A DNA stretch of 64,000 nt. It comes from Diacronema lutheri. Its lineage: Eukaryota > Haptophyta > Pavlovophyceae > Pavlovales > Pavlovaceae. The stretch covers positions 868,001-932,000 of the forward strand of contig JAGTXO010000014.1 of the NCBI GenBank assembly GCA_019448385.1, written 5' to 3'. Shown here piece by piece: positions 1 through 64,000 of the stretch. The notes under the pieces were generated by a model. It made no database searches. It was not told the DNA's origin and saw nothing but the letters and a program-made list of their open reading frames with translations. The first letter of the stretch is position 1. Every line of letters begins with the position of its first letter. A program made the translations under genes and the position numbers.

Positions 1-2904
1 TCTCGCGCGCGGCGCTCAAGCTCGCCGAGTTGGACGCGCGCACGGGCTTCGTGCTCGCGGTGCCGTGCGAGCGCGACTACGACACGGGCGAGGTCCGGCC
101 CGAGCCGGACAGCGAGCTGCAATTTGCCGACCTGTGCGGCGGTCCGGGCGGTTGGGCCGAGTATTTGCTGTGGAGGCGTGGCCCACGGTGCGCTCGCAAC
201 CGCCAGCCGCGCGCGGGTGGGGGGGGAAGGGGGGGGGGGGGGTAGGGGGGGGGGGAGGGATGACGGGGGGTGGAAGGGAGCAGGGAGGGGGAGGGAGGAG
301 CTGTGCGAGCGTGCGAGCGCGGCGGGCAGGTGACTGGATCGTGCGGGGTTGTGCGGGGCTGAGGTTTGGCCCTGCCATTGCGCGCGCGCGACTGCGCCCG
401 GCGATCCGTGCCATGCGCCGCAGGAAGGCGCGGGGGTGGGGCCTGACGCTGCGTGCGAGCGGCGCGGAGGACTACGCGCTCGACCGTTTCGGCGCGCATG
501 CCAATCCGGCGCACGGCGTGTTCGTGCCGCTCTATGAGGGCGACGGGACGGGTGACGTCACGGGTACCGACAACGTGCGCGCCTTTTTTCAAAAGGTGAT
601 GCCGCTCACGCTTGGCGGGCAGGGCGTGCACTTGTGCGTCGCGGACGGCGGCCGCCGGTGGGGGGCCGACGAGGCGCGGCAGGAGGTCGCGACGCGCCGG
701 CTCCTCCTCTGCCAAGCGGCATGCGGTCTGCTCGTGACAAGGCCGGGCGGCCGCCTTGTTTTGAAATGCTTTGGCCTTGCGAGCCGTTTCTCCGCCGGAC
801 TCATCGCGTTGCTCCGGACCGAGTTCGACCACGTCGCCGGTGTGTGTGCGCGTCGCCGCTGCAGTGCGCGAACGCGCAGTGGGCGCGCATGCAACACCCG
901 CCACGGTCCTCGCCTCGCGACTGCGCCATGTGCGCGTGCGCGCGTGTGCGCGCGGCGATTGTCGGTGATTGGGGCGCGCTGCGTGCCGCGACCGATTTTG
1001 AAAGGCGCATCGTGCGCGCGCGTGCGCGCGTGTCTGTGGAGGACGCCATCCTGCATCGCGCCATTCACCTTTGCCGCCTGCGCGACGCGCGCCCGCGCCA
1101 TCGTCCCGCACCGCGCCGGACTGCACCGGACCGCGCCGGACTGTGTCCAGTCGTCAAGCCACTCACCTCCCGGCCGGCATCGAGCGAGCGTTTCGTGCTC
1201 TGCGTGAACAGGAGGGGCGGCGGCTCGCAGGTCGTGCCCAAGTTTCTCCTCGATGTGCGCGCTCTGGGCGGGCAAGCGGGTGCGGGCGGGCGGGGTGGTC
1301 CGGGCGGGGCGATCCGGCCGAGCGTGCTGCGCGCGCGTCTTTGCGGAAGGGGGGGGGGGGGGGGGGGGAGGGGGGAAGGGCGCGCATTTTCAAACCGCGC
1401 GAGGGCTCGCCACCCTGCGCGCTCACTTGAGGCGCACATCTTTGATCCCCCTGCGCATCACCATTCCCCTTCCTTCTCGGCTTTTCAGATCAACGAAAAG
1501 CTCGGCAGACAGGAGCGGCAGGCGGCAGGCGGTGCGTGCATCGCGCCGAGCGCCGAGCGCGTCGAGCAGCTCAACGACGCGGCGGAGTGCGACGAGCTGC
1601 TGCCGTGGCCCGCGCTCGCCGCAGACACAGCACTCATCGCTTATCTGCGCGCATCCAACGACCGGCTCGAGGCGAACCAGCTCGTCGCCGTGCGTGCGCT
1701 CAGCGCGCACGCGAAGCAGCTCGCCGCGCATGCCGAACTGGACGATGGGAGTGCAGATGCACCACCCCCGCCCACGCCGCCACTGCCCGCTGGCGCGTGC
1801 ACCGACTTGTGCGCCCGCTCGCTCCTCGCATGGCGACTGCCCGCGATGCACGAGTGCGTGCAGGGCGCGCGCCAGCCGCCGCCGCCCGAGCGCGCCGCAG
1901 CCGTCGCGGCCGCGGCTACGGCGGCGGCCGGCGCGGCGGGCGGCGGCGCAAACGCGGGCTATGGGTGCCCGCGCGCATTCCGCGCGGGAGGCTGCACCGG
2001 CGCACGGCCGGCGTCCGGTCGGCCGGCGGGCGCTGCGGGCTCTGCGGGCTCGGGATGTGCGGGTGCACCGAGCTGTCGACCATCGCCACGGCCGCTCGGC
2101 CCGCCGCCTTCCTCAGACAAGGCGGCGCAAGCAGAGTACGCGAGGCAGCGGCATCAGGGCCCGACCCACCCCGCCCACACCGCCGCGCAGCCACGCGCGC
2201 AGCCGACAGGCCGAGCCGCGCCGCCCCGCGCCGGCACCGCGCCGGCACGCTGCGCCCCAGTTACGGGCCTTGGCCTGTCGGGCGGCGGCGCAGCGTCAGG
2301 CGCCCTCGGCCTCGGCGGCGCGCGCGGGCTTGCGGGCGGAGGCCTTGCTTCCCTCGCACACCGCTCTCAACCCTTCGACCTGACGACGGCTTACTTGCAG
2401 CAAACGGACATTTCCGCCGCGGCGCTGAGTGGCGCTCTCGCTGCGGCAGGTGCCGACGCCGTCCATCCCGCGCTGCCCGCGCGCTCGCACGATGCGTGCA
2501 TGTCTCTTGCGGGCGGCGTGCCGCACGCGACGGTGGGCAACGCAACGCGCACGCCGGGCGCCGGCGCGCGCGCGCCGCCGGCGCAGCGGCCGCCGCTCGC
2601 CCGGCAGCATCACGATGTAGCCGCCGGCGCGGGCGCGGGCTTTGCATTGCCCGCGCCGCGCGCGCGGCCTGCGCCGGCGCTCAAGCCCGCCGTTGCGCCG
2701 GCGCGCGCGCCGGCGGCGCAGCAGCAGCAGCAGCGCTCTCATCCACCCGCCGCTCACGTCGGCAGTAGTGGCGGACACGTTGGTGGCGCGTCCGGCGAAT
2801 TGGTCGCGCGCGCGGAGGGCACAACGCTCACCTTCTTTCGGCCGGGCGGCGAGCCGGCGCCGACTGCGGGTGAAAAGCCGTCCAAGCGCACGCGCGGCGT
2901 ATGA
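1..2904 (+). CDS. CMTR1: CMTR1-like cap-specific mRNA 2'-O-methyltransferase (5' partial)
   Basis: Predicted S-adenosylmethionine-dependent enzyme that methylates the ribose 2'-OH of the first transcribed nucleotide of capped mRNA in the nucleus. Exons 1-187, 424-839, 1151-1254 and 1489-2904 join with matching phases (2, 1, 0) at GT/AG sites, giving 706 residues; the gene starts before the window. The FtsJ/RrmJ fold is clear: SRAALK (first catalytic Lys), FADLCGGPGGWAEYLLWR (SAM site), VADGG (Asp), RLVLKCF (second Lys) and TSRPASSERF (Glu) supply the K-D-K-E tetrad. After the domain an Ala/Pro/Gly-rich tail of roughly 350 residues follows, with no recognisable domain. Introns 1 and 3 contain long G runs (around 223-260 and 1349-1368). 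Convergent with the next gene; stop codons lie 95 bp apart. Confidence 0.88.
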
Positions 2905-2999
2905 AGCAAAGTGGCGACGGACCGGCTGACACTGTGGCCTGTGGCCCAGTCACCCAGACTGGCGCTTTCTGCGTCACTGGCACACAGCGTGGCTCCAGG

Positions 3000-4601
3000 T
3001 CATCTGGCCGGAGCGCCGTGCGTCAGCCACTCCATCATGCGCGCGGCGCCTCCTGGCGAGAGGCAGCGGTTGCGCTTGAGAACCGCGCTCGCGTCCGCAC
3101 GTGCGAGCGGCTTGGCCACGTGGCCGGGCGACAGGTCGCGCTCGACGGCGGTGAACGTGGGCGAGGACTGTGTGAATCCGGCCGAGTCCGGGCGGAGCGG
3201 TGCGGAGGCGCGCGGCGCGCACGGGTGAGGGAGGCACTGACAGCACGGCCACGCGGCGCGCGGCAGCGCAGCGACGCGGTGCGCGCGCACGGGTGGGGTG
3301 TGTTTTGCGCCCTGCCCAGGTAGCAGCCGAGCGACGGGGCTAAGTGCGAGGCTATCAAGCTCGCGCTCCTCCGCGTCGAGCTGCAGCGCGTCGAGGCTCA
3401 TGACGAGGGCGGCGCTGTTCGCGCGAGGCGGCTTGGGCGGGCGGCGGGCGGTTGGAGTTGGCAGGATCGGTGCGGACGGGCGCGCGCCGCTCGTTGACGG
3501 CCGGACCTGCGCGCGGCCGAGCGCATTGAGCGCGCCGGACGGCGGGGAGCGCAGGTCCGGGGAGCAGGTCCGGAGAGCAGCGCGGGATCGCCCGCCCAAC
3601 GCAGGCGCCGCCGCGCCGCGGGGAGCGAGCGCGCCGCCCGATGTGGCGTCGAGCGCGCGCAGCGCCGCAGAGTGCGCCTGCGGCTGTGCGGCAGCATTGG
3701 ATGCGGCGCTGCTGCTGGGGCGGAGCAACAGATCGCCACCCGAGAGGTCGCGCGGCAAGCCCGGGTTGAGCGGAACGCGGCGGTCGACGAGCGGCGTGCT
3801 CGCGCGCCACCGCGACGCGCGCCTGCTCGCCGCGTCGGCGGCCGGCGGCCGGGCGGGCCGGGCGGGCCGCGCGGGCGGATCGATGCGCGCTTCCGCGTTC
3901 GCGTCGGCGCCACGCGCGTGCACGAGGAGCTCGCCGCCGGGCACGTCGGCGTGGCGGTTGAAGAGCGGGTCATTAGACGGTTGTGCCAACCTTCGAATCT
4001 CCGCGAGGCGCGAGAGCGCCGCCTCGCGCTCGGCCGCCGGGACGAAGTCGGGCGCAAACTCGAAGGAAACAAACCGATCTCTGACGACAAGGACGCCGAC
4101 CGGTGCGAGCTCGAGCGCGAGCTCGCGGTGCGCGCCGATGAGCGCAAAGATGGTGGCGACGAGCTCACGCGAGCCCGAGAAGACCATATCCTTGGTCAGA
4201 TCTTCGGAAAAGTTGAGCGCGAGCCGCGTGCAGTTGAGCAGCTCGGTGCGCGCGAGCTCGGACGTGCGCGCGGTGGCCGACGTGAGCCCGCGCGTCTTGA
4301 GGGCGAGATCCTGCAAGAAGCGCTCGTGGAAGACGCACAGGGCGCGATAGCGCTGCGCTGCCGGCAGCGGCGACGCGCCGACGCGCTCGCGCTCGGCCGT
4401 CGGCGGCGGCGCGCCGTCCGCGCGCCACGTGAGCGAGCAGAGGTGTGGGATAGACGCGCCGTTGCACCGGCCGAGCTGGTGCACGACCCAGCGCATCATG
4501 CAGCGCCACACCTTGTCGATGGGCAACGCGGACGGCGCGCGCAGCCGCTCGCGCCGCTGCTTGCACGCCAGGACGAGCGCCGCCTCGTCCACGACGAGCA
4601 T
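3000..4601 (-). CDS. CCDC81-like HU-domain protein
   Basis: Single open frame of 533 residues from the ATG at 4601; the frame stays open a little further upstream but only to a GTG. The N-terminal third contains two stretches resembling the paired eukaryotic HU (bacterial HU/IHF-like) modules of CCDC81: IDKVWRCMMRWVVHQL followed by ASIPHLCSLTW, and later a helix-rich block ending in a beta pair around APVGVLVVRDRFVSFEF. CCDC81 proteins are linked to centrosomes and cilia; transfer of that role here is inference. The C-terminal half is low-complexity and Ala/Arg/Pro-rich, and the last about 45 residues before the stop are more ordinary, so a small unrecognised intron near 3180-3330 is possible. 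Head-to-head with the membrane protein at 4738. Confidence 0.55.
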   Translation of the reverse strand: MLVVDEAALVLACKQRRERLRAPSALPIDKVWRCMMRWVVHQLGRCNGASIPHLCSLTWRADGAPPPTAERERVGASPLPAAQRYRALCVFHERFLQDLALKTRGLTSATARTSELARTELLNCTRLALNFSEDLTKDMVFSGSRELVATIFALIGAHRELALELAPVGVLVVRDRFVSFEFAPDFVPAAEREAALSRLAEIRRLAQPSNDPLFNRHADVPGGELLVHARGADANAEARIDPPARPARPARPPAADAASRRASRWRASTPLVDRRVPLNPGLPRDLSGGDLLLRPSSSAASNAAAQPQAHSAALRALDATSGGALAPRGAAAPALGGRSRAALRTCSPDLRSPPSGALNALGRAQVRPSTSGARPSAPILPTPTARRPPKPPRANSAALVMSLDALQLDAEERELDSLALSPVARLLPGQGAKHTPPVRAHRVAALPRAAWPCCQCLPHPCAPRASAPLRPDSAGFTQSSPTFTAVERDLSPGHVAKPLARADASAVLKRNRCLSPGGAARMMEWLTHGAPAR

Positions 4602-4737
4602 CGCAACGCGCGTCGCACCGACGGCTCGCTCTGGCCGTTGGGGACGTGTTTCAAGTTTTCGACTACAAAACACAACAACATTTTAAAAAAGCTCTGCTGG
4701 CGGCTTCCCCTGGGCCTTCCAGACCGGCGGGCGCGAG
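4602..4737. promoter_or_regulatory. Divergent intergenic promoter region
   Basis: Only 136 bp separate the two divergent start codons. The middle (about 4665-4692) is strikingly A/T-rich for this genome, with ACAAAACACAACAACATTTT followed by an A6 run, and is the only obvious candidate core promoter for both genes. No exact TATA box is claimed. Confidence 0.4.
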
Positions 4738-5355
4738 ATGGCGGCGGGCGCGGAGGCCGCGTGCGCGCTGCGCATGCGCGCCGCGTACTGGAGCGTGCTC
4801 ATCGTCATGCTCGCCTTTGGCCTCCTCCGCCTCGTCATCTTGGGCAATCCGCTCGAGGGCATCGCGCTGCTCGTTGTAGGCATACCGGGTGGCCTCACGC
4901 TCCTTGGGATGTGGGCACCCACCATGCGCGTGTGGCACGTGGGTGGCTGCATGTGCTGGACGGCCTACTGCGTCTTTCACGTGTACAAGCTCGCGCGCGA
5001 TCCGGTCAGCCTCGATTGGCTCGTCTATGTCGGCACGGGCGCGTGCACCCTCTTTGCGCTCGCGGCGACAGCCGCTCTCGCGGCCGGGCCCGCGCTCGCG
5101 GCGTGGCGCGGCCGCAAGGGCAACAACGCCGGTCCGCTGCTCCCGCAGCACGCAAACGCGGAGGCTCTGGCCGCGGACGACTTCCAGTCCGAAGCACCGA
5201 GCGAACCGCTCGTCTGGCCGCCTCCCGCACATCCGCTCAATTCGCACGTGCTGCCGGACGGATCGTCTCACACGGCCGCTGAGCAGTTTGCAAACTCGGA
5301 GCGAAGCGCGCCGCAAGCCGCAGTGTGGCCACCGCCAGGCTACACGGGCAACTGA
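4738..5355 (+). CDS. Small four-helix membrane protein with PPxY tail
   Basis: 205 residues, no intron needed. Four hydrophobic segments are visible at about residues 18-37, 40-61, 66-85 and 92-122, the third pair joined by short loops, so a four-pass membrane protein is likely. The hydrophilic C-terminal tail of about 80 residues carries the duplicated motif VWPPP; the second copy reads VWPPPGYTG and so contains a PPxY core, the classical ligand of WW domains such as those of NEDD4-type ubiquitin ligases. I do not recognise the family. The start is the first ATG after the A/T-rich divergent promoter. Confidence 0.7.
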   Translation: MAAGAEAACALRMRAAYWSVLIVMLAFGLLRLVILGNPLEGIALLVVGIPGGLTLLGMWAPTMRVWHVGGCMCWTAYCVFHVYKLARDPVSLDWLVYVGTGACTLFALAATAALAAGPALAAWRGRKGNNAGPLLPQHANAEALAADDFQSEAPSEPLVWPPPAHPLNSHVLPDGSSHTAAEQFANSERSAPQAAVWPPPGYTGN

Positions 5356-5825
5356 TTGCGCGGCGCGCGCGGCCGCAAAGGCGCCTGTCAACACGTCGAC
5401 ACGCAGTGGAAGAGTGCAACCGTTGCAACTGTTGCGCGCGGTTGCGCGCGATCGCGTGCGCCCCGCGAGATACGCGCAATGATGCCGCACGGCGTGCAGG
5501 ACGTATGCGTCGCACTGCGCCAAAACTGCAGCAGGGGCGAGCTCTCGCCCGCGCGCGGTCGGGTCTGCTTGGCCCGCCCTGCGGCATTTCGTGCGAGTTT
5601 GGGCGCCGGGCGGAAGAATACGCACGCCGGATCGCGTGGCGCGCGCGCAAAGGCTTCAGCTCGTCACAAGCGCACACTGTCGCCCCTGCCTGCGCCGCAC
5701 ACTCTCGTGATCGTCGTCGCCCGTCGCCATGTGCCATCGTCCCCCCCCCCCACACCCCCAGCCGCGCGCGCGCGCCCTAGAGCCGCGCCGAGCAGAAGGG
5801 CATGCTTGTATGCCCGCATCGCCGC
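5356..5825. other. Convergent intergenic region, no gene seen
   Basis: 470 bp between the stop of the membrane protein and the stop of the minus-strand gene at 5826. It holds a short C run near 5740-5758 but no frame with protein-like composition, RNA gene or repeat that I can support. Confidence 0.4.
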
Positions 5826-6334
5826 CTACTTGAGCTGCTTTTCCCAGAAGTCCTCGCATGCGCCCTGGTATGGTGGGGGCGGCGGGGCGCGGCGGGTTTG
5901 CGCTCCTCACGGGCACGACGAGCGCCGCGCGCAGGCCGCGCGCGCGGCGTGGCCGGCGGAGAAGAGGGCGGTAGAAGATCAGCCTTTGGCGAACGCACAT
6001 TGAGCGCGGACGCGGCGTGCTGCTTTCGCGCGATCTGCCCGCCGAGATTTGGCGTGATGTCGTAGTCGCGCTCGCTCGATATGTATGTCCAATCCGTCTG
6101 ATGGTTGAAATCGGTTGGGCTGCCACACGCGACGCTGTAAATGGGCGTGCCCTTGCCAATACCCTGGATCCCACCCGTGATCGTGTCGAGCACGTTGGTC
6201 GTCAGCTTGTCGCAAATCCGCGTCACGTCCTTCTTGCCCTCGATGCGCGTCAGGTACGACTGGTACGCCATCGTCTGGTTCGGGTCGTTGTACGAGAAGA
6301 AGCAGCTGAAGCCAATCTGGCCGCCCTGCGCCAC
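5826..6334 (-). CDS. Unidentified small protein, 3' exons only
   Basis: Two exons are supported. The main one runs from an acceptor near 6325-6340 down to 5999 and encodes non-repetitive, aromatic- and Thr/Asp-rich sequence (CFFSYNDPNQTMAYQSYL, then SPTDFNHQTDWTYISSERDY) unlike the surrounding low-complexity DNA. A GTGCGT donor at 5998-5993 joins in phase 0 to an acceptor at 5866-5865 and a 39-nt terminal exon (5864-5826) ending WEKQLK-stop; this exon is too short to appear in simple frame scans. Upstream exons and the start codon could not be placed between 6335 and 6650. Family not recognised; three cysteines and the composition would suit an extracellular or lumenal protein, but no signal peptide is visible. 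Confidence 0.5.
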
Positions 6335-6487
6335 TGCACGCCACGCGCCACGCGGCGCACGATGGAAGGCAACGCACGACGCTCAGGCCGTGCCAACGCT
6401 CGCGCTCGGCGCGCGACGGAGCGCTCAACTGGGTCGGCGATCTCCTTCGTGGGGGAACGGCCACAAAAATAAGAGGGAAAGTTGAAA

Positions 6488-6594
6488 GGGAGTTCCGTAC
6501 TTTTCGACGTTTCAAACTTTGCCTCCGTAGTTTTCGACAAAGTGTCGAAAAGTACGGAGGCAAAGTTTGAAACGTCGAAAAGTACGGAACTCCC
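6488..6594. repeat. Near-perfect palindrome, 52-bp arms, 3-nt loop
   Basis: Left arm 6488-6539 and right arm 6543-6594 are reverse complements except for one mismatch (G6530 opposite G6552), with loop AAG. Each arm also contains an internal repeat of the CCGTACTTTTCGAC type. It is much more A/T-rich than its neighbours and sits between the end of the disordered gene and the small gene downstream. It could be a miniature foldback element or a hairpin precursor. Confidence 0.9.
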
Positions 6595-6650
6595 AAGTTG
6601 AAAACTCAAAACTGAAAAAAGAGGAAAATAAAGAAGCCACAATCATGCTG

Positions 6651-9600
6651 TCAATCCGCCCCGGCTTCGGCGCGCTTCGAGGGCACCAGCGGGCCGGTCG
6701 GCAGAAGAGTTGCCCCCGCGGCGACCGCGGCAGCCATCACCTCGTCCCACGCTCGCGCGCGCTCGAGCACATTGCCGCCGCTCGGCGGTGTAAGCACGCG
6801 CTCGCGTGGCGGCGGCAGTCCGGCAGAAGTTGGGCGCGGCGGCGGCGGCGGCGGCACAGTGTAACGCGGTCGTAGCTCGACGCGCTGCGGCTTGGTGAAG
6901 TCGGCCGACGGCTGGCTGTCGGCTATGCGCTCGCCGCTCGCGTTCGCGTCGCTCCCCACCGAGGTTGCCTGCGGCGGCTCGCCGTCGGGAGGCGCGGCGG
7001 CTGGCGGCTGCTGCGTACGTGACGGCGGCGGCCCGCGCGGCGGAGGTGCTGGCGGCACGCCCGCTGAGTTCGAGTGGATCGTCAGCTGTGTGGGAGCTGA
7101 GTGCGGTGACGATGGCTGCCCCGCGCTGCACATAGGACTCGCGCCCGCAGTGCCCGCGCTTGGGGGCAGCCGGCGCGCCGCTGGCGGCGCGGACGCGCGG
7201 CGCGTGTACCGGCTCGCCGCGTTCACGGCGCCGAGGGCGAGGGGCGACGCATGCAATGCGAGCAGCGCGTATAGCGTGCTCGTGCGATTGCCGTCGCGCG
7301 AGCCAGAGAATGCGGCGGCAGCGCTCGCGCGCCGAGCAGGTATGTGCGCGGGCAAGGCGGCTTGGTCGCCTTTCTCGGGCATGCTCGACACACCGTCGCC
7401 GCCATCGTCTGGCGCCGCGCGCTCGCCAGCCTCGCACCCTGCGCATGCCCCAAAGGGCGCATCGCCGTCCACCCAAGGGGCCGTGCAAGCCTTGGCCGGT
7501 GACGCGCCCATGGGCTGCCGCTCGGCCGCGCTGGCTCGCCGTGCGCCAAGCGCGTCGCACGCGCCGGTGTCGCCGCTCGCATCGCTCGCTGCGCCCCCGT
7601 GGCTGTCGTCTACCACCTCGAAGAGCTTACGGCGCGTGCCGCCATTCGCACGCACGCCGCCCGCCGGCGCGGACGAGATGCGGCGCGCGCCCACGGCGCC
7701 GTCATCCAACCCGCGAGCTTCCACGGGGCGCCGGTCAGGCCGCATGCCACACGCACTCACGCCCGCATGCACGCGTGACGTGCCGGCGCCGGCGCGCGCG
7801 TTGGCGGCTGGCGCGTCGAGTGGCTCGAGCGCGCCGCTCACGGCCGGCGCGGGCACGTCCATGGCTGCCGCCATCGCCGCTGCAGCGGCGGCCGCGCGCG
7901 CGCGAGCGCGCCCGACGCCTGCTGAGACGGGCGCGGGCGCAGTGGTCGCTGCAGCGCTTGGCGCGTCAGCCCGCGCGATGCTGCGGGTGCGACCGCCGCC
8001 AATGGCGCAAGGCGCGTGTTCGCGCACGCGAGCAGCCACGGCACGCGCCGCTGCGGCTTGCGCAGCATCGGTGAAAGCGAGCATGTGAACGTCCGCGCGC
8101 ATTGCGGCGCCCGCAAAGCCGTGCGGAGGCGCGGGCGCAGGCGCGGGCGCGGGCGCAGGCGCCGCGCGCGCGTGCGGCGGCGTCGGCGAGGCGACTGCAC
8201 GGCGTGGCGACGGAACCGAGCGCCCGAGCGGCGACGCGCGCTGCGCGCCGCGCTTGAGCGGCGGCGGAGGCATCGGCGCGCCGCTCGTTACGCCACACGC
8301 GCAGCGCGCCGCACGCGCGCCGTCGCCGCGTGCGTCTGCGCCCGCGACCAGCCGCTCGTCCCCGCCCTGCGCGGTACCGAGCGCACAGGCGACGCGCTCG
8401 AGCAGCGCGCGCGCCGCCGCGTCGACGGGCCCGTCCGTCCAGGGCGCGCCGCGGCCGGCTGGTGACGCTTCGAGCGCGGCGGGTGCGAGCGGCGCCATGC
8501 TGCGGCGCGCTGGCAGGCTCGCCAAATCTGACGCCGCGGACGGCGGCGACGGCCGCGCCGCCGACTTGGCCGAGCTCGGCGCGCTGCTTCGCGCCGCGGG
8601 GCTCGCGAGAGACGGCGGCGCGCGCGTGCCGGAGGTGCCGGCGGCACGGGCATGCGACGAGCTCAGCTGTCCGCTGCCCGCGTGTCCGGCCGACGGCGGG
8701 CGCGGCGGGCGCGGCGATGGCATTTTCGTGGCGTGCGGCGGAAGCTGTGATTGCGCGAGCGCGCGCGAGGCGGACGAAGCCGTCGGCTCGAGGAGCCGGC
8801 AGCCGATGCGCGCGAGCGGCGCTTCCATGCCGGGCGCAGATGCCACAGCCACAGCCCCCTCGGGCACCGAGCGCACGGCCGCCATCGTGTCGCGCTCCGC
8901 GTCGTCGGGGAGACGCGCGTGCACGGGCGAGCCGTGCGCAGCCGTAAGCCGCGTCTCGCGCGCCGCGCTGCGCGCGGGTGCGGCGCCGTTGGCTGGTGCA
9001 GGCGCGCGTTCGCCGCTCGCTGCGCCACCAGCCGCCCGTGCTGCAGGAGGCGGCGTGCGCGAGGACGCCAGTTCGATGGGCGCGGCTCGTGTGCAAGCCG
9101 GCGACGCCGCTGTCGCGGGCGCGCGGCCTGTGGAGAGCGGCGAGCCGCGAGAGCGCGCGCGCGTGCGCGCGCGCGGCTCCGCGCCGTGCTGCTCGAGCGC
9201 CGCGCCGCCGCGCGTGCGTGCGCCCGTCGGCGACGGACTTGAGCGCACGGAGCCGACGAGCGATGCAGGCTGCGCGAGCCGTGGTGTGAGCGCGCGCGGG
9301 CTCGCCGTGCCGCGCGGCAGCTGTGCCGAAGAGGTTGCCGGCCGCGCGGCGGGCGGAAACGGCTCGACAGGCGACACACTGTGCGCTGTGCGGTCCGACA
9401 TGGGGTCCGACGCACGCTTCGGCGTATCGGACGAGTCCGGACTCGGCGGAAAAAGCGTCGCGGCTTGTTCGCCTGCCAGCGGCGCCAACACGCCGCACGC
9501 GGGGCTCGCGCGCTCTTCCGTTCCGCCAGCGCGCGCGTGCGCGCCCGCCGACGGAGGCGCGCTGCCCCAGTCGAGGGCCGCACGCGCCTTGTTGTCAGGC

Positions 9601-11753
9601 GTGCCTGCGCTCGCGTCAGGCCGTATCGGGCTCCTACGAGTGCAATCGCGATCGCGAGCGGGTGTTGAGGTAACGGGCGTCGGGCAGTGCTGGTCAGGTG
9701 GTGGGCGGGCGGGTGGACGCAGCTGCGCGCGCAGGGCGGAACCGGTCCCTAGGCAGGCAGGCAGGCAGGCAGGCTGCGTGGGAAAAGAAGGACGGGGGGC
9801 AAGAGGAGGTGCAGCATGGCGGGGCATGGCGGTGCGCGCGCACAGCCCGAGGTCTTGCGAGAGGCGAAGGCGTTGCAGCAGCTCCACCGCCGCGTCCGCG
9901 CCTGCTGCCATCGTCGCACCAGCGCACACTTGATCACCGCCCTCGCCGTCAGCAGCGTCCGCCTCCGCGTACGTCCGCGCGCCGCAGGCTTGCGCGGGCA
10001 GCGCGCGCGCGAGCAGAGCGAGCAGAGGCCTCGCCGCGCGCGCGCCTTCGCACGCCGGGTCACCGCCGCTCGGCTTCGTGCACGCCGTGCCAAACGCAGC
10101 CGCGCTCGCCGCCGCCTTGCGCGCCGAGTCGTCGGTGCAGGCGTCGGTGGGCACGTGGTTGCCGAGCGGGTCGTTGCCGAGCGGGGCGGCAGCGCGCGCG
10201 CCAGTGCCGCGCGCCAACTCGAGGGCCGCCGCAAGCCCGCCGAGGACGAGGGGGGACACGAGCACGGCCGGCGCGTCCGTAACCGACGGTGTAACTGCCG
10301 CTTCCGCGAGCAGCGGGGCAGCCGCGCGAATTACCGAACCGATCGCATGCAACGCCAACGGGGGCGACAAGCGGCCCGCCGTCGCGGCGCGCTCGGCGAG
10401 CGGCTCGGGCTGCGCGCTCGGCGGAAGCGCGGCTGCTGACAGCGCCGCATCCGCGCGCCCGCCATCTGCCGCGTGCACAGCTGCTGCGGCTGCCTCCGCC
10501 GCAGCCACGCTCGAGCGTGCGTCTCGCGCGTGCTCAGCCGTCGCGTGCGAAGGCGGTCGCGGCAACGCCGTATGGTCGTATATCAGCGAGCGTGTCACAG
10601 CCGGTGCTGCCGCGCCCGCCACGGTCGCGTCGATGCGCGCGTCGTGCACCTGGGTGAGGCCCGGCCGCGCGTCGGGCGCCGCCGACATGGCGACTGGGCC
10701 CATGACGATGCGCTGGACAAGGCGATCGATGCCACTCAGGCCAAAGTCCGAGCTCAGGCCGTACTCGAGCGCGCGGCTATCGCCCTTGCCCACGCCGGCG
10801 CCAGGCGTAGCGCAGCTCAGCGCCGGCGAGCGCGGCCCGTCCGCGCCGTGCGTCGTACGCCCGCACCGCGCGCCGGCGATGTCGGCCTGCGGGGTAGAAT
10901 GCGATGGCGGCGAGCGCGCGCACGGCGCCTCGGCGGGCGAGGCGGGCGCGCAGCGTCGATGTGCGAATGGCGACGTGCCCGGCGCGTGCGACTCGGCGGC
11001 CGCGCGCGCGCGCACAGTCGCCGTCGCCGTCGCCGTCGCTGCTGCGATAGGCGACAGCGGCGGCTGCTGCTGCTGCACGTTGGCAACGGCTGCGAAACGG
11101 GCGACGAGGTCGAGGCCGCCGAGCAAGGCGAGCGGCGAGCGCGCGCGCACGGCGCTCGAGGCGCAGCTGCGCTCGGCTGACGAGGCGACCGCGGCAGCTG
11201 CGGCTGCGGTCAGCGCGGCGTCATGAGGCCGTGAGGCAATGGGACGCGTGCCGGCCCCGGCGGCGCGCGGCGCTCGGACACCAGCTGCGCTGCCGAGCAG
11301 CGAGGCACGGATGCGCTCGTCGTCGGCGGGCGTGGCGGCAAAAGCGGGCGAGCCTCGCGCCACGCTCGAAGTGCGCGCCATGTACCGCTCGATCTTTTGC
11401 AGCGCCGCATCCTCGTCGCCGTGCGGCGACGACCGCTTGCGCTCCTGCAGGCGCGTGCGCACGCGCGAGAGGATGGCGAGCTCCCAATGCTCGTCGGAAG
11501 CAGCACGGCGGCGGGCGGGCGCGGTACCCGGCGTATGGAGCAGCAGCGGCGACGACGGTGCGTGCGCCGATGCCGATGCTGAGGACGACGCGCGACCGCC
11601 GGCCGTCGCGCGAGGGCGGACCGCGCCCGCCTCGGCCGCGCGAAGCGCGTCAACGGTCTTGTCCAGGCAGTCGAGCTGGGCAGAAAGGACGCGGAGCGGT
11701 GCGGGCTCGTCCGTGCGTGCAGCACCGAGCCCGCTCTCGCGCGCTTGCGCCAT
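6651..11753 (-). CDS. Giant intrinsically disordered Ala/Pro/Ser/Arg-rich protein
   Basis: 1,700 residues if read as one exon from the ATG at 11753. The frame is also open to 11948, but the ATG beginning MAQARESGLG is the first good start. Nearly all of the sequence is low complexity (poly-Ala, Pro-rich and Ser-rich tracts). Better-ordered islands are SDEHWELAILSRVRTRLQER with QKIERYMARTSSVARG near the N terminus, SSDFGLSGIDRLVQRIVMG in the middle and WDEVMAAAVAAGATLLP at the end; none matches a family I know. A possible 80-nt intron (GTGCGC donor, CCCACGCAG acceptor) lies near 9770-9850 beside an AGGC microsatellite. High GC makes long frames easy, so part of the span may be noncoding or split into more exons. 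Confidence 0.45.
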   Translation of the reverse strand: MAQARESGLGAARTDEPAPLRVLSAQLDCLDKTVDALRAAEAGAVRPRATAGGRASSSASASAHAPSSPLLLHTPGTAPARRRAASDEHWELAILSRVRTRLQERKRSSPHGDEDAALQKIERYMARTSSVARGSPAFAATPADDERIRASLLGSAAGVRAPRAAGAGTRPIASRPHDAALTAAAAAAVASSAERSCASSAVRARSPLALLGGLDLVARFAAVANVQQQQPPLSPIAAATATATATVRARAAAESHAPGTSPFAHRRCAPASPAEAPCARSPPSHSTPQADIAGARCGRTTHGADGPRSPALSCATPGAGVGKGDSRALEYGLSSDFGLSGIDRLVQRIVMGPVAMSAAPDARPGLTQVHDARIDATVAGAAAPAVTRSLIYDHTALPRPPSHATAEHARDARSSVAAAEAAAAAVHAADGGRADAALSAAALPPSAQPEPLAERAATAGRLSPPLALHAIGSVIRAAAPLLAEAAVTPSVTDAPAVLVSPLVLGGLAAALELARGTGARAAAPLGNDPLGNHVPTDACTDDSARKAAASAAAFGTACTKPSGGDPACEGARAARPLLALLARALPAQACGARTYAEADAADGEGGDQVCAGATMAAGADAAVELLQRLRLSQDLGLCARTAMPRHAAPPLAPRPSFPTQPACLPACLGTGSALRAQLRPPARPPPDQHCPTPVTSTPARDRDCTRRSPIRPDASAGTPDNKARAALDWGSAPPSAGAHARAGGTEERASPACGVLAPLAGEQAATLFPPSPDSSDTPKRASDPMSDRTAHSVSPVEPFPPAARPATSSAQLPRGTASPRALTPRLAQPASLVGSVRSSPSPTGARTRGGAALEQHGAEPRARTRARSRGSPLSTGRAPATAASPACTRAAPIELASSRTPPPAARAAGGAASGERAPAPANGAAPARSAARETRLTAAHGSPVHARLPDDAERDTMAAVRSVPEGAVAVASAPGMEAPLARIGCRLLEPTASSASRALAQSQLPPHATKMPSPRPPRPPSAGHAGSGQLSSSHARAAGTSGTRAPPSLASPAARSSAPSSAKSAARPSPPSAASDLASLPARRSMAPLAPAALEASPAGRGAPWTDGPVDAAARALLERVACALGTAQGGDERLVAGADARGDGARAARCACGVTSGAPMPPPPLKRGAQRASPLGRSVPSPRRAVASPTPPHARAAPAPAPAPAPAPPHGFAGAAMRADVHMLAFTDAAQAAAARAVAARVREHAPCAIGGGRTRSIARADAPSAAATTAPAPVSAGVGRARARAAAAAAAMAAAMDVPAPAVSGALEPLDAPAANARAGAGTSRVHAGVSACGMRPDRRPVEARGLDDGAVGARRISSAPAGGVRANGGTRRKLFEVVDDSHGGAASDASGDTGACDALGARRASAAERQPMGASPAKACTAPWVDGDAPFGACAGCEAGERAAPDDGGDGVSSMPEKGDQAALPAHIPARRASAAAAFSGSRDGNRTSTLYALLALHASPLALGAVNAASRYTRRASAPPAARRLPPSAGTAGASPMCSAGQPSSPHSAPTQLTIHSNSAGVPPAPPPRGPPPSRTQQPPAAAPPDGEPPQATSVGSDANASGERIADSQPSADFTKPQRVELRPRYTVPPPPPPRPTSAGLPPPRERVLTPPSGGNVLERARAWDEVMAAAVAAGATLLPTGPLVPSKRAEAGAD
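9751..9773. repeat. AGGC microsatellite
   Basis: Five to six uninterrupted AGGC units inside the long minus-strand frame, just beside a possible acceptor; it may be intronic. Confidence 0.8.
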
Positions 11754-12002
11754 CGCGCCGGGGCAGGGCGAGCGATCGGCGGAGGGCGAAAGCGTGGGGC
11801 CGCGCCGTTGGGGGCCCGCGCGATGATTCAAACGCGTGGGTTGCCGCCAATTTTTTGACTGAGCCCGACGTGGGTCAGGCCGACTCTCAGGCGTCAGGTG
11901 ACTCAGGCCCCGGTCATGGTGGCCCGTCAACAGCACAGGCCGTCTCACATGTGAGCGTCGTCACACGCAAATTTGTCGACAGGCCATAGAGAACCCTCGG
12001 TG

Positions 12003-12079
12003 CCATGGAAGACGACAGGCCATCGACAGGCATGGAAGACGACAACCGACAGGCCATGGAAGACAGGCCATACAGAGGT
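12003..12079. repeat. Short degenerate minisatellite
   Basis: About three imperfect units of roughly 25 bp built on CATGGAAGACGACAGGC, ending in ATACAGAGG directly before the target-site duplication of the adjacent mobile element. It lies in the 5' flank of the disordered gene. Confidence 0.7.
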
Positions 12080-12080
12080 A

Positions 12081-13389
12081 ATTAGTTTTATACTAACGAC
12101 GCTTTCCGACGGGTCAACAGATGGGGTCAGGAAGTGCGCAGCGAGGCGCCAGGCGGAGCAGGCCCAAAGGCCCACTCGCGCCTAGCCACCGCGCGCCGCC
12201 GCCCGCGCGCCGCCGCACCGGTGGCCGCCGTCAATCACACCACCGGCCGACGCGCACGCGCACGCCGAGGCCCGAAGATCGTCGGCGACGACCGCCACCC
12301 CCGAGCCGCCGCCTGCCACGTCGCCAAGCCGCCCGCCGCCGCTGCAGAGCGCGACGCCCGCCGCCAGCGAGCCGCCGCCCTCCCCGCCGCGTCGCAGCCC
12401 CCTGCCGCCGCCGCGAAGCGTACCGCCACCCGCCGCCAGCGTGGCAAGCGCCGCGATGCTGGCCGCGTGGCCGCGCACGCGCGCCCCGCCATCCCCAAAC
12501 CCACCGACCGGGGCGAAAAGTACGTTGTTCGCGGTGCCGGCGCAGTCGATGGGCAGGGGCGGCGGGGCGCGCGGAGCGCGGCCATCAGAGCGCGAGGGCG
12601 CAGCCGTCGCAAGCGAAGGTTTCGTCGTAGAGAAGGCCACGCCGCCGTCGCTCGTGCGGCCGTGCGCGCGCGCCCCGCCACCCCCAAACCCACCGACCGG
12701 GGCGAAAAGTACGTTGTTCGCGGTGCCGGCGCAGTCGATGGGCAGGGGCGGCGGGGCGCGCGGAGCGCGGCCAGCAGAGCGCGAGGGCGCAGCCGTCGCA
12801 AGCGAAGGTTTCGTCGTAGAGAAGGCCACGCCGCCGTCGCTCGTGCGGCCGTGCGCGCGCGCCCCGCCACCCCCAAACCCACCGACCGGGGCGAAAAGTA
12901 CGTTGTTCGCGGTGCCGGCGCAGTCGATGGGCAGGGGCGGCGGGGCGCGCGGAGCGCGGCCATCAGAGCGCGAGGGCGCAGCCGTCGCAAGCGAAGGTTT
13001 CGTCGTAGAGAAGGCCACGCCGCCGTCGCTCGTGCGGCCGTGCGCGCGCGCCCCGCCACCCCCAAACCCACCGACCGGGGCGAAAAGTACGTTGTTCGCG
13101 GTGCCGGCGCAGTCGATGGGCAGGGGCGGCGGGGCGCGCGGAGCGCGGCCAGCAGAGCGCGAGGGCGCAGCCGTCGCAAGCGAAGGTTTCGTCGTAGAGA
13201 AGGCCACGCCGCCGTCGCTCGTGCGGCCGTGCGCGCGCGCCCCGCCACCCCCAAACCCACCGACCGGGGCGAAAAGTACGTTGTTCGCGGTGCCGGCGCA
13301 GTCGATGGGCAGGGGCGGCGGGGCGCGCGGAGCGCGGCCATCAGAGCGCGAGGGCGCAGCCGTCGCAAGCGATTAGTTTTATACTAACG
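12081..13389 (-). mobile_element. Non-autonomous retroelement copy A with 18-bp target-site duplication
   Basis: The 18-mer ATTAGTTTTATACTAACG occurs at 12081-12098 and 13372-13389 and brackets 1,273 bp. The first about 380 bp after the left repeat are nearly identical to copy B at 17960-18342; the rest is the 189-bp tandem array. Read on the minus strand, both copies end in AAGCGTCGTTAGTA, the same terminus as the plus-strand retrotransposon ending at 17927. They are therefore best read as minus-strand, 5'-variable copies mobilised in trans. No coding function is evident. Part of the duplication (TACTAACG) may reflect homology between target and element end rather than true duplication. Confidence 0.7.
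12474..13371. repeat. 189-bp tandem array, about 4.7 copies
   Basis: The landmark CCAAACCCACCGACC recurs at 12495, 12684, 12873, 13062 and 13251, exactly every 189 bp. Units are almost identical; a single site alternates CATCAG, CAGCAG, CATCAG, CAGCAG, CATCAG, so the array has a 378-bp dimeric order. Because 189 is divisible by 3, all frames repeat as 63-residue units, which explains the long frames on both strands; I do not consider them coding. Confidence 0.9.
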
Positions 13390-16300
13390 GCGCTTACGTC
13401 AGGACAGCGGGGTCAGCACCAGCTGCGGGGGAATCGAGTAGCCACCAATGTCGTCGATCCCCGCGCATCCCGGTCACCAGCGAGCGGGCAGCGAGGCGGT
13501 GCGGGCCCAGAGGCCCGCCCGCGCCTAGCCGCCGCGCACCATTTTATGACACCGACGGCGGCGAACAGGGAGTTGAATATTCAAGGCCGCTCTACGTCGG
13601 ATTTTGAATGGCGACGGCCTCCCTGCACGCCCGGCCCGCGCGATCGTAGCGCGGCCCCGCGGGCATGGCGGGGAGGCCGCTGGCCCTGATGCCTCCCGAC
13701 GGCGCGTCGCCGCCACTCGACCCTCCACCGCGCGGCTTCTTCTTCCTCACCGGCCTCACGGCATCCTATCACCAGCTCTACGCGTTCTTCTCGACGCGTG
13801 GGCCGGGGCCTCATCCTCTCGCGGGCGACGCGTCGGCTGCGCTCTTCGTCCTCGAGAGCCTCCCGGTCTCATCGAACCCAGGGCCCGACGCTTCTGAGGC
13901 ACGCCGCTTGCAAGCGGGCAGGCGGGCCTGGCTTGCCTCCCTGGCTCGCGGCATGCACCCCGACAAGCTCTGGGATCACCCTGGTGCGACCCTCGTGCAC
14001 GAGTACATGGCCATGCGGATCCGCGAACTGGCGGAGCGTGCGCTTGACGTCCTTTGCGGCCGGCCCCTGTCGTCCGGCGCCGCTCTCGACCTCCCGCGTC
14101 CGGTCGCGACAGGCTGGGGCGATTTTGGGCCGTCACCTGGCCACGCGACACCCGCGGTGGCGCCCTCCGTTATCGAGCACCTCGCCTGCCGCTACGGCTC
14201 CGAGGCGTGCGCTCGGCTGCGCGCGGCGGGCCGCGGGCAGCCGCTGATTCCGCGCGGCACGCGGGATCGCGCGCTCCTTGAGGCGGAGCGCCTCCTGCCG
14301 GAGGCCGACAGCTTGTCCTCGCCGACGCCCGTCCATCCGCCGGCCACGCCGAGCGCTCGCCGCGCGGCACGGGCGGGGGGTCCGTCCAGCCCCCCCTCGC
14401 AGCGGACGCGCTCGGCCGCCGGTGCGGGGACCCGGCCCGCGCCTCCACCGCCGCCGGGCCGCCCGCCTTCGTCGGGACGCCCCGGTCCGCGCTCCGCGCG
14501 CTGCCCGCCCCAGCAGCAAGCGCCGCCGCCGGGCCCCCCGCCGCCGCCGCACCCGCCGCCGCCGCCGCCGCCACCGCAGCCCGAGCGGCCGCAGCCGCTG
14601 CGCCGGCCCTTCCCTGGCGACGATGACGACGACGCGCCCGACGGCTCCGACGAGCATGGCCGCTGCCAGCGCGCGCGCGCAGGAGCGCGCCCGGCCGCTC
14701 CCTCGGCCGACCCGCCCATGCCGGTGCCCAGTTCGGCCCGGGCACCGGCTGACGGGAGCTACGCGGCGATCGACCATCTCACCGTCATGCAGGTCGCTGG
14801 CCTCCACGAGTCGGCGGTGCCCATGCTCGCCGCCTTGCCGCCCGGCTTTGCGGAGCGCTTCGCGACGGCCTTCGTTGAGGTGCTCCACGCCCTCCGTGAC
14901 GCTGAGGCACTCGAGGGCGTCGGCGCGGTGGGGGTGCGTCAGCCGGAGACGGAACGCGCGCTGAAGATGCTGCTCGTCCTCCCGGCGCTGCTCCTGCGCC
15001 GCACCCCCCGCTCTGACCCACGCCGCATGGGCGCCGCGCTCGCGCAGCGTTTTACGCTGTGGGAGACGCGCGCCTACGCCGAGCTGGTCGCGGGCTGGGA
15101 GCGTGATTGCGCGGTGCACGCCACGCGGCGCTGGCCCGCGCATGAGGATGCCGCGGACCGCGCTCTCCGCAGGGCGCTCGCTCTCATTGCCAAGGGCAAG
15201 ATCTCTGATGCGTCTCGCCTGCTTGACAGCCACGGCATCGCTGACATCGCGCGCCCGGAGGTGCTCGCGCAGATGGTGGCCAAGCACCCGGTGCGTGTTG
15301 AGAGCGTCGACGCTGTCCTCGACGGTGTGGATGACGCTCCGCACCTTCGGGTCCTGCCCGCCGACATCGAGACTGCTTTTCGCCACCTCGATACCGACAA
15401 GGCTGCTGGCGCGTCGGCTTGGCGCTACGAGTACCTCACGGCGCTGGTGCCGACCGTGCCCTTCCCCTCTCTCGTCGCGGCCGATGCGGCGGCCGCCGGT
15501 GCGTACTTCGCGACGCGCTTTGCGAACGGCGCGCTGCCAGCTTGGTTCAACTTTGTCTTCTCGTCCGTGCGGCTGCTCGCCCTGCGCAAGCGCGCCCCGT
15601 CTGCTGACGAGGCGGAGGATGCCAGGCCGGTGGGCATTTCCTGCGCGCTCCGCCGGGCGGTGACGAAGGCGATCTTCGCGAACGCGTCTTTGAAGGAGAC
15701 CTTCGCGGGCCACCTCGCGCCGCAGCAGCTTGGGGTGGCGGTCGCGGCGGGCGCCACCAAACTCATCATCGGCCTGCGCGAGCTGCTGGACGCTGAGCTG
15801 AGCTTTGGCATCTTCACCCTCGACATCTCCAACGCCTTCAACTCCGTCTCTCGCGCAGCCGTCCTCCGCCAGCTGTCCGACGGCAGCGTCCCCGGCGAGA
15901 TCCGCGCGCTCGCTCGCCTTGCGCACGCGACTCTCGGCCCGCAGGCGCCCGTCTTTGCCGGCGGCGGTAGCGGCGGCGCGCCCCTCACGCAGCTTCCCTT
16001 CCGAAGCTCGGAAGGCGTGCAGCAGGGCTCGGTGGAGGGCAGCTACTTCTTCGCGGTCGCCATCCAGCCCGCGCTCGTGGCCCTCGACGCCGAGCTCGCC
16101 GCGGTCGGTGGGGCCGCGCGCGCAGGTCATGACGACGTCTACGCCGTCGGCCCGCCCGCTCTCGTCGCCGCTGCGCTCTCGCGCTTCGAGGCTGCGCTCG
16201 CCGGCCTCGGCCTTCACGCCAATCTGGCCAAGTCGGCGTGCTGGATCGATCCGCGCAGCGCTGATGCGCTCGAGGGCTGCCGGGGGGCCGTTCCCCTCGG

Positions 16301-17930
16301 CTCGGTGGCGGACCCGGCCACTGGCGCTCTCCACTACGGCCTCAACATCTACGGCGTGCCGGTGGGCTCACCTGGCTACGTGGGCAGGACACTCGCGACC
16401 AAGACCGACGAGATCGCTGGCATCTCGAACAAGCTGATCACAACGCTCGGCTCGTCGGCCAAACAGTCGCTGTGGGTCCTCACCCGCCGCTCCACCATCT
16501 TCCGCTTCTCCTACTTGATCTCCCACTCGTACCTGTCAGACTCCCTGCAGGCCGCGGCTGCCTTCGACGACATCCTCGCCCGGCAGGCTACCGTCGCTCT
16601 CGGCGTCTCCGTCTCGACGGATGCCATCGCGAGCCGCCGGCTGCCGCTCCCGATTGCGATGCATGGCACCGGCCTGCGCAAGCAGGTCGACCTCGCTCCC
16701 GCCCTGATCTGGAGCGCCGCCAGCCTCGCCCTGCCGCACCTGCTCGACACGCGCGCCGCGGACGGCTCGGTCCTGGAGGCGGGCGTCCTCGACCGGCCTG
16801 CCATCGCGGCGCGCGTCGGGCACGACGCCTTCGCCGACATGGACGCGCACGGGTGGCGCTCGTTCCTCGCCTCGGGCTCGCGCCTGGGGCGCGATCTCGC
16901 CTCCGCCTGGCACGCCATGCAGGCCGAGCTCGGCGGCGGCCAGGGCGACACGGAAGTGCGCGTCCTCCGCCTGCCGCCCGGCTCCGTCGCGCCCGCCGCT
17001 CCCGCCGCCGGACGCCGGCCTAGCCTCTTGGCCGACATCACTGGCGACCGCGAGCGCTGCCGCTTCGACATGCTCAACGCTGAGCACGCCGCCATGCCGC
17101 CGGGCTCGCGCCCACGCGGCCTCTGGTTTGGCCTCGGCAAAGAGAGCGGCCTCTTCCTCGAGGCCCTGCCGCGAGCCTATGCCGCTTTCTCTCCGGCGGA
17201 GTGGGCCGAGGCGGTTGCGCGCTACTTGGGTCTGCCGAGCCCCGTGTGCGCGCAGCTCGCGGCGGCGGGCGCGCGCCTCGCGCGCAGCGGCAGCCAGCGC
17301 CCGATCCCGGTCGATGCGTTCGGCGACGCGCTCGCGGCGGCACCGGGCGTCGCCCACGACCACGTCGCGAAGCTTCGCCACGACCCCGCTCTCAACCTGC
17401 TCGCCTCGCTGGCTCGCGGATACGCCGGGACCTACGCGCGGCGCGAGGACGCGGACATCTTTGGCTCCGTGCTCGCCGGCGTGCCGCCGGCCGGGCGCGC
17501 GGCCCTGCGTCGTCGGCGCGTGCCCACCGTCGATCTCGTCGTAGTGCTCAACGGTGCGGGCTCGGCCCCTCAGCTCGTGCAGACACTGTGCGAGCTCAAG
17601 TCGATCTCGTACTGCCCCACGCGCTACGGCCAGTCGGACACGCGCCGCTGCCAGGCCGCTGAGCGGCGGGCGGCGGCCGTCGGCGGCGAGCGGCGGCGTG
17701 CGTGCGCTCAACTCGACGAGGAGCTCTTCGGCATGCAGCCGGGCCAGGTGGGCCCGATGCAGGCGCGCCTCAACTCGTTCCCGCCGATCCGCGCGCTGGT
17801 CATCGGCTCGTTCGGCGAGTGGTCGGCCGGCCTCGCCGACCTGCTCGTCACCTTCTCGCACATGGGCGCGGACGCGTGGATGGCGCGCATGGGCCTCCGC
17901 GGAAGGGCCTGTAAGCGTCGTTAGTATATT
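13381..17930 (+). mobile_element. Non-LTR retrotransposon, apparently full-length ORF
   Basis: The reverse-transcriptase/nuclease gene is bounded on the left by TATACTAACGGCGCTTAC (13381-13398) and on the right by its near inverse GTAAGCGTCGTTAGTATA (17911-17928), one mismatch over 18 bp. The right motif overlaps the stop codon, so there is virtually no 3' UTR and no poly(A) tail. The left 160 bp also resemble, with divergence, the start of copies A and B, including CGCGCCTAGCC. It is therefore unclear whether the left motif is the element's own 5' end or an older minus-strand copy into which it is nested. Confidence 0.65.
13665..17924 (+). CDS. Retrotransposon polyprotein: reverse transcriptase plus PD-(D/E)XK endonuclease
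   Basis: 1,419 residues, one open frame. N-terminal region of about 180 residues of unknown role, then a Pro-rich linker (about 220-350), a helical region, and the reverse transcriptase. Palm motif A is LDISNAFNSVSR with the metal-binding Asp at 720; motif B is EGVQQGSVEGSYFF at about 783; motif C reads GHDDVYAVG with Asp823-Asp824, where most relatives have Y/F-x-DD. The C terminus carries VDLVVVL (Asp1290) and CELKS (Glu1310, Lys1312), the D-x(n)-E-x-K signature of a restriction-like endonuclease, followed by conserved-looking helices. This order (RT then C-terminal restriction-like nuclease) is that of R2/CRE-type non-LTR elements. No frameshift or internal stop, so it may be active. Confidence 0.88.
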   Translation: MAGRPLALMPPDGASPPLDPPPRGFFFLTGLTASYHQLYAFFSTRGPGPHPLAGDASAALFVLESLPVSSNPGPDASEARRLQAGRRAWLASLARGMHPDKLWDHPGATLVHEYMAMRIRELAERALDVLCGRPLSSGAALDLPRPVATGWGDFGPSPGHATPAVAPSVIEHLACRYGSEACARLRAAGRGQPLIPRGTRDRALLEAERLLPEADSLSSPTPVHPPATPSARRAARAGGPSSPPSQRTRSAAGAGTRPAPPPPPGRPPSSGRPGPRSARCPPQQQAPPPGPPPPPHPPPPPPPPQPERPQPLRRPFPGDDDDDAPDGSDEHGRCQRARAGARPAAPSADPPMPVPSSARAPADGSYAAIDHLTVMQVAGLHESAVPMLAALPPGFAERFATAFVEVLHALRDAEALEGVGAVGVRQPETERALKMLLVLPALLLRRTPRSDPRRMGAALAQRFTLWETRAYAELVAGWERDCAVHATRRWPAHEDAADRALRRALALIAKGKISDASRLLDSHGIADIARPEVLAQMVAKHPVRVESVDAVLDGVDDAPHLRVLPADIETAFRHLDTDKAAGASAWRYEYLTALVPTVPFPSLVAADAAAAGAYFATRFANGALPAWFNFVFSSVRLLALRKRAPSADEAEDARPVGISCALRRAVTKAIFANASLKETFAGHLAPQQLGVAVAAGATKLIIGLRELLDAELSFGIFTLDISNAFNSVSRAAVLRQLSDGSVPGEIRALARLAHATLGPQAPVFAGGGSGGAPLTQLPFRSSEGVQQGSVEGSYFFAVAIQPALVALDAELAAVGGAARAGHDDVYAVGPPALVAAALSRFEAALAGLGLHANLAKSACWIDPRSADALEGCRGAVPLGSVADPATGALHYGLNIYGVPVGSPGYVGRTLATKTDEIAGISNKLITTLGSSAKQSLWVLTRRSTIFRFSYLISHSYLSDSLQAAAAFDDILARQATVALGVSVSTDAIASRRLPLPIAMHGTGLRKQVDLAPALIWSAASLALPHLLDTRAADGSVLEAGVLDRPAIAARVGHDAFADMDAHGWRSFLASGSRLGRDLASAWHAMQAELGGGQGDTEVRVLRLPPGSVAPAAPAAGRRPSLLADITGDRERCRFDMLNAEHAAMPPGSRPRGLWFGLGKESGLFLEALPRAYAAFSPAEWAEAVARYLGLPSPVCAQLAAAGARLARSGSQRPIPVDAFGDALAAAPGVAHDHVAKLRHDPALNLLASLARGYAGTYARREDADIFGSVLAGVPPAGRAALRRRRVPTVDLVVVLNGAGSAPQLVQTLCELKSISYCPTRYGQSDTRRCQAAERRAAAVGGERRRACAQLDEELFGMQPGQVGPMQARLNSFPPIRALVIGSFGEWSAGLADLLVTFSHMGADAWMARMGLRGRACKRR

Positions 17931-17944
17931 CAATCAGAGACCGA

Positions 17945-18357
17945 GCTTCGAGTAGGTACTAACGACGCTTTCCGACGGGTCAAGAAGTGCGGGGTCAGGA
18001 AGTGCGCAGCGAGGCGCCAGGCGAAGCAGGCCCAAAGGCCCACACGCGCCTAGCCACCGCGCGCCGCCGCCCGCGCGCCGCCGCACCGGTGGCCGCCGTC
18101 AACCACACCACCGGCCGACGCGCACGCGCACGCCGAGGCCCGAAGATCGTCGACGACGACCGCCACCCCCGAGCCGCCGCCTGCCACGTCGCCAAGCCGC
18201 CCGCCGCCGCTGCAGAGCGCGACGCCCGCCGCCAGCGAGCCGCCGCCCTCCCCGCCGCGTCGCAGCCCCCTGCCGCCGCCGCGAAGCGCACCGCCACCCG
18301 CCGCCAGCGTGGCAAGCGCCGCGATGCTGGCCGCGTGTTTTTGCTTCGAGTAGGTAC
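17945..18357 (-). mobile_element. Non-autonomous retroelement copy B with 15-bp target-site duplication
   Basis: GCTTCGAGTAGGTAC occurs at 17945-17959 and 18343-18357 around a 383-bp insert. The insert matches the left part of copy A almost base for base but lacks the 189-bp array and ends in a short T run at 18338-18342. On the minus strand it ends in AAGCGTCGTTAGTA like copy A and the autonomous element. It lies 17 bp beyond the retrotransposon's terminal motif in head-to-head orientation and about 100 bp upstream of the next gene's start codon. Confidence 0.8.
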
Positions 18358-18457
18358 AATCGATGAAATGAATCGCCGTCCTCCGCCGGCTCACATTCTC
18401 ATCAGAGTCGCAGCCCTTGATTCCGCGTTAACTGTAGAAGTTTGCCGCGTTGATCCC

Positions 18458-19288
18458 ATGCAGGCCCTCGTTGTCGCGCTCCTCGCTGCGTCCGCGCCGC
18501 TCATCCCAATGCCGGCCAAGGAGGAGGCCGCAAACACCCTCTTCACTTTCATGTTCGCATCGTCGCAGGCCTGCCAGAATCGCATGACGCCCATCTCCGT
18601 CACGTTCAACAATCCAAGCTGCCAGGTCGGCGTGCCTGAGCCCAACGTCGGGCGCGTGACGACGTGCGAGAACAACGTCGCCATGTACCAGACGCTCGAA
18701 GTCGTCGACGGAGAGTGTAACTCCAATCAGCTGTCCGCAGCCAACGAGACGCTGCAGACGTGCGACGACTCGTACGGGGATGTCATCACGCGCACGTGCG
18801 GCGACGACGCGCTCGTGGACCAGTACAACCCGTGGGTGTTTCCCGAGCGCGTGCACAGCGTCGAGATTGTCTTCGAGTCGAACACCCTGTGCCAAGGCGA
18901 GCCCACACAGCTCAGCTTCATCTCGGCCGGCGTGTGCGTTCCCGCGCCGCCAGATTCCTCCGGCGTGTCAGCCTATACAGGCGCGCGTGGCACGTACCAG
19001 CTTTTCGACGTCCCCGACTGCGCCGGCTCGCAAGCGACGAGCGGTGTGCGCCCAGTGGAGAAGTGCGTCGTGAACTCGGAGGACAACACGAGCTCCATCG
19101 TGGTAAACGTCTGGACCTGCCCGGACGGCTGCGTGCACGACTTTGCGACGATTGGGATCGAGAATTACCACCATTCTCGGCGCTCCATGCGCCGTCGGCT
19201 GCTCTTCGGCAACTTCATGCCCAAGGACAGCGGCGACCGCATTCCCGTTGATTGCCCGCAGCACTGCATGCCGATGGCGTCCGAGTGA
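18458..19288 (+). CDS. Secreted cysteine-rich protein
   Basis: 276 residues from the ATG at 18458. The first about 18 residues (MQALVVALLAASAPLIP) form a signal peptide; the frame is open further upstream only because it runs into the retroelement. The mature part has 14 cysteines, spaced as in disulfide-bonded extracellular domains, and several N-glycosylation sequons such as NET and NTS. A basic patch (RRSMRRR) lies near the C terminus. I do not recognise the family. Base composition is lower in GC than the flanking elements. The mobile-element nest abuts its 5' UTR, so its promoter may be partly element-derived. Convergent with the kinase; stops are 98 bp apart. Confidence 0.8.
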   Translation: MQALVVALLAASAPLIPMPAKEEAANTLFTFMFASSQACQNRMTPISVTFNNPSCQVGVPEPNVGRVTTCENNVAMYQTLEVVDGECNSNQLSAANETLQTCDDSYGDVITRTCGDDALVDQYNPWVFPERVHSVEIVFESNTLCQGEPTQLSFISAGVCVPAPPDSSGVSAYTGARGTYQLFDVPDCAGSQATSGVRPVEKCVVNSEDNTSSIVVNVWTCPDGCVHDFATIGIENYHHSRRSMRRRLLFGNFMPKDSGDRIPVDCPQHCMPMASE

Positions 19289-19386
19289 GCCTGCCGTGTT
19301 GACCACAACTTTCAGGCACGACAAAATATCACCGCACAGTCATCGTGCACCAAATTGGGCCAGGGACGAGCAGCTGGACACGAGGC

Positions 19387-20910
19387 TCAAGCCTCCGCCT
19401 TTGCCTTCGCCTCCATCTCAGCATCCGCCACCAGGTAGCGCTTTGCGAGCGCCGTCGAGACGGACGACGCACCCGATTCGGAAGGCGACGCGGGCAGCGT
19501 CTTGTGCTGACGCTCGCCGAAAGTTGTGCGGAGCATCGCCTTGCTGAAGCCGCTCAGCTCGAGCACGCCGCGCCTCGATCCCTGCACAATCTGCGCGAGC
19601 ACCGTGCTGCCCGCATCCGCGCGCCAGCCCGCCAGCGTCGCGAGGACGTGTGAACACTCTGGCCGGCTCGACGGAGCGGCCGCCCACATGGACGTAAAGA
19701 GCGCCTTGACCGACTCGGGCCACACGGCCGGCAGCGTCGGTCGAAGAGCACGCGCGCTCGCCACGTGCTCGGCGATCTGCTCCTGCATCATGTACAGCTC
19801 CGTGTAGGCCGCATGCCTCTGCAGCAGCTCGAACGCGATCACGGCTGCGGCGGCCGAGCGCGCGCGGGCCAGGGGGCGCGGAGAGCACGGTGGCAACACG
19901 CGCGCGTAAAACGACCGGCCGCGGCGGCACGGCTGCCGCGCGCGCGCGCGCGCGCGCGCGCGCGCGCGCGCGCGCGCACGCACACACCGAATGAAAATGT
20001 ATCCGCCGAGTGCGCAAACGGCTCTCCGCGGAAGACCTCGGGCGCCACGTACTGCAAAGCGCCCCTGCGGCCTGTCAGCCGCCCACGCAACGCGGGCGTG
20101 CGCGCGTCCGGCGTGGCGCTTGGCGCGGCCGGACGCCTCGCGTCATCGTTGTCGTCGTCGTCGAGGCTGAACGGCACGACCATGCCGACGCTCGCACACC
20201 GCCCAGCCGCGAACGTCGCGAGGCCAAAGTCGGCGAGCTTGGCGATGGCGGTTGGACCGCAGAGGAGCACGTTTTCGGGCTTCACGTTGCGGTGAATCAC
20301 CGGCGGCGTGCAACCGTGCAAAAAGGCGAGCGCCGAAGCGAGGTGCGACGCCCAGCGCAGGCCATCGGCCGTTGTGTACGGGCACTTGAGCTTGCTGCTC
20401 GTGCTGATGAGCGGTAGGAGCGAGCCATGTGCCGCGTGCTCGGTAACGAGCGCAAAGGTCCCGTCCTTGTACCCCACGCAGCCAATGAAGCGGACGACAT
20501 GCACGCTCGCGCACGCCTTGAGCAGCACGAGCTCGGCCGCGAAGTTGGCAATGTCCCGCTCGCTCGCCGACGCGTCCGGGCGCAGCCTGAGCCGCTTTGC
20601 CGCCACAACGCCGTTCGCACCCTCGTCCAGCTTCTTTGGTCCCGAGTATTTGCACGCCCACACCTGCGGCGCGGGCGCGCGCACCGCGGGTGGTCGGAGG
20701 CGAGCGGCACGCACGCGCCCGCCCGTCGCCCCTTGCGCGCACCGAGCCGAAGGTGCCCTCGCCCAGCTTGCTGACGGGTTTGAGGTCAGCCTCGGGGATG
20801 AGCGATTCGGGTGCAAGGTAGGCGTTGCGCACGCGCACCGCGTCGAGGGCGCGCGCCCTCGACCCGCCGTTCACGAACCCGTCGAACACGCTCGACGGTT
20901 GCTCGTGCAT
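19387..20910 (-). CDS. Protein kinase-like protein with HRN catalytic loop (probable pseudokinase)
   Basis: Three exons, 20910-20743, 20663-19988 and 19844-19387, join in phases 0 and 1 to give 433 residues. The kinase fold is complete: glycine loop KLGEGTFGS (about 48-56) split by intron 1, VAAKRL with Lys79, alpha-C Glu100, catalytic loop IHRNVKPEN (residues 179-187) and ADFGLA with Asp201, then YVAPEVF and SADTFSF running across intron 2 into VIAFELL. The HRD aspartate is Asn182, so the usual catalytic base is missing. An acidic insert (DDDDNDD) lies in the activation segment. Overall closest to TKL-type kinases. Intron 2 contains a 41-bp CG repeat. The last 70 residues form a Lys/Ala-rich tail. 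Confidence 0.85.
19937..19977. repeat. (CG)n dinucleotide run
   Basis: About 20 uninterrupted CG units in intron 2 of the kinase gene on the minus strand, directly inside the donor-proximal half; capable of forming Z-DNA in principle. Confidence 0.9.
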
Positions 20911-21206
20911 CACGGGTACGGGGAAGGACTTGGCAGTTGTTGACGGTTCACGCAACAAGACTGAAGATTGAAGATTTCATAAATTAATGTTACTCAATCT
21001 TAGCCCGGGACCCCATCTCAATGGCCCTAGCTGCGCGGCGGGCGCGCCGCGCGCAATCGCTCCGCCAGCCCCTGCTCCCCTTCCACGTTGGCCGCAGCAT
21101 CGCCAGCGCGCGCGGGCCAGCGCGTGGCACGCCAGTTCGGCGCGACCCGCCCGCCGATGCGCCAGCGGCCCAGCGCGCGCCGCACGCCATGAGCCACGCC
21201 ACGCGC
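20911..21206. other. Intergenic region with A/T-rich kinase upstream segment
   Basis: 296 bp between the kinase start codon and the stop of the membrane receptor. The stretch 20960-21000 (CATAAATTAATGTTACTC and neighbours) is A/T-rich and is the likely polyadenylation or promoter area; nothing else is seen. Confidence 0.35.
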
Positions 21207-23819
21207 CTAGCCGCCTCCGCCCCCAAACTCGCACACATACGGCAGCGGTGCGCGGCACGCACGGTCTGCTGCGCTCCAGCCCGCGCCGGCCGCGTGCGCG
21301 CACTGCCGCGCCTCGACCCATAGCCGCGGGCTCGTATGGTTGCGGACCCAATTGCTGTACACGCCGTCTGCCGGCGCGCCGGGCGCGGCGGCCACGCGCC
21401 CGCTCTCCCAGCGCCACGGCGCGCCGCGCGCGCCGGATGACAAGCCAATCCAAGTTGCGAGGTGCTTGCCCAGAAGGCAACGGACGTGAGCGTCCTCCGT
21501 CGCGTCGTCGATCTCGACGAGCGCGCCGCGCCGCGCCGCGCACGCCGCGCGCGCGCCATCGAAGGACAAGGGCTTGTCGCTTACGACCATGTAGCGCGTC
21601 GCGCCGCGCGCGCCGCGCGGTGCGGTGGACGGCGATGAGCCGAAATCGGCGGCGCAGCGCGCGCACTCGGCGCGCGCGCGCGCGCCGCCCACGTGCGCGA
21701 CCGCCGCGACCGCCGCGACCGCGACGGCCGCGAGCAACGCGACGCGCACGCCGGCATGCGCGCGGGAAGAATTGTGCGATCCGGCGATGCCAAAGACGCC
21801 GCTGGAGCGCAGGCTGGACGCGAGCGAGGTGACGGTGATGCCACCGCTGCTCGCCGCGCCCGAGCTCGCCGTCGCGCTCACCGCGATCGGGGGCACAGAA
21901 CACACGCCGTGCGCCGGCCGGCTCGCATGTACGGCGGCGCGGGCACGTGAGTCGACGCCGTCAAGCCCGTCGCCGCCGGCGCGGCCGACGCGCGTGCCAG
22001 CAAAGCCGACGCCGGCACGCAGCATGGCGGGCTCAAATTTGCCGCCGCGCAGCGTCGCCGGCGAGCGCTGCGCGCCAACCTGCGCGCGCGTGTGCGTGCT
22101 GGGCTTGAAAATCGGCGCGGGCGCCAGCGCGGGCGGTTGGGCCCGCGGCGACGGGCGTAGGGGCGGCGGTGGCGGCGGCGGCGGCGGTGTTGGCGGCGGT
22201 GGCGGCTGCTGCGCGTGACGTGGCGCGAGCGCGCCGCCGCCGCCACCGCCGCTACCGCCACCGCCATGGATTGAGGGCGGCACGGCGCCGACCGTGTGCA
22301 AAACGTGGTCGTAATGCGAGGGCAGGGGCTCGTCAATCTTGTGCGCGTTGGCAAGGAGCGCGCGCATGCGCGCGTTGAACTCGGCGCGATCGCCCGCCGC
22401 CGTCTCGATGCACGAGAGCAGCCAAACCCGGTCCTCGGGGAGGTGGCACTCCGCGTGCCACGCGTCAAACGAGGCGATGGCGGGGGCGTGCGCGCCGGGC
22501 AGGTGGACGAGCTCCAGGCGCGTGCCGCCCATGTGGTGGTGTACGAAGAGCTCCACAACGCACCAGAGCCGCGAGAGCGCTGTCGTGCCAAAGAGCACCA
22601 CCATTGACTGGCAGCTTGCGATCGTCACGGGAAGGTTCGCGAGGCCGACCCCGCGTAACGAATGATCGAGGCAGCAACGGTCAAGCCAAATGAGTGGCTC
22701 GCGCCCGCGCGCGGCGACGAATTGCGCGCGCCACGACTGCAGCGCGGCCCACTTGAGCGCCGGCGGGTCGCGCGACGAGTGGCACACGAACGCGTCGATC
22801 CCGCACACGTGCGCCGGCTGTGAGAGGAGGTATGCCGCGTTTTGGCTCATTTGGCCCGAGAGCGCGGCAGGCGTGATCCGATCGGCGCGGACGCCGCGCA
22901 GCGACGCGACGGCCGAGGCGATCGCCGTGTCCACGTGCTTGAAGCGCGAGTCGAAGAGCATCGAGATCCCCGCTGCCGCCGACACCGACTCGCCGCGCAC
23001 AATGAGCCAACGATGAGCCGATGCACGGAGCGACGGGCGCGCGCACACGGCCGCGAGGGCGAGCGAGACGACCACGTACGCGACGAGGCTGCTGATGTCG
23101 GCCGGACGGACGCGCAGGCGAGCGGGCGCGACGGCGTACGCGGCCGCGTGGCTCGCCGCGAGCACGAGCAGCCGCGCGCCGTTCAGGTCCCACAGGCGCT
23201 GTAACGTCTCTTCCGGCTGCGGGGCGCGCTCGCGCGGCGGCGCGTGCGCGCGCGCCGCGTCGCGCCAGCCGACGGCGACGAGGAGAGTGCGTCCGGCGGC
23301 AATGGCGACGGCGAGCAGCCCGGCGCTCTCGAGTGTCGCGCACGCAAAGTCGCGCGCGATCACGTACCGTGCGCCGCACGCCGGCCGGCCAAAGTGCCAC
23401 ACGGCCTCGACGATCTGGTCCGATGCGGCGTCCGCGACCGCCGCGAGGTTGACGAGGCAGAGGAGGGCGGTGGCAAGGGCAATCAGGCGCGCGTCGGTGG
23501 GCAGGATGGCGAAGAGCAGGACCACCGGTCCGACCACGAGCAAGAAGGCAGACGCGAGGAGCTCGGGCGCGTCGCCGTCCGCGTACGCGAAGAGGAGGAC
23601 CGCGACGGCGACGCTCGCGAGCGCGACGAGCACGGGCGGGCCGGAGACGGCGAGGCGCCGGCGCTGGCCCTGGCGGCGCGCGTCCTCGAGGATCTGCAGG
23701 ATCAGCGCGCGCCGCCGCAGCTCGTCGCTCAGAGGGAACTCGGCGTACTGCAGCTCGACGTCGCCACCCTCGGCTGCCGCGTACCCGCCCGCGCCGGGCG
23801 CGACCGTCGCGACGGTCAT
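21207..23819 (-). CDS. Multi-pass membrane protein with TIR-like and C-type-lectin domains
   Basis: 870 residues in one frame from ATG 23819. N-terminal half: about six hydrophobic helices between residues 56 and 262. Residues about 338-500 form a TIR-like domain of the kind frequent in algae: GIDAFVCHSSRD, LIWLDRCCLD, LPVTIASCQSMVVLFG and SRLWCVVELFVHHHMGG. A Gly/Pro-rich linker (515-600) leads to a single hydrophobic segment at about 691-710 and then a C-type-lectin-like domain (about 743-866) with LSFDGARAACAARRGALVEI, WIGLSSG, WRWESG, YSNW and a final Cys-pair ending PYVCEF. This topology would put TIR inside and lectin outside. The lack of any intron over 2.6 kb is noteworthy; a hidden splice or gene boundary in the Gly/Pro linker cannot be excluded. 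Confidence 0.7.
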   Translation of the reverse strand: MTVATVAPGAGGYAAAEGGDVELQYAEFPLSDELRRRALILQILEDARRQGQRRRLAVSGPPVLVALASVAVAVLLFAYADGDAPELLASAFLLVVGPVVLLFAILPTDARLIALATALLCLVNLAAVADAASDQIVEAVWHFGRPACGARYVIARDFACATLESAGLLAVAIAAGRTLLVAVGWRDAARAHAPPRERAPQPEETLQRLWDLNGARLLVLAASHAAAYAVAPARLRVRPADISSLVAYVVVSLALAAVCARPSLRASAHRWLIVRGESVSAAAGISMLFDSRFKHVDTAIASAVASLRGVRADRITPAALSGQMSQNAAYLLSQPAHVCGIDAFVCHSSRDPPALKWAALQSWRAQFVAARGREPLIWLDRCCLDHSLRGVGLANLPVTIASCQSMVVLFGTTALSRLWCVVELFVHHHMGGTRLELVHLPGAHAPAIASFDAWHAECHLPEDRVWLLSCIETAAGDRAEFNARMRALLANAHKIDEPLPSHYDHVLHTVGAVPPSIHGGGGSGGGGGGALAPRHAQQPPPPPTPPPPPPPPPLRPSPRAQPPALAPAPIFKPSTHTRAQVGAQRSPATLRGGKFEPAMLRAGVGFAGTRVGRAGGDGLDGVDSRARAAVHASRPAHGVCSVPPIAVSATASSGAASSGGITVTSLASSLRSSGVFGIAGSHNSSRAHAGVRVALLAAVAVAAVAAVAHVGGARARAECARCAADFGSSPSTAPRGARGATRYMVVSDKPLSFDGARAACAARRGALVEIDDATEDAHVRCLLGKHLATWIGLSSGARGAPWRWESGRVAAAPGAPADGVYSNWVRNHTSPRLWVEARQCAHAAGAGWSAADRACRAPLPYVCEFGGGGG

Positions 23820-23993
23820 CTGCGCGACCGCGTTGCGCCCCTGCGCGGGTGCAGCCGGCGGTTGGATGGTGCTGCCCGCTCTCGCTCACGCTGACGCCCG
23901 GGGCTCTCACAAAGGCGCCAGCTGCCCGCCCTCCCGGGTAGCCTTTTTGTTGCGTATGACCGACCCCCTTTTGATCATGAGTAAATTGTTGAC
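23820..23993. other. Upstream region of the receptor gene
   Basis: 174 bp, A/T-rich near 23940-24000; likely promoter of the minus-strand receptor gene and left boundary of the mobile remnants. Confidence 0.3.
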
Positions 23994-24420
23994 TTGACGC
24001 AGAAATGTGAATATGGGAAACCAATAATGGTAACGGGCGGCCGCGGCGCGTGGCGGGCGGCGCGGTGCGACACGTGCGGTACGCTCTACCACCGCGACTG
24101 GACGGCAGCGCGCAACATCTACCACGACGTGCTCGACATGGTCCGACATGGTCGCCGACCACCTCGGCATGCGTGAGCGCACCACGTCCGAGCGTGGCCG
24201 CTTCGAGCGCGTCAAGCAAGGCTGGGAGCGCGCGCTCCGCACCCACAAGGAGCACAAGGAGGACGAGGAGGGCGCCGACGAGGCCGGCACGGCACGCGAC
24301 GGCGGCAGCGGCGGCGACGGGCACGGCGCGCGCGGCGGGCCCGGCGGGCGCGGCGGGCGCGGCGGGCGCAGCGGGCGCGGCGGGCGCAGCGGGCGCGGCG
24401 GTCGCGGCCGCGGCGCGCGC
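23994..24420 (+). pseudogene. Fanzor (eukaryotic TnpB) C-terminal fragment, frameshifted
   Basis: Encodes RCDTCGTLYHRDWTAARNIY, the last CxxC of the zinc ribbon followed by the RuvC-III H/D-RD-x-x-AARN block of TnpB/Fanzor nucleases; the full-length copy in this window has RCAWCRTIFDRDFNAARNIY. Nothing upstream matches, so only the end of the gene is left. Immediately after the motif the 10-mer CGACATGGTC is tandemly duplicated (about 24132-24151), which shifts the frame and produces a stop at 24174-24176. The alternative frame continues as a charged helical tail and an RGG-like region (about 24296-24420), evidently the original C terminus. Confidence 0.7.
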
Positions 24421-25499
24421 ACGGCCGGCGGCGCAGCAGCCGCCGCTGCCGCCACCGCCGGCACAGCCGCGCCCAGCGCCGGCGCTGGTGCTGGCGGCTC
24501 ACGGCGCGATGGCCGTGGCGCGCGCCGCCGTGGCGCCAGCCGCGGCGCTCCGGGCGGCGGCGCTAGCGGCTCGAGCTCGCCGACGCGCACGCCGACGGCC
24601 AAGCGCCTTCGTTGGGCCAGCGCCGCAGCCGCGAGTGTTGCAGCGCCCGGTCGGCCGGCTGCAGCCATACGGCGGGGCGGCTCGGCCAGCCCGAGCACGC
24701 GCGCCGCGCCGCCGGGCCCGAAGCGGGCCCGGCCGAGCCGCGGCCGCACGCATGACGCCGCCGCCGCCGCGCGCACCCGCGCGGACACGCCCACCGACGA
24801 GGCGGCGCCGCTCGGCCGCAGTGCGGCAGCCGCGCGTCCGATGCCCGCGCAGCGCGCGGCAAGCAGCGCGGCGGCGGTGGGCGCCAAGGAAAGAGGTTCC
24901 GGGTCCTGCAAGCCGATAAGCGGTGTGGCGGCTCGCCGGCGGCCGATACCTGCGCCGCCGACGCGAGTCGTCGAGCAGTCGAGTCTCACCGACGCGCAGC
25001 GCGTGCTCCCCGTGCAGAAGAGGGTCGCTGCGTTGCAGCGGCGGCAAGCGCACTTCGGCGGAAGGGTAGGCGGTCAAGTGGCGTCGCAGCCCGCGCAGCT
25101 GCCGGAGCAGCACTCGCAGTCGACCGGAGACGGGAGCGCCGCATGTACTGCCGAGCACCACGCCGCCACGCGCGCGCCGCTTCCGCGCGTGACGCTCGCG
25201 CAGCCGGCTGCGCAGTCAGCCTCGCACGCGGCGAGCGGCTGCGGCTCGGCAATGCCGGCGCTCTCCCCGCCTGCGCTCGAATTGCCGCCACCCGCGCGCG
25301 CCGCAGCAACCGTGCCGGCGGGCTGCGCGCCGGCAGCGGACGCGGGTGGGACGTTCGCGGGCGTGCCGCCTGCCGCCTCTGCGGGCATGCCGCCCGCGCC
25401 GGCGAGCGCGCAGCCGGCGCTCGCTCCACCGAGGCGGCTCGCCGCCTGGCCGCTGACGGCACCGCCCACCGCCGTCCCTCGCGCTGCCGACTCGACGCG
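24421..25499 (+). other. Low-complexity open region between two mobile-gene remnants
   Basis: The plus frame stays open through Ala/Arg/Pro/Gln-rich sequence with no domain. It may be a linker of the decayed gene that follows or simply GC-rich DNA without stops. Confidence 0.3.
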
Positions 25500-27569
25500 C
25501 GAGCTTGACGCCAAGCGTCTGCTCTTCTCGCACGACGGAGAGCGGCAGCTGGCGAGCCTGGTGCTCGATACGCTCCGCCTCAAAGTCGGCGGCAAATTGC
25601 CATTCGTCGAGCTTCGCGGCTCCGCTGGCGTGCGGCGCGGAGAGCTTGTCCTCGAGCAGCGCGGCGGCAATCTGATTGGAGAGGCTGTGCGTGCCATGCT
25701 GGCGCAGACTATGCCCGAGCGCCCATTCTACACGCCGCCGGCGCCCGCCGTCACGGCGCTGCTGCGCAACCCGCCGGGCGGGTGGACAGCAGAGACGCGA
25801 GCTGAGGCGCGCGATGCGTTCGCCATGCCGCCGCACATGAGGTGCGTCATTGTCGCGCCGCACGTCTACTTCCGTGCCGAATGCGCCGCGGACCCGCGCT
25901 TCCGCGTCGATGGCGACCCGCAGCTGATCATCTGCCCGTGCCCCAAAGTGCATGAGCAACGAGTCGATCTGCCGCACGCCGATGACGGCCGCCCGCTTTG
26001 TCTACGACTTTGGCAGCACGATATGCGTGTTCAGCGAGGTGATCCACTGCAAGGCGTGCGGCGCGCAGGCAGCGCTGAGCTCGCTCCTCGACAAGCCCGA
26101 CTACATGCCTCTTGCCGTCCGCCATAAGTACGCCGAGATCATGCTCATGCCCGTCGGCGCCGTCACGATGCGACTCGCACAACACTTTTTCATCTCGACA
26201 TGTGCAATGTCGAAGCTTGCAGAGCAGCTGTCGGCGTCGATCCTCCTCAGCCGGCCTCTTGCGGAGAGCGAGTACCTGCGCTTTGTCGAGCAAGAGCAGC
26301 ATGCCGAGCGCTCACGGCGCGCGCAGCATCGGCAGACGACGCTCCACGACTTTCTGCCGGGCTCGGTGCCGCTCGTAGCCGGGGCCGACCGCAGCGAGTG
26401 GCCTCCGTTCATGCGCGTCGATGCGCCCAACTCGCCCATCACACCGGACAACATCCGCACAGTTGTTATGCGCGCCGGAGGGAGAGCTTCTCGCCGCGCT
26501 CCTCCGGCTACGCGCGCGCTTCGAGCGCATGGGCACGTTGGCGGGCGTCACGGTGTGGTACCCAGACTTGTGCTGCCTTAGGTGCACGCAGGCGCAGCTG
26601 AGCCAGCACGTCCTGGTCGACCTCTTCGACAACGTCACGCGGCGCCCTTTGCTCCACCCCTTCCACGCTTGCAAGCGCACCGGTGACACGCTCCACGTCG
26701 CCAACCAAGAGTACGCGACCGCCGTCAAGCGGGACCTCGCCGCCGCGCTATTCGAAGCGCAGATGCCGGACGTCGATGCCGTCGCGCAGCACGTGGCTCT
26801 GCAGGCGCGCAGCGACGTGGCAGCGGCGAAGGCGTCTGTGCTGTCCAACCTTTAAAAAAAAAGCAAGTACAGAAGGAATGGTGCGGTCCGGATGGCGACG
26901 CGTGCGCCGACTGAGGCTGCGGCGCGCTCGAGCTCAAGTGGACGATCTTCACGGAGGAGCAGCCCACTTTGTCGCCTGTGCGCCCCTCCAAGGGAAAGGG
27001 GTCTGGCCGTGTTCTCGACACCTTCGAGTCGCTTGCCTCTTTGAGGTCATGCGTCTCGCGCGGCTGCTTGCACGACCCGTTCCCGCCGCCCGAGATGTAC
27101 ACTCCCGTCGGGCGCGCGCACAAAGACGGCATGCTCGTAAGGTACATGGCCATGCGCGGCTCTGGGCTCGTCGAGGACCTCAACTCGTTCATGTGCCCGC
27201 TCGTCGAGGGCGCCAGCTTGGTCTGCTGCCTCGTACCGTACCTTTTCCCGCTTGGTGGCGCACGCTCGCGTCGCACGGCGGCGGTTCCGGCGGGGCGCGC
27301 AGGCGAACGGTCTGTCGCCCGAGTGGCATCCGCCCGCGGTCATGGCAATGGACGGCCTCGCGTACGCCTTCAATGAGCGTTGGGTGGCGTCTTTTGCCGA
27401 TCCTGCGGGTGGCATTGGCGCGGACCACGCCGACTACGAGCCGATGGGCTGGAAGTACGAGCCGGACAATCGTGCGGCGCGGCGCGAGTTTGACGAGCTC
27501 GTGGACGCGCGGGCGCACATGAGGCTTGCGGCGTTGCAGGCATCACCGCTCTCATCCGAATCGCCGTAG
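25500..27569 (+). pseudogene. Decayed transposon-derived gene (DUF6729-like / RNase H-like family)
   Basis: Coherent protein-like blocks lie in successive different frames: RQLASLVLDTLRLKVGG and MPPHMRCVIVAPHVYF up to LIICPCPK (to 25944); CMSNESICRTP, VIHCKACGAQ, PDYMPLAVRHKY and HDFLPGSVP (to about 26465); VTVWYPDLCCLRC and HPFHACKRTGDT (to 26855); then MYTPVGRAHKDGMLVRYMAM with GLVEDLNSF and a final FNERWVASF block (to 27569). The first break is an extra base in the C run at 25941-25944, which splits a CPxC zinc knuckle; an in-frame TGA lies near 26917. The order (zinc knuckle, D-x-CC motif, R-G-x-x-x-V-E motif) recalls DUF6729-bearing transposon-derived proteins, from memory. Several breaks argue for a dead copy rather than introns. 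Confidence 0.5.
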
Positions 27570-28690
27570 CCGCCCTCGCAGCAGCAGAGCCCGTTCTCGC
27601 AGCAGTCGCCGCCGCCCTCGCAGCAGCCGCGCGCCAGCAAGCAGAGCCTGCAGGGCCACCCTCTTCCAATTCAGTACCAACGCTGTCGAGCCGCGATATC
27701 CGTCGCGAGCGGAGCGCGCGCTTGCGGTGGAATGCCTGGCGACCGCAATCTACACCTGTGGATCGACGAACGAGGGCGCCGTGTTCAAGGCGGCGCAGGC
27801 GCACTACACCTCCGCGTTGTTGCAGCGTTACTCACAGCCCGCTGGCGCTGGCGTGCCGCCGGAAATCAGCATCCCGTCGGCCGGTGCCTTCCGCAGCATC
27901 TCGCGCGCGGCCTCGGAGCAGCATGCTGCTGCGTCCATCGACGCGGCCGTGACGGGCAGGTCATCACGCGAAGCGGCGCGGGCAGGTGCGGGCACACGCC
28001 GCTGCGAGCACTCCTGCCACACGCTGCTCACCAGCGCGCCCCCTCGCCTTGTGCTCCCGCGTTTGCCGTGTGCAGAATCAGAGGAGGGCGCGCCGGCCGC
28101 GGCCGGGCTCGCGTCGCTACTCGCGCTCGAGTTTCAGCGCCAGCACCTGACGCCTGTCCTCGCGCGCTCTGTGCGTCCTCCCACAGCAGGTACGCTCAAA
28201 CGCCGTCGCTTCTCCAGTTCACGCGCGCCTTTTGCGCCTCGAGCGCGAGGGGGCCTTGCCCTGACCGCGCCGCCCCAATCCCCTCCCGTCGCGAAACGAG
28301 TGCAGGCTGCGCACACGCATGTGCCTTTGCGCAGCCGCCCTACTACGCTTCCGCGCCCCGGCTCTTTCCAGGAGCCATGCACGGCGCCTCCGCGCTGCCT
28401 ACCGCTGCGGTGCCAGCTGCAGCAGCCCGCGCTCCCACCGTCAGCGCACGAACCGACGAGCTGCTGCAGCTTGCGAAAGAGGGCGGAGCTGTGCATGTGC
28501 GGGGGCTCAATAAGGCAAACACGCGCAAGCTCGCGACCACGCTGTGCGTGCTCCAAAACAACAGGTCGCTCGACCAGATCAAGGACGGTGTTGTCGCGGC
28601 GCTTGGCAGCGCGCGGCCGAGCGATGAGGAGCTCGGTGCGTCTCGACCGGAGAAGCGCGCGCGCAAGGAAGAGGGGGGGGGGGGCTGCAA

Positions 28691-28728
<38 letters not shown>

Positions 28729-28790
28729 GGCCCGCGGAATTCGTAAAGGCCGGGCGCTCGCCTGCTATGACGACGTAAGCGGCCGGCGTG
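27570..28790. other. Gene-poor tail with possible SAP-like fragment and a long G run
   Basis: Begins with Gln/Ser/Pro-rich sequence (CAGCAG repeats, 27575-27640). Around 28440-28670 the plus frame encodes TDELLQLAKEGGAVHVRG, NKANTRKLATTL and DQIKDGVVAALG, a helical block possibly of SAP type that could be the C terminus of the decayed gene. It is followed by G runs at 28673-28684 and 28691-28727 (37 consecutive G). No complete gene is supported. Confidence 0.3.
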
Positions 28791-29853
28791 TGGTCGGTGC
28801 CGGGCGCTCAAATCGGAATCGGCGGCCGTGGAGGCGCACATCGACGCACTCGACGCGGAAGTTGCAGCACACGCGATGCGACCGCGCACATCGTGGGCCG
28901 CCGCGCCGGCGGGGCGCGCGCGAGGGCTCGCCATCGCGCTCGGCGATAGCAAGCCTTCGCGTGGCGAGTCAGCCGATAGCAAGCCCTCGCGTGATGCCGA
29001 AGGCGTCAACGCCGAGCCCTGCGATGCGGTTCAGCGGACGACGACCGGCTACGGCGTCGCGAAAGCTGCTCTTGTCCGTCGCGCCTGGCGAGGACCTACC
29101 CCAACCCACTCGCCGTGCGAGTGGCGGGATGGTGGCGTGCCAGCGACGCTGCCACGCCTGTGACGCACCGGGGCGCAAAGAGGGTCGAGCACACGTGCGC
29201 GAGCGGGTCAAAGTTCGCGTTCCAGCACGTTGCCACGTCAGCCGGCGGCAACCGTGCCGACTTCTCATGCCGTACAGCTGCCTGCCGTAATTTGACGAGA
29301 GCATGAGCTTGCCGATGTGCGCGCGCACCATGTGGATCCGCTTGCGACCCTCGGCGTTGAGGTGCGCGTTCCTCGTCTGCTTTCTCGCCGTCAATCTGCG
29401 CCTGCGTTCAGGAGCTGATGTTTCTGGGCGGGAAAGGCCACGAGGATGGCGGCCGCCGGCGCCGGAGGCCAAGACGACGCGGGGCATGAAGTGCGGGCGT
29501 ACGCGCTGCGACACCGTGGCACGCTTGAGGGCGTGCCGCCTCCTCAACGTCTACACACCGCCGAGCAGGGAGGACGGTGGTGGGGTCGGGATGGCGCTGG
29601 CCGATCCGGCCACGTTCCGTGTAGTTCCGCCGAGGTCCCGAGCTTGCACAGCGTCGCGTGCGGCCTCAGCCCGAAGCATTGCCAGCTCAGCACGGCGACC
29701 ATCCAGGCCATGCACGTCCAGCTCTATGCCTTTGCCACGGCGAACATCGGAAAGGCCGTGCGGTGAAGCTCATCAAGCTGGGCGTCTCGCTCTTCACCGG
29801 CAGGCACACCAATGGGCGCGTCGCAAAGCACATACACCGGTGCCCACGAGTTC
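28791..29853. other. No supported gene
   Basis: About 1 kb with several short frames on both strands but none with consistent family features. A direct repeat GATAGCAAGCC.TCGCGTG occurs at about 28966 and 28976-28998. The minus frame around 29250-29330 has non-repetitive sequence (RKRIHMVRAHIGKLMLSSNY) that may be a fragment of another mobile gene. Confidence 0.3.
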
Positions 29854-30035
29854 GGCCTGCGTCTGGGCCCGGACATTGCCCCGTCCACGACCGACTCGGG
29901 GGAGGGGCTCGCGCTCCGCCAAGGACGGCCGGGCCCAGACGCAGGCCGGACATTGCCCCGTCCACGGCCGTCCGGCTAACGTACGACTCGGGCGCGGCCG
30001 CACACTCGTACGAGAGTGCGTCCACGCCCGAGTCG
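29854..30035. repeat. Palindrome cluster upstream of the Fanzor gene
   Basis: Perfect 19-bp inverted arms GGCCTGCGTCTGGGCCCGG at 29854-29872 and 29929-29947. Each arm is followed by a direct repeat CGGACATTGCCCCGTCCACG. A second inverted pair CGACTCGGGCG / CGCCCGAGTCG lies at 29984-29994 and 30025-30035 around an imperfect inner hairpin. It lies 250-430 bp before the Fanzor ATG. Confidence 0.85.
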
Positions 30036-30281
30036 GTAGGCAGCACTGAGACCATGCCCGGGCGCTCGGCGCGCGTGCGCGGTCGACCGCATCGTGAGTA
30101 TCACCGCGCGGACGCGCTTTCGGCAAGCGGGGCAGCGGCACGCTCCACTGTTCCGACTCGACGCACACTCGAACCGGCCTCGTACATTCGCCGGACGCAC
30201 ACTCAAACCGTCCGGACTTGCGGCGCGCTGTGTGTTCGACCCGCCGCCGCCGCCATCCACCCAGTTCGGCGGCGCTCGACC

Positions 30282-33200
30282 ATGACGGCGCGGCTCGTGC
30301 CCATCACGCTCGCCATCGCCGCCTGCTTTGGCGCGGCGCGCGGCACAGGGCTGCTCGAGACCGCGCCGCTCGCCCTCTCCGCGTCTTCGTCTTCGGCCTC
30401 GCCTCTCGCCGACGCCGTCTCAGTCGTCGCGCCGCGGCCCGCCGACATGCTCACCGGCGGCACCGTCGTTCCGAGCCTGCGCAACGTCGGCGGCATCGTG
30501 GCGCGCTCCGCATCCTCCGCTCTGCTCGCCGACGCCAAGGACGGCCGCACGTACGCGCCGCCCGACGGCGGCGCGCGCCGCACGGCGCAGGCGTCGCGGC
30601 CGCCGCCGTCGCCGTTCGCGTCGATCGTGCACGAGCGCCGACGCAGCCGGCGGGAGCGCCGGCAGGAGGCGCTCGCAGCGCGGCGGCGGGCGAGGCGGCT
30701 CTGCCGCCGCCGGCTCTGCACGAGCGCGCGCGTGCCGCCGCGCGCGCGAGCGGCGCGCGGCGCGCGCGCCGCTGCGCTCGCGCTGTGCTGCGCAGGGCTG
30801 GCGTGCTCAGCCGCGTGCATGGCCGGCCGCTGCGCGACCGTCGCGCTCCCGCCCATCGCCGCCGAGCTCGCCTTGGTTGCCAAGCTGAGCGCGCGCGCCG
30901 CGTGCGAGTGGGCGCTCGCTGGAGGCGTTACACGCGACGGCGCGATCGCGGCTGCCAGCGCGTTGGCGCAGGTGTGGGCGACGACGCGGCTGCACACCGC
31001 CGCCCTCGCGATGCTCGGCGGCGGCCGCCGCCGCCACGAGCCTGCGCGCGGCGCGGACGCTTGCGCGCGAGCGAGCGACGAGGCGTCCGCGCCCGCGCCC
31101 GAGCCGTGCGCGCAGTACGGCGCGTGCGAGCCTCGACACGCCGCCGGCGGACGCGGGTCGCGCTGCGATTCGCGCTCGCGCGTGCCGCCGCGCGAGCAAC
31201 CGCCGCGCGTTTGGCCGCCGTTCCTCCTCTCCGAGCCGCGATGCGACTTTCGGCGCTACCTCTACCAAGGCGGGATCGAGCGGCTGGAGCATTACGTCGG
31301 CGCGCACAGGACCGACATGGTGATGGCCCACCTCGCCGAGCAGGACAAGTTGTACGCCAAGAACTGCGACGAGATGGGCCAGCCACGCATGCGCACTGCC
31401 GTGCAGCTCGCGGCGGCGGCGGCTGCGCGCGCTTCCGACGCTGCGCGCAGCGCCGCCGCCGCGCTGCCCGCGCCCGCCGCGCCGCTGCCGGCCGCCGCGC
31501 CGCCTGCCGCCGAGCCCGCGCCGCACGCCGAGGCCGAAGTGTGTGGCGAGTGCGAGCCGGGCGCGCCACGAGCGTGCGCCGATGGCGGCGAGGCGGAGGC
31601 GCGCGCCGGCGCGGCTCGCGCCGACCGCTCGCCGCTGCCGCCCGCCGCTGCTGCCGACGCACGCGCAACGGCGGGCGCGCGTGCGCCGCGCATGCCGTCG
31701 CGCCGCGCGTGCGGTGCGCGCTGCGCGCACGGCTGCGCTGCCACGGGCGGCGATGAGCGCGCGAGCCGTGCAGCCACCGGTGCGACCAGCTGCGCTGACG
31801 CCTCCTCTGACGCCTCCTCCTCGGGCGAATCCCTCTACGCGGGCTCGGACTCTGACTCCGACAGCGGCGACGGCGGTGGCGGGCGCGGCGGCGGGTGCGG
31901 CGGCGGGCGCGGCGGCGGGCGCGGCGGCGGGCGCGGCGGCGGGCGCGGCGGCGGGCGCGGCGGGCGTGGCGGACGCGGCGGACGCGGCGGACGCGGCGCC
32001 GGTGGCGGCGGTGGCGGCGCCGGCGGCGGCGGTGGCGGGCGTGGTGGCGGGCCACCGCGGAAGCGGCGGCGGCACGTGCGCGCCACGCAGCGGACGAACG
32101 CGCTCGACGACGCGGACCGCGCCCAGTCCATCAAGCTGCAGCTGAAGACCATCGTGCGCCCCGCCTACCTACAGCGCATGCAGGACTTTGCGGTCAAATT
32201 TGACCGCATCGCCGCGCTCGCGATCGAGGTCGGCGTCGACTTTGCCGAGCGCGCGCTGCGCTCCGGCGAGGAGCTGCCCGCCGTGTGGACGGAGTCCTAC
32301 TGGAGGGCGGTCATCTGGGCCGTGACGCGGAGGGCAAACGCGACAGGCGCGCCTCCGCAGCACGGGCAGCTCGGCGCTGACCTCGCGGACTTTGCCGGCG
32401 CGCACCACGCCGTGCTCGCGGCGGGCGGGCCGATCGAGGTCGCGTACATGAAACCGCCGCTTAACTTCCTCGCCGCGCAGCTCACGACCAACTACGTGAA
32501 CCACGTGCGCACGTCGGGCCTGTACGGCGCGCTCGAGGCGCTCGTCAAGGTGCACCTCGCGAGGGCCACGCGCGCCGAGCAGGTTGCTGCGGCTGGGCTC
32601 GCCGCGCCGCCGGCCGGCAACGGCGCGCTGTCCGCACAGACGATGCGGCACGCGCGCCGCCGCTGCACGCGGCTCATCTGGCGCGGCCAGATCGACGACG
32701 CGTCGCTGCCCGCGGCGCTGCGCGACGACGACGACCTGCTGCGCGAAGTGCTGCCCGCTTGGGAGCTCTTTGACGCCGACTACGATGGCGACCACAACAT
32801 GGGTTGGTACCTCAATCGCCCGCCGGGCGAGAGCAACAACGTGGGCGACGGGTACAGGGCGATGCTCCGCGTGCTCGACGCCGCGCGGCAGGCCAACGGC
32901 GACAAGCCGATCGGCCCGAAGCGCCTTCCGGGCAAGAAGAGCCTCATCGTCGGCCACTTCCTCCGCATCGACGCCGAATTCCTCCAGCATTGGCTGCGCT
33001 GCACCGAGGACTTTGTGCGGGCGTTTGGCAGAGGCTGCGACGCGGGGCGGCCGATCACCGCAGGCAGCAACCGCACGCGCATCTTCAACGTGGTGTTCAA
33101 GATGGACGTGTCGCGCGCGCTCCGGCGCGCCAACCGCGCGGGTGGCCACGTCTCGTCGATCCAGACGGACGGCAAGGCCGCGTCCGTCCTGCGCACGTGC

Positions 33201-34079
33201 GACGCGCCGCTCGCGAGTTGCCTTGGCGGGCGCGACGAGCTCGGGCGCACCGACTACCTCGACCGCGAGACGCTGCGCCGCTACACGCCCGAGCAGATCG
33301 TCGTGTTCGACCCGGGCAAGAACAAGCTCTTCTTCGCGTGGGCGTGCGCGCTGTTCGGCGCGACGCGTCCGCGCACGCTCAGCTGGTCGGCGGCGCGGCA
33401 CCGGCGGCTCGCCGGCGAGCGCCGCGCGACGGAGCGGATGCTGCGGCGCAAGAAGATGACGGTCGTGCGCGGCGACCCGCAGCGCCGCTCGATCGCGCAG
33501 CTCGAGGAGGCGCTCGCGGGCCGCGACGGCCACGGCGCGCCGCTGCTCAACGAGGACGAGCGCCGCGAGGCGCGCGAGCTGCTGCGAGGCGCGTACGGGC
33601 ACGAGTGGTTCCGCACGCACCGCATGCACGCCTACTCCAACCACCAGCGCGCGCACAGCAGGATGGTCGACGCGTTCGCGGCGACGTACGGCGGGCCGAG
33701 CGAGGTCGTGATCGCGGTCGGCGACTGGAGTCTGCAGCTGCACTACCCCAAGTTTGGCAAGTGGCACGAGCGCGGCAAGATGCCGTCGCAGACGATGGGC
33801 ATCGTCGACGCCTTCCGCGCGCGCGGCTACACGATCGGCTTCATCGACGAGAGCTACACGTCGCAGGACTGCAGCAAGTGCGACGGCAAGAGCTGCTGCG
33901 ACTTCTTCACCAAGACGCGCCGGCAGGTCCGCGTGCGCAAGCACGACCCGTCGAGCCCGATGACCAACCGCGTCGTCAAGACGCTCGTGCGCTGCGCGTG
34001 GTGCCGAACCATCTTTGACCGTGACTTCAACGCCGCGCGCAACATCTACAAGAAGGCGCTCGAGCTGCGCGGGCCGTGA
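30282..34079 (+). CDS. Fanzor: eukaryotic TnpB-family RNA-guided nuclease
   Basis: 1,265 residues from ATG 30282; no in-frame stop. The catalytic half is clear. RuvC-I: VVFDPGKNKLFFAW, Asp1010. The canonical RuvC-II site reads VVIAVGDWS without Glu; instead FIDESYTSQDCSKC supplies Glu1190, the relocated glutamate described for Fanzors. Zinc ribbon Cys1197, Cys1200, Cys1238, Cys1241. RuvC-III: DRDFNAARNIY, Asp1248. The recognition-lobe part begins near residue 610. Before it lie an RGG/GGR-rich stretch (about 530-590) and PPRKRRRH (591-598), a good nuclear localisation signal. The first about 30 residues look like a signal or transit peptide, and residues up to 500 are Ala/Arg-rich without known domain, so the true start may lie downstream or the protein may be a fusion. 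Family role: DNA cleavage directed by a structured RNA. Confidence 0.88.
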   Translation: MTARLVPITLAIAACFGAARGTGLLETAPLALSASSSSASPLADAVSVVAPRPADMLTGGTVVPSLRNVGGIVARSASSALLADAKDGRTYAPPDGGARRTAQASRPPPSPFASIVHERRRSRRERRQEALAARRRARRLCRRRLCTSARVPPRARAARGARAAALALCCAGLACSAACMAGRCATVALPPIAAELALVAKLSARAACEWALAGGVTRDGAIAAASALAQVWATTRLHTAALAMLGGGRRRHEPARGADACARASDEASAPAPEPCAQYGACEPRHAAGGRGSRCDSRSRVPPREQPPRVWPPFLLSEPRCDFRRYLYQGGIERLEHYVGAHRTDMVMAHLAEQDKLYAKNCDEMGQPRMRTAVQLAAAAAARASDAARSAAAALPAPAAPLPAAAPPAAEPAPHAEAEVCGECEPGAPRACADGGEAEARAGAARADRSPLPPAAAADARATAGARAPRMPSRRACGARCAHGCAATGGDERASRAATGATSCADASSDASSSGESLYAGSDSDSDSGDGGGGRGGGCGGGRGGGRGGGRGGGRGGGRGGRGGRGGRGGRGAGGGGGGAGGGGGGRGGGPPRKRRRHVRATQRTNALDDADRAQSIKLQLKTIVRPAYLQRMQDFAVKFDRIAALAIEVGVDFAERALRSGEELPAVWTESYWRAVIWAVTRRANATGAPPQHGQLGADLADFAGAHHAVLAAGGPIEVAYMKPPLNFLAAQLTTNYVNHVRTSGLYGALEALVKVHLARATRAEQVAAAGLAAPPAGNGALSAQTMRHARRRCTRLIWRGQIDDASLPAALRDDDDLLREVLPAWELFDADYDGDHNMGWYLNRPPGESNNVGDGYRAMLRVLDAARQANGDKPIGPKRLPGKKSLIVGHFLRIDAEFLQHWLRCTEDFVRAFGRGCDAGRPITAGSNRTRIFNVVFKMDVSRALRRANRAGGHVSSIQTDGKAASVLRTCDAPLASCLGGRDELGRTDYLDRETLRRYTPEQIVVFDPGKNKLFFAWACALFGATRPRTLSWSAARHRRLAGERRATERMLRRKKMTVVRGDPQRRSIAQLEEALAGRDGHGAPLLNEDERREARELLRGAYGHEWFRTHRMHAYSNHQRAHSRMVDAFAATYGGPSEVVIAVGDWSLQLHYPKFGKWHERGKMPSQTMGIVDAFRARGYTIGFIDESYTSQDCSKCDGKSCCDFFTKTRRQVRVRKHDPSSPMTNRVVKTLVRCAWCRTIFDRDFNAARNIYKKALELRGP

Positions 34080-34084
34080 GCGAC

Positions 34085-34727
34085 GGGGCTGCCGCCGGAC
34101 ACGAGCGCGCGCGCGCGCGCACCGCGCGCTCGTGTCCGGCGGCGCAGCCCCCTCGCCGCTCGCTCGCGCCCGAGCTGACGCGCGCGGCCGCGCGCGTGGC
34201 GAGCTCCTCCGCTCGCCACGCACCGCGGTTGCCGACGCGCGCTCGCGCAAGCACCACCACCACGCCGCAAGGCGCACAGACCTGCACGCTCCGTACGGCG
34301 GCGCTGCTGTCGGAGGCAAGTTGCTTGCCTCCAGCAGCAGGCCGTCGGGCCGATCCGCCCCGTGCATGTGCACGGGGCGGTCGGGCACTTGGGTTACCGC
34401 GTCCGCGGATCGCGCGCGCACAGGCGCGCGCGGCTGCGTTCGCGCACAGGCCGCTACTAGGTGTGCGGTCCCCTCTGCTCGGAGTTTGCGCCGATGGCAC
34501 AGGCCGCCGGCGTCACGCAAACGAGGTCACATCGTCTGCCGCAGTTTGGGCTCGCCCAGTTTGGGCGAGCCCAGCTGTGGGCCCCCGACCGAGCTGGTCG
34601 GGGGAGCGTTGCTTTCTGGATGCGGCGGCCCCAGAGAGCGCGCCCCTGCCCCTGCGGTCGGCGCGCGTGCGCGCGCCGACCGCAGGGGCCAGGGTTGCGA
34701 TCATGTATGGGGCGCACAGGCGCCCTA
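34085..34727 (+). ncRNA. Seven-hairpin array after the Fanzor stop (candidate guide RNA or element end)
   Basis: Consecutive inverted repeats start 6 bp after the stop codon. Arms: 34085-34111/34123-34151 (27 bp with a 2-nt bulge); 34312-34320/34324-34332 (9 bp, extended by GCTGCT/AGCAGC); 34355-34366/34369-34380 (12 bp perfect); 34548-34557/34563-34572 (10 bp); 34582-34590/34596-34604 (9 bp); 34648-34667/34670-34689 (20 bp perfect, 2-nt loop); and GGGCGC/GCGCCC near 34710-34725. TnpB and Fanzor systems encode their guide RNA at or just past the 3' end of the nuclease gene, so this is the expected place; expression is not shown. TATATA follows at 34726-34731. Confidence 0.45.
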
Positions 34728-34794
34728 TATATGGCAGGCGGCTCACTCTTCGGCGGCGGCGGGCGGCGGGCGGTGTGGTGGTGCGGCCGGCGGC

Positions 34795-34895
34795 GCGGCC
34801 CCCGTCTGCGTATTCGCGGCGCGCGGCGGCTAGGCGCGAGGGGGCCGTTGGGCCTGCTCCGCCGGTCGCCTCGCTGCACGCACGTCGACGACGGC
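34795..34895 (+). mobile_element. Diverged non-autonomous retroelement remnant
   Basis: The segment GGCGGCTAGGCGCGAG... followed by GGGCCTGCTCCGCC and CGCCTCGCTGC is the reverse complement of the conserved core of copies A and B (about 12144-12200 and 18003-18065), with scattered substitutions. It lies between the hairpin array and the TPR gene, in the orientation opposite to copies A and B. No target-site duplication was found. Confidence 0.55.
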
Positions 34896-34939
34896 ATTTA
34901 TACTTCGCCCCCCTCTCCCCCCGGGGGAGGCCGCGGCTG

Positions 34940-36330
34940 CTAGCGCTCGGCGCCCCCGCCCTGACCGTTGGGCGCAGCGCGCGCGACGAGCGATTGCAAG
35001 AACTCGTCGAAGCCGGCGTTGCCCTTCGCGACGCCGATCGAGCAGCGCGCAGAGTTGGATACAAGCTCGTCGGCCTCCGCCTGCGCGAGCTGCATCGCCT
35101 GCTGAAAGTAGTGCACCGCTTCGCCGTGCGCGCCCTGCAGATTGGAGAGGACGCCGAGTTGTCGGTACGCATCACCCTTGCCGCGCGTATCGTTGAGCGT
35201 GCGCGCGAGCTGCAACTGTCGCTCTGCGCACGCTTTGGCCGTTGGTATGTCCTCAACGCTCGCAATCATCCCCAAGTTGCCGCACGCGAGCGACTCGCCG
35301 GCAAGCGAGCACATGCGGATGGCGTAGCGCAACGCGTGCTGGTGGTTGGCGACGGCCTCGTCGGGCATCTTGAGCGCCGCGTAGCACAGCCCCAAGTTGA
35401 CGTGCGCGATGTACTTGCCCGGTACGTCCGCAACCTCGAGGTGCTTCGTGTGGTATTGCACCGCCTGGCGCGCGTGGCTGTCGCCCATGATCTGGTAGTC
35501 AACGCCGATGCTGTTACACGCGAGCGCCTCACCCACCGCGTCGCCGCTCTCCAGGCACGATTCGAGGAAGTGCTTGTAGCACTTGATCGCCTGCAGCGCG
35601 ACGGCGGCGCGCCATTCGAGTTGTGTTGTATGCGCATGGCGCTGCCCTCCCTTCCCCTTGCCTCCTCCCCTCCCCTCGGCTCTCCGGGTGCGCGCTCGGC
35701 TGGGCGCGCTGGGCCCGCGCGCTTCGCACGGGCTCGCGCGCGCACCTGCGCGTAGTCGGCGACGTTATCAAAGAGCACGCCCTGCTTGAAGGCCTGCACG
35801 CCCGCGGTGCTCGGCTGGCCGGCGCGGCGCGCGGAGTGGGCGAGGAGGGCGTAGTCGCGCATGCGCTCGGCAGAGGCCTTGTCGCTGCTCAGCGCGTTGT
35901 GCCGCGGCGCCTTCTTCGCGACGCGTGCCGACAGCTCGGCGATCTGGTGGAGGGACGAGAGGTGCTCATCGTCGGCGCTCATCTTGAGGTCGATGCGCGC
36001 CGGGCAGTTGTACTCCTGCGGCGGCTCGACGCGGAGAGGCTGCTTGACGCGCGGCATTATCGGCTGCTGCGCGCCCGCGCCCGCGTGCGCCGCGCCGCCG
36101 CCGCCGATCGGCGCGAGGAACGGGTCGTCGTACGCGGCTTCGTACTCGGCCTCGAGCCGTTCGTTCACCTCGGGCGGCGGCGAGCGCGCGCGCATCTTCG
36201 AATCGGACATCCAGCGAGCGGGCGCGCGTGCGCGAGAGCTGTCCGCCGTCATGCCCGACGACGACATCAGCCGGTTGATCGTGTCCAGCGGCGGCCCCTC
36301 GTCTGCGCGCGCCGCGAACAGGGACGACAT
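34940..36330 (-). CDS. Tetratricopeptide-repeat protein
   Basis: Two exons, 36330-35746 and 35590-34940, joined in phase 0 (GTGCGC donor, CTGCAG acceptor), give 411 residues. The N-terminal 130 residues are disordered; ordered sequence begins at QEYNCPARIDLKMSADDEHL. From about residue 180 there are five to six TPR units with the usual A/G-L-Y/A-F-P spacing, for instance FLESCLESGDAVGEALACNS, AHVNLGLCYAALKMPDEAV and GDAYRQLGVLSNLQGAHGEA. TPR arrays are protein-binding scaffolds. The pairing with nicolin-1 through a 38-bp divergent promoter and the general look of the sequence suggest an axonemal or cilium-related protein, but I cannot name the orthologue. Confidence 0.82.
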
Positions 36331-36368
36331 GCTGCTGCCCCCCGCCCGTAGCGTAACTGTCGCGCACG
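36331..36368. promoter_or_regulatory. 38-bp divergent start-to-start interval
   Basis: Start codons of the TPR gene (-) and nicolin-1 (+) are only 38 bp apart, so both 5' UTRs must be extremely short or overlapping and the core promoter must be shared. No TATA box is visible; the interval contains CGTAGCGTAACTGTCGCGC. Confidence 0.5.
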
Positions 36369-37133
36369 ATGGGCGGCGGTTTGGTGGAAGTTGCGTTCAC
36401 GCTCGGCGCGCCGCAGCGCGTGGACGAGCTTGGCGCGAACCGACGGTCGTCGCGGCTGACACAGGAGCTCTACTTTAGCCCGCCCGCGCGGCTCCGCGCC
36501 ATTACTTTCCAAAACTACTACTCAGCCGCCGTCGCCGTGCACGTGCGCGGCCGCGCGCTGCCGCCGGCCACCGACTTGTCCGGCGCGAGCGCGTCGACAT
36601 GGCACGTGGCGCTCGAGACTACGCAGCTGATGGACGACCCGCACTTTGAGGACGATGCGCAGCGCTTCCACTCCTTCGACCTTACTTCGCCGCAGCTCGC
36701 GCCGGTTGACGTGCTCGACAGCGCGCACGCGCTGCGCCTCACCTACTTCCAGCCGTCCCCCGCGTGGGCGGACTTTGGCGCGCGCCGGCTGGCGTGCTTC
36801 ACGCGCGAAGACAGCGCCGCCGCTGGCGCGCTTGCCGCCGACGTGCACGCCGTCTACTCGCCGCACGGCTCCGCCGTCGACGCCCTCCGCCCCGCGTGGC
36901 GCAGCGAGCACGGCGCGCTGCTCGCGCAGATGGGCAACGTGCTCGCGGCCGCCGCTCGCGCGGCCGAGCTTGTCGACGAGCTCGCTGCTCAGTCGGCGCA
37001 GCCCGGGGCGGAGGGGCAAGGGGCCGGGTGCGGCGCGCCGCTGGCCGCGCCGCCGCCGGGCGAGTGGCGCGGCGCGCCGGTCCGCGCGCTCGAGGCGGGC
37101 ACGCCGTACGGGCCACGGCACGCGGCGAGATAA
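36369..37133 (+). CDS. NICN1: Nicolin-1 homologue (tubulin polyglutamylase complex subunit)
   Basis: 254 residues, single exon. The central region matches vertebrate nicolin-1 in order and wording: RAITFQNYYSAAVAVHVR corresponds to the ITFKNYYTA segment, then TWHVALETTQLMDDPHFEDD corresponds to the CLMPDPHSEEGAQ segment, then LRLTYFQPSPAWADFG corresponds to RQPSPLWLSF. In animals nicolin-1 belongs to the TTLL1 tubulin polyglutamylase complex that modifies axonemal and neuronal microtubules. The C-terminal about 100 residues are Ala-rich and specific to this lineage. Its divergent partner is a TPR protein, and the channel gene follows 102 bp downstream on the same strand. Confidence 0.85.
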   Translation: MGGGLVEVAFTLGAPQRVDELGANRRSSRLTQELYFSPPARLRAITFQNYYSAAVAVHVRGRALPPATDLSGASASTWHVALETTQLMDDPHFEDDAQRFHSFDLTSPQLAPVDVLDSAHALRLTYFQPSPAWADFGARRLACFTREDSAAAGALAADVHAVYSPHGSAVDALRPAWRSEHGALLAQMGNVLAAAARAAELVDELAAQSAQPGAEGQGAGCGAPLAAPPPGEWRGAPVRALEAGTPYGPRHAAR

Positions 37134-37173
37134 AATGAAACGCCGAAACGCGGCGAGATAAACCGCGTTTCGG
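37121..37173 (+). terminator. Hairpin and direct repeat at the nicolin-1 3' end
   Basis: CGCGGCGAGATAAA occurs twice, at 37121 (covering the stop codon) and 37149. The second copy forms the loop side of a perfect 11-bp hairpin CCGAAACGCGG (37143-37153) / CCGCGTTTCGG (37163-37173). It may mark the transcript end between two closely spaced same-strand genes. Confidence 0.4.
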
Positions 37174-37235
37174 CTCGAAACCATTCCGGTCTGTATTCGC
37201 AGTCGCCGGTGTTGGCCGCGGCGAAACGCAGCTTC

Positions 37236-40200
37236 ATGGGGCACGGGCAAGGGCAAGGGCTTGCGGCCGCCCTCGAGGCCTCCCCGCTGGGGCGGCGGCT
37301 GGGCTTGCGCGCCGGGGGTCCGGAGAGCGCGGTCAAGGCGCGCAGCATCCTACGCCGCGGCGATGTGCGCCGGCAGCCGGGCGGCGCGGCGCATCGCAAG
37401 GTGCAGTGGCGCGGCGTGCTCGTCGGCGTCGACGAGGAGGACGCGGACGCGGTGCGCGCGCAGATGCACGCGCGCGCGCAGTTCGAGGCGCGGATTGCGC
37501 GCTACTACAAGCTCCTTCGCTTGCCGACGCTCACCTACGAGGAATTCGCCATCCCGCTCCGGTGCGCGTTCCCCGTCGGCTTCGCGCGGCTCGCGCTGCC
37601 GATCGTGCTCGACGCGGCGGTCGATCTGTTCGAGCTGGCGTGCATCGCGCACGCGGTGCGGCGCGAATTCCGCGAACACGCGGCACAGCGCGTAATGCGT
37701 GCCACGGCTGCCGCAAGCGTGCCGAACGCGCCGCGCACGGCTGACGCCGGCGATGGCGAGAGCGCGCCGTACACGCTCGAACGGCTCATCGTCGACCTCG
37801 TGACCGTCTTTGCGCTCGCGGCGGGGCGGACGACGCAAGCGCGAACAGGCTTGCTGTGGCCGTGGTACGGCGCGCAGGTCTTCCGCTGCATCCGCCTCCG
37901 CGACCTCAGCGATTACATGGCGCATCTGAACGCCGACCTCACGACCAACGTGACGGTCTTCGCCATCTTCAAATTCACGCTCGTCCTGATGAGCGTGCCG
38001 CACTGGGTGGGATGCATGTGGTGGGCGCTCTCGGCGTCGCCCGACCGGAACGGGCTGCAGCTCCCGTCGTGGACCGCGCAGTACGAGATGCTCGTCGGCG
38101 TGCCCGGCCTCTTTGAGCCGACCCAGACGAGCGGCGTCCGTGCGTACATGATGGCGCAGTACATGGCGTGGTCGGGCGTCGCGTCGATGGGGTACGGGAG
38201 CATCACACTCGTGATGCAGTCGGAGATCTGGTTCGGCTCGTCGATGATCATCGTGCAGATCGTCTTTTACGCCTGTGCGCCGCAGCGCCACACCGCGCCG
38301 CCATTTGCGCGCCGCTCCACAGTTTCACGCTACGCTCGCGCGCGCGACAATGACGCGCCCGCGCCCGCCCCTTTCCGCGCGACTCGCCGGCGCGTCCTGC
38401 TTCAGACGTGCTCGGCACGCTCTTCCACTACCTCGTGCGCACGGACGAGCGAACCGTCCGCTTCAACGAGCTCATCAAGGCCGTCGAGGAGTACGCGACG
38501 CGCCGCAGGCTGCCGCCAGCGGTTGGGCGCAAGATGATCGCGCACTTCGAGTTCCAGCACCGCAAGCAGTCAAGCGGGACAGAGGCGGTCTTCCAGCAGC
38601 TGCCGCTCTCGCTCCGCCTGCGCGTCGCGGGCGCGCGCTACCATGACCGCGTGTCGCGCGCGTGGGTGCTGTACGGCAGCTCGCCCCAGTTCCTCGGCCA
38701 GCTCGTCATGGTTCTGACCGAGCGGTACGCCATGCCCCTCGAGATGCTCTTCGACCGCGGCGACGGAAGCCGCGAGCTCCTCTGGTGCACGTCGGGCACG
38801 CTGCACGTGCGCAAGGGCGACGCGCACATTGCGACGGTCCGCTCCGACCTGGGCGAGACGCCGATCGTCGGCGAGATCGCCTTCATCCTCGGCATCGTCC
38901 AGCCGTACACCGTGACGACCACCGGCGCGTCCGAGGCGACGCTGCTCGTGCTCGCATCGTCCGACTTTGACGAGGTGATCGCCGTCTTCCCCGAGCAGGC
39001 CGACGTAATCGTGCAGAACTTGCTCCGCCGTTTCGCGCTTTCTCGCGATGGCTCGGACCTCGGCCGCGGCCTCGAGCTTGACGCAACGCTCAGCGACGAG
39101 GAGCGCGAGGAGTTCGAAGAGCTGCGCGAGCTCGTGCGGCAGGCGCTGCACGACCGCAACGACGACGCGCTCACGCAGATGACCTACGCCGCGTCCGAGG
39201 GCGACGTCGACCGCGTGCGCTCGCTCGCCGCGCGCGGGCTCAACCTCAACGCGGGCGACTATGATCTCAGGACGACGCTGCACCTCGCGTGCTCCGAGGG
39301 CAACGCGCGCGTCGTCGCGCTGCTCTGCCAGCTCGGCGCCGATCCAAACGTGCGCGACCGCTGGGGTAGCGCGCCGATCAAGGACGCGATCGAGGGGAAG
39401 CACGAGGCCGTGCTCGACGTGCTGCGCCAAGCCGGCGTTGCGCTCGAAGTCGTCGACCCGGCCCGACTCCTCTGCGACGCGGCCGCGAGCGGCGACCTCG
39501 ACCGTTTGAACAGGCTGCTCGAACACGGCATCGCCGCCAATTCGGGCGACTATGACGGTCGCACGCCGCTCCACCTCGCCGCCGCGTCGGGCAACATGCG
39601 CGTCGTCGAGTTCCTCGTCTCGAAGCTCGCAGACGTCTCGGCGCAGTGCCGAGAGGGCGCGACGCCCGCCGACGACGCCGTTGCGTCCGAACGGCCGCTC
39701 GTCACGCAGGTGCGTGCGCGCGTCTCGCCGCGTTACGCGCGCCGCGCCAAGCGGCGCCGCGCCGCGCCGCGCCGCACCGCGCTGTGCGCGCGCGTCACGC
39801 CGGCTGCGCGCCAAGGAGCGGGTCAGCATCATGCGCAGGTCGGGGCAGGCGAACGCAGCGCACGCGCGCGCTCACGATCGCGCGCCGGCGTGCTCGCCAC
39901 CACGCGCGCGCGCGCCCCTCCCCCACCCCCCCCCCCCTCCCCCCCCCCCCCCCCCCCCCCCCCCCCGCAGCTGCTCGTGCGCGCGGGCGCACGGCCGAGC
40001 CCACTCAAAATGGCACAATCGCTATGCGAGGCGTCCGCGGCAGGCGACATTGGCCTTGTGCGCTTCTTCGTTGAGACTGGCGTTTTGGTCGATGCCGCTG
40101 ACTACGATGGCCGCACGGCGCTGCACCTCGCGTGCGCGGCGGGCTCGATCTCGACGACGCATTACCTGCTCGGCGCGATGGCCGACGTGGAGGTGCGCGA

Positions 40201-43200
40201 CCGGTGGGGCAAGCCGCCGCTCATTGACGCGTTGTGGACGTCCAACGAGTGCGCGGCACTCCTCGTGCAGCAGTGCAACGCAAAGCTGCCGCTCGAGCGC
40301 GCGGCGGACCCCGAGCTGTGCGCGCTGTATGAGGCAGCGGCCGCGCGCGACATGTACGCGACGAACCGCAGGCTCAACGCGCGCGCCGGGCGGCGCAAGC
40401 AGCTCGAGCTGCTCAAGCGCCACCGCTCGCGTGAGCTCGGCGTCGCGCTGCGCGAGCTCGTCGACGACGTTGGCAAGCTCTACCGCGCCGCGCGCCCGCT
40501 CTACTCGCTGCTGCTCAAGCACGCGGAGCGCTGGATTGAGAGCTACGGGCAGATGGGCGCCGAGTCGGACGACAACTCGCAGGCGTCGTGCTCCGAGGAG
40601 GACTGGGCGTCAGACTACGACTCGGACGACCAGGTGCCCGACGGCGCGCGCGGCAGCACGGGTGGGGTGTCGGACGGGCACGGCAGGGACACGCCCGAGG
40701 CTGGCGCGCACTCGCGCGTCGAGACGCCTGCCGTCGATGCCGCGGCGACCGCCAAGACCTTCATCCGGCTCGTGCTCCGGCTGCCTCGCGCCGAGAAGGC
40801 CCTCGGTGCTCTTTCGGCCATCTTTAGCGCGCGACTCTCATCAAGCTCCTTCGCGCCCTTCGACAAGGCCGAGCGTCTCGAAAACGAGCACGCGGCGATG
40901 ATTGACATGCTCGTTGACGCGTTCGGACTCGAGGCGCGGCTCGCCGAGACGGTCTGCGACGAGATCTACGCCGAGCTCGCGCAGCTGCTCGGCGCGAGCG
41001 CGCCGCACAGGCCGAGGCAGCGCGCCGTGGCCGCGCCGCACCTCGGCGCGAGCGGCGACGACGGCGTCGGCTGCGCGCGCGATGACGTGAGCAGCGCGGC
41101 CGGCTCGTACGACAAGGCGGGCGACGCCGAGCGTGACGACGCTCGGCCGTGTGTCTTCCTGTCGCAGGTCGGGTACGTCGCCGCCTTCTGCTCGAAGTCG
41201 CTCACCGCGCTGCTCGTGCAAGATGGGCACGGCGAGGGTGGCGCGGGAGGCGCCGATTCGCCCACCACGTCGGGCACGCCCAAGCGCTTTGCGCGGCGGC
41301 TTAACGGCGCGCCCGCGAGCGACATGCACAGCGCGCCATCGCGCTGGCTTTCAAATGTGCCAATGGCGGCAGTGCGCCTCTCGCGCATCTCCAACGGCTC
41401 CGCGTACGCGCCGAGCGAGCCGCTTGCCGCGCCGCGCGGGCGCGGCGCGGCGGCTGCCGGCGGAGTTCGCAGCTCAAACGAGCACTCCGACCTGGCTACC
41501 GTTACTTTGCCCGTGCCCGTTCGGCCAGGCATGCGCAAGACGGGCGGTTGGGGCAAGTTTGCGCGGCGTGTCGTCGCGCTGCGCGCGTTCGGCAGCCTGA
41601 CCACACGGCGCTCCACCGCCTCCGTCGCGCGACCGACGGGCAGCGCGGGAGGCGAGCCGCGCAGCATCCGAGTGTCGAGACGCGGCGCGCCGACGGCGGA
41701 AAGCCGCAGCCTGCCCACGCTGCCGAGCGGCGGCGCGTCCGCCGATATCAAAGCCGCAATTGCGCCGGCGGCCGAGCTGATGGCGGGCCTCTTCGCCATC
41801 TTTGACCCGAACAACCGCGGCATCATTAAGGTGCGCCATCTGCGCTCGCTGCAGGGCTCGCTCGGCGAGATGGGCGGTGATGAGATCAAATCGCTCATCA
41901 CGCACCTCTCCGAGGCGTCGTCGGGCCTGTACGGCGACTCTCTTGTCGACGTGATGAGCGCGGGCGAGCACAAGCCGCGCCAGCTGACAAAGGTCCAGTT
42001 CTTCGCGGGCGCTGCCTCGTGGATCCTTGCGCAGGGCGAGGACGACGACGTCGACAGCGCAGGCTTGCCGGCCTCCCGTGGCGGTAGCGACCAGCGCGGC
42101 GTGCGCGGCGGTGGCAACAAGGCCGTGCCAGCGCTCAAGCTCAGGCTCGGCGCCGTGTCGGGCGGAGCTGGCGCCAAGCCGCCCGGCGCGGCGCGGGGGC
42201 CGGACAGCGCGCGCGACAGCGACGATGGCGACGGCGCGGCGCCGGAGGCAACGGCGGCCGAGCGCACGCTGCGCGCGCAGCTCGCCTCGGCGCCGCTACT
42301 CGCCGCGCTCGCCGACGCGGTGCAGCTGCGCATTGACGTCGGCAGGCTGCGGCGCGATCAGCCAGTCGAGGCGGAAGCGCTCATTCCACTCATTTTAAAC
42401 TCGGTCGCTGTCAACCCGAAGCTCGTGCGCAAGGCGGATGTGGAGGCGTGGGTGTTCGATGCGCTCGGCCTTGAGATCTCCGACCGCGCCATCGAGCAGC
42501 GCAATCCGGCCGAGCGGCATGCGTCCGTCGAGTCGGCGCTCGGTGCGGCCGCGACGGCTCTTGAGCAGAGCAGCGCGGCCGGCGGCGGCCGGCGCGCGTC
42601 AGCCATCGGAAAGGATGGTGAGGCCGAAGGGCGGCGGAACAGCGGCCTCGGGTCGCGTCGCGACTCTGCGGAAGCCGGCGCGGCCAAGCCGCACGCCGCG
42701 ACGTCCGCGGCGCTCGGCGCCAACGCCGAAGGCGCGCCGCGCGTGCAAGCGCGCTGGCGTGAGCTGGTGACCGCGCTGCGCGCCACGAGCGCGCAGCTGC
42801 GACAAACGGCCAAGGAATCTGGCGCGGCGGATGCCGCGCTCGCCTCGATGATCGCGCCGCTCGCGGCGGGCTGGACCGATCGCCTGCGTGCGCGCTTTGG
42901 CCTCAAGCCGCCCGACGCGCGCGCTGGAGCGGCCGGCGCGGCCGCGGCCGCCGATCTGGCCGCAGCGGACGATGCCGACGCGGGCAGCGAGGCCGGTGGC
43001 GTTGGCGGCGCCACGGCCGCAATGCTCGCCTCGATCGAGAGCCAGGGCCGGCACGCGGTCGCCAAGCCGTGGTACGTGATCTCGCACGTGAGCGCGACGC
43101 ACCGCGCGCTGACGCGCTTCTACCTCGCGCTCTTCGCGTGGGAGGTGATCGCGCAGCCCGCAACGCTCTGCTTCTGGGAGAACGCGAAGACGCTCGAGTG

Positions 43201-46200
43201 GCTCTTCTTCTCGTCGTACATGATCGACGCGCTCTACATTGCGCGCATCGCAATCCGGCTGCACACCTCCTTTGTGAACGCAAAGTCGGCCATCATCTAC
43301 GATGCCGCCGAGATCCGCACGCACTACCTCACGACCGAGTTCGCCTTCGACGTCTTCATGACGTGGCCGCACAACGCGTTCGCGATCGCGCTCTCGGCAC
43401 CGCCACAGGTGGCGTACGCGCTGCGCCTCTTCCGCCTCGGGCTCGCGCGCTACGCATGGCGCGCGTACGCCGAGTGGGGCAAGCGCCAGGTCGACAACGA
43501 CCTCGTGACCGGCATCCTGCGCTTCCTCTCAATCCTCGTCGTCGTCGGCCACTTCTGCGCGTGCATGTGGAACCTGCTCGGCTTCCAGTTTGATGGCGTC
43601 GCCACGTTCACGCTGCAGAATTGGAGGCCCGCCGACCCAACGTTTGTGCGCACGTGGCCCGCGCAGTACAACGGCCTGTTCCACGAGGGGGGTGCAACCG
43701 ATGAGAATGACTTCCTCTCGGCCGACTTTTCGAACGCGTGGATTGGCGTCCGGCGGTACTCGATCGCGCTGTACATGTCGCTGTCGATGCTCTCCGGCCT
43801 CGGCATCAACCACCTGCCAACAAACTACGTCGAGATCGCCGCGTACGTTGGGATGCTCATCCTGTCGATGACAGTGTACGCGTGGACTGTCGGCCAGATC
43901 AGTACGCTCGTGATGAAGCAGGACGACGAGATCGTGAGCAAGCGAAGCCAGCTCGAGCTCGTCCATGCGTACCTCACGCACATCGACGTGCCCGCCGAGC
44001 TCAAGGCGCACGTCGAGGGCTTCTTCCACGCGCGGCTGCGCGACGCGTCCTTCTCGTCGGTGCGCGACGAGGACATCGCGGGCATGATGCCGATCGCGCT
44101 GCAAATTGAAGTGAGCCGGCACACGAACCGGCACCTCGTCGGCGAGGCCAAGCTGCTCCGCGGCTGTTCCGACGCCTTCGCCGACCGCCTCTCGTCCCTT
44201 TTGCGCGAGCGCACGCTTGAGCCCGAGACGATGCTCTTTCGCGAGGGCGAGGCGTGCAAGGAGCTGCTCCTCGTCGAGTCGGGCTCCGTTGAGCTGTGGC
44301 ACGGCTCGGACACGCCTGGCGGCAGCGGCGGTGCCGACGACGACGACGACGACGATGACCTGCAGCTTGCAGTGGCGGGCGACACGGTGGGCGACCTCGC
44401 CTTCGTGTTTGGCATCCGCCACTTCAACAGCGGCCGCACCGCCTCCGACGTGGAGACGCGCGTCTTCGTCCTCTCCAATGAGAGCTACCGCATCCTCCTC
44501 AAGACCTTCCCCATGCAGGAGGACAAGGTGATGGACAACGCGATGCTGCAGTACGACGGTATGCGCACGCCACCGCGGGCGCACTCGACGCGCGCACCCG
44601 TTCCACAACGCCGCGCAGCGCGAGACCCGCTCACGCGCGCACGCCCCTCCGATCGCGCCACCTTTCACGCGCGCGTGGCCGTGCAGGGATGCTCACGAGC
44701 CGCTCGGGCAAATCCAAATCGTCGAGCAAATCGTCCGCGCTCGGCTCGACGCTGACGGACACGGAGTCGCAGTATGCCGCATCGGCCGTGGGCTCGGCCG
44801 TCGGCACGCAGGCCAACGCTGCGCCGCTGACCGAGGAGGAGACGATCCAAAAGGTCCGCGCGCGGCGCCGCGCCGCGCCGCGCCGCGTCGCATAGCCTGC
44901 CATCGACGGGCGCCCTGAGCGCTTACGCGAGTGCTTGGCCGTACCGGCACCCTTCCCCCTTGATGCGCAGGTGATTATGACGGCGAAGAAGCGGCGCGAA
45001 AACATGCATGTCGTGCGGCTGTGCGAGGCTGCGGCGAAGGGCGACATTGAGAAGATTCAGCGCATCCTCTCCAACAACCGGATCGACGTGAACGGTGGCG
45101 ACTACGACAAGCGACGACCGCTGCACCTCGCGGCGTGCGAGGGCCAGCTCAAGGTGATCGAGCTCCTCATCGCCGCGCAGGCGGACGTGAACGTCAAGGA
45201 CCGCTTCGAGGGCACGCCGCTCGCCGACGCGATCCGCCACCGCAAGCTCGCCGCCGCTGAGCTCCTCCACCGACACGGCGCGTTCCGCGACACGACGGGC
45301 CTGTCGGAGCAGCTGTGCTACTGCGCGGCCGACTCAGGCCGCCTCGAGGAGCTCGAATTCCACATGCGCTTCAAGGCCGATTTCACCGTCGACAATTACG
45401 AGGCGCGCACCGCACTGCACGTCGCAGCGGGCGTCGGCAACGTGCTCGCCGTCCAGCTACTGGTCGACGCGAAAGCGGACGTGAACGCGCGCGATCGGCG
45501 CGGCCGCACGCCGCTCTACGACTCCTACCGGCAGCAGCACGACGCATGCTCGCAGATCCTGATCGCGCACGGCGCGCACATGGGCACGTTCGACGCGGCG
45601 CTGCACATGTGCTACGCGGCGGCCGCCGACGACCTGGACACGCTCAACCGCCTGATCAGGCACAGGGTGTCCGTGAACGTGGCCGACTACGACAAGCGCA
45701 CGCCGCTCCACCTCGCAGCGTCCAACGCGCGCGTCGCGGCGTGCACGCTGCTCCTCGAGCAGGATGGCATCAACACGGCGGCGGAGGACCTCTTCGGCAA
45801 CACGGCGCTCGACGACGCCGAGCGCGAGAACGGGTCCGACCAGCCCATCGTGCGCGCGCTGCTCCGCACGCGCGGCGTGCCGACCGGCTCGCACGAGATG
45901 ACGATGGCCGCCACGCTCACGCACGCTGAGGAGCTCAAGGCCGACATCGAGGCCAAGCAGACGGATGTGCAGCGCGACGTTACCGACCAGGCGAGCCGTT
46001 ACAGCGCGTGGGTCAAGGAGCAGTGCGCCGCGGCGAGCGCATTGTGTGCGGCCGTCGAGGCCGCGCTGCGCCTTGAGAACGACCAGGGCGAGGTGCTCTC
46101 GGACGCGACGCCCAAGTTTTGGCGCGTGTTGCAGGACTACGCCGACGCGCACCCGGCGCGGCTGCGGATGGTGAGCGTCGACATGAAGGAGAGCCTCGCG

Positions 46201-46615
46201 TCGTGGATGGCGCTCGGCATATCCAACCGTTTCGAGATCCCCATGTTTACAGACACTGAGCGCAGGGTGCGCGCCGCGCGCCGAGCAACGCGCGGCGCGC
46301 GCCCGCACGGCTCGCGCACGGCCCGCGCCTCACGCTCATCGCGCCGCGCGCGCGCCGCGATGTCTGCCCGCACAGCTGGCGCACATGAACGAGTTGACGG
46401 CCGGCGTGGCCAAGCACCTCGAGCGGCTCGCGCAAGCGGAGTTCGCGGCGCGCGCGGCGAGCGCGGAGGCAGGGCGCAACGCGGCGACCAACGCGCGTAC
46501 GGCACCACGCGATAGTGCGAGCGGCGGCTCGCAGCGACAGGCACCTCAGATCGCTCTCCGGCGCGCGTCCGTCGGCGCAGACAATGCGGCAAGCAGGACG
46601 AGCGTGGACGACTGA
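37236..46615 (+). CDS. Two-repeat cyclic-nucleotide-binding, ankyrin-rich cation channel
   Basis: Six exons, 37236-38274, 38406-39709, 39971-44558, 44687-44853, 44971-46266 and 46376-46615, all phase-consistent, give 2,877 residues. The protein holds two complete channel modules of AKT/KCNH type. Module 1: membrane helices, pore SMGYGSI (Gly319-Tyr-Gly321, the K+ selectivity signature), C-linker, cyclic-nucleotide-binding fold (about 445-560) and ankyrin repeats (about 615-880) with GRTPLHLAAASGN. A long cytosolic linker follows, with an EF-hand-like pair (about 1385-1440, FAIFDPNNRGIIKV). Module 2: helices from about 1815, pore LSGLGINHLP (Gly2057-Leu-Gly2059, no GYG), a second nucleotide-binding fold with a poly-Asp insert, then a second ankyrin block. 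Exon 1 starts at the first ATG. Intron 2 carries 31 consecutive C before its acceptor. Confidence 0.9.
39936..39966. repeat. C31 homopolymer in channel intron 2
   Basis: Uninterrupted run of about 31 C, preceded by shorter C runs, ending in CCGCAG at the acceptor; serves as an extreme polypyrimidine tract. Confidence 0.85.
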
Positions 46616-46655
46616 CCCATGCCCAATTCTTGGCGTTATAGCTGGCAACACGGGC

Positions 46656-49625
46656 TCACACAAACCCCCACAGCTCCGCCTTGACGATGCGAAACTCGCA
46701 CGCACTCGCCACGCACTCATTTTTGAATGTGTCGCTCGTCCCGCTCGAGCCGAATTCAAACGAGCTGTCCACGCGCAGCCCAAAGGCGGGGCCCGAGCCG
46801 AACGCAAAAAAGTCGTGCCCGCCGAGCACGAAGAGTTCGTTGGCGTGCGACCAGCGGTACACGCGCACCTGCGGCTTTGCACTGAAAAGGCACGTCTCGC
46901 CCGTGCCATGATACTGCCCGTCCGGCCGCGGCGACGTCGAGCAGTAGGCGCCAAAGACGTGGCCGCATGTATCGAGGAGCAGGAGGACGCACGGCTCTGC
47001 GCCGGTGCATTCGGCGAGCCGCGTATACGCCGTCTGCAGCGAGCAACCATGCTGCTCCGTCGAAAACACCAGCCGCCAATCCTTAATGCCGTACCTGCGT
47101 GGCAGCACCTGCTGACAGACCGCGCGGAGCAACTCGCCGGAGACGAGGGCGGGCGGGTCGGAGGTCGAGTCGAGTAGGCGTGGGGTCCACACCTCGGACA
47201 CAAGCCGCGAGAGTGCGGGCATCGACAGGTTGCGCAGGGTCTGCGGCGAATCCCACACGCCGTCCCGCCCGGCCGGCAAACGGCCGGGCGTTTGACGTCG
47301 CTTCACGGACATCTCGAGCTGCGCGTTCCCGCCACTGCCGTTCGCGCCCGCGCCTCCGCGCGCCATTGCCGAGCTCGCCGCGCCTCCGCCCAACTTGCTG
47401 CCGCGCATGCGCGCGAACGCGCGCGCGCGTGCAACGAAGGCGTGCGCAATGCGCCAGACGCGGGTCGGCCGTTTGGCGCGCGGCGTGGCGTGAGCGACGA
47501 GCGGCAGGTACGAACCGTCGTCGGATGATTCCAGAGAGTCGCGCGCAGCATCCCAAAGCTCCGACGCCTGGTTGTGCCAGCCGCACGTGCCGCGCCAGCC
47601 GATGACGCGGGATGCGCACATGAGCGCGAACACGCACAGCACGAGCCTCAAGGTAGCCATCGCCCAGCTCGACGGGGCCGCGCGTGCCGCGAACGTGTGA
47701 TCTCCGCTGGGCGCGAGCAGCGCAGAAGCGGCGGGCAGCGCGCCGCTCGCCGCCGCGTCGCTGTCTGTCGTGTCGACGTCGCCTTCGCCCGCGGAATTGG
47801 CCGCGGCATCGATCGGGAGAAAAAAGGGCTCGGCAAAGGGCTCGGCGATGGGCTGCGCGGAGGCCTCCGCGGAGGGCCCGGCGGAGGGCTGGGCGGAGGG
47901 CTCCGCGAATGCCTCGCCGGAGGGTTCGGCGTAGAGTTCGGTGGAGGGCTCGGTCGATGGCGCGAGCTGTGCGTGAATCGCCGAGGCCGCATGCCGCGCC
48001 TTGGCGGGACGCTGGGCGAGCACGCTTGCCGACCCTGGCTCAGTATCGAAAGGCCCAGCAGAATCGGGCGCAAGGCCAGGCGCGCGCGGTGCGTCGGCAT
48101 GCGCGGCCGCGGGCATGCGGCGCACATCAGGCGGCGCGGCGGTCGTAGGTTGTGCTCCGGACTCTGCGGGAACGTGCCCGGACTCTGCGGGAACATGCCC
48201 GGACTCTGCGGGAACATGCCCGGACTCTGCGGGGGGATGCGCGCCCGTGCTGCCGTGCGGATGGGCGGGCTCGCTTCCCGCGCCACTGAGAGTGTCGCCG
48301 GTTGCATCGTCGTGAAGCGAAGCAGCCGCCGCCTCGTCGCCCGCACCGCCGACTGGGCCGCCGCCGGCCCTGCCAACGGCCACCGCAGCACCAGTGCCCC
48401 GCGGCTGTGCCAACACCGTCACGAGGTGCGCGCTTGCAGGAACCGGCGCAGTCAGCAGCGCAACGGCTGCCGGCTGCGCCTCGGGCGCGCCAATGCCAAC
48501 CCGGGCGTCCGCCGCCTGCTCCGGTGCGTGCGCCGCCGCGCCGTCTGCAAATGCCGCGAACGCCTGCCCTTCGCTTGCGCCACATCCATTCCTGGCATCG
48601 CCCTTGCTCGCAGTGTCGGCGCCATTACTGGCGCCGCTGACGCCGCCGCCGCTGCCACCGCCGCCTCTGACGCTGCCGCTCGCACCGCCGCTCGGCTCGA
48701 GCTGCAAAGGGTCGCCATGCGCCTGTCCAGTGGGGACAGGACCCGACGCGGACGCGGACGCATATTGTGCGTGCGCGCCGCCCTCACCTCGCGCGCCGTT
48801 CGCAGCGCCCGCGCCGCCGCCCGTCGCGCTGGCCAGAGCCGCGTGCACGGCGCCGTGCGCCAGCGCGTCGTCCGGCACCGCGCCCGACGCCGCCTCGCGC
48901 TGAAGCGCCGCGCCGCCGTGTGCGGCCGCCGACATTTGAAATGCGCCATCGCCTGTGTGTACGGTCGCGTCGGCGGCCGACAACGGATCGCCGTTCGCGC
49001 CGGCGGCGGAAACGGCCGGGCCGGGAGATGCGAGCTGCGGAGAACCGTGCGCAGGCCGCGGGAACACAGCCGCCGGCTCAGCGGCAAAGTCCGCCTCCCG
49101 CCCCGGGAACGCAGGCGAGGGCTGTTGGGCCGCAGCAGATGGCCGTTGGGCCGGGGACACGCGCCGCTCGCTCGTGGGTGCGAGCGCGGCGGTGGATGTG
49201 GCGGCGCTCGGCGCGGCTGCGGCGGCAACGACGACAGGTTGCGTCGCGGCTGATCCAGCCGGCGCGCCCACGCTGCCGACCGCGGTGTGCTCGCCTGCGG
49301 GCTCAGCCGACGCGCGCGTGTGCGCGCGCGGAAGCTGCGCGCGCGCCGTGCCGTTCGCGGGCACACGCGCCGCGCCCGGCGCATCGGCCTGGACGAGCGG
49401 CGCGGCAGGAGGGCGAAGCTCGGAGACGGCGGCAAGGGCAGCGGCCGCCACGCCAGCGGCCGGCAGCGCGACGTCTGGCTTGCCGCCTGAAGGCGGCGTC
49501 CCGCCCGGCGTGCGCTCCGGACTCGGTGCGGGGGAGGACGACGCCGGTTGAAGCTCGAACGCTGCTTGATGCGTCATCGGTACGCGTGCGAGCGCGAGCA
49601 GCAGCGCGAGCGCGACCCGTCGCAT
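46656..49625 (-). CDS. Membrane-anchored TLDc-domain protein
   Basis: 989 residues from ATG 49625. Residues 1-20 (MRRVALALLLALARVPMTHQ) are a signal peptide. A disordered Ala/Pro/Ser-rich region of about 630 residues follows, including four copies of a seven-residue GHVPAES unit and a degenerate EPSAEPS tract. A hydrophobic segment (about 655-680, ATLRLVLCVFALMCASRVIGW) leads to a basic region and a C-terminal TLDc domain (about 835-989): WRLVFSTEQHGCSLQTAY, VLLLLDTCGHVFGAYCS, FSAKPQVRVYRW, GGHDFFAFGSG and ECVASACEFRIVKAELWGF. TLDc proteins (OXR1, NCOA7) protect against oxidative stress and bind the V-ATPase; they are normally soluble. Topology would place the domain in the cytosol. Stop codons of this gene and the channel are 40 bp apart. 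Confidence 0.82.
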   Translation of the reverse strand: MRRVALALLLALARVPMTHQAAFELQPASSSPAPSPERTPGGTPPSGGKPDVALPAAGVAAAALAAVSELRPPAAPLVQADAPGAARVPANGTARAQLPRAHTRASAEPAGEHTAVGSVGAPAGSAATQPVVVAAAAAPSAATSTAALAPTSERRVSPAQRPSAAAQQPSPAFPGREADFAAEPAAVFPRPAHGSPQLASPGPAVSAAGANGDPLSAADATVHTGDGAFQMSAAAHGGAALQREAASGAVPDDALAHGAVHAALASATGGGAGAANGARGEGGAHAQYASASASGPVPTGQAHGDPLQLEPSGGASGSVRGGGGSGGGVSGASNGADTASKGDARNGCGASEGQAFAAFADGAAAHAPEQAADARVGIGAPEAQPAAVALLTAPVPASAHLVTVLAQPRGTGAAVAVGRAGGGPVGGAGDEAAAASLHDDATGDTLSGAGSEPAHPHGSTGAHPPAESGHVPAESGHVPAESGHVPAESGAQPTTAAPPDVRRMPAAAHADAPRAPGLAPDSAGPFDTEPGSASVLAQRPAKARHAASAIHAQLAPSTEPSTELYAEPSGEAFAEPSAQPSAGPSAEASAQPIAEPFAEPFFLPIDAAANSAGEGDVDTTDSDAAASGALPAASALLAPSGDHTFAARAAPSSWAMATLRLVLCVFALMCASRVIGWRGTCGWHNQASELWDAARDSLESSDDGSYLPLVAHATPRAKRPTRVWRIAHAFVARARAFARMRGSKLGGGAASSAMARGGAGANGSGGNAQLEMSVKRRQTPGRLPAGRDGVWDSPQTLRNLSMPALSRLVSEVWTPRLLDSTSDPPALVSGELLRAVCQQVLPRRYGIKDWRLVFSTEQHGCSLQTAYTRLAECTGAEPCVLLLLDTCGHVFGAYCSTSPRPDGQYHGTGETCLFSAKPQVRVYRWSHANELFVLGGHDFFAFGSGPAFGLRVDSSFEFGSSGTSDTFKNECVASACEFRIVKAELWGFV
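48158..48232. repeat. 21-bp coding minisatellite
   Basis: About 3.5 copies of CGGACTCTGCGGGAACATGCC, read on the minus strand as the GHVPAES peptide repeat in the TLDc protein stalk. Divisible by 3, hence length-variable without frameshift. Confidence 0.9.
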
Positions 49626-49985
49626 CGCCGTTCTCTGCTCCCCCGTCGTCACGCGTCGTTGAAATTGCCCATCCCGCTCCGGAGAAAGGCGGCGGCCGCC
49701 ATCATTACGTACTTGAGGACTTGGTTCGGCGGCGGCGGAGGCCCCGCTCGTCCTCTGGTCGAGCAGGGTGCGGTCGGGCAGCGCATGACCTTGCCGTGGA
49801 CCCGGCTCAACGCGTCCACGTCTACGGCCACGGCCACGCGGGCGGGACCGGCGGAGGAGGGCGAGGGGCTTCGGTGCGCGCCTCGCGCTCGGCTCGACGC
49901 GCCACGCCGCGCGCGCGCACCCACGAGCCCGCGCGCGCCGTCCGCACCGCCGCGCCGCGCCGCGCCGCGCAGCTGCGCCACGGAG
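49626..49985. promoter_or_regulatory. Divergent intergenic region, TLDc gene and P4-ATPase
   Basis: 360 bp between the two start codons. The plus frame is open through it, but no conserved sequence appears before the ATG at 49986. Contains the A/T-richer block ATCATTACGTACTTGAGGAC at 49700-49719; likely bidirectional promoter. Confidence 0.4.
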
Positions 49986-52900
49986 ATGTCGCACAATTAC
50001 GTGCGGTACGAGGAGCTTGCGGCGGCGCAGTCCGCCTCCGACGGCTTGCCGCCGCGCCGCTGCTGCGGCGGCGTGCGCCGCGCGCTCGGCTGGGTGTTTG
50101 GCAACGGGCTGCACGAGCACCGCGTGATCCGGCTCAACGCCAAGCGGCCGACGACGCGGCGGCACTGCCGCAACGTGATCAACAACCAAAAGTTCTCGCT
50201 GCTCACCTTCTTCCCCAAGGTGCTCTACGAGCAGTTCAAATTCTTCTTCAACCTCTACTTCCTCGTCGTCGCCATCTCGCAATTCTTCCCGCCGCTCAAG
50301 GTTGGCTTTCTCTTCACCTACATCGCGCCGCTCGCGTTCGTGCTGGTGATCACGATGGTGAAGGAGGCGCACGACGACCTCAAGCGCTGGCTCTCCGACC
50401 GCAAGCTCAACGGCGAGACATACGAGCGGCTGTGCGCCGGCGGACGAGTCGAGCGCGTCCCGTCATCCCAGATCCGGGTCGGGGACCTGATCGCGGTTCA
50501 GACCAACCAGCGCGTGCCCGCCGACCTCGTGCTGCTGCGCACGACGGAGCAGTCGGGCACGGTCTTCCTCCGCACCGATCAGCTCGACGGCGAAACGGAC
50601 TGGAAACTTCGCGTCGCCGTGCCCTCGTGCCAACGCCTTGACACCAACCACGCATTGCAGAGCCTCGCGGCGACGCTCTACGCGGCCGCGCCGACCAAGG
50701 ACATCTACGAGTTCATCGGCGAGCTGTCCACGCCGGCGGACGGCGCCACCGCCGCCGCGGTCGCGGCCGGCGCGCACGCGCAAGCGTCGCCTGGCGGTGC
50801 GGGCGGGGGAGGCGGCGGCGGCATGGCCGCACCCCTCGCTGAGCCGCTCGGGCTAGAGAACACGATGTGGTGCAACACGGTGCTCGCGTCGGGCACGGCG
50901 ATCGGCGCGGTGGTCTACACGGGCGACGAGGTGCGCGCGGCATCGCGCGGCATGGCGCGCGTGCCTTGCTCGGCTGCAGGTAGACGCCCGAGCCCAGCAC
51001 CGCCCCTCTGTGCACACACAGCCCAGCTCGCCCCTGATCCCTGCACCCCCGCACGCCTCCTGTATCCTTGACCCCCCCCCCCCCCCCCCCCCCCCCCTCC
51101 CCCCCCTCTTTCCCCCTTCCCCCTCCCAAAGACCCGTTGTATGATGAACGCCTCAGCGACCCCGACCAAGGTGGCGGGGCTCGACCTGCAGATTAATTTC
51201 CTCGCAAAGATTCTCTTCTGCTTCACCGTGTCGCTCGCCGCGCTCATGGTCCTGCTGCCCCCCGGACACTCGCCCTCTCTCGTGCTCAAGGCCCTCGCCT
51301 TCTCGCGCTTTGTTCTCCTCTTCTCCTCCATCGTGCCAATTTCACTACGCGTCTCACTCGAGATGGCCAAAGTCACCTACGCGCTGCACATGTTTCAGGA
51401 CGAGGGGATGAAGGGCGCGATCGTGCGCTCGTCCTCCATCTCCGAGGAGCTCGGTGGCATCGAATACCTCCTCACCGACAAGACGGGCACGCTCACTCGC
51501 AATGAGATGGTCTTCCGGAAACTTCACCTCGGAAATCACTGCCTGACGTCGAGTGGGCTTGACGAAGTCAGCGGTCTGCTCCGCGATGCGTGGCTTGCCG
51601 AGGCGGCGGGCGAGGCGCCGCCGCCGCTCGCCGCGCAGGCGCGCGACGCCCTCCTCGCCATCGCCCTCTGTCACAACGTCTCGCCAGTGGCGGGAGGCCA
51701 TTCGTACCAGGGCGCCTCGCCCGACGAGCTGGCGCTCGTCATGTTTGCAGCCTCGTGCGGCCTGCTGCTCATCGCACGCGACCTACGGCACATTGTGCTG
51801 CGCCGCGTGTCCGACGGCGCCGAGCTCGCGTACGAGATTTTGCAGGAGGTGCGCACACGCTGCCGCAGCGCGCGCGGTGCGTGGCTTGGCCGCACGGCCG
51901 CGACGCTCTGCGCGCGCGCGCGTGCCTGCGCGAATGTGCTGTCTCGCCTTTTGGCTGTTGGGATCATGGCTACGGCGCGCTTTTGTCCGCGCGTACGCGT
52001 CCCAAACCCGCCACACCCAGCGCCCGCTCCTGACCCAGCACGCGCCACGATGTGCTCCTCGAACCTAGCGCCCCCTTACCCCCCCCCCCCCCCCCCCCCC
52101 AAACCCCCTTCCCACCTCCCCAGTTCCCGTTTAGCTCTGAGAGCAAGCGCATGGGCATCGTGCTGCGCTCGCGGCAGACGGGCGAGCTCAGCTTCTACGC
52201 CAAGGGCGCGGACGTGGTGATGGCGGAGAAGGTCGCTCGCTCCTACTGGCTGGAGGAGGAGGTGGGCAACTTGGCGCGTGAGGGACTTCGCACCCTCGTC
52301 GTCGCGCGCAGGCGCATCTCGGAACCCGCCTACCGCCAGTTCGAGGCTGAGCTGCAGGCGGCGCGGCTGGCAAAGTCGGCGGCGCTGCGCGACCAGGGCG
52401 TGCGTGGCTGCGTGGAGCGACTTGAGGTCGAGATGGAGCTCCTTTGTCTGACTGCAGTCGAGGACCTCTTGCAGCCGCACGTGCAGCAGACACTGGAGAA
52501 GCTGCGCAATGCAAACGTGCGCACGTGGATGCTCACGGGCGACAAGCTCGAGACGGCGATGGTAATTGCGCAGAACGCGTCGCTCGTGCCGCGCGGCGGC
52601 GCCTTCTACCCGCTCGTCGCGCGCACGGCGCTCGAGGCCTTGCAAAAGTTGCGTGGCTACCCACAGGGAGTAATGCATGCGCCTTGCCTACTCGTCGATG
52701 GCACCTCGCTCGAGTTGTGCCTTGCGAACCACCAGGTGCTCTTCCTCGAGGTGGCGTGCGCCGCGCCCGCCGTCGTCTGCTGCCGCTGCTCGCCCACGCA
52801 GAAGGGCCAGATCGTCCGGCTGATCCGGACGCACACGGGCAAATGCACGGCGGCGATAGGCGACGGCGGCAACGACATCCCGATGATCCGCGAGGCGCAC

Positions 52901-53865
52901 GTCGGCATTGGCATCGAGGGCAAGGAGGGCAAGCAGGCGAGCATGGCCGCCGACTTCTCGTTGCTCGAATTCTCGCACCTGCAGCGCCTCGTACTGTGGC
53001 ACGGACGCAACGCCTATTTGCGCTCGTCACTTCTCGCACAGTTCGTCATCCACCGCGGCCTCATCATCGCGATGATCCAGGCCGTCTTCTCGTCGCTCTT
53101 CTTCTTCGCGTCGATTGCCGTGTACAATGGCTTCCTTACCGTTGGGTACGCCACCATCTTCACCACCGGCCCCGTCTTCTCGCTCGTGCTCGACGAGGTG
53201 CGCTGCGCGCGCGCGCGCGCGCCCATGCGGCCGCCCGCAGCGGAGGTGTGTCGCTCACACGGCGCGCCCGCGCGCCGTGTGGCCGTGCGCGCAGGATATC
53301 TCGCAAGAGAACGCGCTCAAGTACCCCGAGCTCTACAAGGAGCTGCAGAAGCGGCGGCATCTCTCGCTCAAGACCTTTCTCATCTGGACATGGAAGGCGA
53401 TCTACCAGGGCGGTGTGATCATGCTCGGCGCGATCTTCCTCTTTGACAAGCGGCTCGTGCACGTCGTCGGCATCAGCTTCACGTCGCTCATTCTCACGGA
53501 GCTCGTCATGGTCGCCGTCGAGGTGAAGCGGTGGCATACGATCATGATCGCGTGCGAGGTGCGCGCGTTGGCAGGCGTGCCAGGGGCACCCCGAGGCTCG
53601 GCGCGCGCCGCGCGCGCTGACGGCAGGCGTGCGCGCGCGTCGCATCCGCCGGCAGGTGCTCACGCTCCTCGTCTACGCCGGCTCGATCTTCGCGCTCTCG
53701 TCGCCGACGCTGCTCGGCACGAGCACATTTGATCTGCCCTTCATGCTCTCCGTCGAGTTCCTGTGGAAAGTGTCCGCCATCACTGCTGTCTCGTGCGTGC
53801 CCGTGTGGGTGGGCAAAGTGTTCTCGCAGCGGCTCGCGCCCGAGAAGGCAACAAAGATTCGGTAG
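49986..53865 (+). CDS. P4-type ATPase (phospholipid flippase)
   Basis: Five exons, 49986-50930, 51132-51848, 52124-53197, 53295-53558 and 53656-53865, all joined in phase 0, give 1,069 residues. Family hallmarks appear in order: RVIRLNAKRPTT, NVINNQKFSLLTFFPKVLYE, FFFNLYFLVVAISQFFPPL, actuator motif LDGETDWKLR, phosphorylation motif DKTGTLTRNEMVF (Asp431), EFPFSSESKRMGIVLR, FYAKGADVVM, TGDKLETAMVIAQN and hinge GDGGNDIPMI, then four C-terminal membrane helices. It uses ATP to move aminophospholipids to the cytosolic leaflet, usually with a CDC50 subunit that is not in this window. The region between DGET and the second membrane pair has a Gly/Ala insert. Introns 1 and 2 carry long C runs (51072-51097, 52078-52100). 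The stop lies 34 bp from the stop of the zinc-finger gene. Confidence 0.93.
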
Positions 53866-53899
53866 GTCGGTGGCGGGCACAGAAACGAGACTTTCTTGT

Positions 53900-56800
53900 C
53901 TAGCGCGCAGTATGCTTGCGGCGGACATGCGCCTGCGACGGCGGCGGGCGGAGGTGTTGACGAAGTGGGCACGCGGCGGGCGGGCGCGAGAGGCGTGTGG
54001 TCGGCGACGAGGGCAGGCGCCCCGTGCGCTGCAGTGCAAAGCCGCCTCGCGCGCCGGCCCTGCTGCGGCGCACCGTCAGGTGGCTCGATGTGGCAAAGGC
54101 CTGGCCGCAGCCCGCAACGGTGCACGCGAACGGTTTCTCGCCCGTGTGCGTGCGGATGTGCGTCTGCGGCGCACCGCACGAGGCCGTGAACGCGCGATGC
54201 GGTTGGGCGCAAAGGGCGGAGGTCGGTCGAGCAAGAGCGGTCAGCGTCCCCACGCGCCGCAGCGGGCGCTCTCGGTGTGCCGCGCCGAGAAGGCGGACGA
54301 CAGGTCGCGCATCCCCTTTGGCGCGCTCGCGCGCGCGCGCGTGCGTCGTCCGCCGGCTCATTACGCGCGCGCGCCCGCGTTGCACGGTGTGGGCACGCGG
54401 CGGGCGGGCGCGAGAGGCGTGTGGTCGGCGACGAGGGCAGGCGCCCCGTGCGCTGCAGTGCATAGCCGCCTCGCGCGCCGGCCCTGCTGCGGCGCACCGT
54501 CAGGTGGCTCGATGTGGCAAAGGCCTGGCCGCAGCCCGCAACGGTGCACGCGAACGGTTTCTCGCGCGTGTGCGTGCGGATGTGCTTCTGCGGCGCACCG
54601 CACGAGGCCGTGGGCGCGCGATGCGGTTGGGCGCAAAGGGCGGAGGTCGGTCGAGCAAGAGCGGTCAGCGTCCCCACGCGCCGCAGCGGGCGCTCTCGGT
54701 GTGCCGCGCCGAGAAGGCGGACGGCTGGTCGCGCATCCCCTTTGGCGCGCGCGCGCGCGCGCGCGTGCGTCGTCCGCCGGCTCATTACGCGCGCGCGCCC
54801 GCGTTGCACGTTGTGGGCACGCGGCGGGCGGGCGCGAGAGGCGTGTGGTCGGCGACGAGGGCAGGCGCCCCGTGCGCTGCAGTGCATAGCCGCCTCGCGC
54901 GCCGGCCCTGCTGCGGCGCACCGTCAGGTGGCTCGATTGGGCAAAGGCCTGGCCGCAGCCCGCAACGGTGCACGCGAACGGTTTCTCGCCCGTGTGCGTG
55001 CGGATGTGCTTCTGCGGCGCACCGCACGAGGCCGTGAACGCGCGATGCGGTTGGGCGCAAAGGGCGGAGGTCGGTCGAGCAAGAGCGGTCAGCGTCCCCA
55101 CGCGCCGCAGCGGGCGCTCTCGGTGTGCCGCGCCGAGAAGGCGGACGACAGGTCGCGCATCCCCTTTGGCGCGCTCGCGCGCGCGCGCGTGCGTCGTCCG
55201 CCGGCTCATTACGCGCGCGCGCCCGCGTTGCACGGTGTGGGCACGCGGCGGGCGGGCGCGAGAGGCGTGTGGTCGGCGACGAGGGCAGGCGCCCCGTGCG
55301 CTGCAGTGCATAGCCGCCTCGCGCGCCGGCCCTGCTGCGGCGCACCGTCAGGTCACCCGATTTGGCAAAGGCCTGGCCACAGCCCGCAACGGTGCACGCG
55401 AACGGTTTCTCGCCCGTGTGCGTGCGGATGTGCTCCTGCGGCGCACCGCACGAGGCCGTGAACGCGCGACGCGGTTGGGCGCAAAGGGCGGAGGTCGGTC
55501 GAGCAAGAGCGGTCAGCGTCCCCACGCGCCGCAGCGGGCGCTCTCGGTGTGCCGCGCCGAGAAGGCGGACGGCTGGTCGCGCATCCCCTTTGGCGCGCTC
55601 GCGCGCGCGCGCGTGCGTCGTCCGCCGGCTCATTACGCGCGCGCGCCCGCGTTGCACGTTGTGGGCACGCGGCGGGCGGGCGCGAGAGGCGTGTGGTCGG
55701 CGACGAGGGCAGGCGCCCCGTGCGCTGCAGTGCATAGCCGCCTCGCGCGCCGGCCCTGCTGCGGCGCACCGTCAGGTGGCTCGATGTGGCAAAGGCCTGG
55801 CCGCAGCCCGCAACGGTGCACGCGAACGGTTTCTCGCCCGTGTGCGTGCGGATGTGCGTCTGCGGCGCACCGCACGAGGCCGTGAACGCGCGATGCGGTT
55901 GGGCGCAAAGGGCGGAGGTCGGTCGAGCAAGAGCGGTCAGCGTCCCCACGCGCCGCAGCGGGCGCTCTCGGTGTGCCGCGCCGAGAAGGCGGACGACAGG
56001 TCGCGCATCCCCTTTGGCGCGCTCGCGCGCGCGCGCGTGCGTCGTCCGCCGGCTCATTACGCGCGCGCGCCCGCGTTGCACGGTGTGGGCACGCGGCGGG
56101 CGGGCGCGAGAGGCGTGTGGTCGGCGACGAGGGCAGGCGCCCCGTGCGCTGCAGTGCATAGCCGCCTCGCGCGCCGGCCCTGCTGCGGCGCACCGTCAGG
56201 TCACCCGATTTGGCAAAGGCCTGGCCACAGCCCGCAACGGTGCACGCGAACGGTTTCTCGCCCGTGTGCGTGCGGATGTGCTCCTGCGGCGCACCGCACG
56301 AGGCCGTGAACGCGCGACGCGGTTGGGCGCAAAGGGCGGAGGTCGGTCGAGCAACAGAGGTCAGCGTCCCCACGCGCCGCAGCGGGCGCTCTCGGTGTGC
56401 CGCGCCGAGAAGGCGGACGACAGGTCGCGCATCCCCTTTGGCGCGCTCGCGCGCGCGCGCGTGCGACGTCAGTCGGCTCATTGCGCGCGCGCGCGCGCGC
56501 AGGCGCGCACCTCGAGAACGTGCTTGATATCAAAGGTCCACGCGCAGCCGGGATGCGGGCACTGCAGTGCTCGGCCGAGCACCGGCTTGCGCTCCGAGCC
56601 GCCGCCGCGCGCGCGCGCGCCGCCGCCCGCCGCCGCCGCGGCGGCGCGCGCCGCCGAGGACGTCGCGCAGGCGGCCGCACCGCGCTTGCGCGCCGACGCG
56701 CCGCCGATGCGCGTGGCGCGCGCGCCGCGGCGCGGCTGCGCCGCGCTGTCATCCGAACCTTCGCTCGAGTCGTCGTCTGATTCGCCGTCGCTCGAGCTGC

Positions 56801-58639
56801 TCGTCCCATCGCCGTCGCTCGAGCTGCGCGTGCCGCGCCGCCGCGCGGCCGCCTCCGAGCCGTCGCCGCCCTCCGAGTCGGACTCGCTTGAGCCGTTGCC
56901 GTCAGAGTCGTCCGACGGCGCAGCGGCACGGCTTGGGAACACGCTTGGCGTGTACTTGACCGGCTTGCCCGTCGGCCGCCCGCTGCGGCGCAGCTCGGTG
57001 AAAAGCTCACGCGCCGCATTGCGCGCCTCCGCCGCTGTGCGCCGCTCGCCAGTGTGCAGCTGCGCTCGGGTGCGCTTGGCGTTGACGGGCTGGCCGACGA
57101 GGAGTGAGCCACCCGGCTCGGCTGGTGAGACGAGGCCGAGCTGCACCATCTTGAGCCGATTCGCCTTGATCTGCGCCGCGCGCGCCACCTCATACGGCGT
57201 CAGCCCGTCCACGCCGGCCGCGGCCATCACGAGGTCGAGCTCGGCAAAGAGCGAGCTGCCGCCGCCGCCGCCGCCGCCGCCTGTGGCCGCGCCGTCGGCC
57301 GCGCCAGCTGGCGCCGCCTCAGCAGAACCGCAAGCCACGCGGCCCTCGGCGCCGACGGCCGCATCGGCGCCAGCGCCGGCCGTGTCGTCGTTCGCGCCGC
57401 CGGCCGCGCTGTCGTGGTCCTCGTCGTGCTGTGCGCCGAGCGGCCGCCGCGCGCGCTGCTCATCGGTGAGTGCGATGGGTTCGCCGAGCGCCATCTGCAC
57501 GAGCTGCTCGCGCGCAGGCTGCCACTTGAGGTGCGCGACGGCAAGGTCTTGCATCGTCACCCGCTGCCGGTCGGCGCAGTGCGCGTGCTGGCGCTGGTGC
57601 GCGACCGCCCGGTGCAGCGCGGCGGGCATGCGTGCGAGCTCGAGGGCGGCGTCGACCTTCCGCTCGGCGTCATAGCGCGCGTCGTAGCGCTGGCGGATGC
57701 TGCGCAACCTCGGGTCGTGCATCAACGCCTCGATCGTACCGTCCGCGAGCGCGCGCTGCACCTGCGCCGTCCGCTCGGCGTCCGCCTTGTCGTGCGCGTC
57801 ACACTCGGCTTCGAGCTCAGCCTCCCATGCGCGCACATGCTCCGCCTGCACCTCATCCATCCGGTGCGTCGGCATGAGGTTTGCAACGCCCTCCGCCTTG
57901 GCCTTGGCCATGTCCTCGAACGCGCGCTGCACTTTGACGAGATAGGCCTGCGCCTCGGGAAGGCTGCGTGGCGGTCGAGGCAAACGCGCAGCGCACGATC
58001 GACAACGGTCCGCAGTGTGGCGGAGAGGCAGCGGTCGCAGCAAGCGCGCGGCGATCGATTCACGGCGGCCCACGTTGCGGCGAAAAGGCAGCGGGCATGA
58101 AGGAATACATACGCAGGTTGGGCAGGCGGCCGGCGCGAACGCACGATTCAGAGCGCGCACACGCGACCCTCGCGCGCGCGCGCGCGTCGCGCGCGCGTTG
58201 CACGCGCAGCTTGGTACGCGCGCGGCCGGTTGCCGTCCGGCGCCGCACGTCGCCTGCATGCACTGCACTGCGAAGATCAGGCTGGATCGGCGCGGTGCAA
58301 GCGGCATGCGCAGGAGGGCACAAGAGTCAAGGCGCGCGCGCGCGACGCGTACAAGCGCCACCCAATGATCGGGCGGATCGCCCACACGACATTGCCATCC
58401 TGGAAGACGTCGTCCCACGTGAGCGCGCCGCGCGCGATCAGCTCTGCGACGGAAAGCTTGAGGTCGCGCGGTATGCAACGGCGCCACATCACGATCTGCG
58501 TGAGGTTGGCGTGGCCGCGCGGAGGCTCGGTGTTCATGCGCACGGCCATGTTATGCATGCGCCGCGCGCGCGCCTCCTCCTCCGTCTCGGCCTGCACGAA
58601 GGGGCGTGGCCTCCCGGCGTCGAGTGTGTCCACGGTCAT
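53900..58639 (-). CDS. C2H2 zinc-finger protein with tandemly duplicated finger exons
   Basis: Exons on the minus strand: 58639-58353, 57963-56511, six 90-nt exons (56283-56194, 55859-55770, 55435-55346, 55011-54922, 54587-54498, 54163-54074) and 53932-53900. Phases agree throughout; 770 residues. Exons 1-2 encode a helical region ([19 protein letters not shown] onwards), acidic Ser/Asp tracts, a basic patch and the first Cys pair, CPHPGC. Each 90-nt exon begins with the two His of one TFIIIA-type finger, the TGEKP linker (TREKP in 54587-54498), and then the Cys pair CTVAGC and helix of the next finger. The final exon [10 protein letters not shown] completes the last finger. Spliced in full this makes seven C2H2 fingers. 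Predicted nuclear DNA-binding protein. Confidence 0.85.
53945..56490. repeat. 424-bp tandem array, six units, one exon per unit
   Basis: Corresponding points recur at exact 424-bp steps (for example exon boundaries at 54074, 54498, 54922, 55346, 55770 and 56194). Introns are as conserved as exons, pointing to recent expansion. Finger helices differ: ATSSHLT in units at 54074, 54498 and 55770; AQSSHLT at 54922; AKSGDLT at 55346 and 56194. Every other unit in the last three is identical, suggesting an 848-bp duplication step. Confidence 0.93.
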
Positions 58640-58769
58640 CTCGACCGAATTCGACTGCGTTTGAACTTTCTGAGCCTGGAGCCTTAGTTTTCGCGCGCTT
58701 TTTCAGCTGAGTCACGGCTGTGCTCGAGACTGACAAGCCCAATCACCGTGTCGGCCGTCTCACGCACTT

Positions 58770-61700
58770 TCAAACGCCGAGCTCTTCGGCAACGAGCGCG
58801 GCGAGCTGCTCGGCGCGCTGCGCCAACGATCTGCTCTCGCCGATCTCGAGCCCGCCCTGAGGCCGGATCGCGCCGCGCGCGCCGGGAGCGGACACGGCGC
58901 TGTCGTTTGCAAGGTACTCGCCGAGCCTCTCGTCGAGCGTGCCCGCCAGCTCGAGCTGGTAGAGCAGCACCTGAGGGCGGACACGCATCGGAGATGCGGG
59001 CACGGACAGGCACGGCGCAGGACGCGCCCCTTGCTGTGAGTGCAATGCCAAAAGGCCGCGGCGGCAGCTGTGATGAGACGCGGCGCAACGTGCGCCGTGC
59101 CGCTGTGCCGCAGCGCGCCGCGCCAGCGCCGCGCACCGGCGGCCGCCCCTTGCTCGGGCCGAGCAGCGCGTCGAGCCACGCGGCGCGCGCGCAGTCGTCG
59201 GCTGCGGGCCTCAGCTCGAAGAAGATGAGCGCGTCGACCGAGCGCAGGCGCGGCGGCATCCCCGAGCCGTGCGGCGCGAGGAGGACGCAGGCGCACGGCA
59301 GATCGATCGCGCTGCGCGGGCAGGCGCGGGCGCGGCAAAGCGCAGGGCGAGGACGGTGCATGTGCGCGCGCGCCGGTGCGTGAGTGTGAGGGCATACTCT
59401 GCAGCAGGGATGGTAATGCGCGGCGAGTCACGCGGGGCTGGCGTGCCCATCGAGCCGCTTGAAACGGAATGGGGAGAGGCGAACGGCATGAGCTGAGATG
59501 GGCGTGCAGGCAGTGCATGCAGGCAGCGCCATGCCGTGAGTGCATGCAGGCAGCGCCATGCGTGAGTGCATGCAGGCAGCGCCATGCGTGAGTGCATGCA
59601 GGCAGCGCCATGCGTGAGTGCATGCAGGCAGCGCCATGCGTGAGTGCGTGCAGGCAGCGCCATGCGTGAGTGCATGCAGGCAGCGCCATGCGTGAGTGCA
59701 TGCAGGCAGCGCCATGCGTGAGGCAGCGCCATGCACAGCGCCATGCAGACAGTCAGCTGCGGGTGAAGGGCAGCAGCACAGCGCTCTCACCTGGCGGCTT
59801 CAAACGCAGCCGCCGTCTCGGCCGCGCTCTCCGCCGGCACGTGCGCGAAAGCGGCGTCGGCCGCAAATCCGCGCGCTGTGCCACTCGCGGCCACCTCAGC
59901 CGCCGCCCGCGCTGCGGTGGCGGAGGCGGCCTCGGCCGCCGCAGCCGCCGCCTGCACGGCCGCGGCGACTGCGGCGGCCTTGCCCTTGCTCGAGCCCTTG
60001 GCCACGCCAGCCTTGCCGACGGGCGGCTGCGGCTCGGCGCCGCGCGGCGCGAGGTGCATCGTGCAGTGCGGCAGCGCGCGGTGCAACAGCAGCGCGCACA
60101 CGGCCGCGGCGCACTCCGCGGTTCTCACGCAGATGACGACGTGCGCGCGCGTCGGCTGCGCGCACGGCGCGCGGCGCGGAGCGACGCGCGCATGCGAAGG
60201 AAAGGAGAGGGCAGGGCAAGGGCGCGCGCCGCGAGTAGACGGACTGCTCGTGAGCACGAGCTGTCGGCACGGTCAACGCGCGCCGCGCGGCGACGGCGCG
60301 CGCGGCTACGGCGCGGGGCGGGCCTCGCGCGCGCGCGCAGCGTACGAGAAGCCTCTGCGCGAGAAGAGCGTCGAGGCCGCGCAGCTTGGCCGCGCCCGAG
60401 AGCAGCGCGCCGAGCGGCGGGATCCACAGCCGGGCGGCGTGCGAGTCGGGCGGCAGCGCGCGGCTGAGCGCGATGCGCAACGCGGCGGGCACGCGCGCGA
60501 GCGCGCCGCTCGACGCGGGCCGGTGCGCGCGCGCGCGATACGGCGCCATGGACCACGCGCTGTGCGGCGCGACGCGGCTCGCAGCCGGGCAGTGCGCGCG
60601 TGCGTGCGCGAGCACGGCGGCGCGTGCCGAAGGCCAAAGGCCGCCGCGCCGGCCGAAAAGCCGCGGCGCCGCCGAGACGGCGGGTGCGATCGGCGCGGCG
60701 ACGACGCGCGGCGCGGGCCAGCCGTCCGATCCGCCCATGCCGAGCGCGGCCGCGGCGGCCGCCGCGACTGCGGCCGCGCCCTCCGCTGCGCCGGCGCCGC
60801 CCGCCGTCGGGAGAAGCTCACTCCACGTCGTGCGCCGTCCGGCAAGGAGGCATGGTTGCGCGCCGCAGAGCTGCAGCGCGAGCGCCGGCGCGCGCGGCGG
60901 CGCGTGCGCGCGGCAGACGCGCAGCGCGCAGCGCAGCCACGCGCGCGCCTCTGACTGGGCCGCCGCGTCCGCAGCGGCCGCGGCGGCCGCGGCGGCGGCC
61001 GTGCTCGCCGCGCCCGCCGGCCGCGCGCCCTGCCTCGCCGGCACGCCGGCACGCTGCGCGCCGGCGCCCGCGGCCGAAGGACCCGCGCCATCCGCGGTCG
61101 CGCCCGCGCCAGCCGTGACCGCGACCGCGGGCGCGCGCGCGGCAAGCGGGTCCATCTCGCGCGGTCGGACGAGCGGGAGGCACCCCTCGTCGAGCATGGC
61201 GACAAGCGCGCCGAGCGCGCGCGACGCGCGCGCGCGCGCCGCCACGTCAGACGCACCAAGCCCGCAGAATGGGAGCCAAGAGAAGGCGCCGCGGTCATGC
61301 GTGAGCTCGCCACGCCGCCCGTGCGCGAGCGCGACACGATCGGCGGACGCGGCGACCGGCTCGGCGACCGGCGCGCCGTCGGCTACGACCGCCGACGCGG
61401 CGACTGCGTGCGCCGAGACGCGCGCGCGCGGCTCGTCGGGCGGCCGCGGCGTGCCCGCGACCGATGCGACGATGTGCCGTGTCGTCCAAATGTTGGGCAC
61501 CCATGGCGGTATCGCGCTCACGCCCTCGTCCAGCTCGACCGCGCGCGCCGCGCCGCTGTACGGTGCGCCGGCCGGCAGCAGCGCGCGCTCGCCCGCGCTG
61601 CCGACATGCTCAAGCGAGGCGCGCGGCGCGGCGCGGCCGTAGCGGACGAGGGGGCTCTCGCACATGCGCAGCACGAGCGCGATCGTCGCTGTACTTGGCG

Positions 61701-64000
61701 GCGGTCTGCGCGCCGAGCGCGTCTCGCACGCAACGCGCGCCTCGCTGCCGGCGGGCGCGGGCTCGACGCCGGACACGAGCGCGCCGCCTGCCTCTGCGTG
61801 CTGCGAGGCGCCCTCCGCCCACGCATCAAGCCACGACTGCTGCATCGGCGCGCCGACGGACTGGTCGACGGCGACGCCAATCGCGCCCGACGCGACGGCG
61901 CGCGCGAGCCACTCGGGCGCGCCGCCCGCGCCGCCCGCGCCGCCGAGCGCGCGTGCGCGCGGCGCGCGCACGAGCGCAAGCGCGCCGGCGAAGCCCGCGT
62001 CGGCCGCGCGCTCGGCGCGCAGCCGCGCGCCAAGCAGAAAGGGCGCGCCGAGGCGCGGATGCACGCACGCGCGCTGCAGCGCGGCCTGCGCCGCCGCGCC
62101 GAGCGCCGCGTCCGGCGCGCGCGCCGCGCGCCGCGCGTCGCGCACCGCGCGCGCGTACGCCTCCGCCTGCGCCGCGCACGGCACGCAGCGCACGCGTACA
62201 ATCGACGGCAGCTGCAGCTCGACGGCGAGGTCGGCGGTGGAGCGCGCGAGGACGAGCGGGCTGAGAGCGCGCACAAGGCGCAGCCGCTCGCCCTCCGAGA
62301 GGAGGGCGGCAGCCGACGGCCCGCCGCCGTCCGTGAGCGCCGCCATGCTCTGCGCGAACGCGACGAGCCGTGCGGCCGGCGCTCTCAACGGCGCGCGCCG
62401 CGCGACAAGCACGCGCCGCGCGGTGCGTAAGCGGAGGACGGGCGCGCGATGCGCGGAGGTCTGCACGTGCAGCTCGTCGCACACCGCGACGGACCACGGC
62501 ACGGCAGCGAGCGCGGCCTCGTCCTCCGCGAGCGCTGCGTACGGGGCGAGGACGCAGTGCACCGGCGGCGCGTCGCCGATCAGGGCGCACATGGCCGCGA
62601 GCTGCGCGCCGCCCAGCGCACCCGCCGAGCAGTGCGCGGCGCCGAAGAGGCGCGCGCGCAGCGCGGCGCGCGCGCTCGCGTCGCCACAGTATGGCAGCAC
62701 GCGCAGCGCTGGGCAGAGCTGGCGCAGCTGATGCAACCACGCGCGGCAGTCGGCCAGCGGCGCGACGAGCAGCGCGGGGCCCGACGGGCCGACGGCGCCG
62801 CCGCGCGCGCCGAGGCGCAGCGCGCAGAGGAACGCGGCGATCTGCTCGACGACCCCGACTTCATCCGCGACGGCGCACGGCACGGCCGCGTCCCACAGGT
62901 GCAGCAACCAGCGCACGCCCGCATGTTCAAACGGACGCAGCGAACCGGAGAAATGCTCCGCGATCGCTGCCTCCGCGTCCGGACCGCCCGGCTGCGCGTC
63001 CGGACCGCCCGGCTGCGCGTCCGGACCGCCCGGCTGCGCGTCCGGCGAGACGTCGGCCGCGCCGCCGGCGGGCGCGGCCGCACGCCACGCTGTCCGAAGT
63101 GCAGCCACGTCGTAACCCTTCGCCGAGCTGAGCGCGCGCTCGACCGCCGCGATCGCCGCCGCGTCGAGCGGCGGCGAGCGCGACGGCGCGGCGCCCGCGC
63201 CCGCACGCGCGCTCAGCCCGCCAGCCGAGGCGATCTCGGCTAGCCGAGCCTCGTACGCGGCGCGCGCGCGGAGGGGCGCGAGGGCGCTGAGCTTCGCCAT
63301 GCGCGCCACGTCGCCCGCAAGCTCGCGCCCGTTCTCGTCGCCCGCGCCGCCCAGCTGCAGCAGCTGGCGCGCCACAGAGGCCGCGTTGGAGCCGAGCGCG
63401 CTCGCCGCGAGCGCCGTCGGCGTGAGCGCGGGCACGGCCGTGGGCGCGGGCGTACCCGCTGCTTCCGCCGCTCCGCCGCCGCCAGCAGGCGCGGCCACGC
63501 CGACGGCGCGCGCGCCGACGCCGACGCCGGCGCCGCGCCACGGCCGGGCGGTCGTGGCGCTGGCGCGCGCGAGAGCGAGATGCGAGCCGAGTTCGAGCGC
63601 GAGCAGCTGAGCGCCGAGGAAGGCGTGCAGCCTCGACCGATCCGCGCCCTCGTCGTCGCCGCGCTTGCGCTCTTGCGAGAAGAAGAAGAGCGGCTCGAAG
63701 GGGCACACGTCGCGCGGCGGAGCGGGCGCGCGCTTGGCCGGCACCGCCGACTTCGGCGCCGGCGCGCCGAGGAGGACGTCGCGCGCGATACGCTTGGCGC
63801 GCGCGGCTGCCTGCAGGGCGCGGCGCGCGCACTCGCGCACGCGCGCCCGGACTCGGCCCTGGCACGCCTGCGCGACGCGCCGGCTGTTGTGCAGCCGGTC
63901 GCGCGACGCCTGTTGCTGCTGGCGCGAGACGCGCGGCACGTCACGCCGTGCGAGCGCCTGCCACAGCCGCCGGCGCTGCAGTTCCACCTCCTGCCCCGGA
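58770..64000 (-). CDS. INO80-like SNF2 ATPase with degenerate ATPase motifs (5' partial)
   Basis: Exons 64000-60346 (continues beyond the window), 60155-59791, 59311-59137 and 58970-58770, with agreeing phases 0, 2 and 0, give 1,464 residues. The start matches the INO80 DBINO/HSA region: RRRLWQALARRDVPRV, LHNSRRVAQACQGRVR, RRALQAAARAKRIARDVLL. The helicase core aligns with INO80 (LRPFEHAGVRWLLHLWD; LLVAPLADCRAWLHQL; ALRVLPYCGD), but Walker A reads ADEVGVVEQI where ADEMGLGKT is expected, motif II is DELH, motif III lacks TGTP, and motif VI (QAxxRxxRxGQ) is absent from the block after DALIFFELRPAADD. The end, VLLYQLELAGTLDERL, matches the VYRLI..GTIEERI segment. Chromatin-remodelling ATPase by ancestry; catalysis is unlikely. 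Confidence 0.75.
59513..59750. repeat. 26-bp minisatellite in an intron
   Basis: Eight nearly identical copies of TGCAGGCAGCGCCATGCG plus TGAGTGCA spacing, 26 bp apart, plus degenerate ends. It occupies the intron between 59791 and 59311 of the INO80-like gene. Confidence 0.93.
62975..63045. repeat. 21-bp coding minisatellite
   Basis: About three copies of GGCTGCGCGTCCGGACCGCC, giving PDAQPGG peptide repeats upstream of the helicase core of the INO80-like protein. Confidence 0.9.

Follow-up and report, generated by a model that had tools for sequence, protein, structure and literature searches.

The minus strand of the window (the whole 64,000-nt stretch of Diacronema lutheri DNA that was analysed, with a GC content of 72.3%) contains what reads as a single intact gene that runs from 58639 to 53900 and has two 5' exons, six exons of 90 nt and a terminal exon of 33 nt. 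When the exons were spliced in silico, the model started with an ATG at 58639 and its stop codon ended at 53900, which are the limits that a preliminary description had given for the locus. The spliced protein has 770 residues. The parts are listed below.

58353–58639, minus strand: exon 1, with the ATG at 58639
56511–57963, minus strand: exon 2, coding for an N-terminal region without a recognised domain, an acidic Ser/Asp stretch and the first half of finger 1
56284–56510, minus strand: intron A, 227 nt, 3' part resembling the 3' part of the repeated intron
56194–56283, minus strand: unit exon U1, E...KSGDLT
55860–56193, minus strand: hybrid intron after U1, 334 nt
55770–55859, minus strand: unit exon U2, T...TSSHLT
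55436–55769, minus strand: hybrid intron after U2, 334 nt
55346–55435, minus strand: unit exon U3, E...KSGDLT, exactly the same as U1
55012–55345, minus strand: hybrid intron after U3, 334 nt, the same as those after U1 and U5
54922–55011, minus strand: unit exon U4, K...QSSHLT
54588–54921, minus strand: hybrid intron after U4, 334 nt
54498–54587, minus strand: unit exon U5, K...TSSHLT, with the linker TREKP and not TGEKP
54164–54497, minus strand: hybrid intron after U5, 334 nt
54074–54163, minus strand: unit exon U6, T...TSSHLT, exactly the same as U2
53933–54073, minus strand: intron B, 141 nt, 5' part resembling the 5' part of the repeated intron
53900–53932, minus strand: terminal exon, 33 nt with the stop codon, completing finger 7

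For exon 1, two donors 9 nt apart come into question, after 58353 (GTACGC) or after 58362 (GTGGCG), and the frame downstream is unchanged with either choice; the second one shortens the protein to 767 residues. Very likely the locus is an intact gene coding for a C2H2 protein with seven fingers and about 770 residues, its splicing and DNA binding being predicted, and this high confidence is a joint one that covers the gene, the duplication of its unit through breaks in introns, the exchange between units and the diversifying selection on the contact residues.

Repeated units and predicted splicing

Tandem Repeats Finder, which used no information about splice signals, reported a period of 424 with 6.0 copies and 97% matches at 53965–56499. 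A script that searched for exons flanked by CGCAG and GTGCGC found the six unit exons, each 90 nt long, in phase 0-0 and bounded by CGCAG| and |GTGCGC. The earlier statement that six 424-bp units hold one 90-nt phase-0 exon each is right to the base. The five complete introns between the unit exons are all exactly 334 nt long. Pairwise, the units differ at 0 to 6 of 334 positions in the introns, which had been called nearly identical before, and at 0 to 7 of 90 in the exons.

The donor GTGCGC is present in all seven introns from exon 2 onward, and the acceptor CGCAG in 8 of the 8 introns of the model, including intron 1, where CACGCAG lies directly before 57963. As a yardstick for these signals, two introns of one neighbouring gene were used. 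This P4-ATPase gene lies on the plus strand and ends at 53865. The donors of its introns, GTGCGC in both cases, start at 53198 and 53559, and the acceptors before 53295 and 53656 are CGCAG or GGCAG. The C-terminal 170 residues of the spliced P4-ATPase aligned with 9vdk ('probable phospholipid-transporting ATPase IIA') without a gap at both joins. From exon 2 to the last exon, the model has seven joins. They are of three kinds (exon 2 with U1, one unit with the next, and U6 with the last exon), and every one of them restores the spacing C-x12-H exactly, which makes chance a poor explanation. The repeated intron has stops in one frame only, as is expected at such GC, and the other two of its three frames are open, so that stops do not mark the introns as non-coding. 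The case for predicted introns is instead built on the way the fingers are joined, on the splice signals and on the intron length of 334 nt. This length is not a multiple of three, and retention of an intron would put the next finger out of frame. The 11-nt sequence GTGCGCCGCAG sits at both ends of every repeated intron.

The spliced protein contains seven stretches matching Pfam zf-C2H2 (E 4.1e-38 for the whole protein). The fingers follow C-x2-5-C-x12-H-x3-5-H and are joined by TGEKP-type linkers (TGEKP five times and TREKP once), as in C2H2 proteins of the Krueppel/TFIIIA type. The count reaches seven since exon 2 provides a half-finger at the start and the 33-nt last exon completes the seventh finger. 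The preliminary description had the six units right, as well as the phase-0 symmetry and the completion of each finger by splicing, both borne out by the joins of the model, but it missed the seventh finger and a second copy of the array on another contig. Some Pfam matches within the fingers, such as NifU_N, which scored above its cut-off, were presumably caused by the regular spacing of the cysteines and were set aside.

The hallmark of the PRDM9 family is a PR/SET methyltransferase domain, usually accompanied by KRAB and SSXRD. PR/SET, KRAB and SSXRD were absent from the 18 Pfam families listed for the whole protein (E up to 10) and from the 2 listed for the N-terminal 561 residues, which places the protein outside the PRDM9 family. 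It is likewise outside the KRAB, SCAN and BTB families, none of which was among the Pfam matches of the whole protein or of the N-terminal 561 residues. These 561 residues gave no NCBIfam match and no convincing Pfam match. When 175 residues from the start of exon 2 were used as a query, only this gene was matched, on both contigs that carry it (C85, which holds the window, and C26). The last 175 residues of exon 2 gave 11 pattern matches in viral contigs, of which 0 were confirmed, and the best match of residues 1–272 to solved structures had an E of 0.69.

Probable origin of the unit, and the second assembled copy of the array

Intron B, the last one, matches nt 1–119 of the repeated intron at 97%, and intron A, the first one next to the array, matches nt 119–334 at 96%. 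In ungapped comparison, the match to B stops after nt 109 and that to A begins at about nt 119, and the switch lies within a GC-repeat stretch. With a B-like 5' part and an A-like 3' part, the repeated 334-nt intron is a hybrid of B and A. Probably, a tandem duplication whose breaks lay in the two introns flanking one exon gave rise to the unit, in line with the earlier proposal that the array grew by duplicating a whole intron-exon unit. No letter differs among the introns that follow U1, U3 and U5 (334 nt each), and the introns that follow U2 and U4 have three other letters in common, at unit nt 201, 286 and 288. This alternation of intron types suggests that a step of 848 bp, duplicating two units at once, took part in the growth of the array.

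Ancestrally, the gene would have had one internal 90-nt exon, and the array would have grown by tandem duplication of this exon together with an intron. The first duplication would have fused a broken intron B with a broken intron A, and later rounds, together with exchange between units, would have spread and mixed the variants. Tandem duplication through intron breaks followed by exchange between units is the best-supported mechanism. The result is an intron-exon coding repeat of the LPA KIV-2 type, in which a block of exon plus intron is repeated head to tail and keeps the frame. The repeated intron was also considered as a mobile intron (introner), and this was rejected as the main reading, since its 14 matches lie solely in this array on C85 and C26. 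That the introns are more alike than the exons could also mean that they carry a structured RNA, for example a snoRNA, with the exon merely carried along. This is hardly credible, since recent duplication accounts for the likeness, and a search of 53800–58700 gave no match to an Rfam family at E up to 1.

The array was assembled twice, on C85 and on C26 (61,996 bp). Two blocks, with 99.92% and 99.88% identity, align C26 with the window from 41595 on and reach to within 106 nt of the C85 end. The longer block (41595–71547, in window coordinates) has one substitution, in a poly-C run, and its other differences are all differences of length; the shorter block differs by seven mismatches and three gaps. 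No difference was found between 52079 and 69760, and the whole gene is therefore identical on both contigs. The overlap comprises the last 41 kb of C85, which terminates in poly-G, and C26 extends 21 kb further. For a 3-kb piece of this extension, scoring 40 out of 1331 candidates gave at least 39 further places that are near-identical. The C26 copy is probably the same locus in an unmerged overlap at an assembly fork, and a true recent duplication is less likely.

This fork-like arrangement, with an almost identical overlap, an extension repeated elsewhere and a poly-G end, is also what speaks for an assembly artefact in the number of units or in the second copy. However, it bears on the second copy and not on the array, which is the same on both contigs. 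The PacBio subread N50 is given as 23.458 kb (PMC8379373), about nine times the 2.5-kb length of the array, and U2, U4 and U5 each have private differences. An artefact is thus very improbable. The worry about an artificially expanded or collapsed array, raised in the preliminary description, is reduced by the read length and by the identical gene on C26, although it is not closed.

Variation among units and the predicted split of the recognition helix

In C2H2 fingers, the DNA contacts are made by helix positions -1, 2, 3 and 6. By the standard C2H2 numbering, every predicted splice junction falls between positions +5 and +6, so that the contact residue at +6 would be contributed by the next exon. 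From U1 to U6, this residue, which precedes the first zinc-ligand His, is E, T, E, K, K and T. The residues at -1/2/3/6 of fingers 1 to 7 are IHVE, KGDT, TSHE, KGDK, QSHK, TSHT and TSHA. The six array fingers therefore have six different quartets, made from just four exon sequences. U1 equals U3 and U2 equals U6, yet their fingers differ because +6 is the first residue of the following exon. The helix variants TSSH, QSSH and KSGD had been named correctly before, while the varying +6 residue from the next exon had been overlooked.

Over the five complete units, 16 of the 424 sites vary (nine in the exon and seven in the intron). By random placement, nine or more variable sites would fall in the exon with p 0.0018. 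Seven of the 16 lie within the 12 nucleotides of the contact codons (six nonsynonymous and one synonymous), which was reached in 0 of 100,000 random placements. Among the six exons, 6 of about 9.3 nonsynonymous contact sites were variable, compared with 1 of 58 other nonsynonymous sites and 2 of about 22.7 synonymous sites; in the five repeated introns, counted with introns A and B left out, the number was 7 of 334. With site numbers rounded for Fisher tests, the nonsynonymous contact sites differed from the other nonsynonymous sites (p 5.6e-6), from the synonymous sites (p 2.1e-3) and from the intron sites (p 6.3e-8). Because the contact set was chosen after the variation had been seen and the tests assume independent sites, these p-values are weakened, and linkage makes them too small. 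The earlier claim that the differences concentrate at DNA-contact residues agrees with both the codon counts and the random placements. Non-contact nonsynonymous sites were no less variable than the introns (p 1.0), and purifying selection is not supported.

The variation can also be explained by plain tandem exon duplication without diversifying selection. In that case, unequal crossing-over and conversion would have distributed two or three older haplotypes, and the helix differences would be incidental. At five of the nine variable exon sites, the units divide in the same way, with U1 and U3 versus the rest, which means that the real events are fewer than the site counts. The pattern of site 74 conflicts with those of sites 201, 286 and 288 and points to exchange between units or repeated mutation, of which exchange belongs to this explanation too. 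The synonymous exon sites also vary, and slightly more than the introns (2 of 23 versus 7 of 334, p 0.11), so part of the exon excess may reflect age or conversion. In addition, PMC3890296 contains an objection, made for Prdm9, to tree-based selection tests in such arrays. In contrast, the four contact codons, out of 30, hold 6 of the 7 nonsynonymous sites that vary, and of the five amino-acid positions with variation, four are contacts (hypergeometric p 1.8e-4). We consider the account without selection unlikely, though not negligible. Near-identical units with an excess of amino-acid differences at helix contacts are what PRDM9-like evolution of an array produces, here with p-values weakened by linked sites. 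Diversifying selection on the DNA contacts, with homogenisation of the rest, would make the differences gather at -1, 2, 3 and 6, and is most likely the reason for this clustering.

Because the junctions cut the DNA-reading helix, copying or skipping of a block could alter the DNA that the protein reads. Phase-0 introns between +5 and +6 would allow whole units to be gained or lost with the frame and the fingers intact, and such a change could hand the preceding helix a new +6 residue. It is a tentative idea that the gene holds a DNA-reading code ready for recombination, in which gain, loss or skipping of a unit re-pairs the helix halves into new fingers without new mutation, and that it evolves like PRDM9 by way of its introns, perhaps against mobile elements of its own genome. 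Exon skipping in vivo would turn the gene into a combinatorial factor whose isoforms have varied numbers of fingers and newly paired helices, and thus possibly different targets. All six exons are 90 nt long and in phase 0-0, and by arithmetic alone, independent skipping would give 54 distinct versions of the array (the full and the empty one included) and 15 distinct helix quartets. However, duplication alone also yields symmetric exons, and the splice-site letters are identical at every unit, with no hint of regulation. Use of such skipping by the alga is accordingly improbable.

Comparison with known systems

When the genome was searched with the array protein, at least 12 other C2H2 loci were found at E up to 1 (40 candidates scored). 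Five of them were inspected (on C6, C5, C88, C9 near 1839 kb and C36), and in every one of the five, at least three complete fingers share a single frame. A genome-wide pattern (an acceptor followed by one residue, His, three residues and HTGE) had all its matches in this gene, where it hit five of the six C85 units and their five counterparts on C26, and its reversed control gave 0 matches; U5, whose linker is without the G, escapes the pattern, which also misses fingers with other linkers or codons.

In TFIIIA-type genes, introns separate single C2H2 fingers, and both the fingers and the introns are old and diverged. To our knowledge, such one-finger-per-exon genes are without a recent array of near-identical intron-exon units. 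Genes of the KRAB and SCAN types share Krueppel-type fingers, TGEKP linkers and a variable number of fingers with the present gene, but their finger domain is drawn as one exon in PMC2443715. Pfam gives neither KRAB nor SCAN here. In insect fruitless, alternative zinc-finger exons are used one instead of another. That splicing selects a zinc-finger exon, as described in PMC3572092, is a shared feature. Unlike those of fruitless, the exons here are nearly the same in sequence and would be spliced one after the other.

Literature searches, with most subscription papers outside their scope, gave no comparable description of a one-finger-per-exon or whole-unit-duplicated zinc-finger array. The parts are known (exon duplication, PRDM9-like turnover and an LPA KIV-2-like repeat), and it is their predicted combination, above all the intron that splits the helix, that was not found in the literature searched.

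PRDM9 has the best-known fast-changing zinc-finger array, and its finger repeats lie inside one exon. The PRDM9 array likewise has near-identical tandem C2H2 fingers that differ at -1, 3 and 6, with exchange between units suggested, and its repeats are 84 bp long, as PMC3890296 describes, which upholds the contrast with PRDM9 drawn earlier. Here the unit is an exon plus a 334-nt intron, and the fingers of the model are split across units by the intron between +5 and +6, so the gene is not a single-exon coding minisatellite of the PRDM9 kind. LPA kringle IV type 2 shares a block of exon and intron repeated head to tail into repeated protein domains; its unit is 5.6 kb long with two exons and is present in 1 to about 40 copies per human allele (PMC11462820). 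That array does not bind DNA, whereas the unit here is 424 bp long with one exon and is seen in one assembly of one strain. In contrast to PRDM9, the introns would take the breakpoints and spare the coding part, and their placement makes one contact residue per finger belong to the neighbouring unit, so that identical exons (U1 and U3, U2 and U6) would make different fingers according to the exon that follows. The gene thus offers, far from the animals and in a unicellular alga, a testable case of how exon duplication could alter the specificity of DNA binding.

The 11-letter ends of the repeated intron

In the array of six 424-bp zinc-finger units, an identical 11-letter sequence, GTGCGCCGCAG, stands at both ends of every repeated intron (window 54073-56294, minus strand). 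The 11-letter sequence has twelve copies on the minus strand, all of which lie inside the array, and one copy on the opposite strand, at window 38275. It is a fusion of a donor-like and an acceptor-like sequence.

Neighbouring gene and repeated stretches

The zinc-finger gene and a P4-ATPase gene are tail-to-tail neighbours (window 53865-53900), with their stop codons 34 nt apart. The closest solved structures to the P4-ATPase gene product are ATPase IIA and NEO1.

Window 43000-45500 has relatives of about 80% on C11 and C47, in addition to its copy on the overlapping contig C26, and further, weaker relatives were found elsewhere in the genome. This stretch resembles a member of a gene or element family. 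C26 also continues past the end of the window's own contig:

C26 1-21207 (pieces L038-L040), stretch beyond the contig end

Its repeat content was checked in one 3-kb piece (L038 5001-8000), which has at least 39 further near-identical places in the genome and is perhaps a recently spread mobile element.

Other tandem repeats in the window

Tandem Repeats Finder also reported the following:

Window 59512-59722, 26-bp tandem repeat, 8.1 copies, 98%
Window 12469-13372, 189-bp tandem repeat, 4.8 copies, 99%

The 26-bp repeat lies about 0.9 kb upstream of the zinc-finger gene start. The 189-bp repeat is open for reading in several frames, and a single letter in it switches back and forth from copy to copy. 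The 424-bp zinc-finger array shows this two-unit alternation too.
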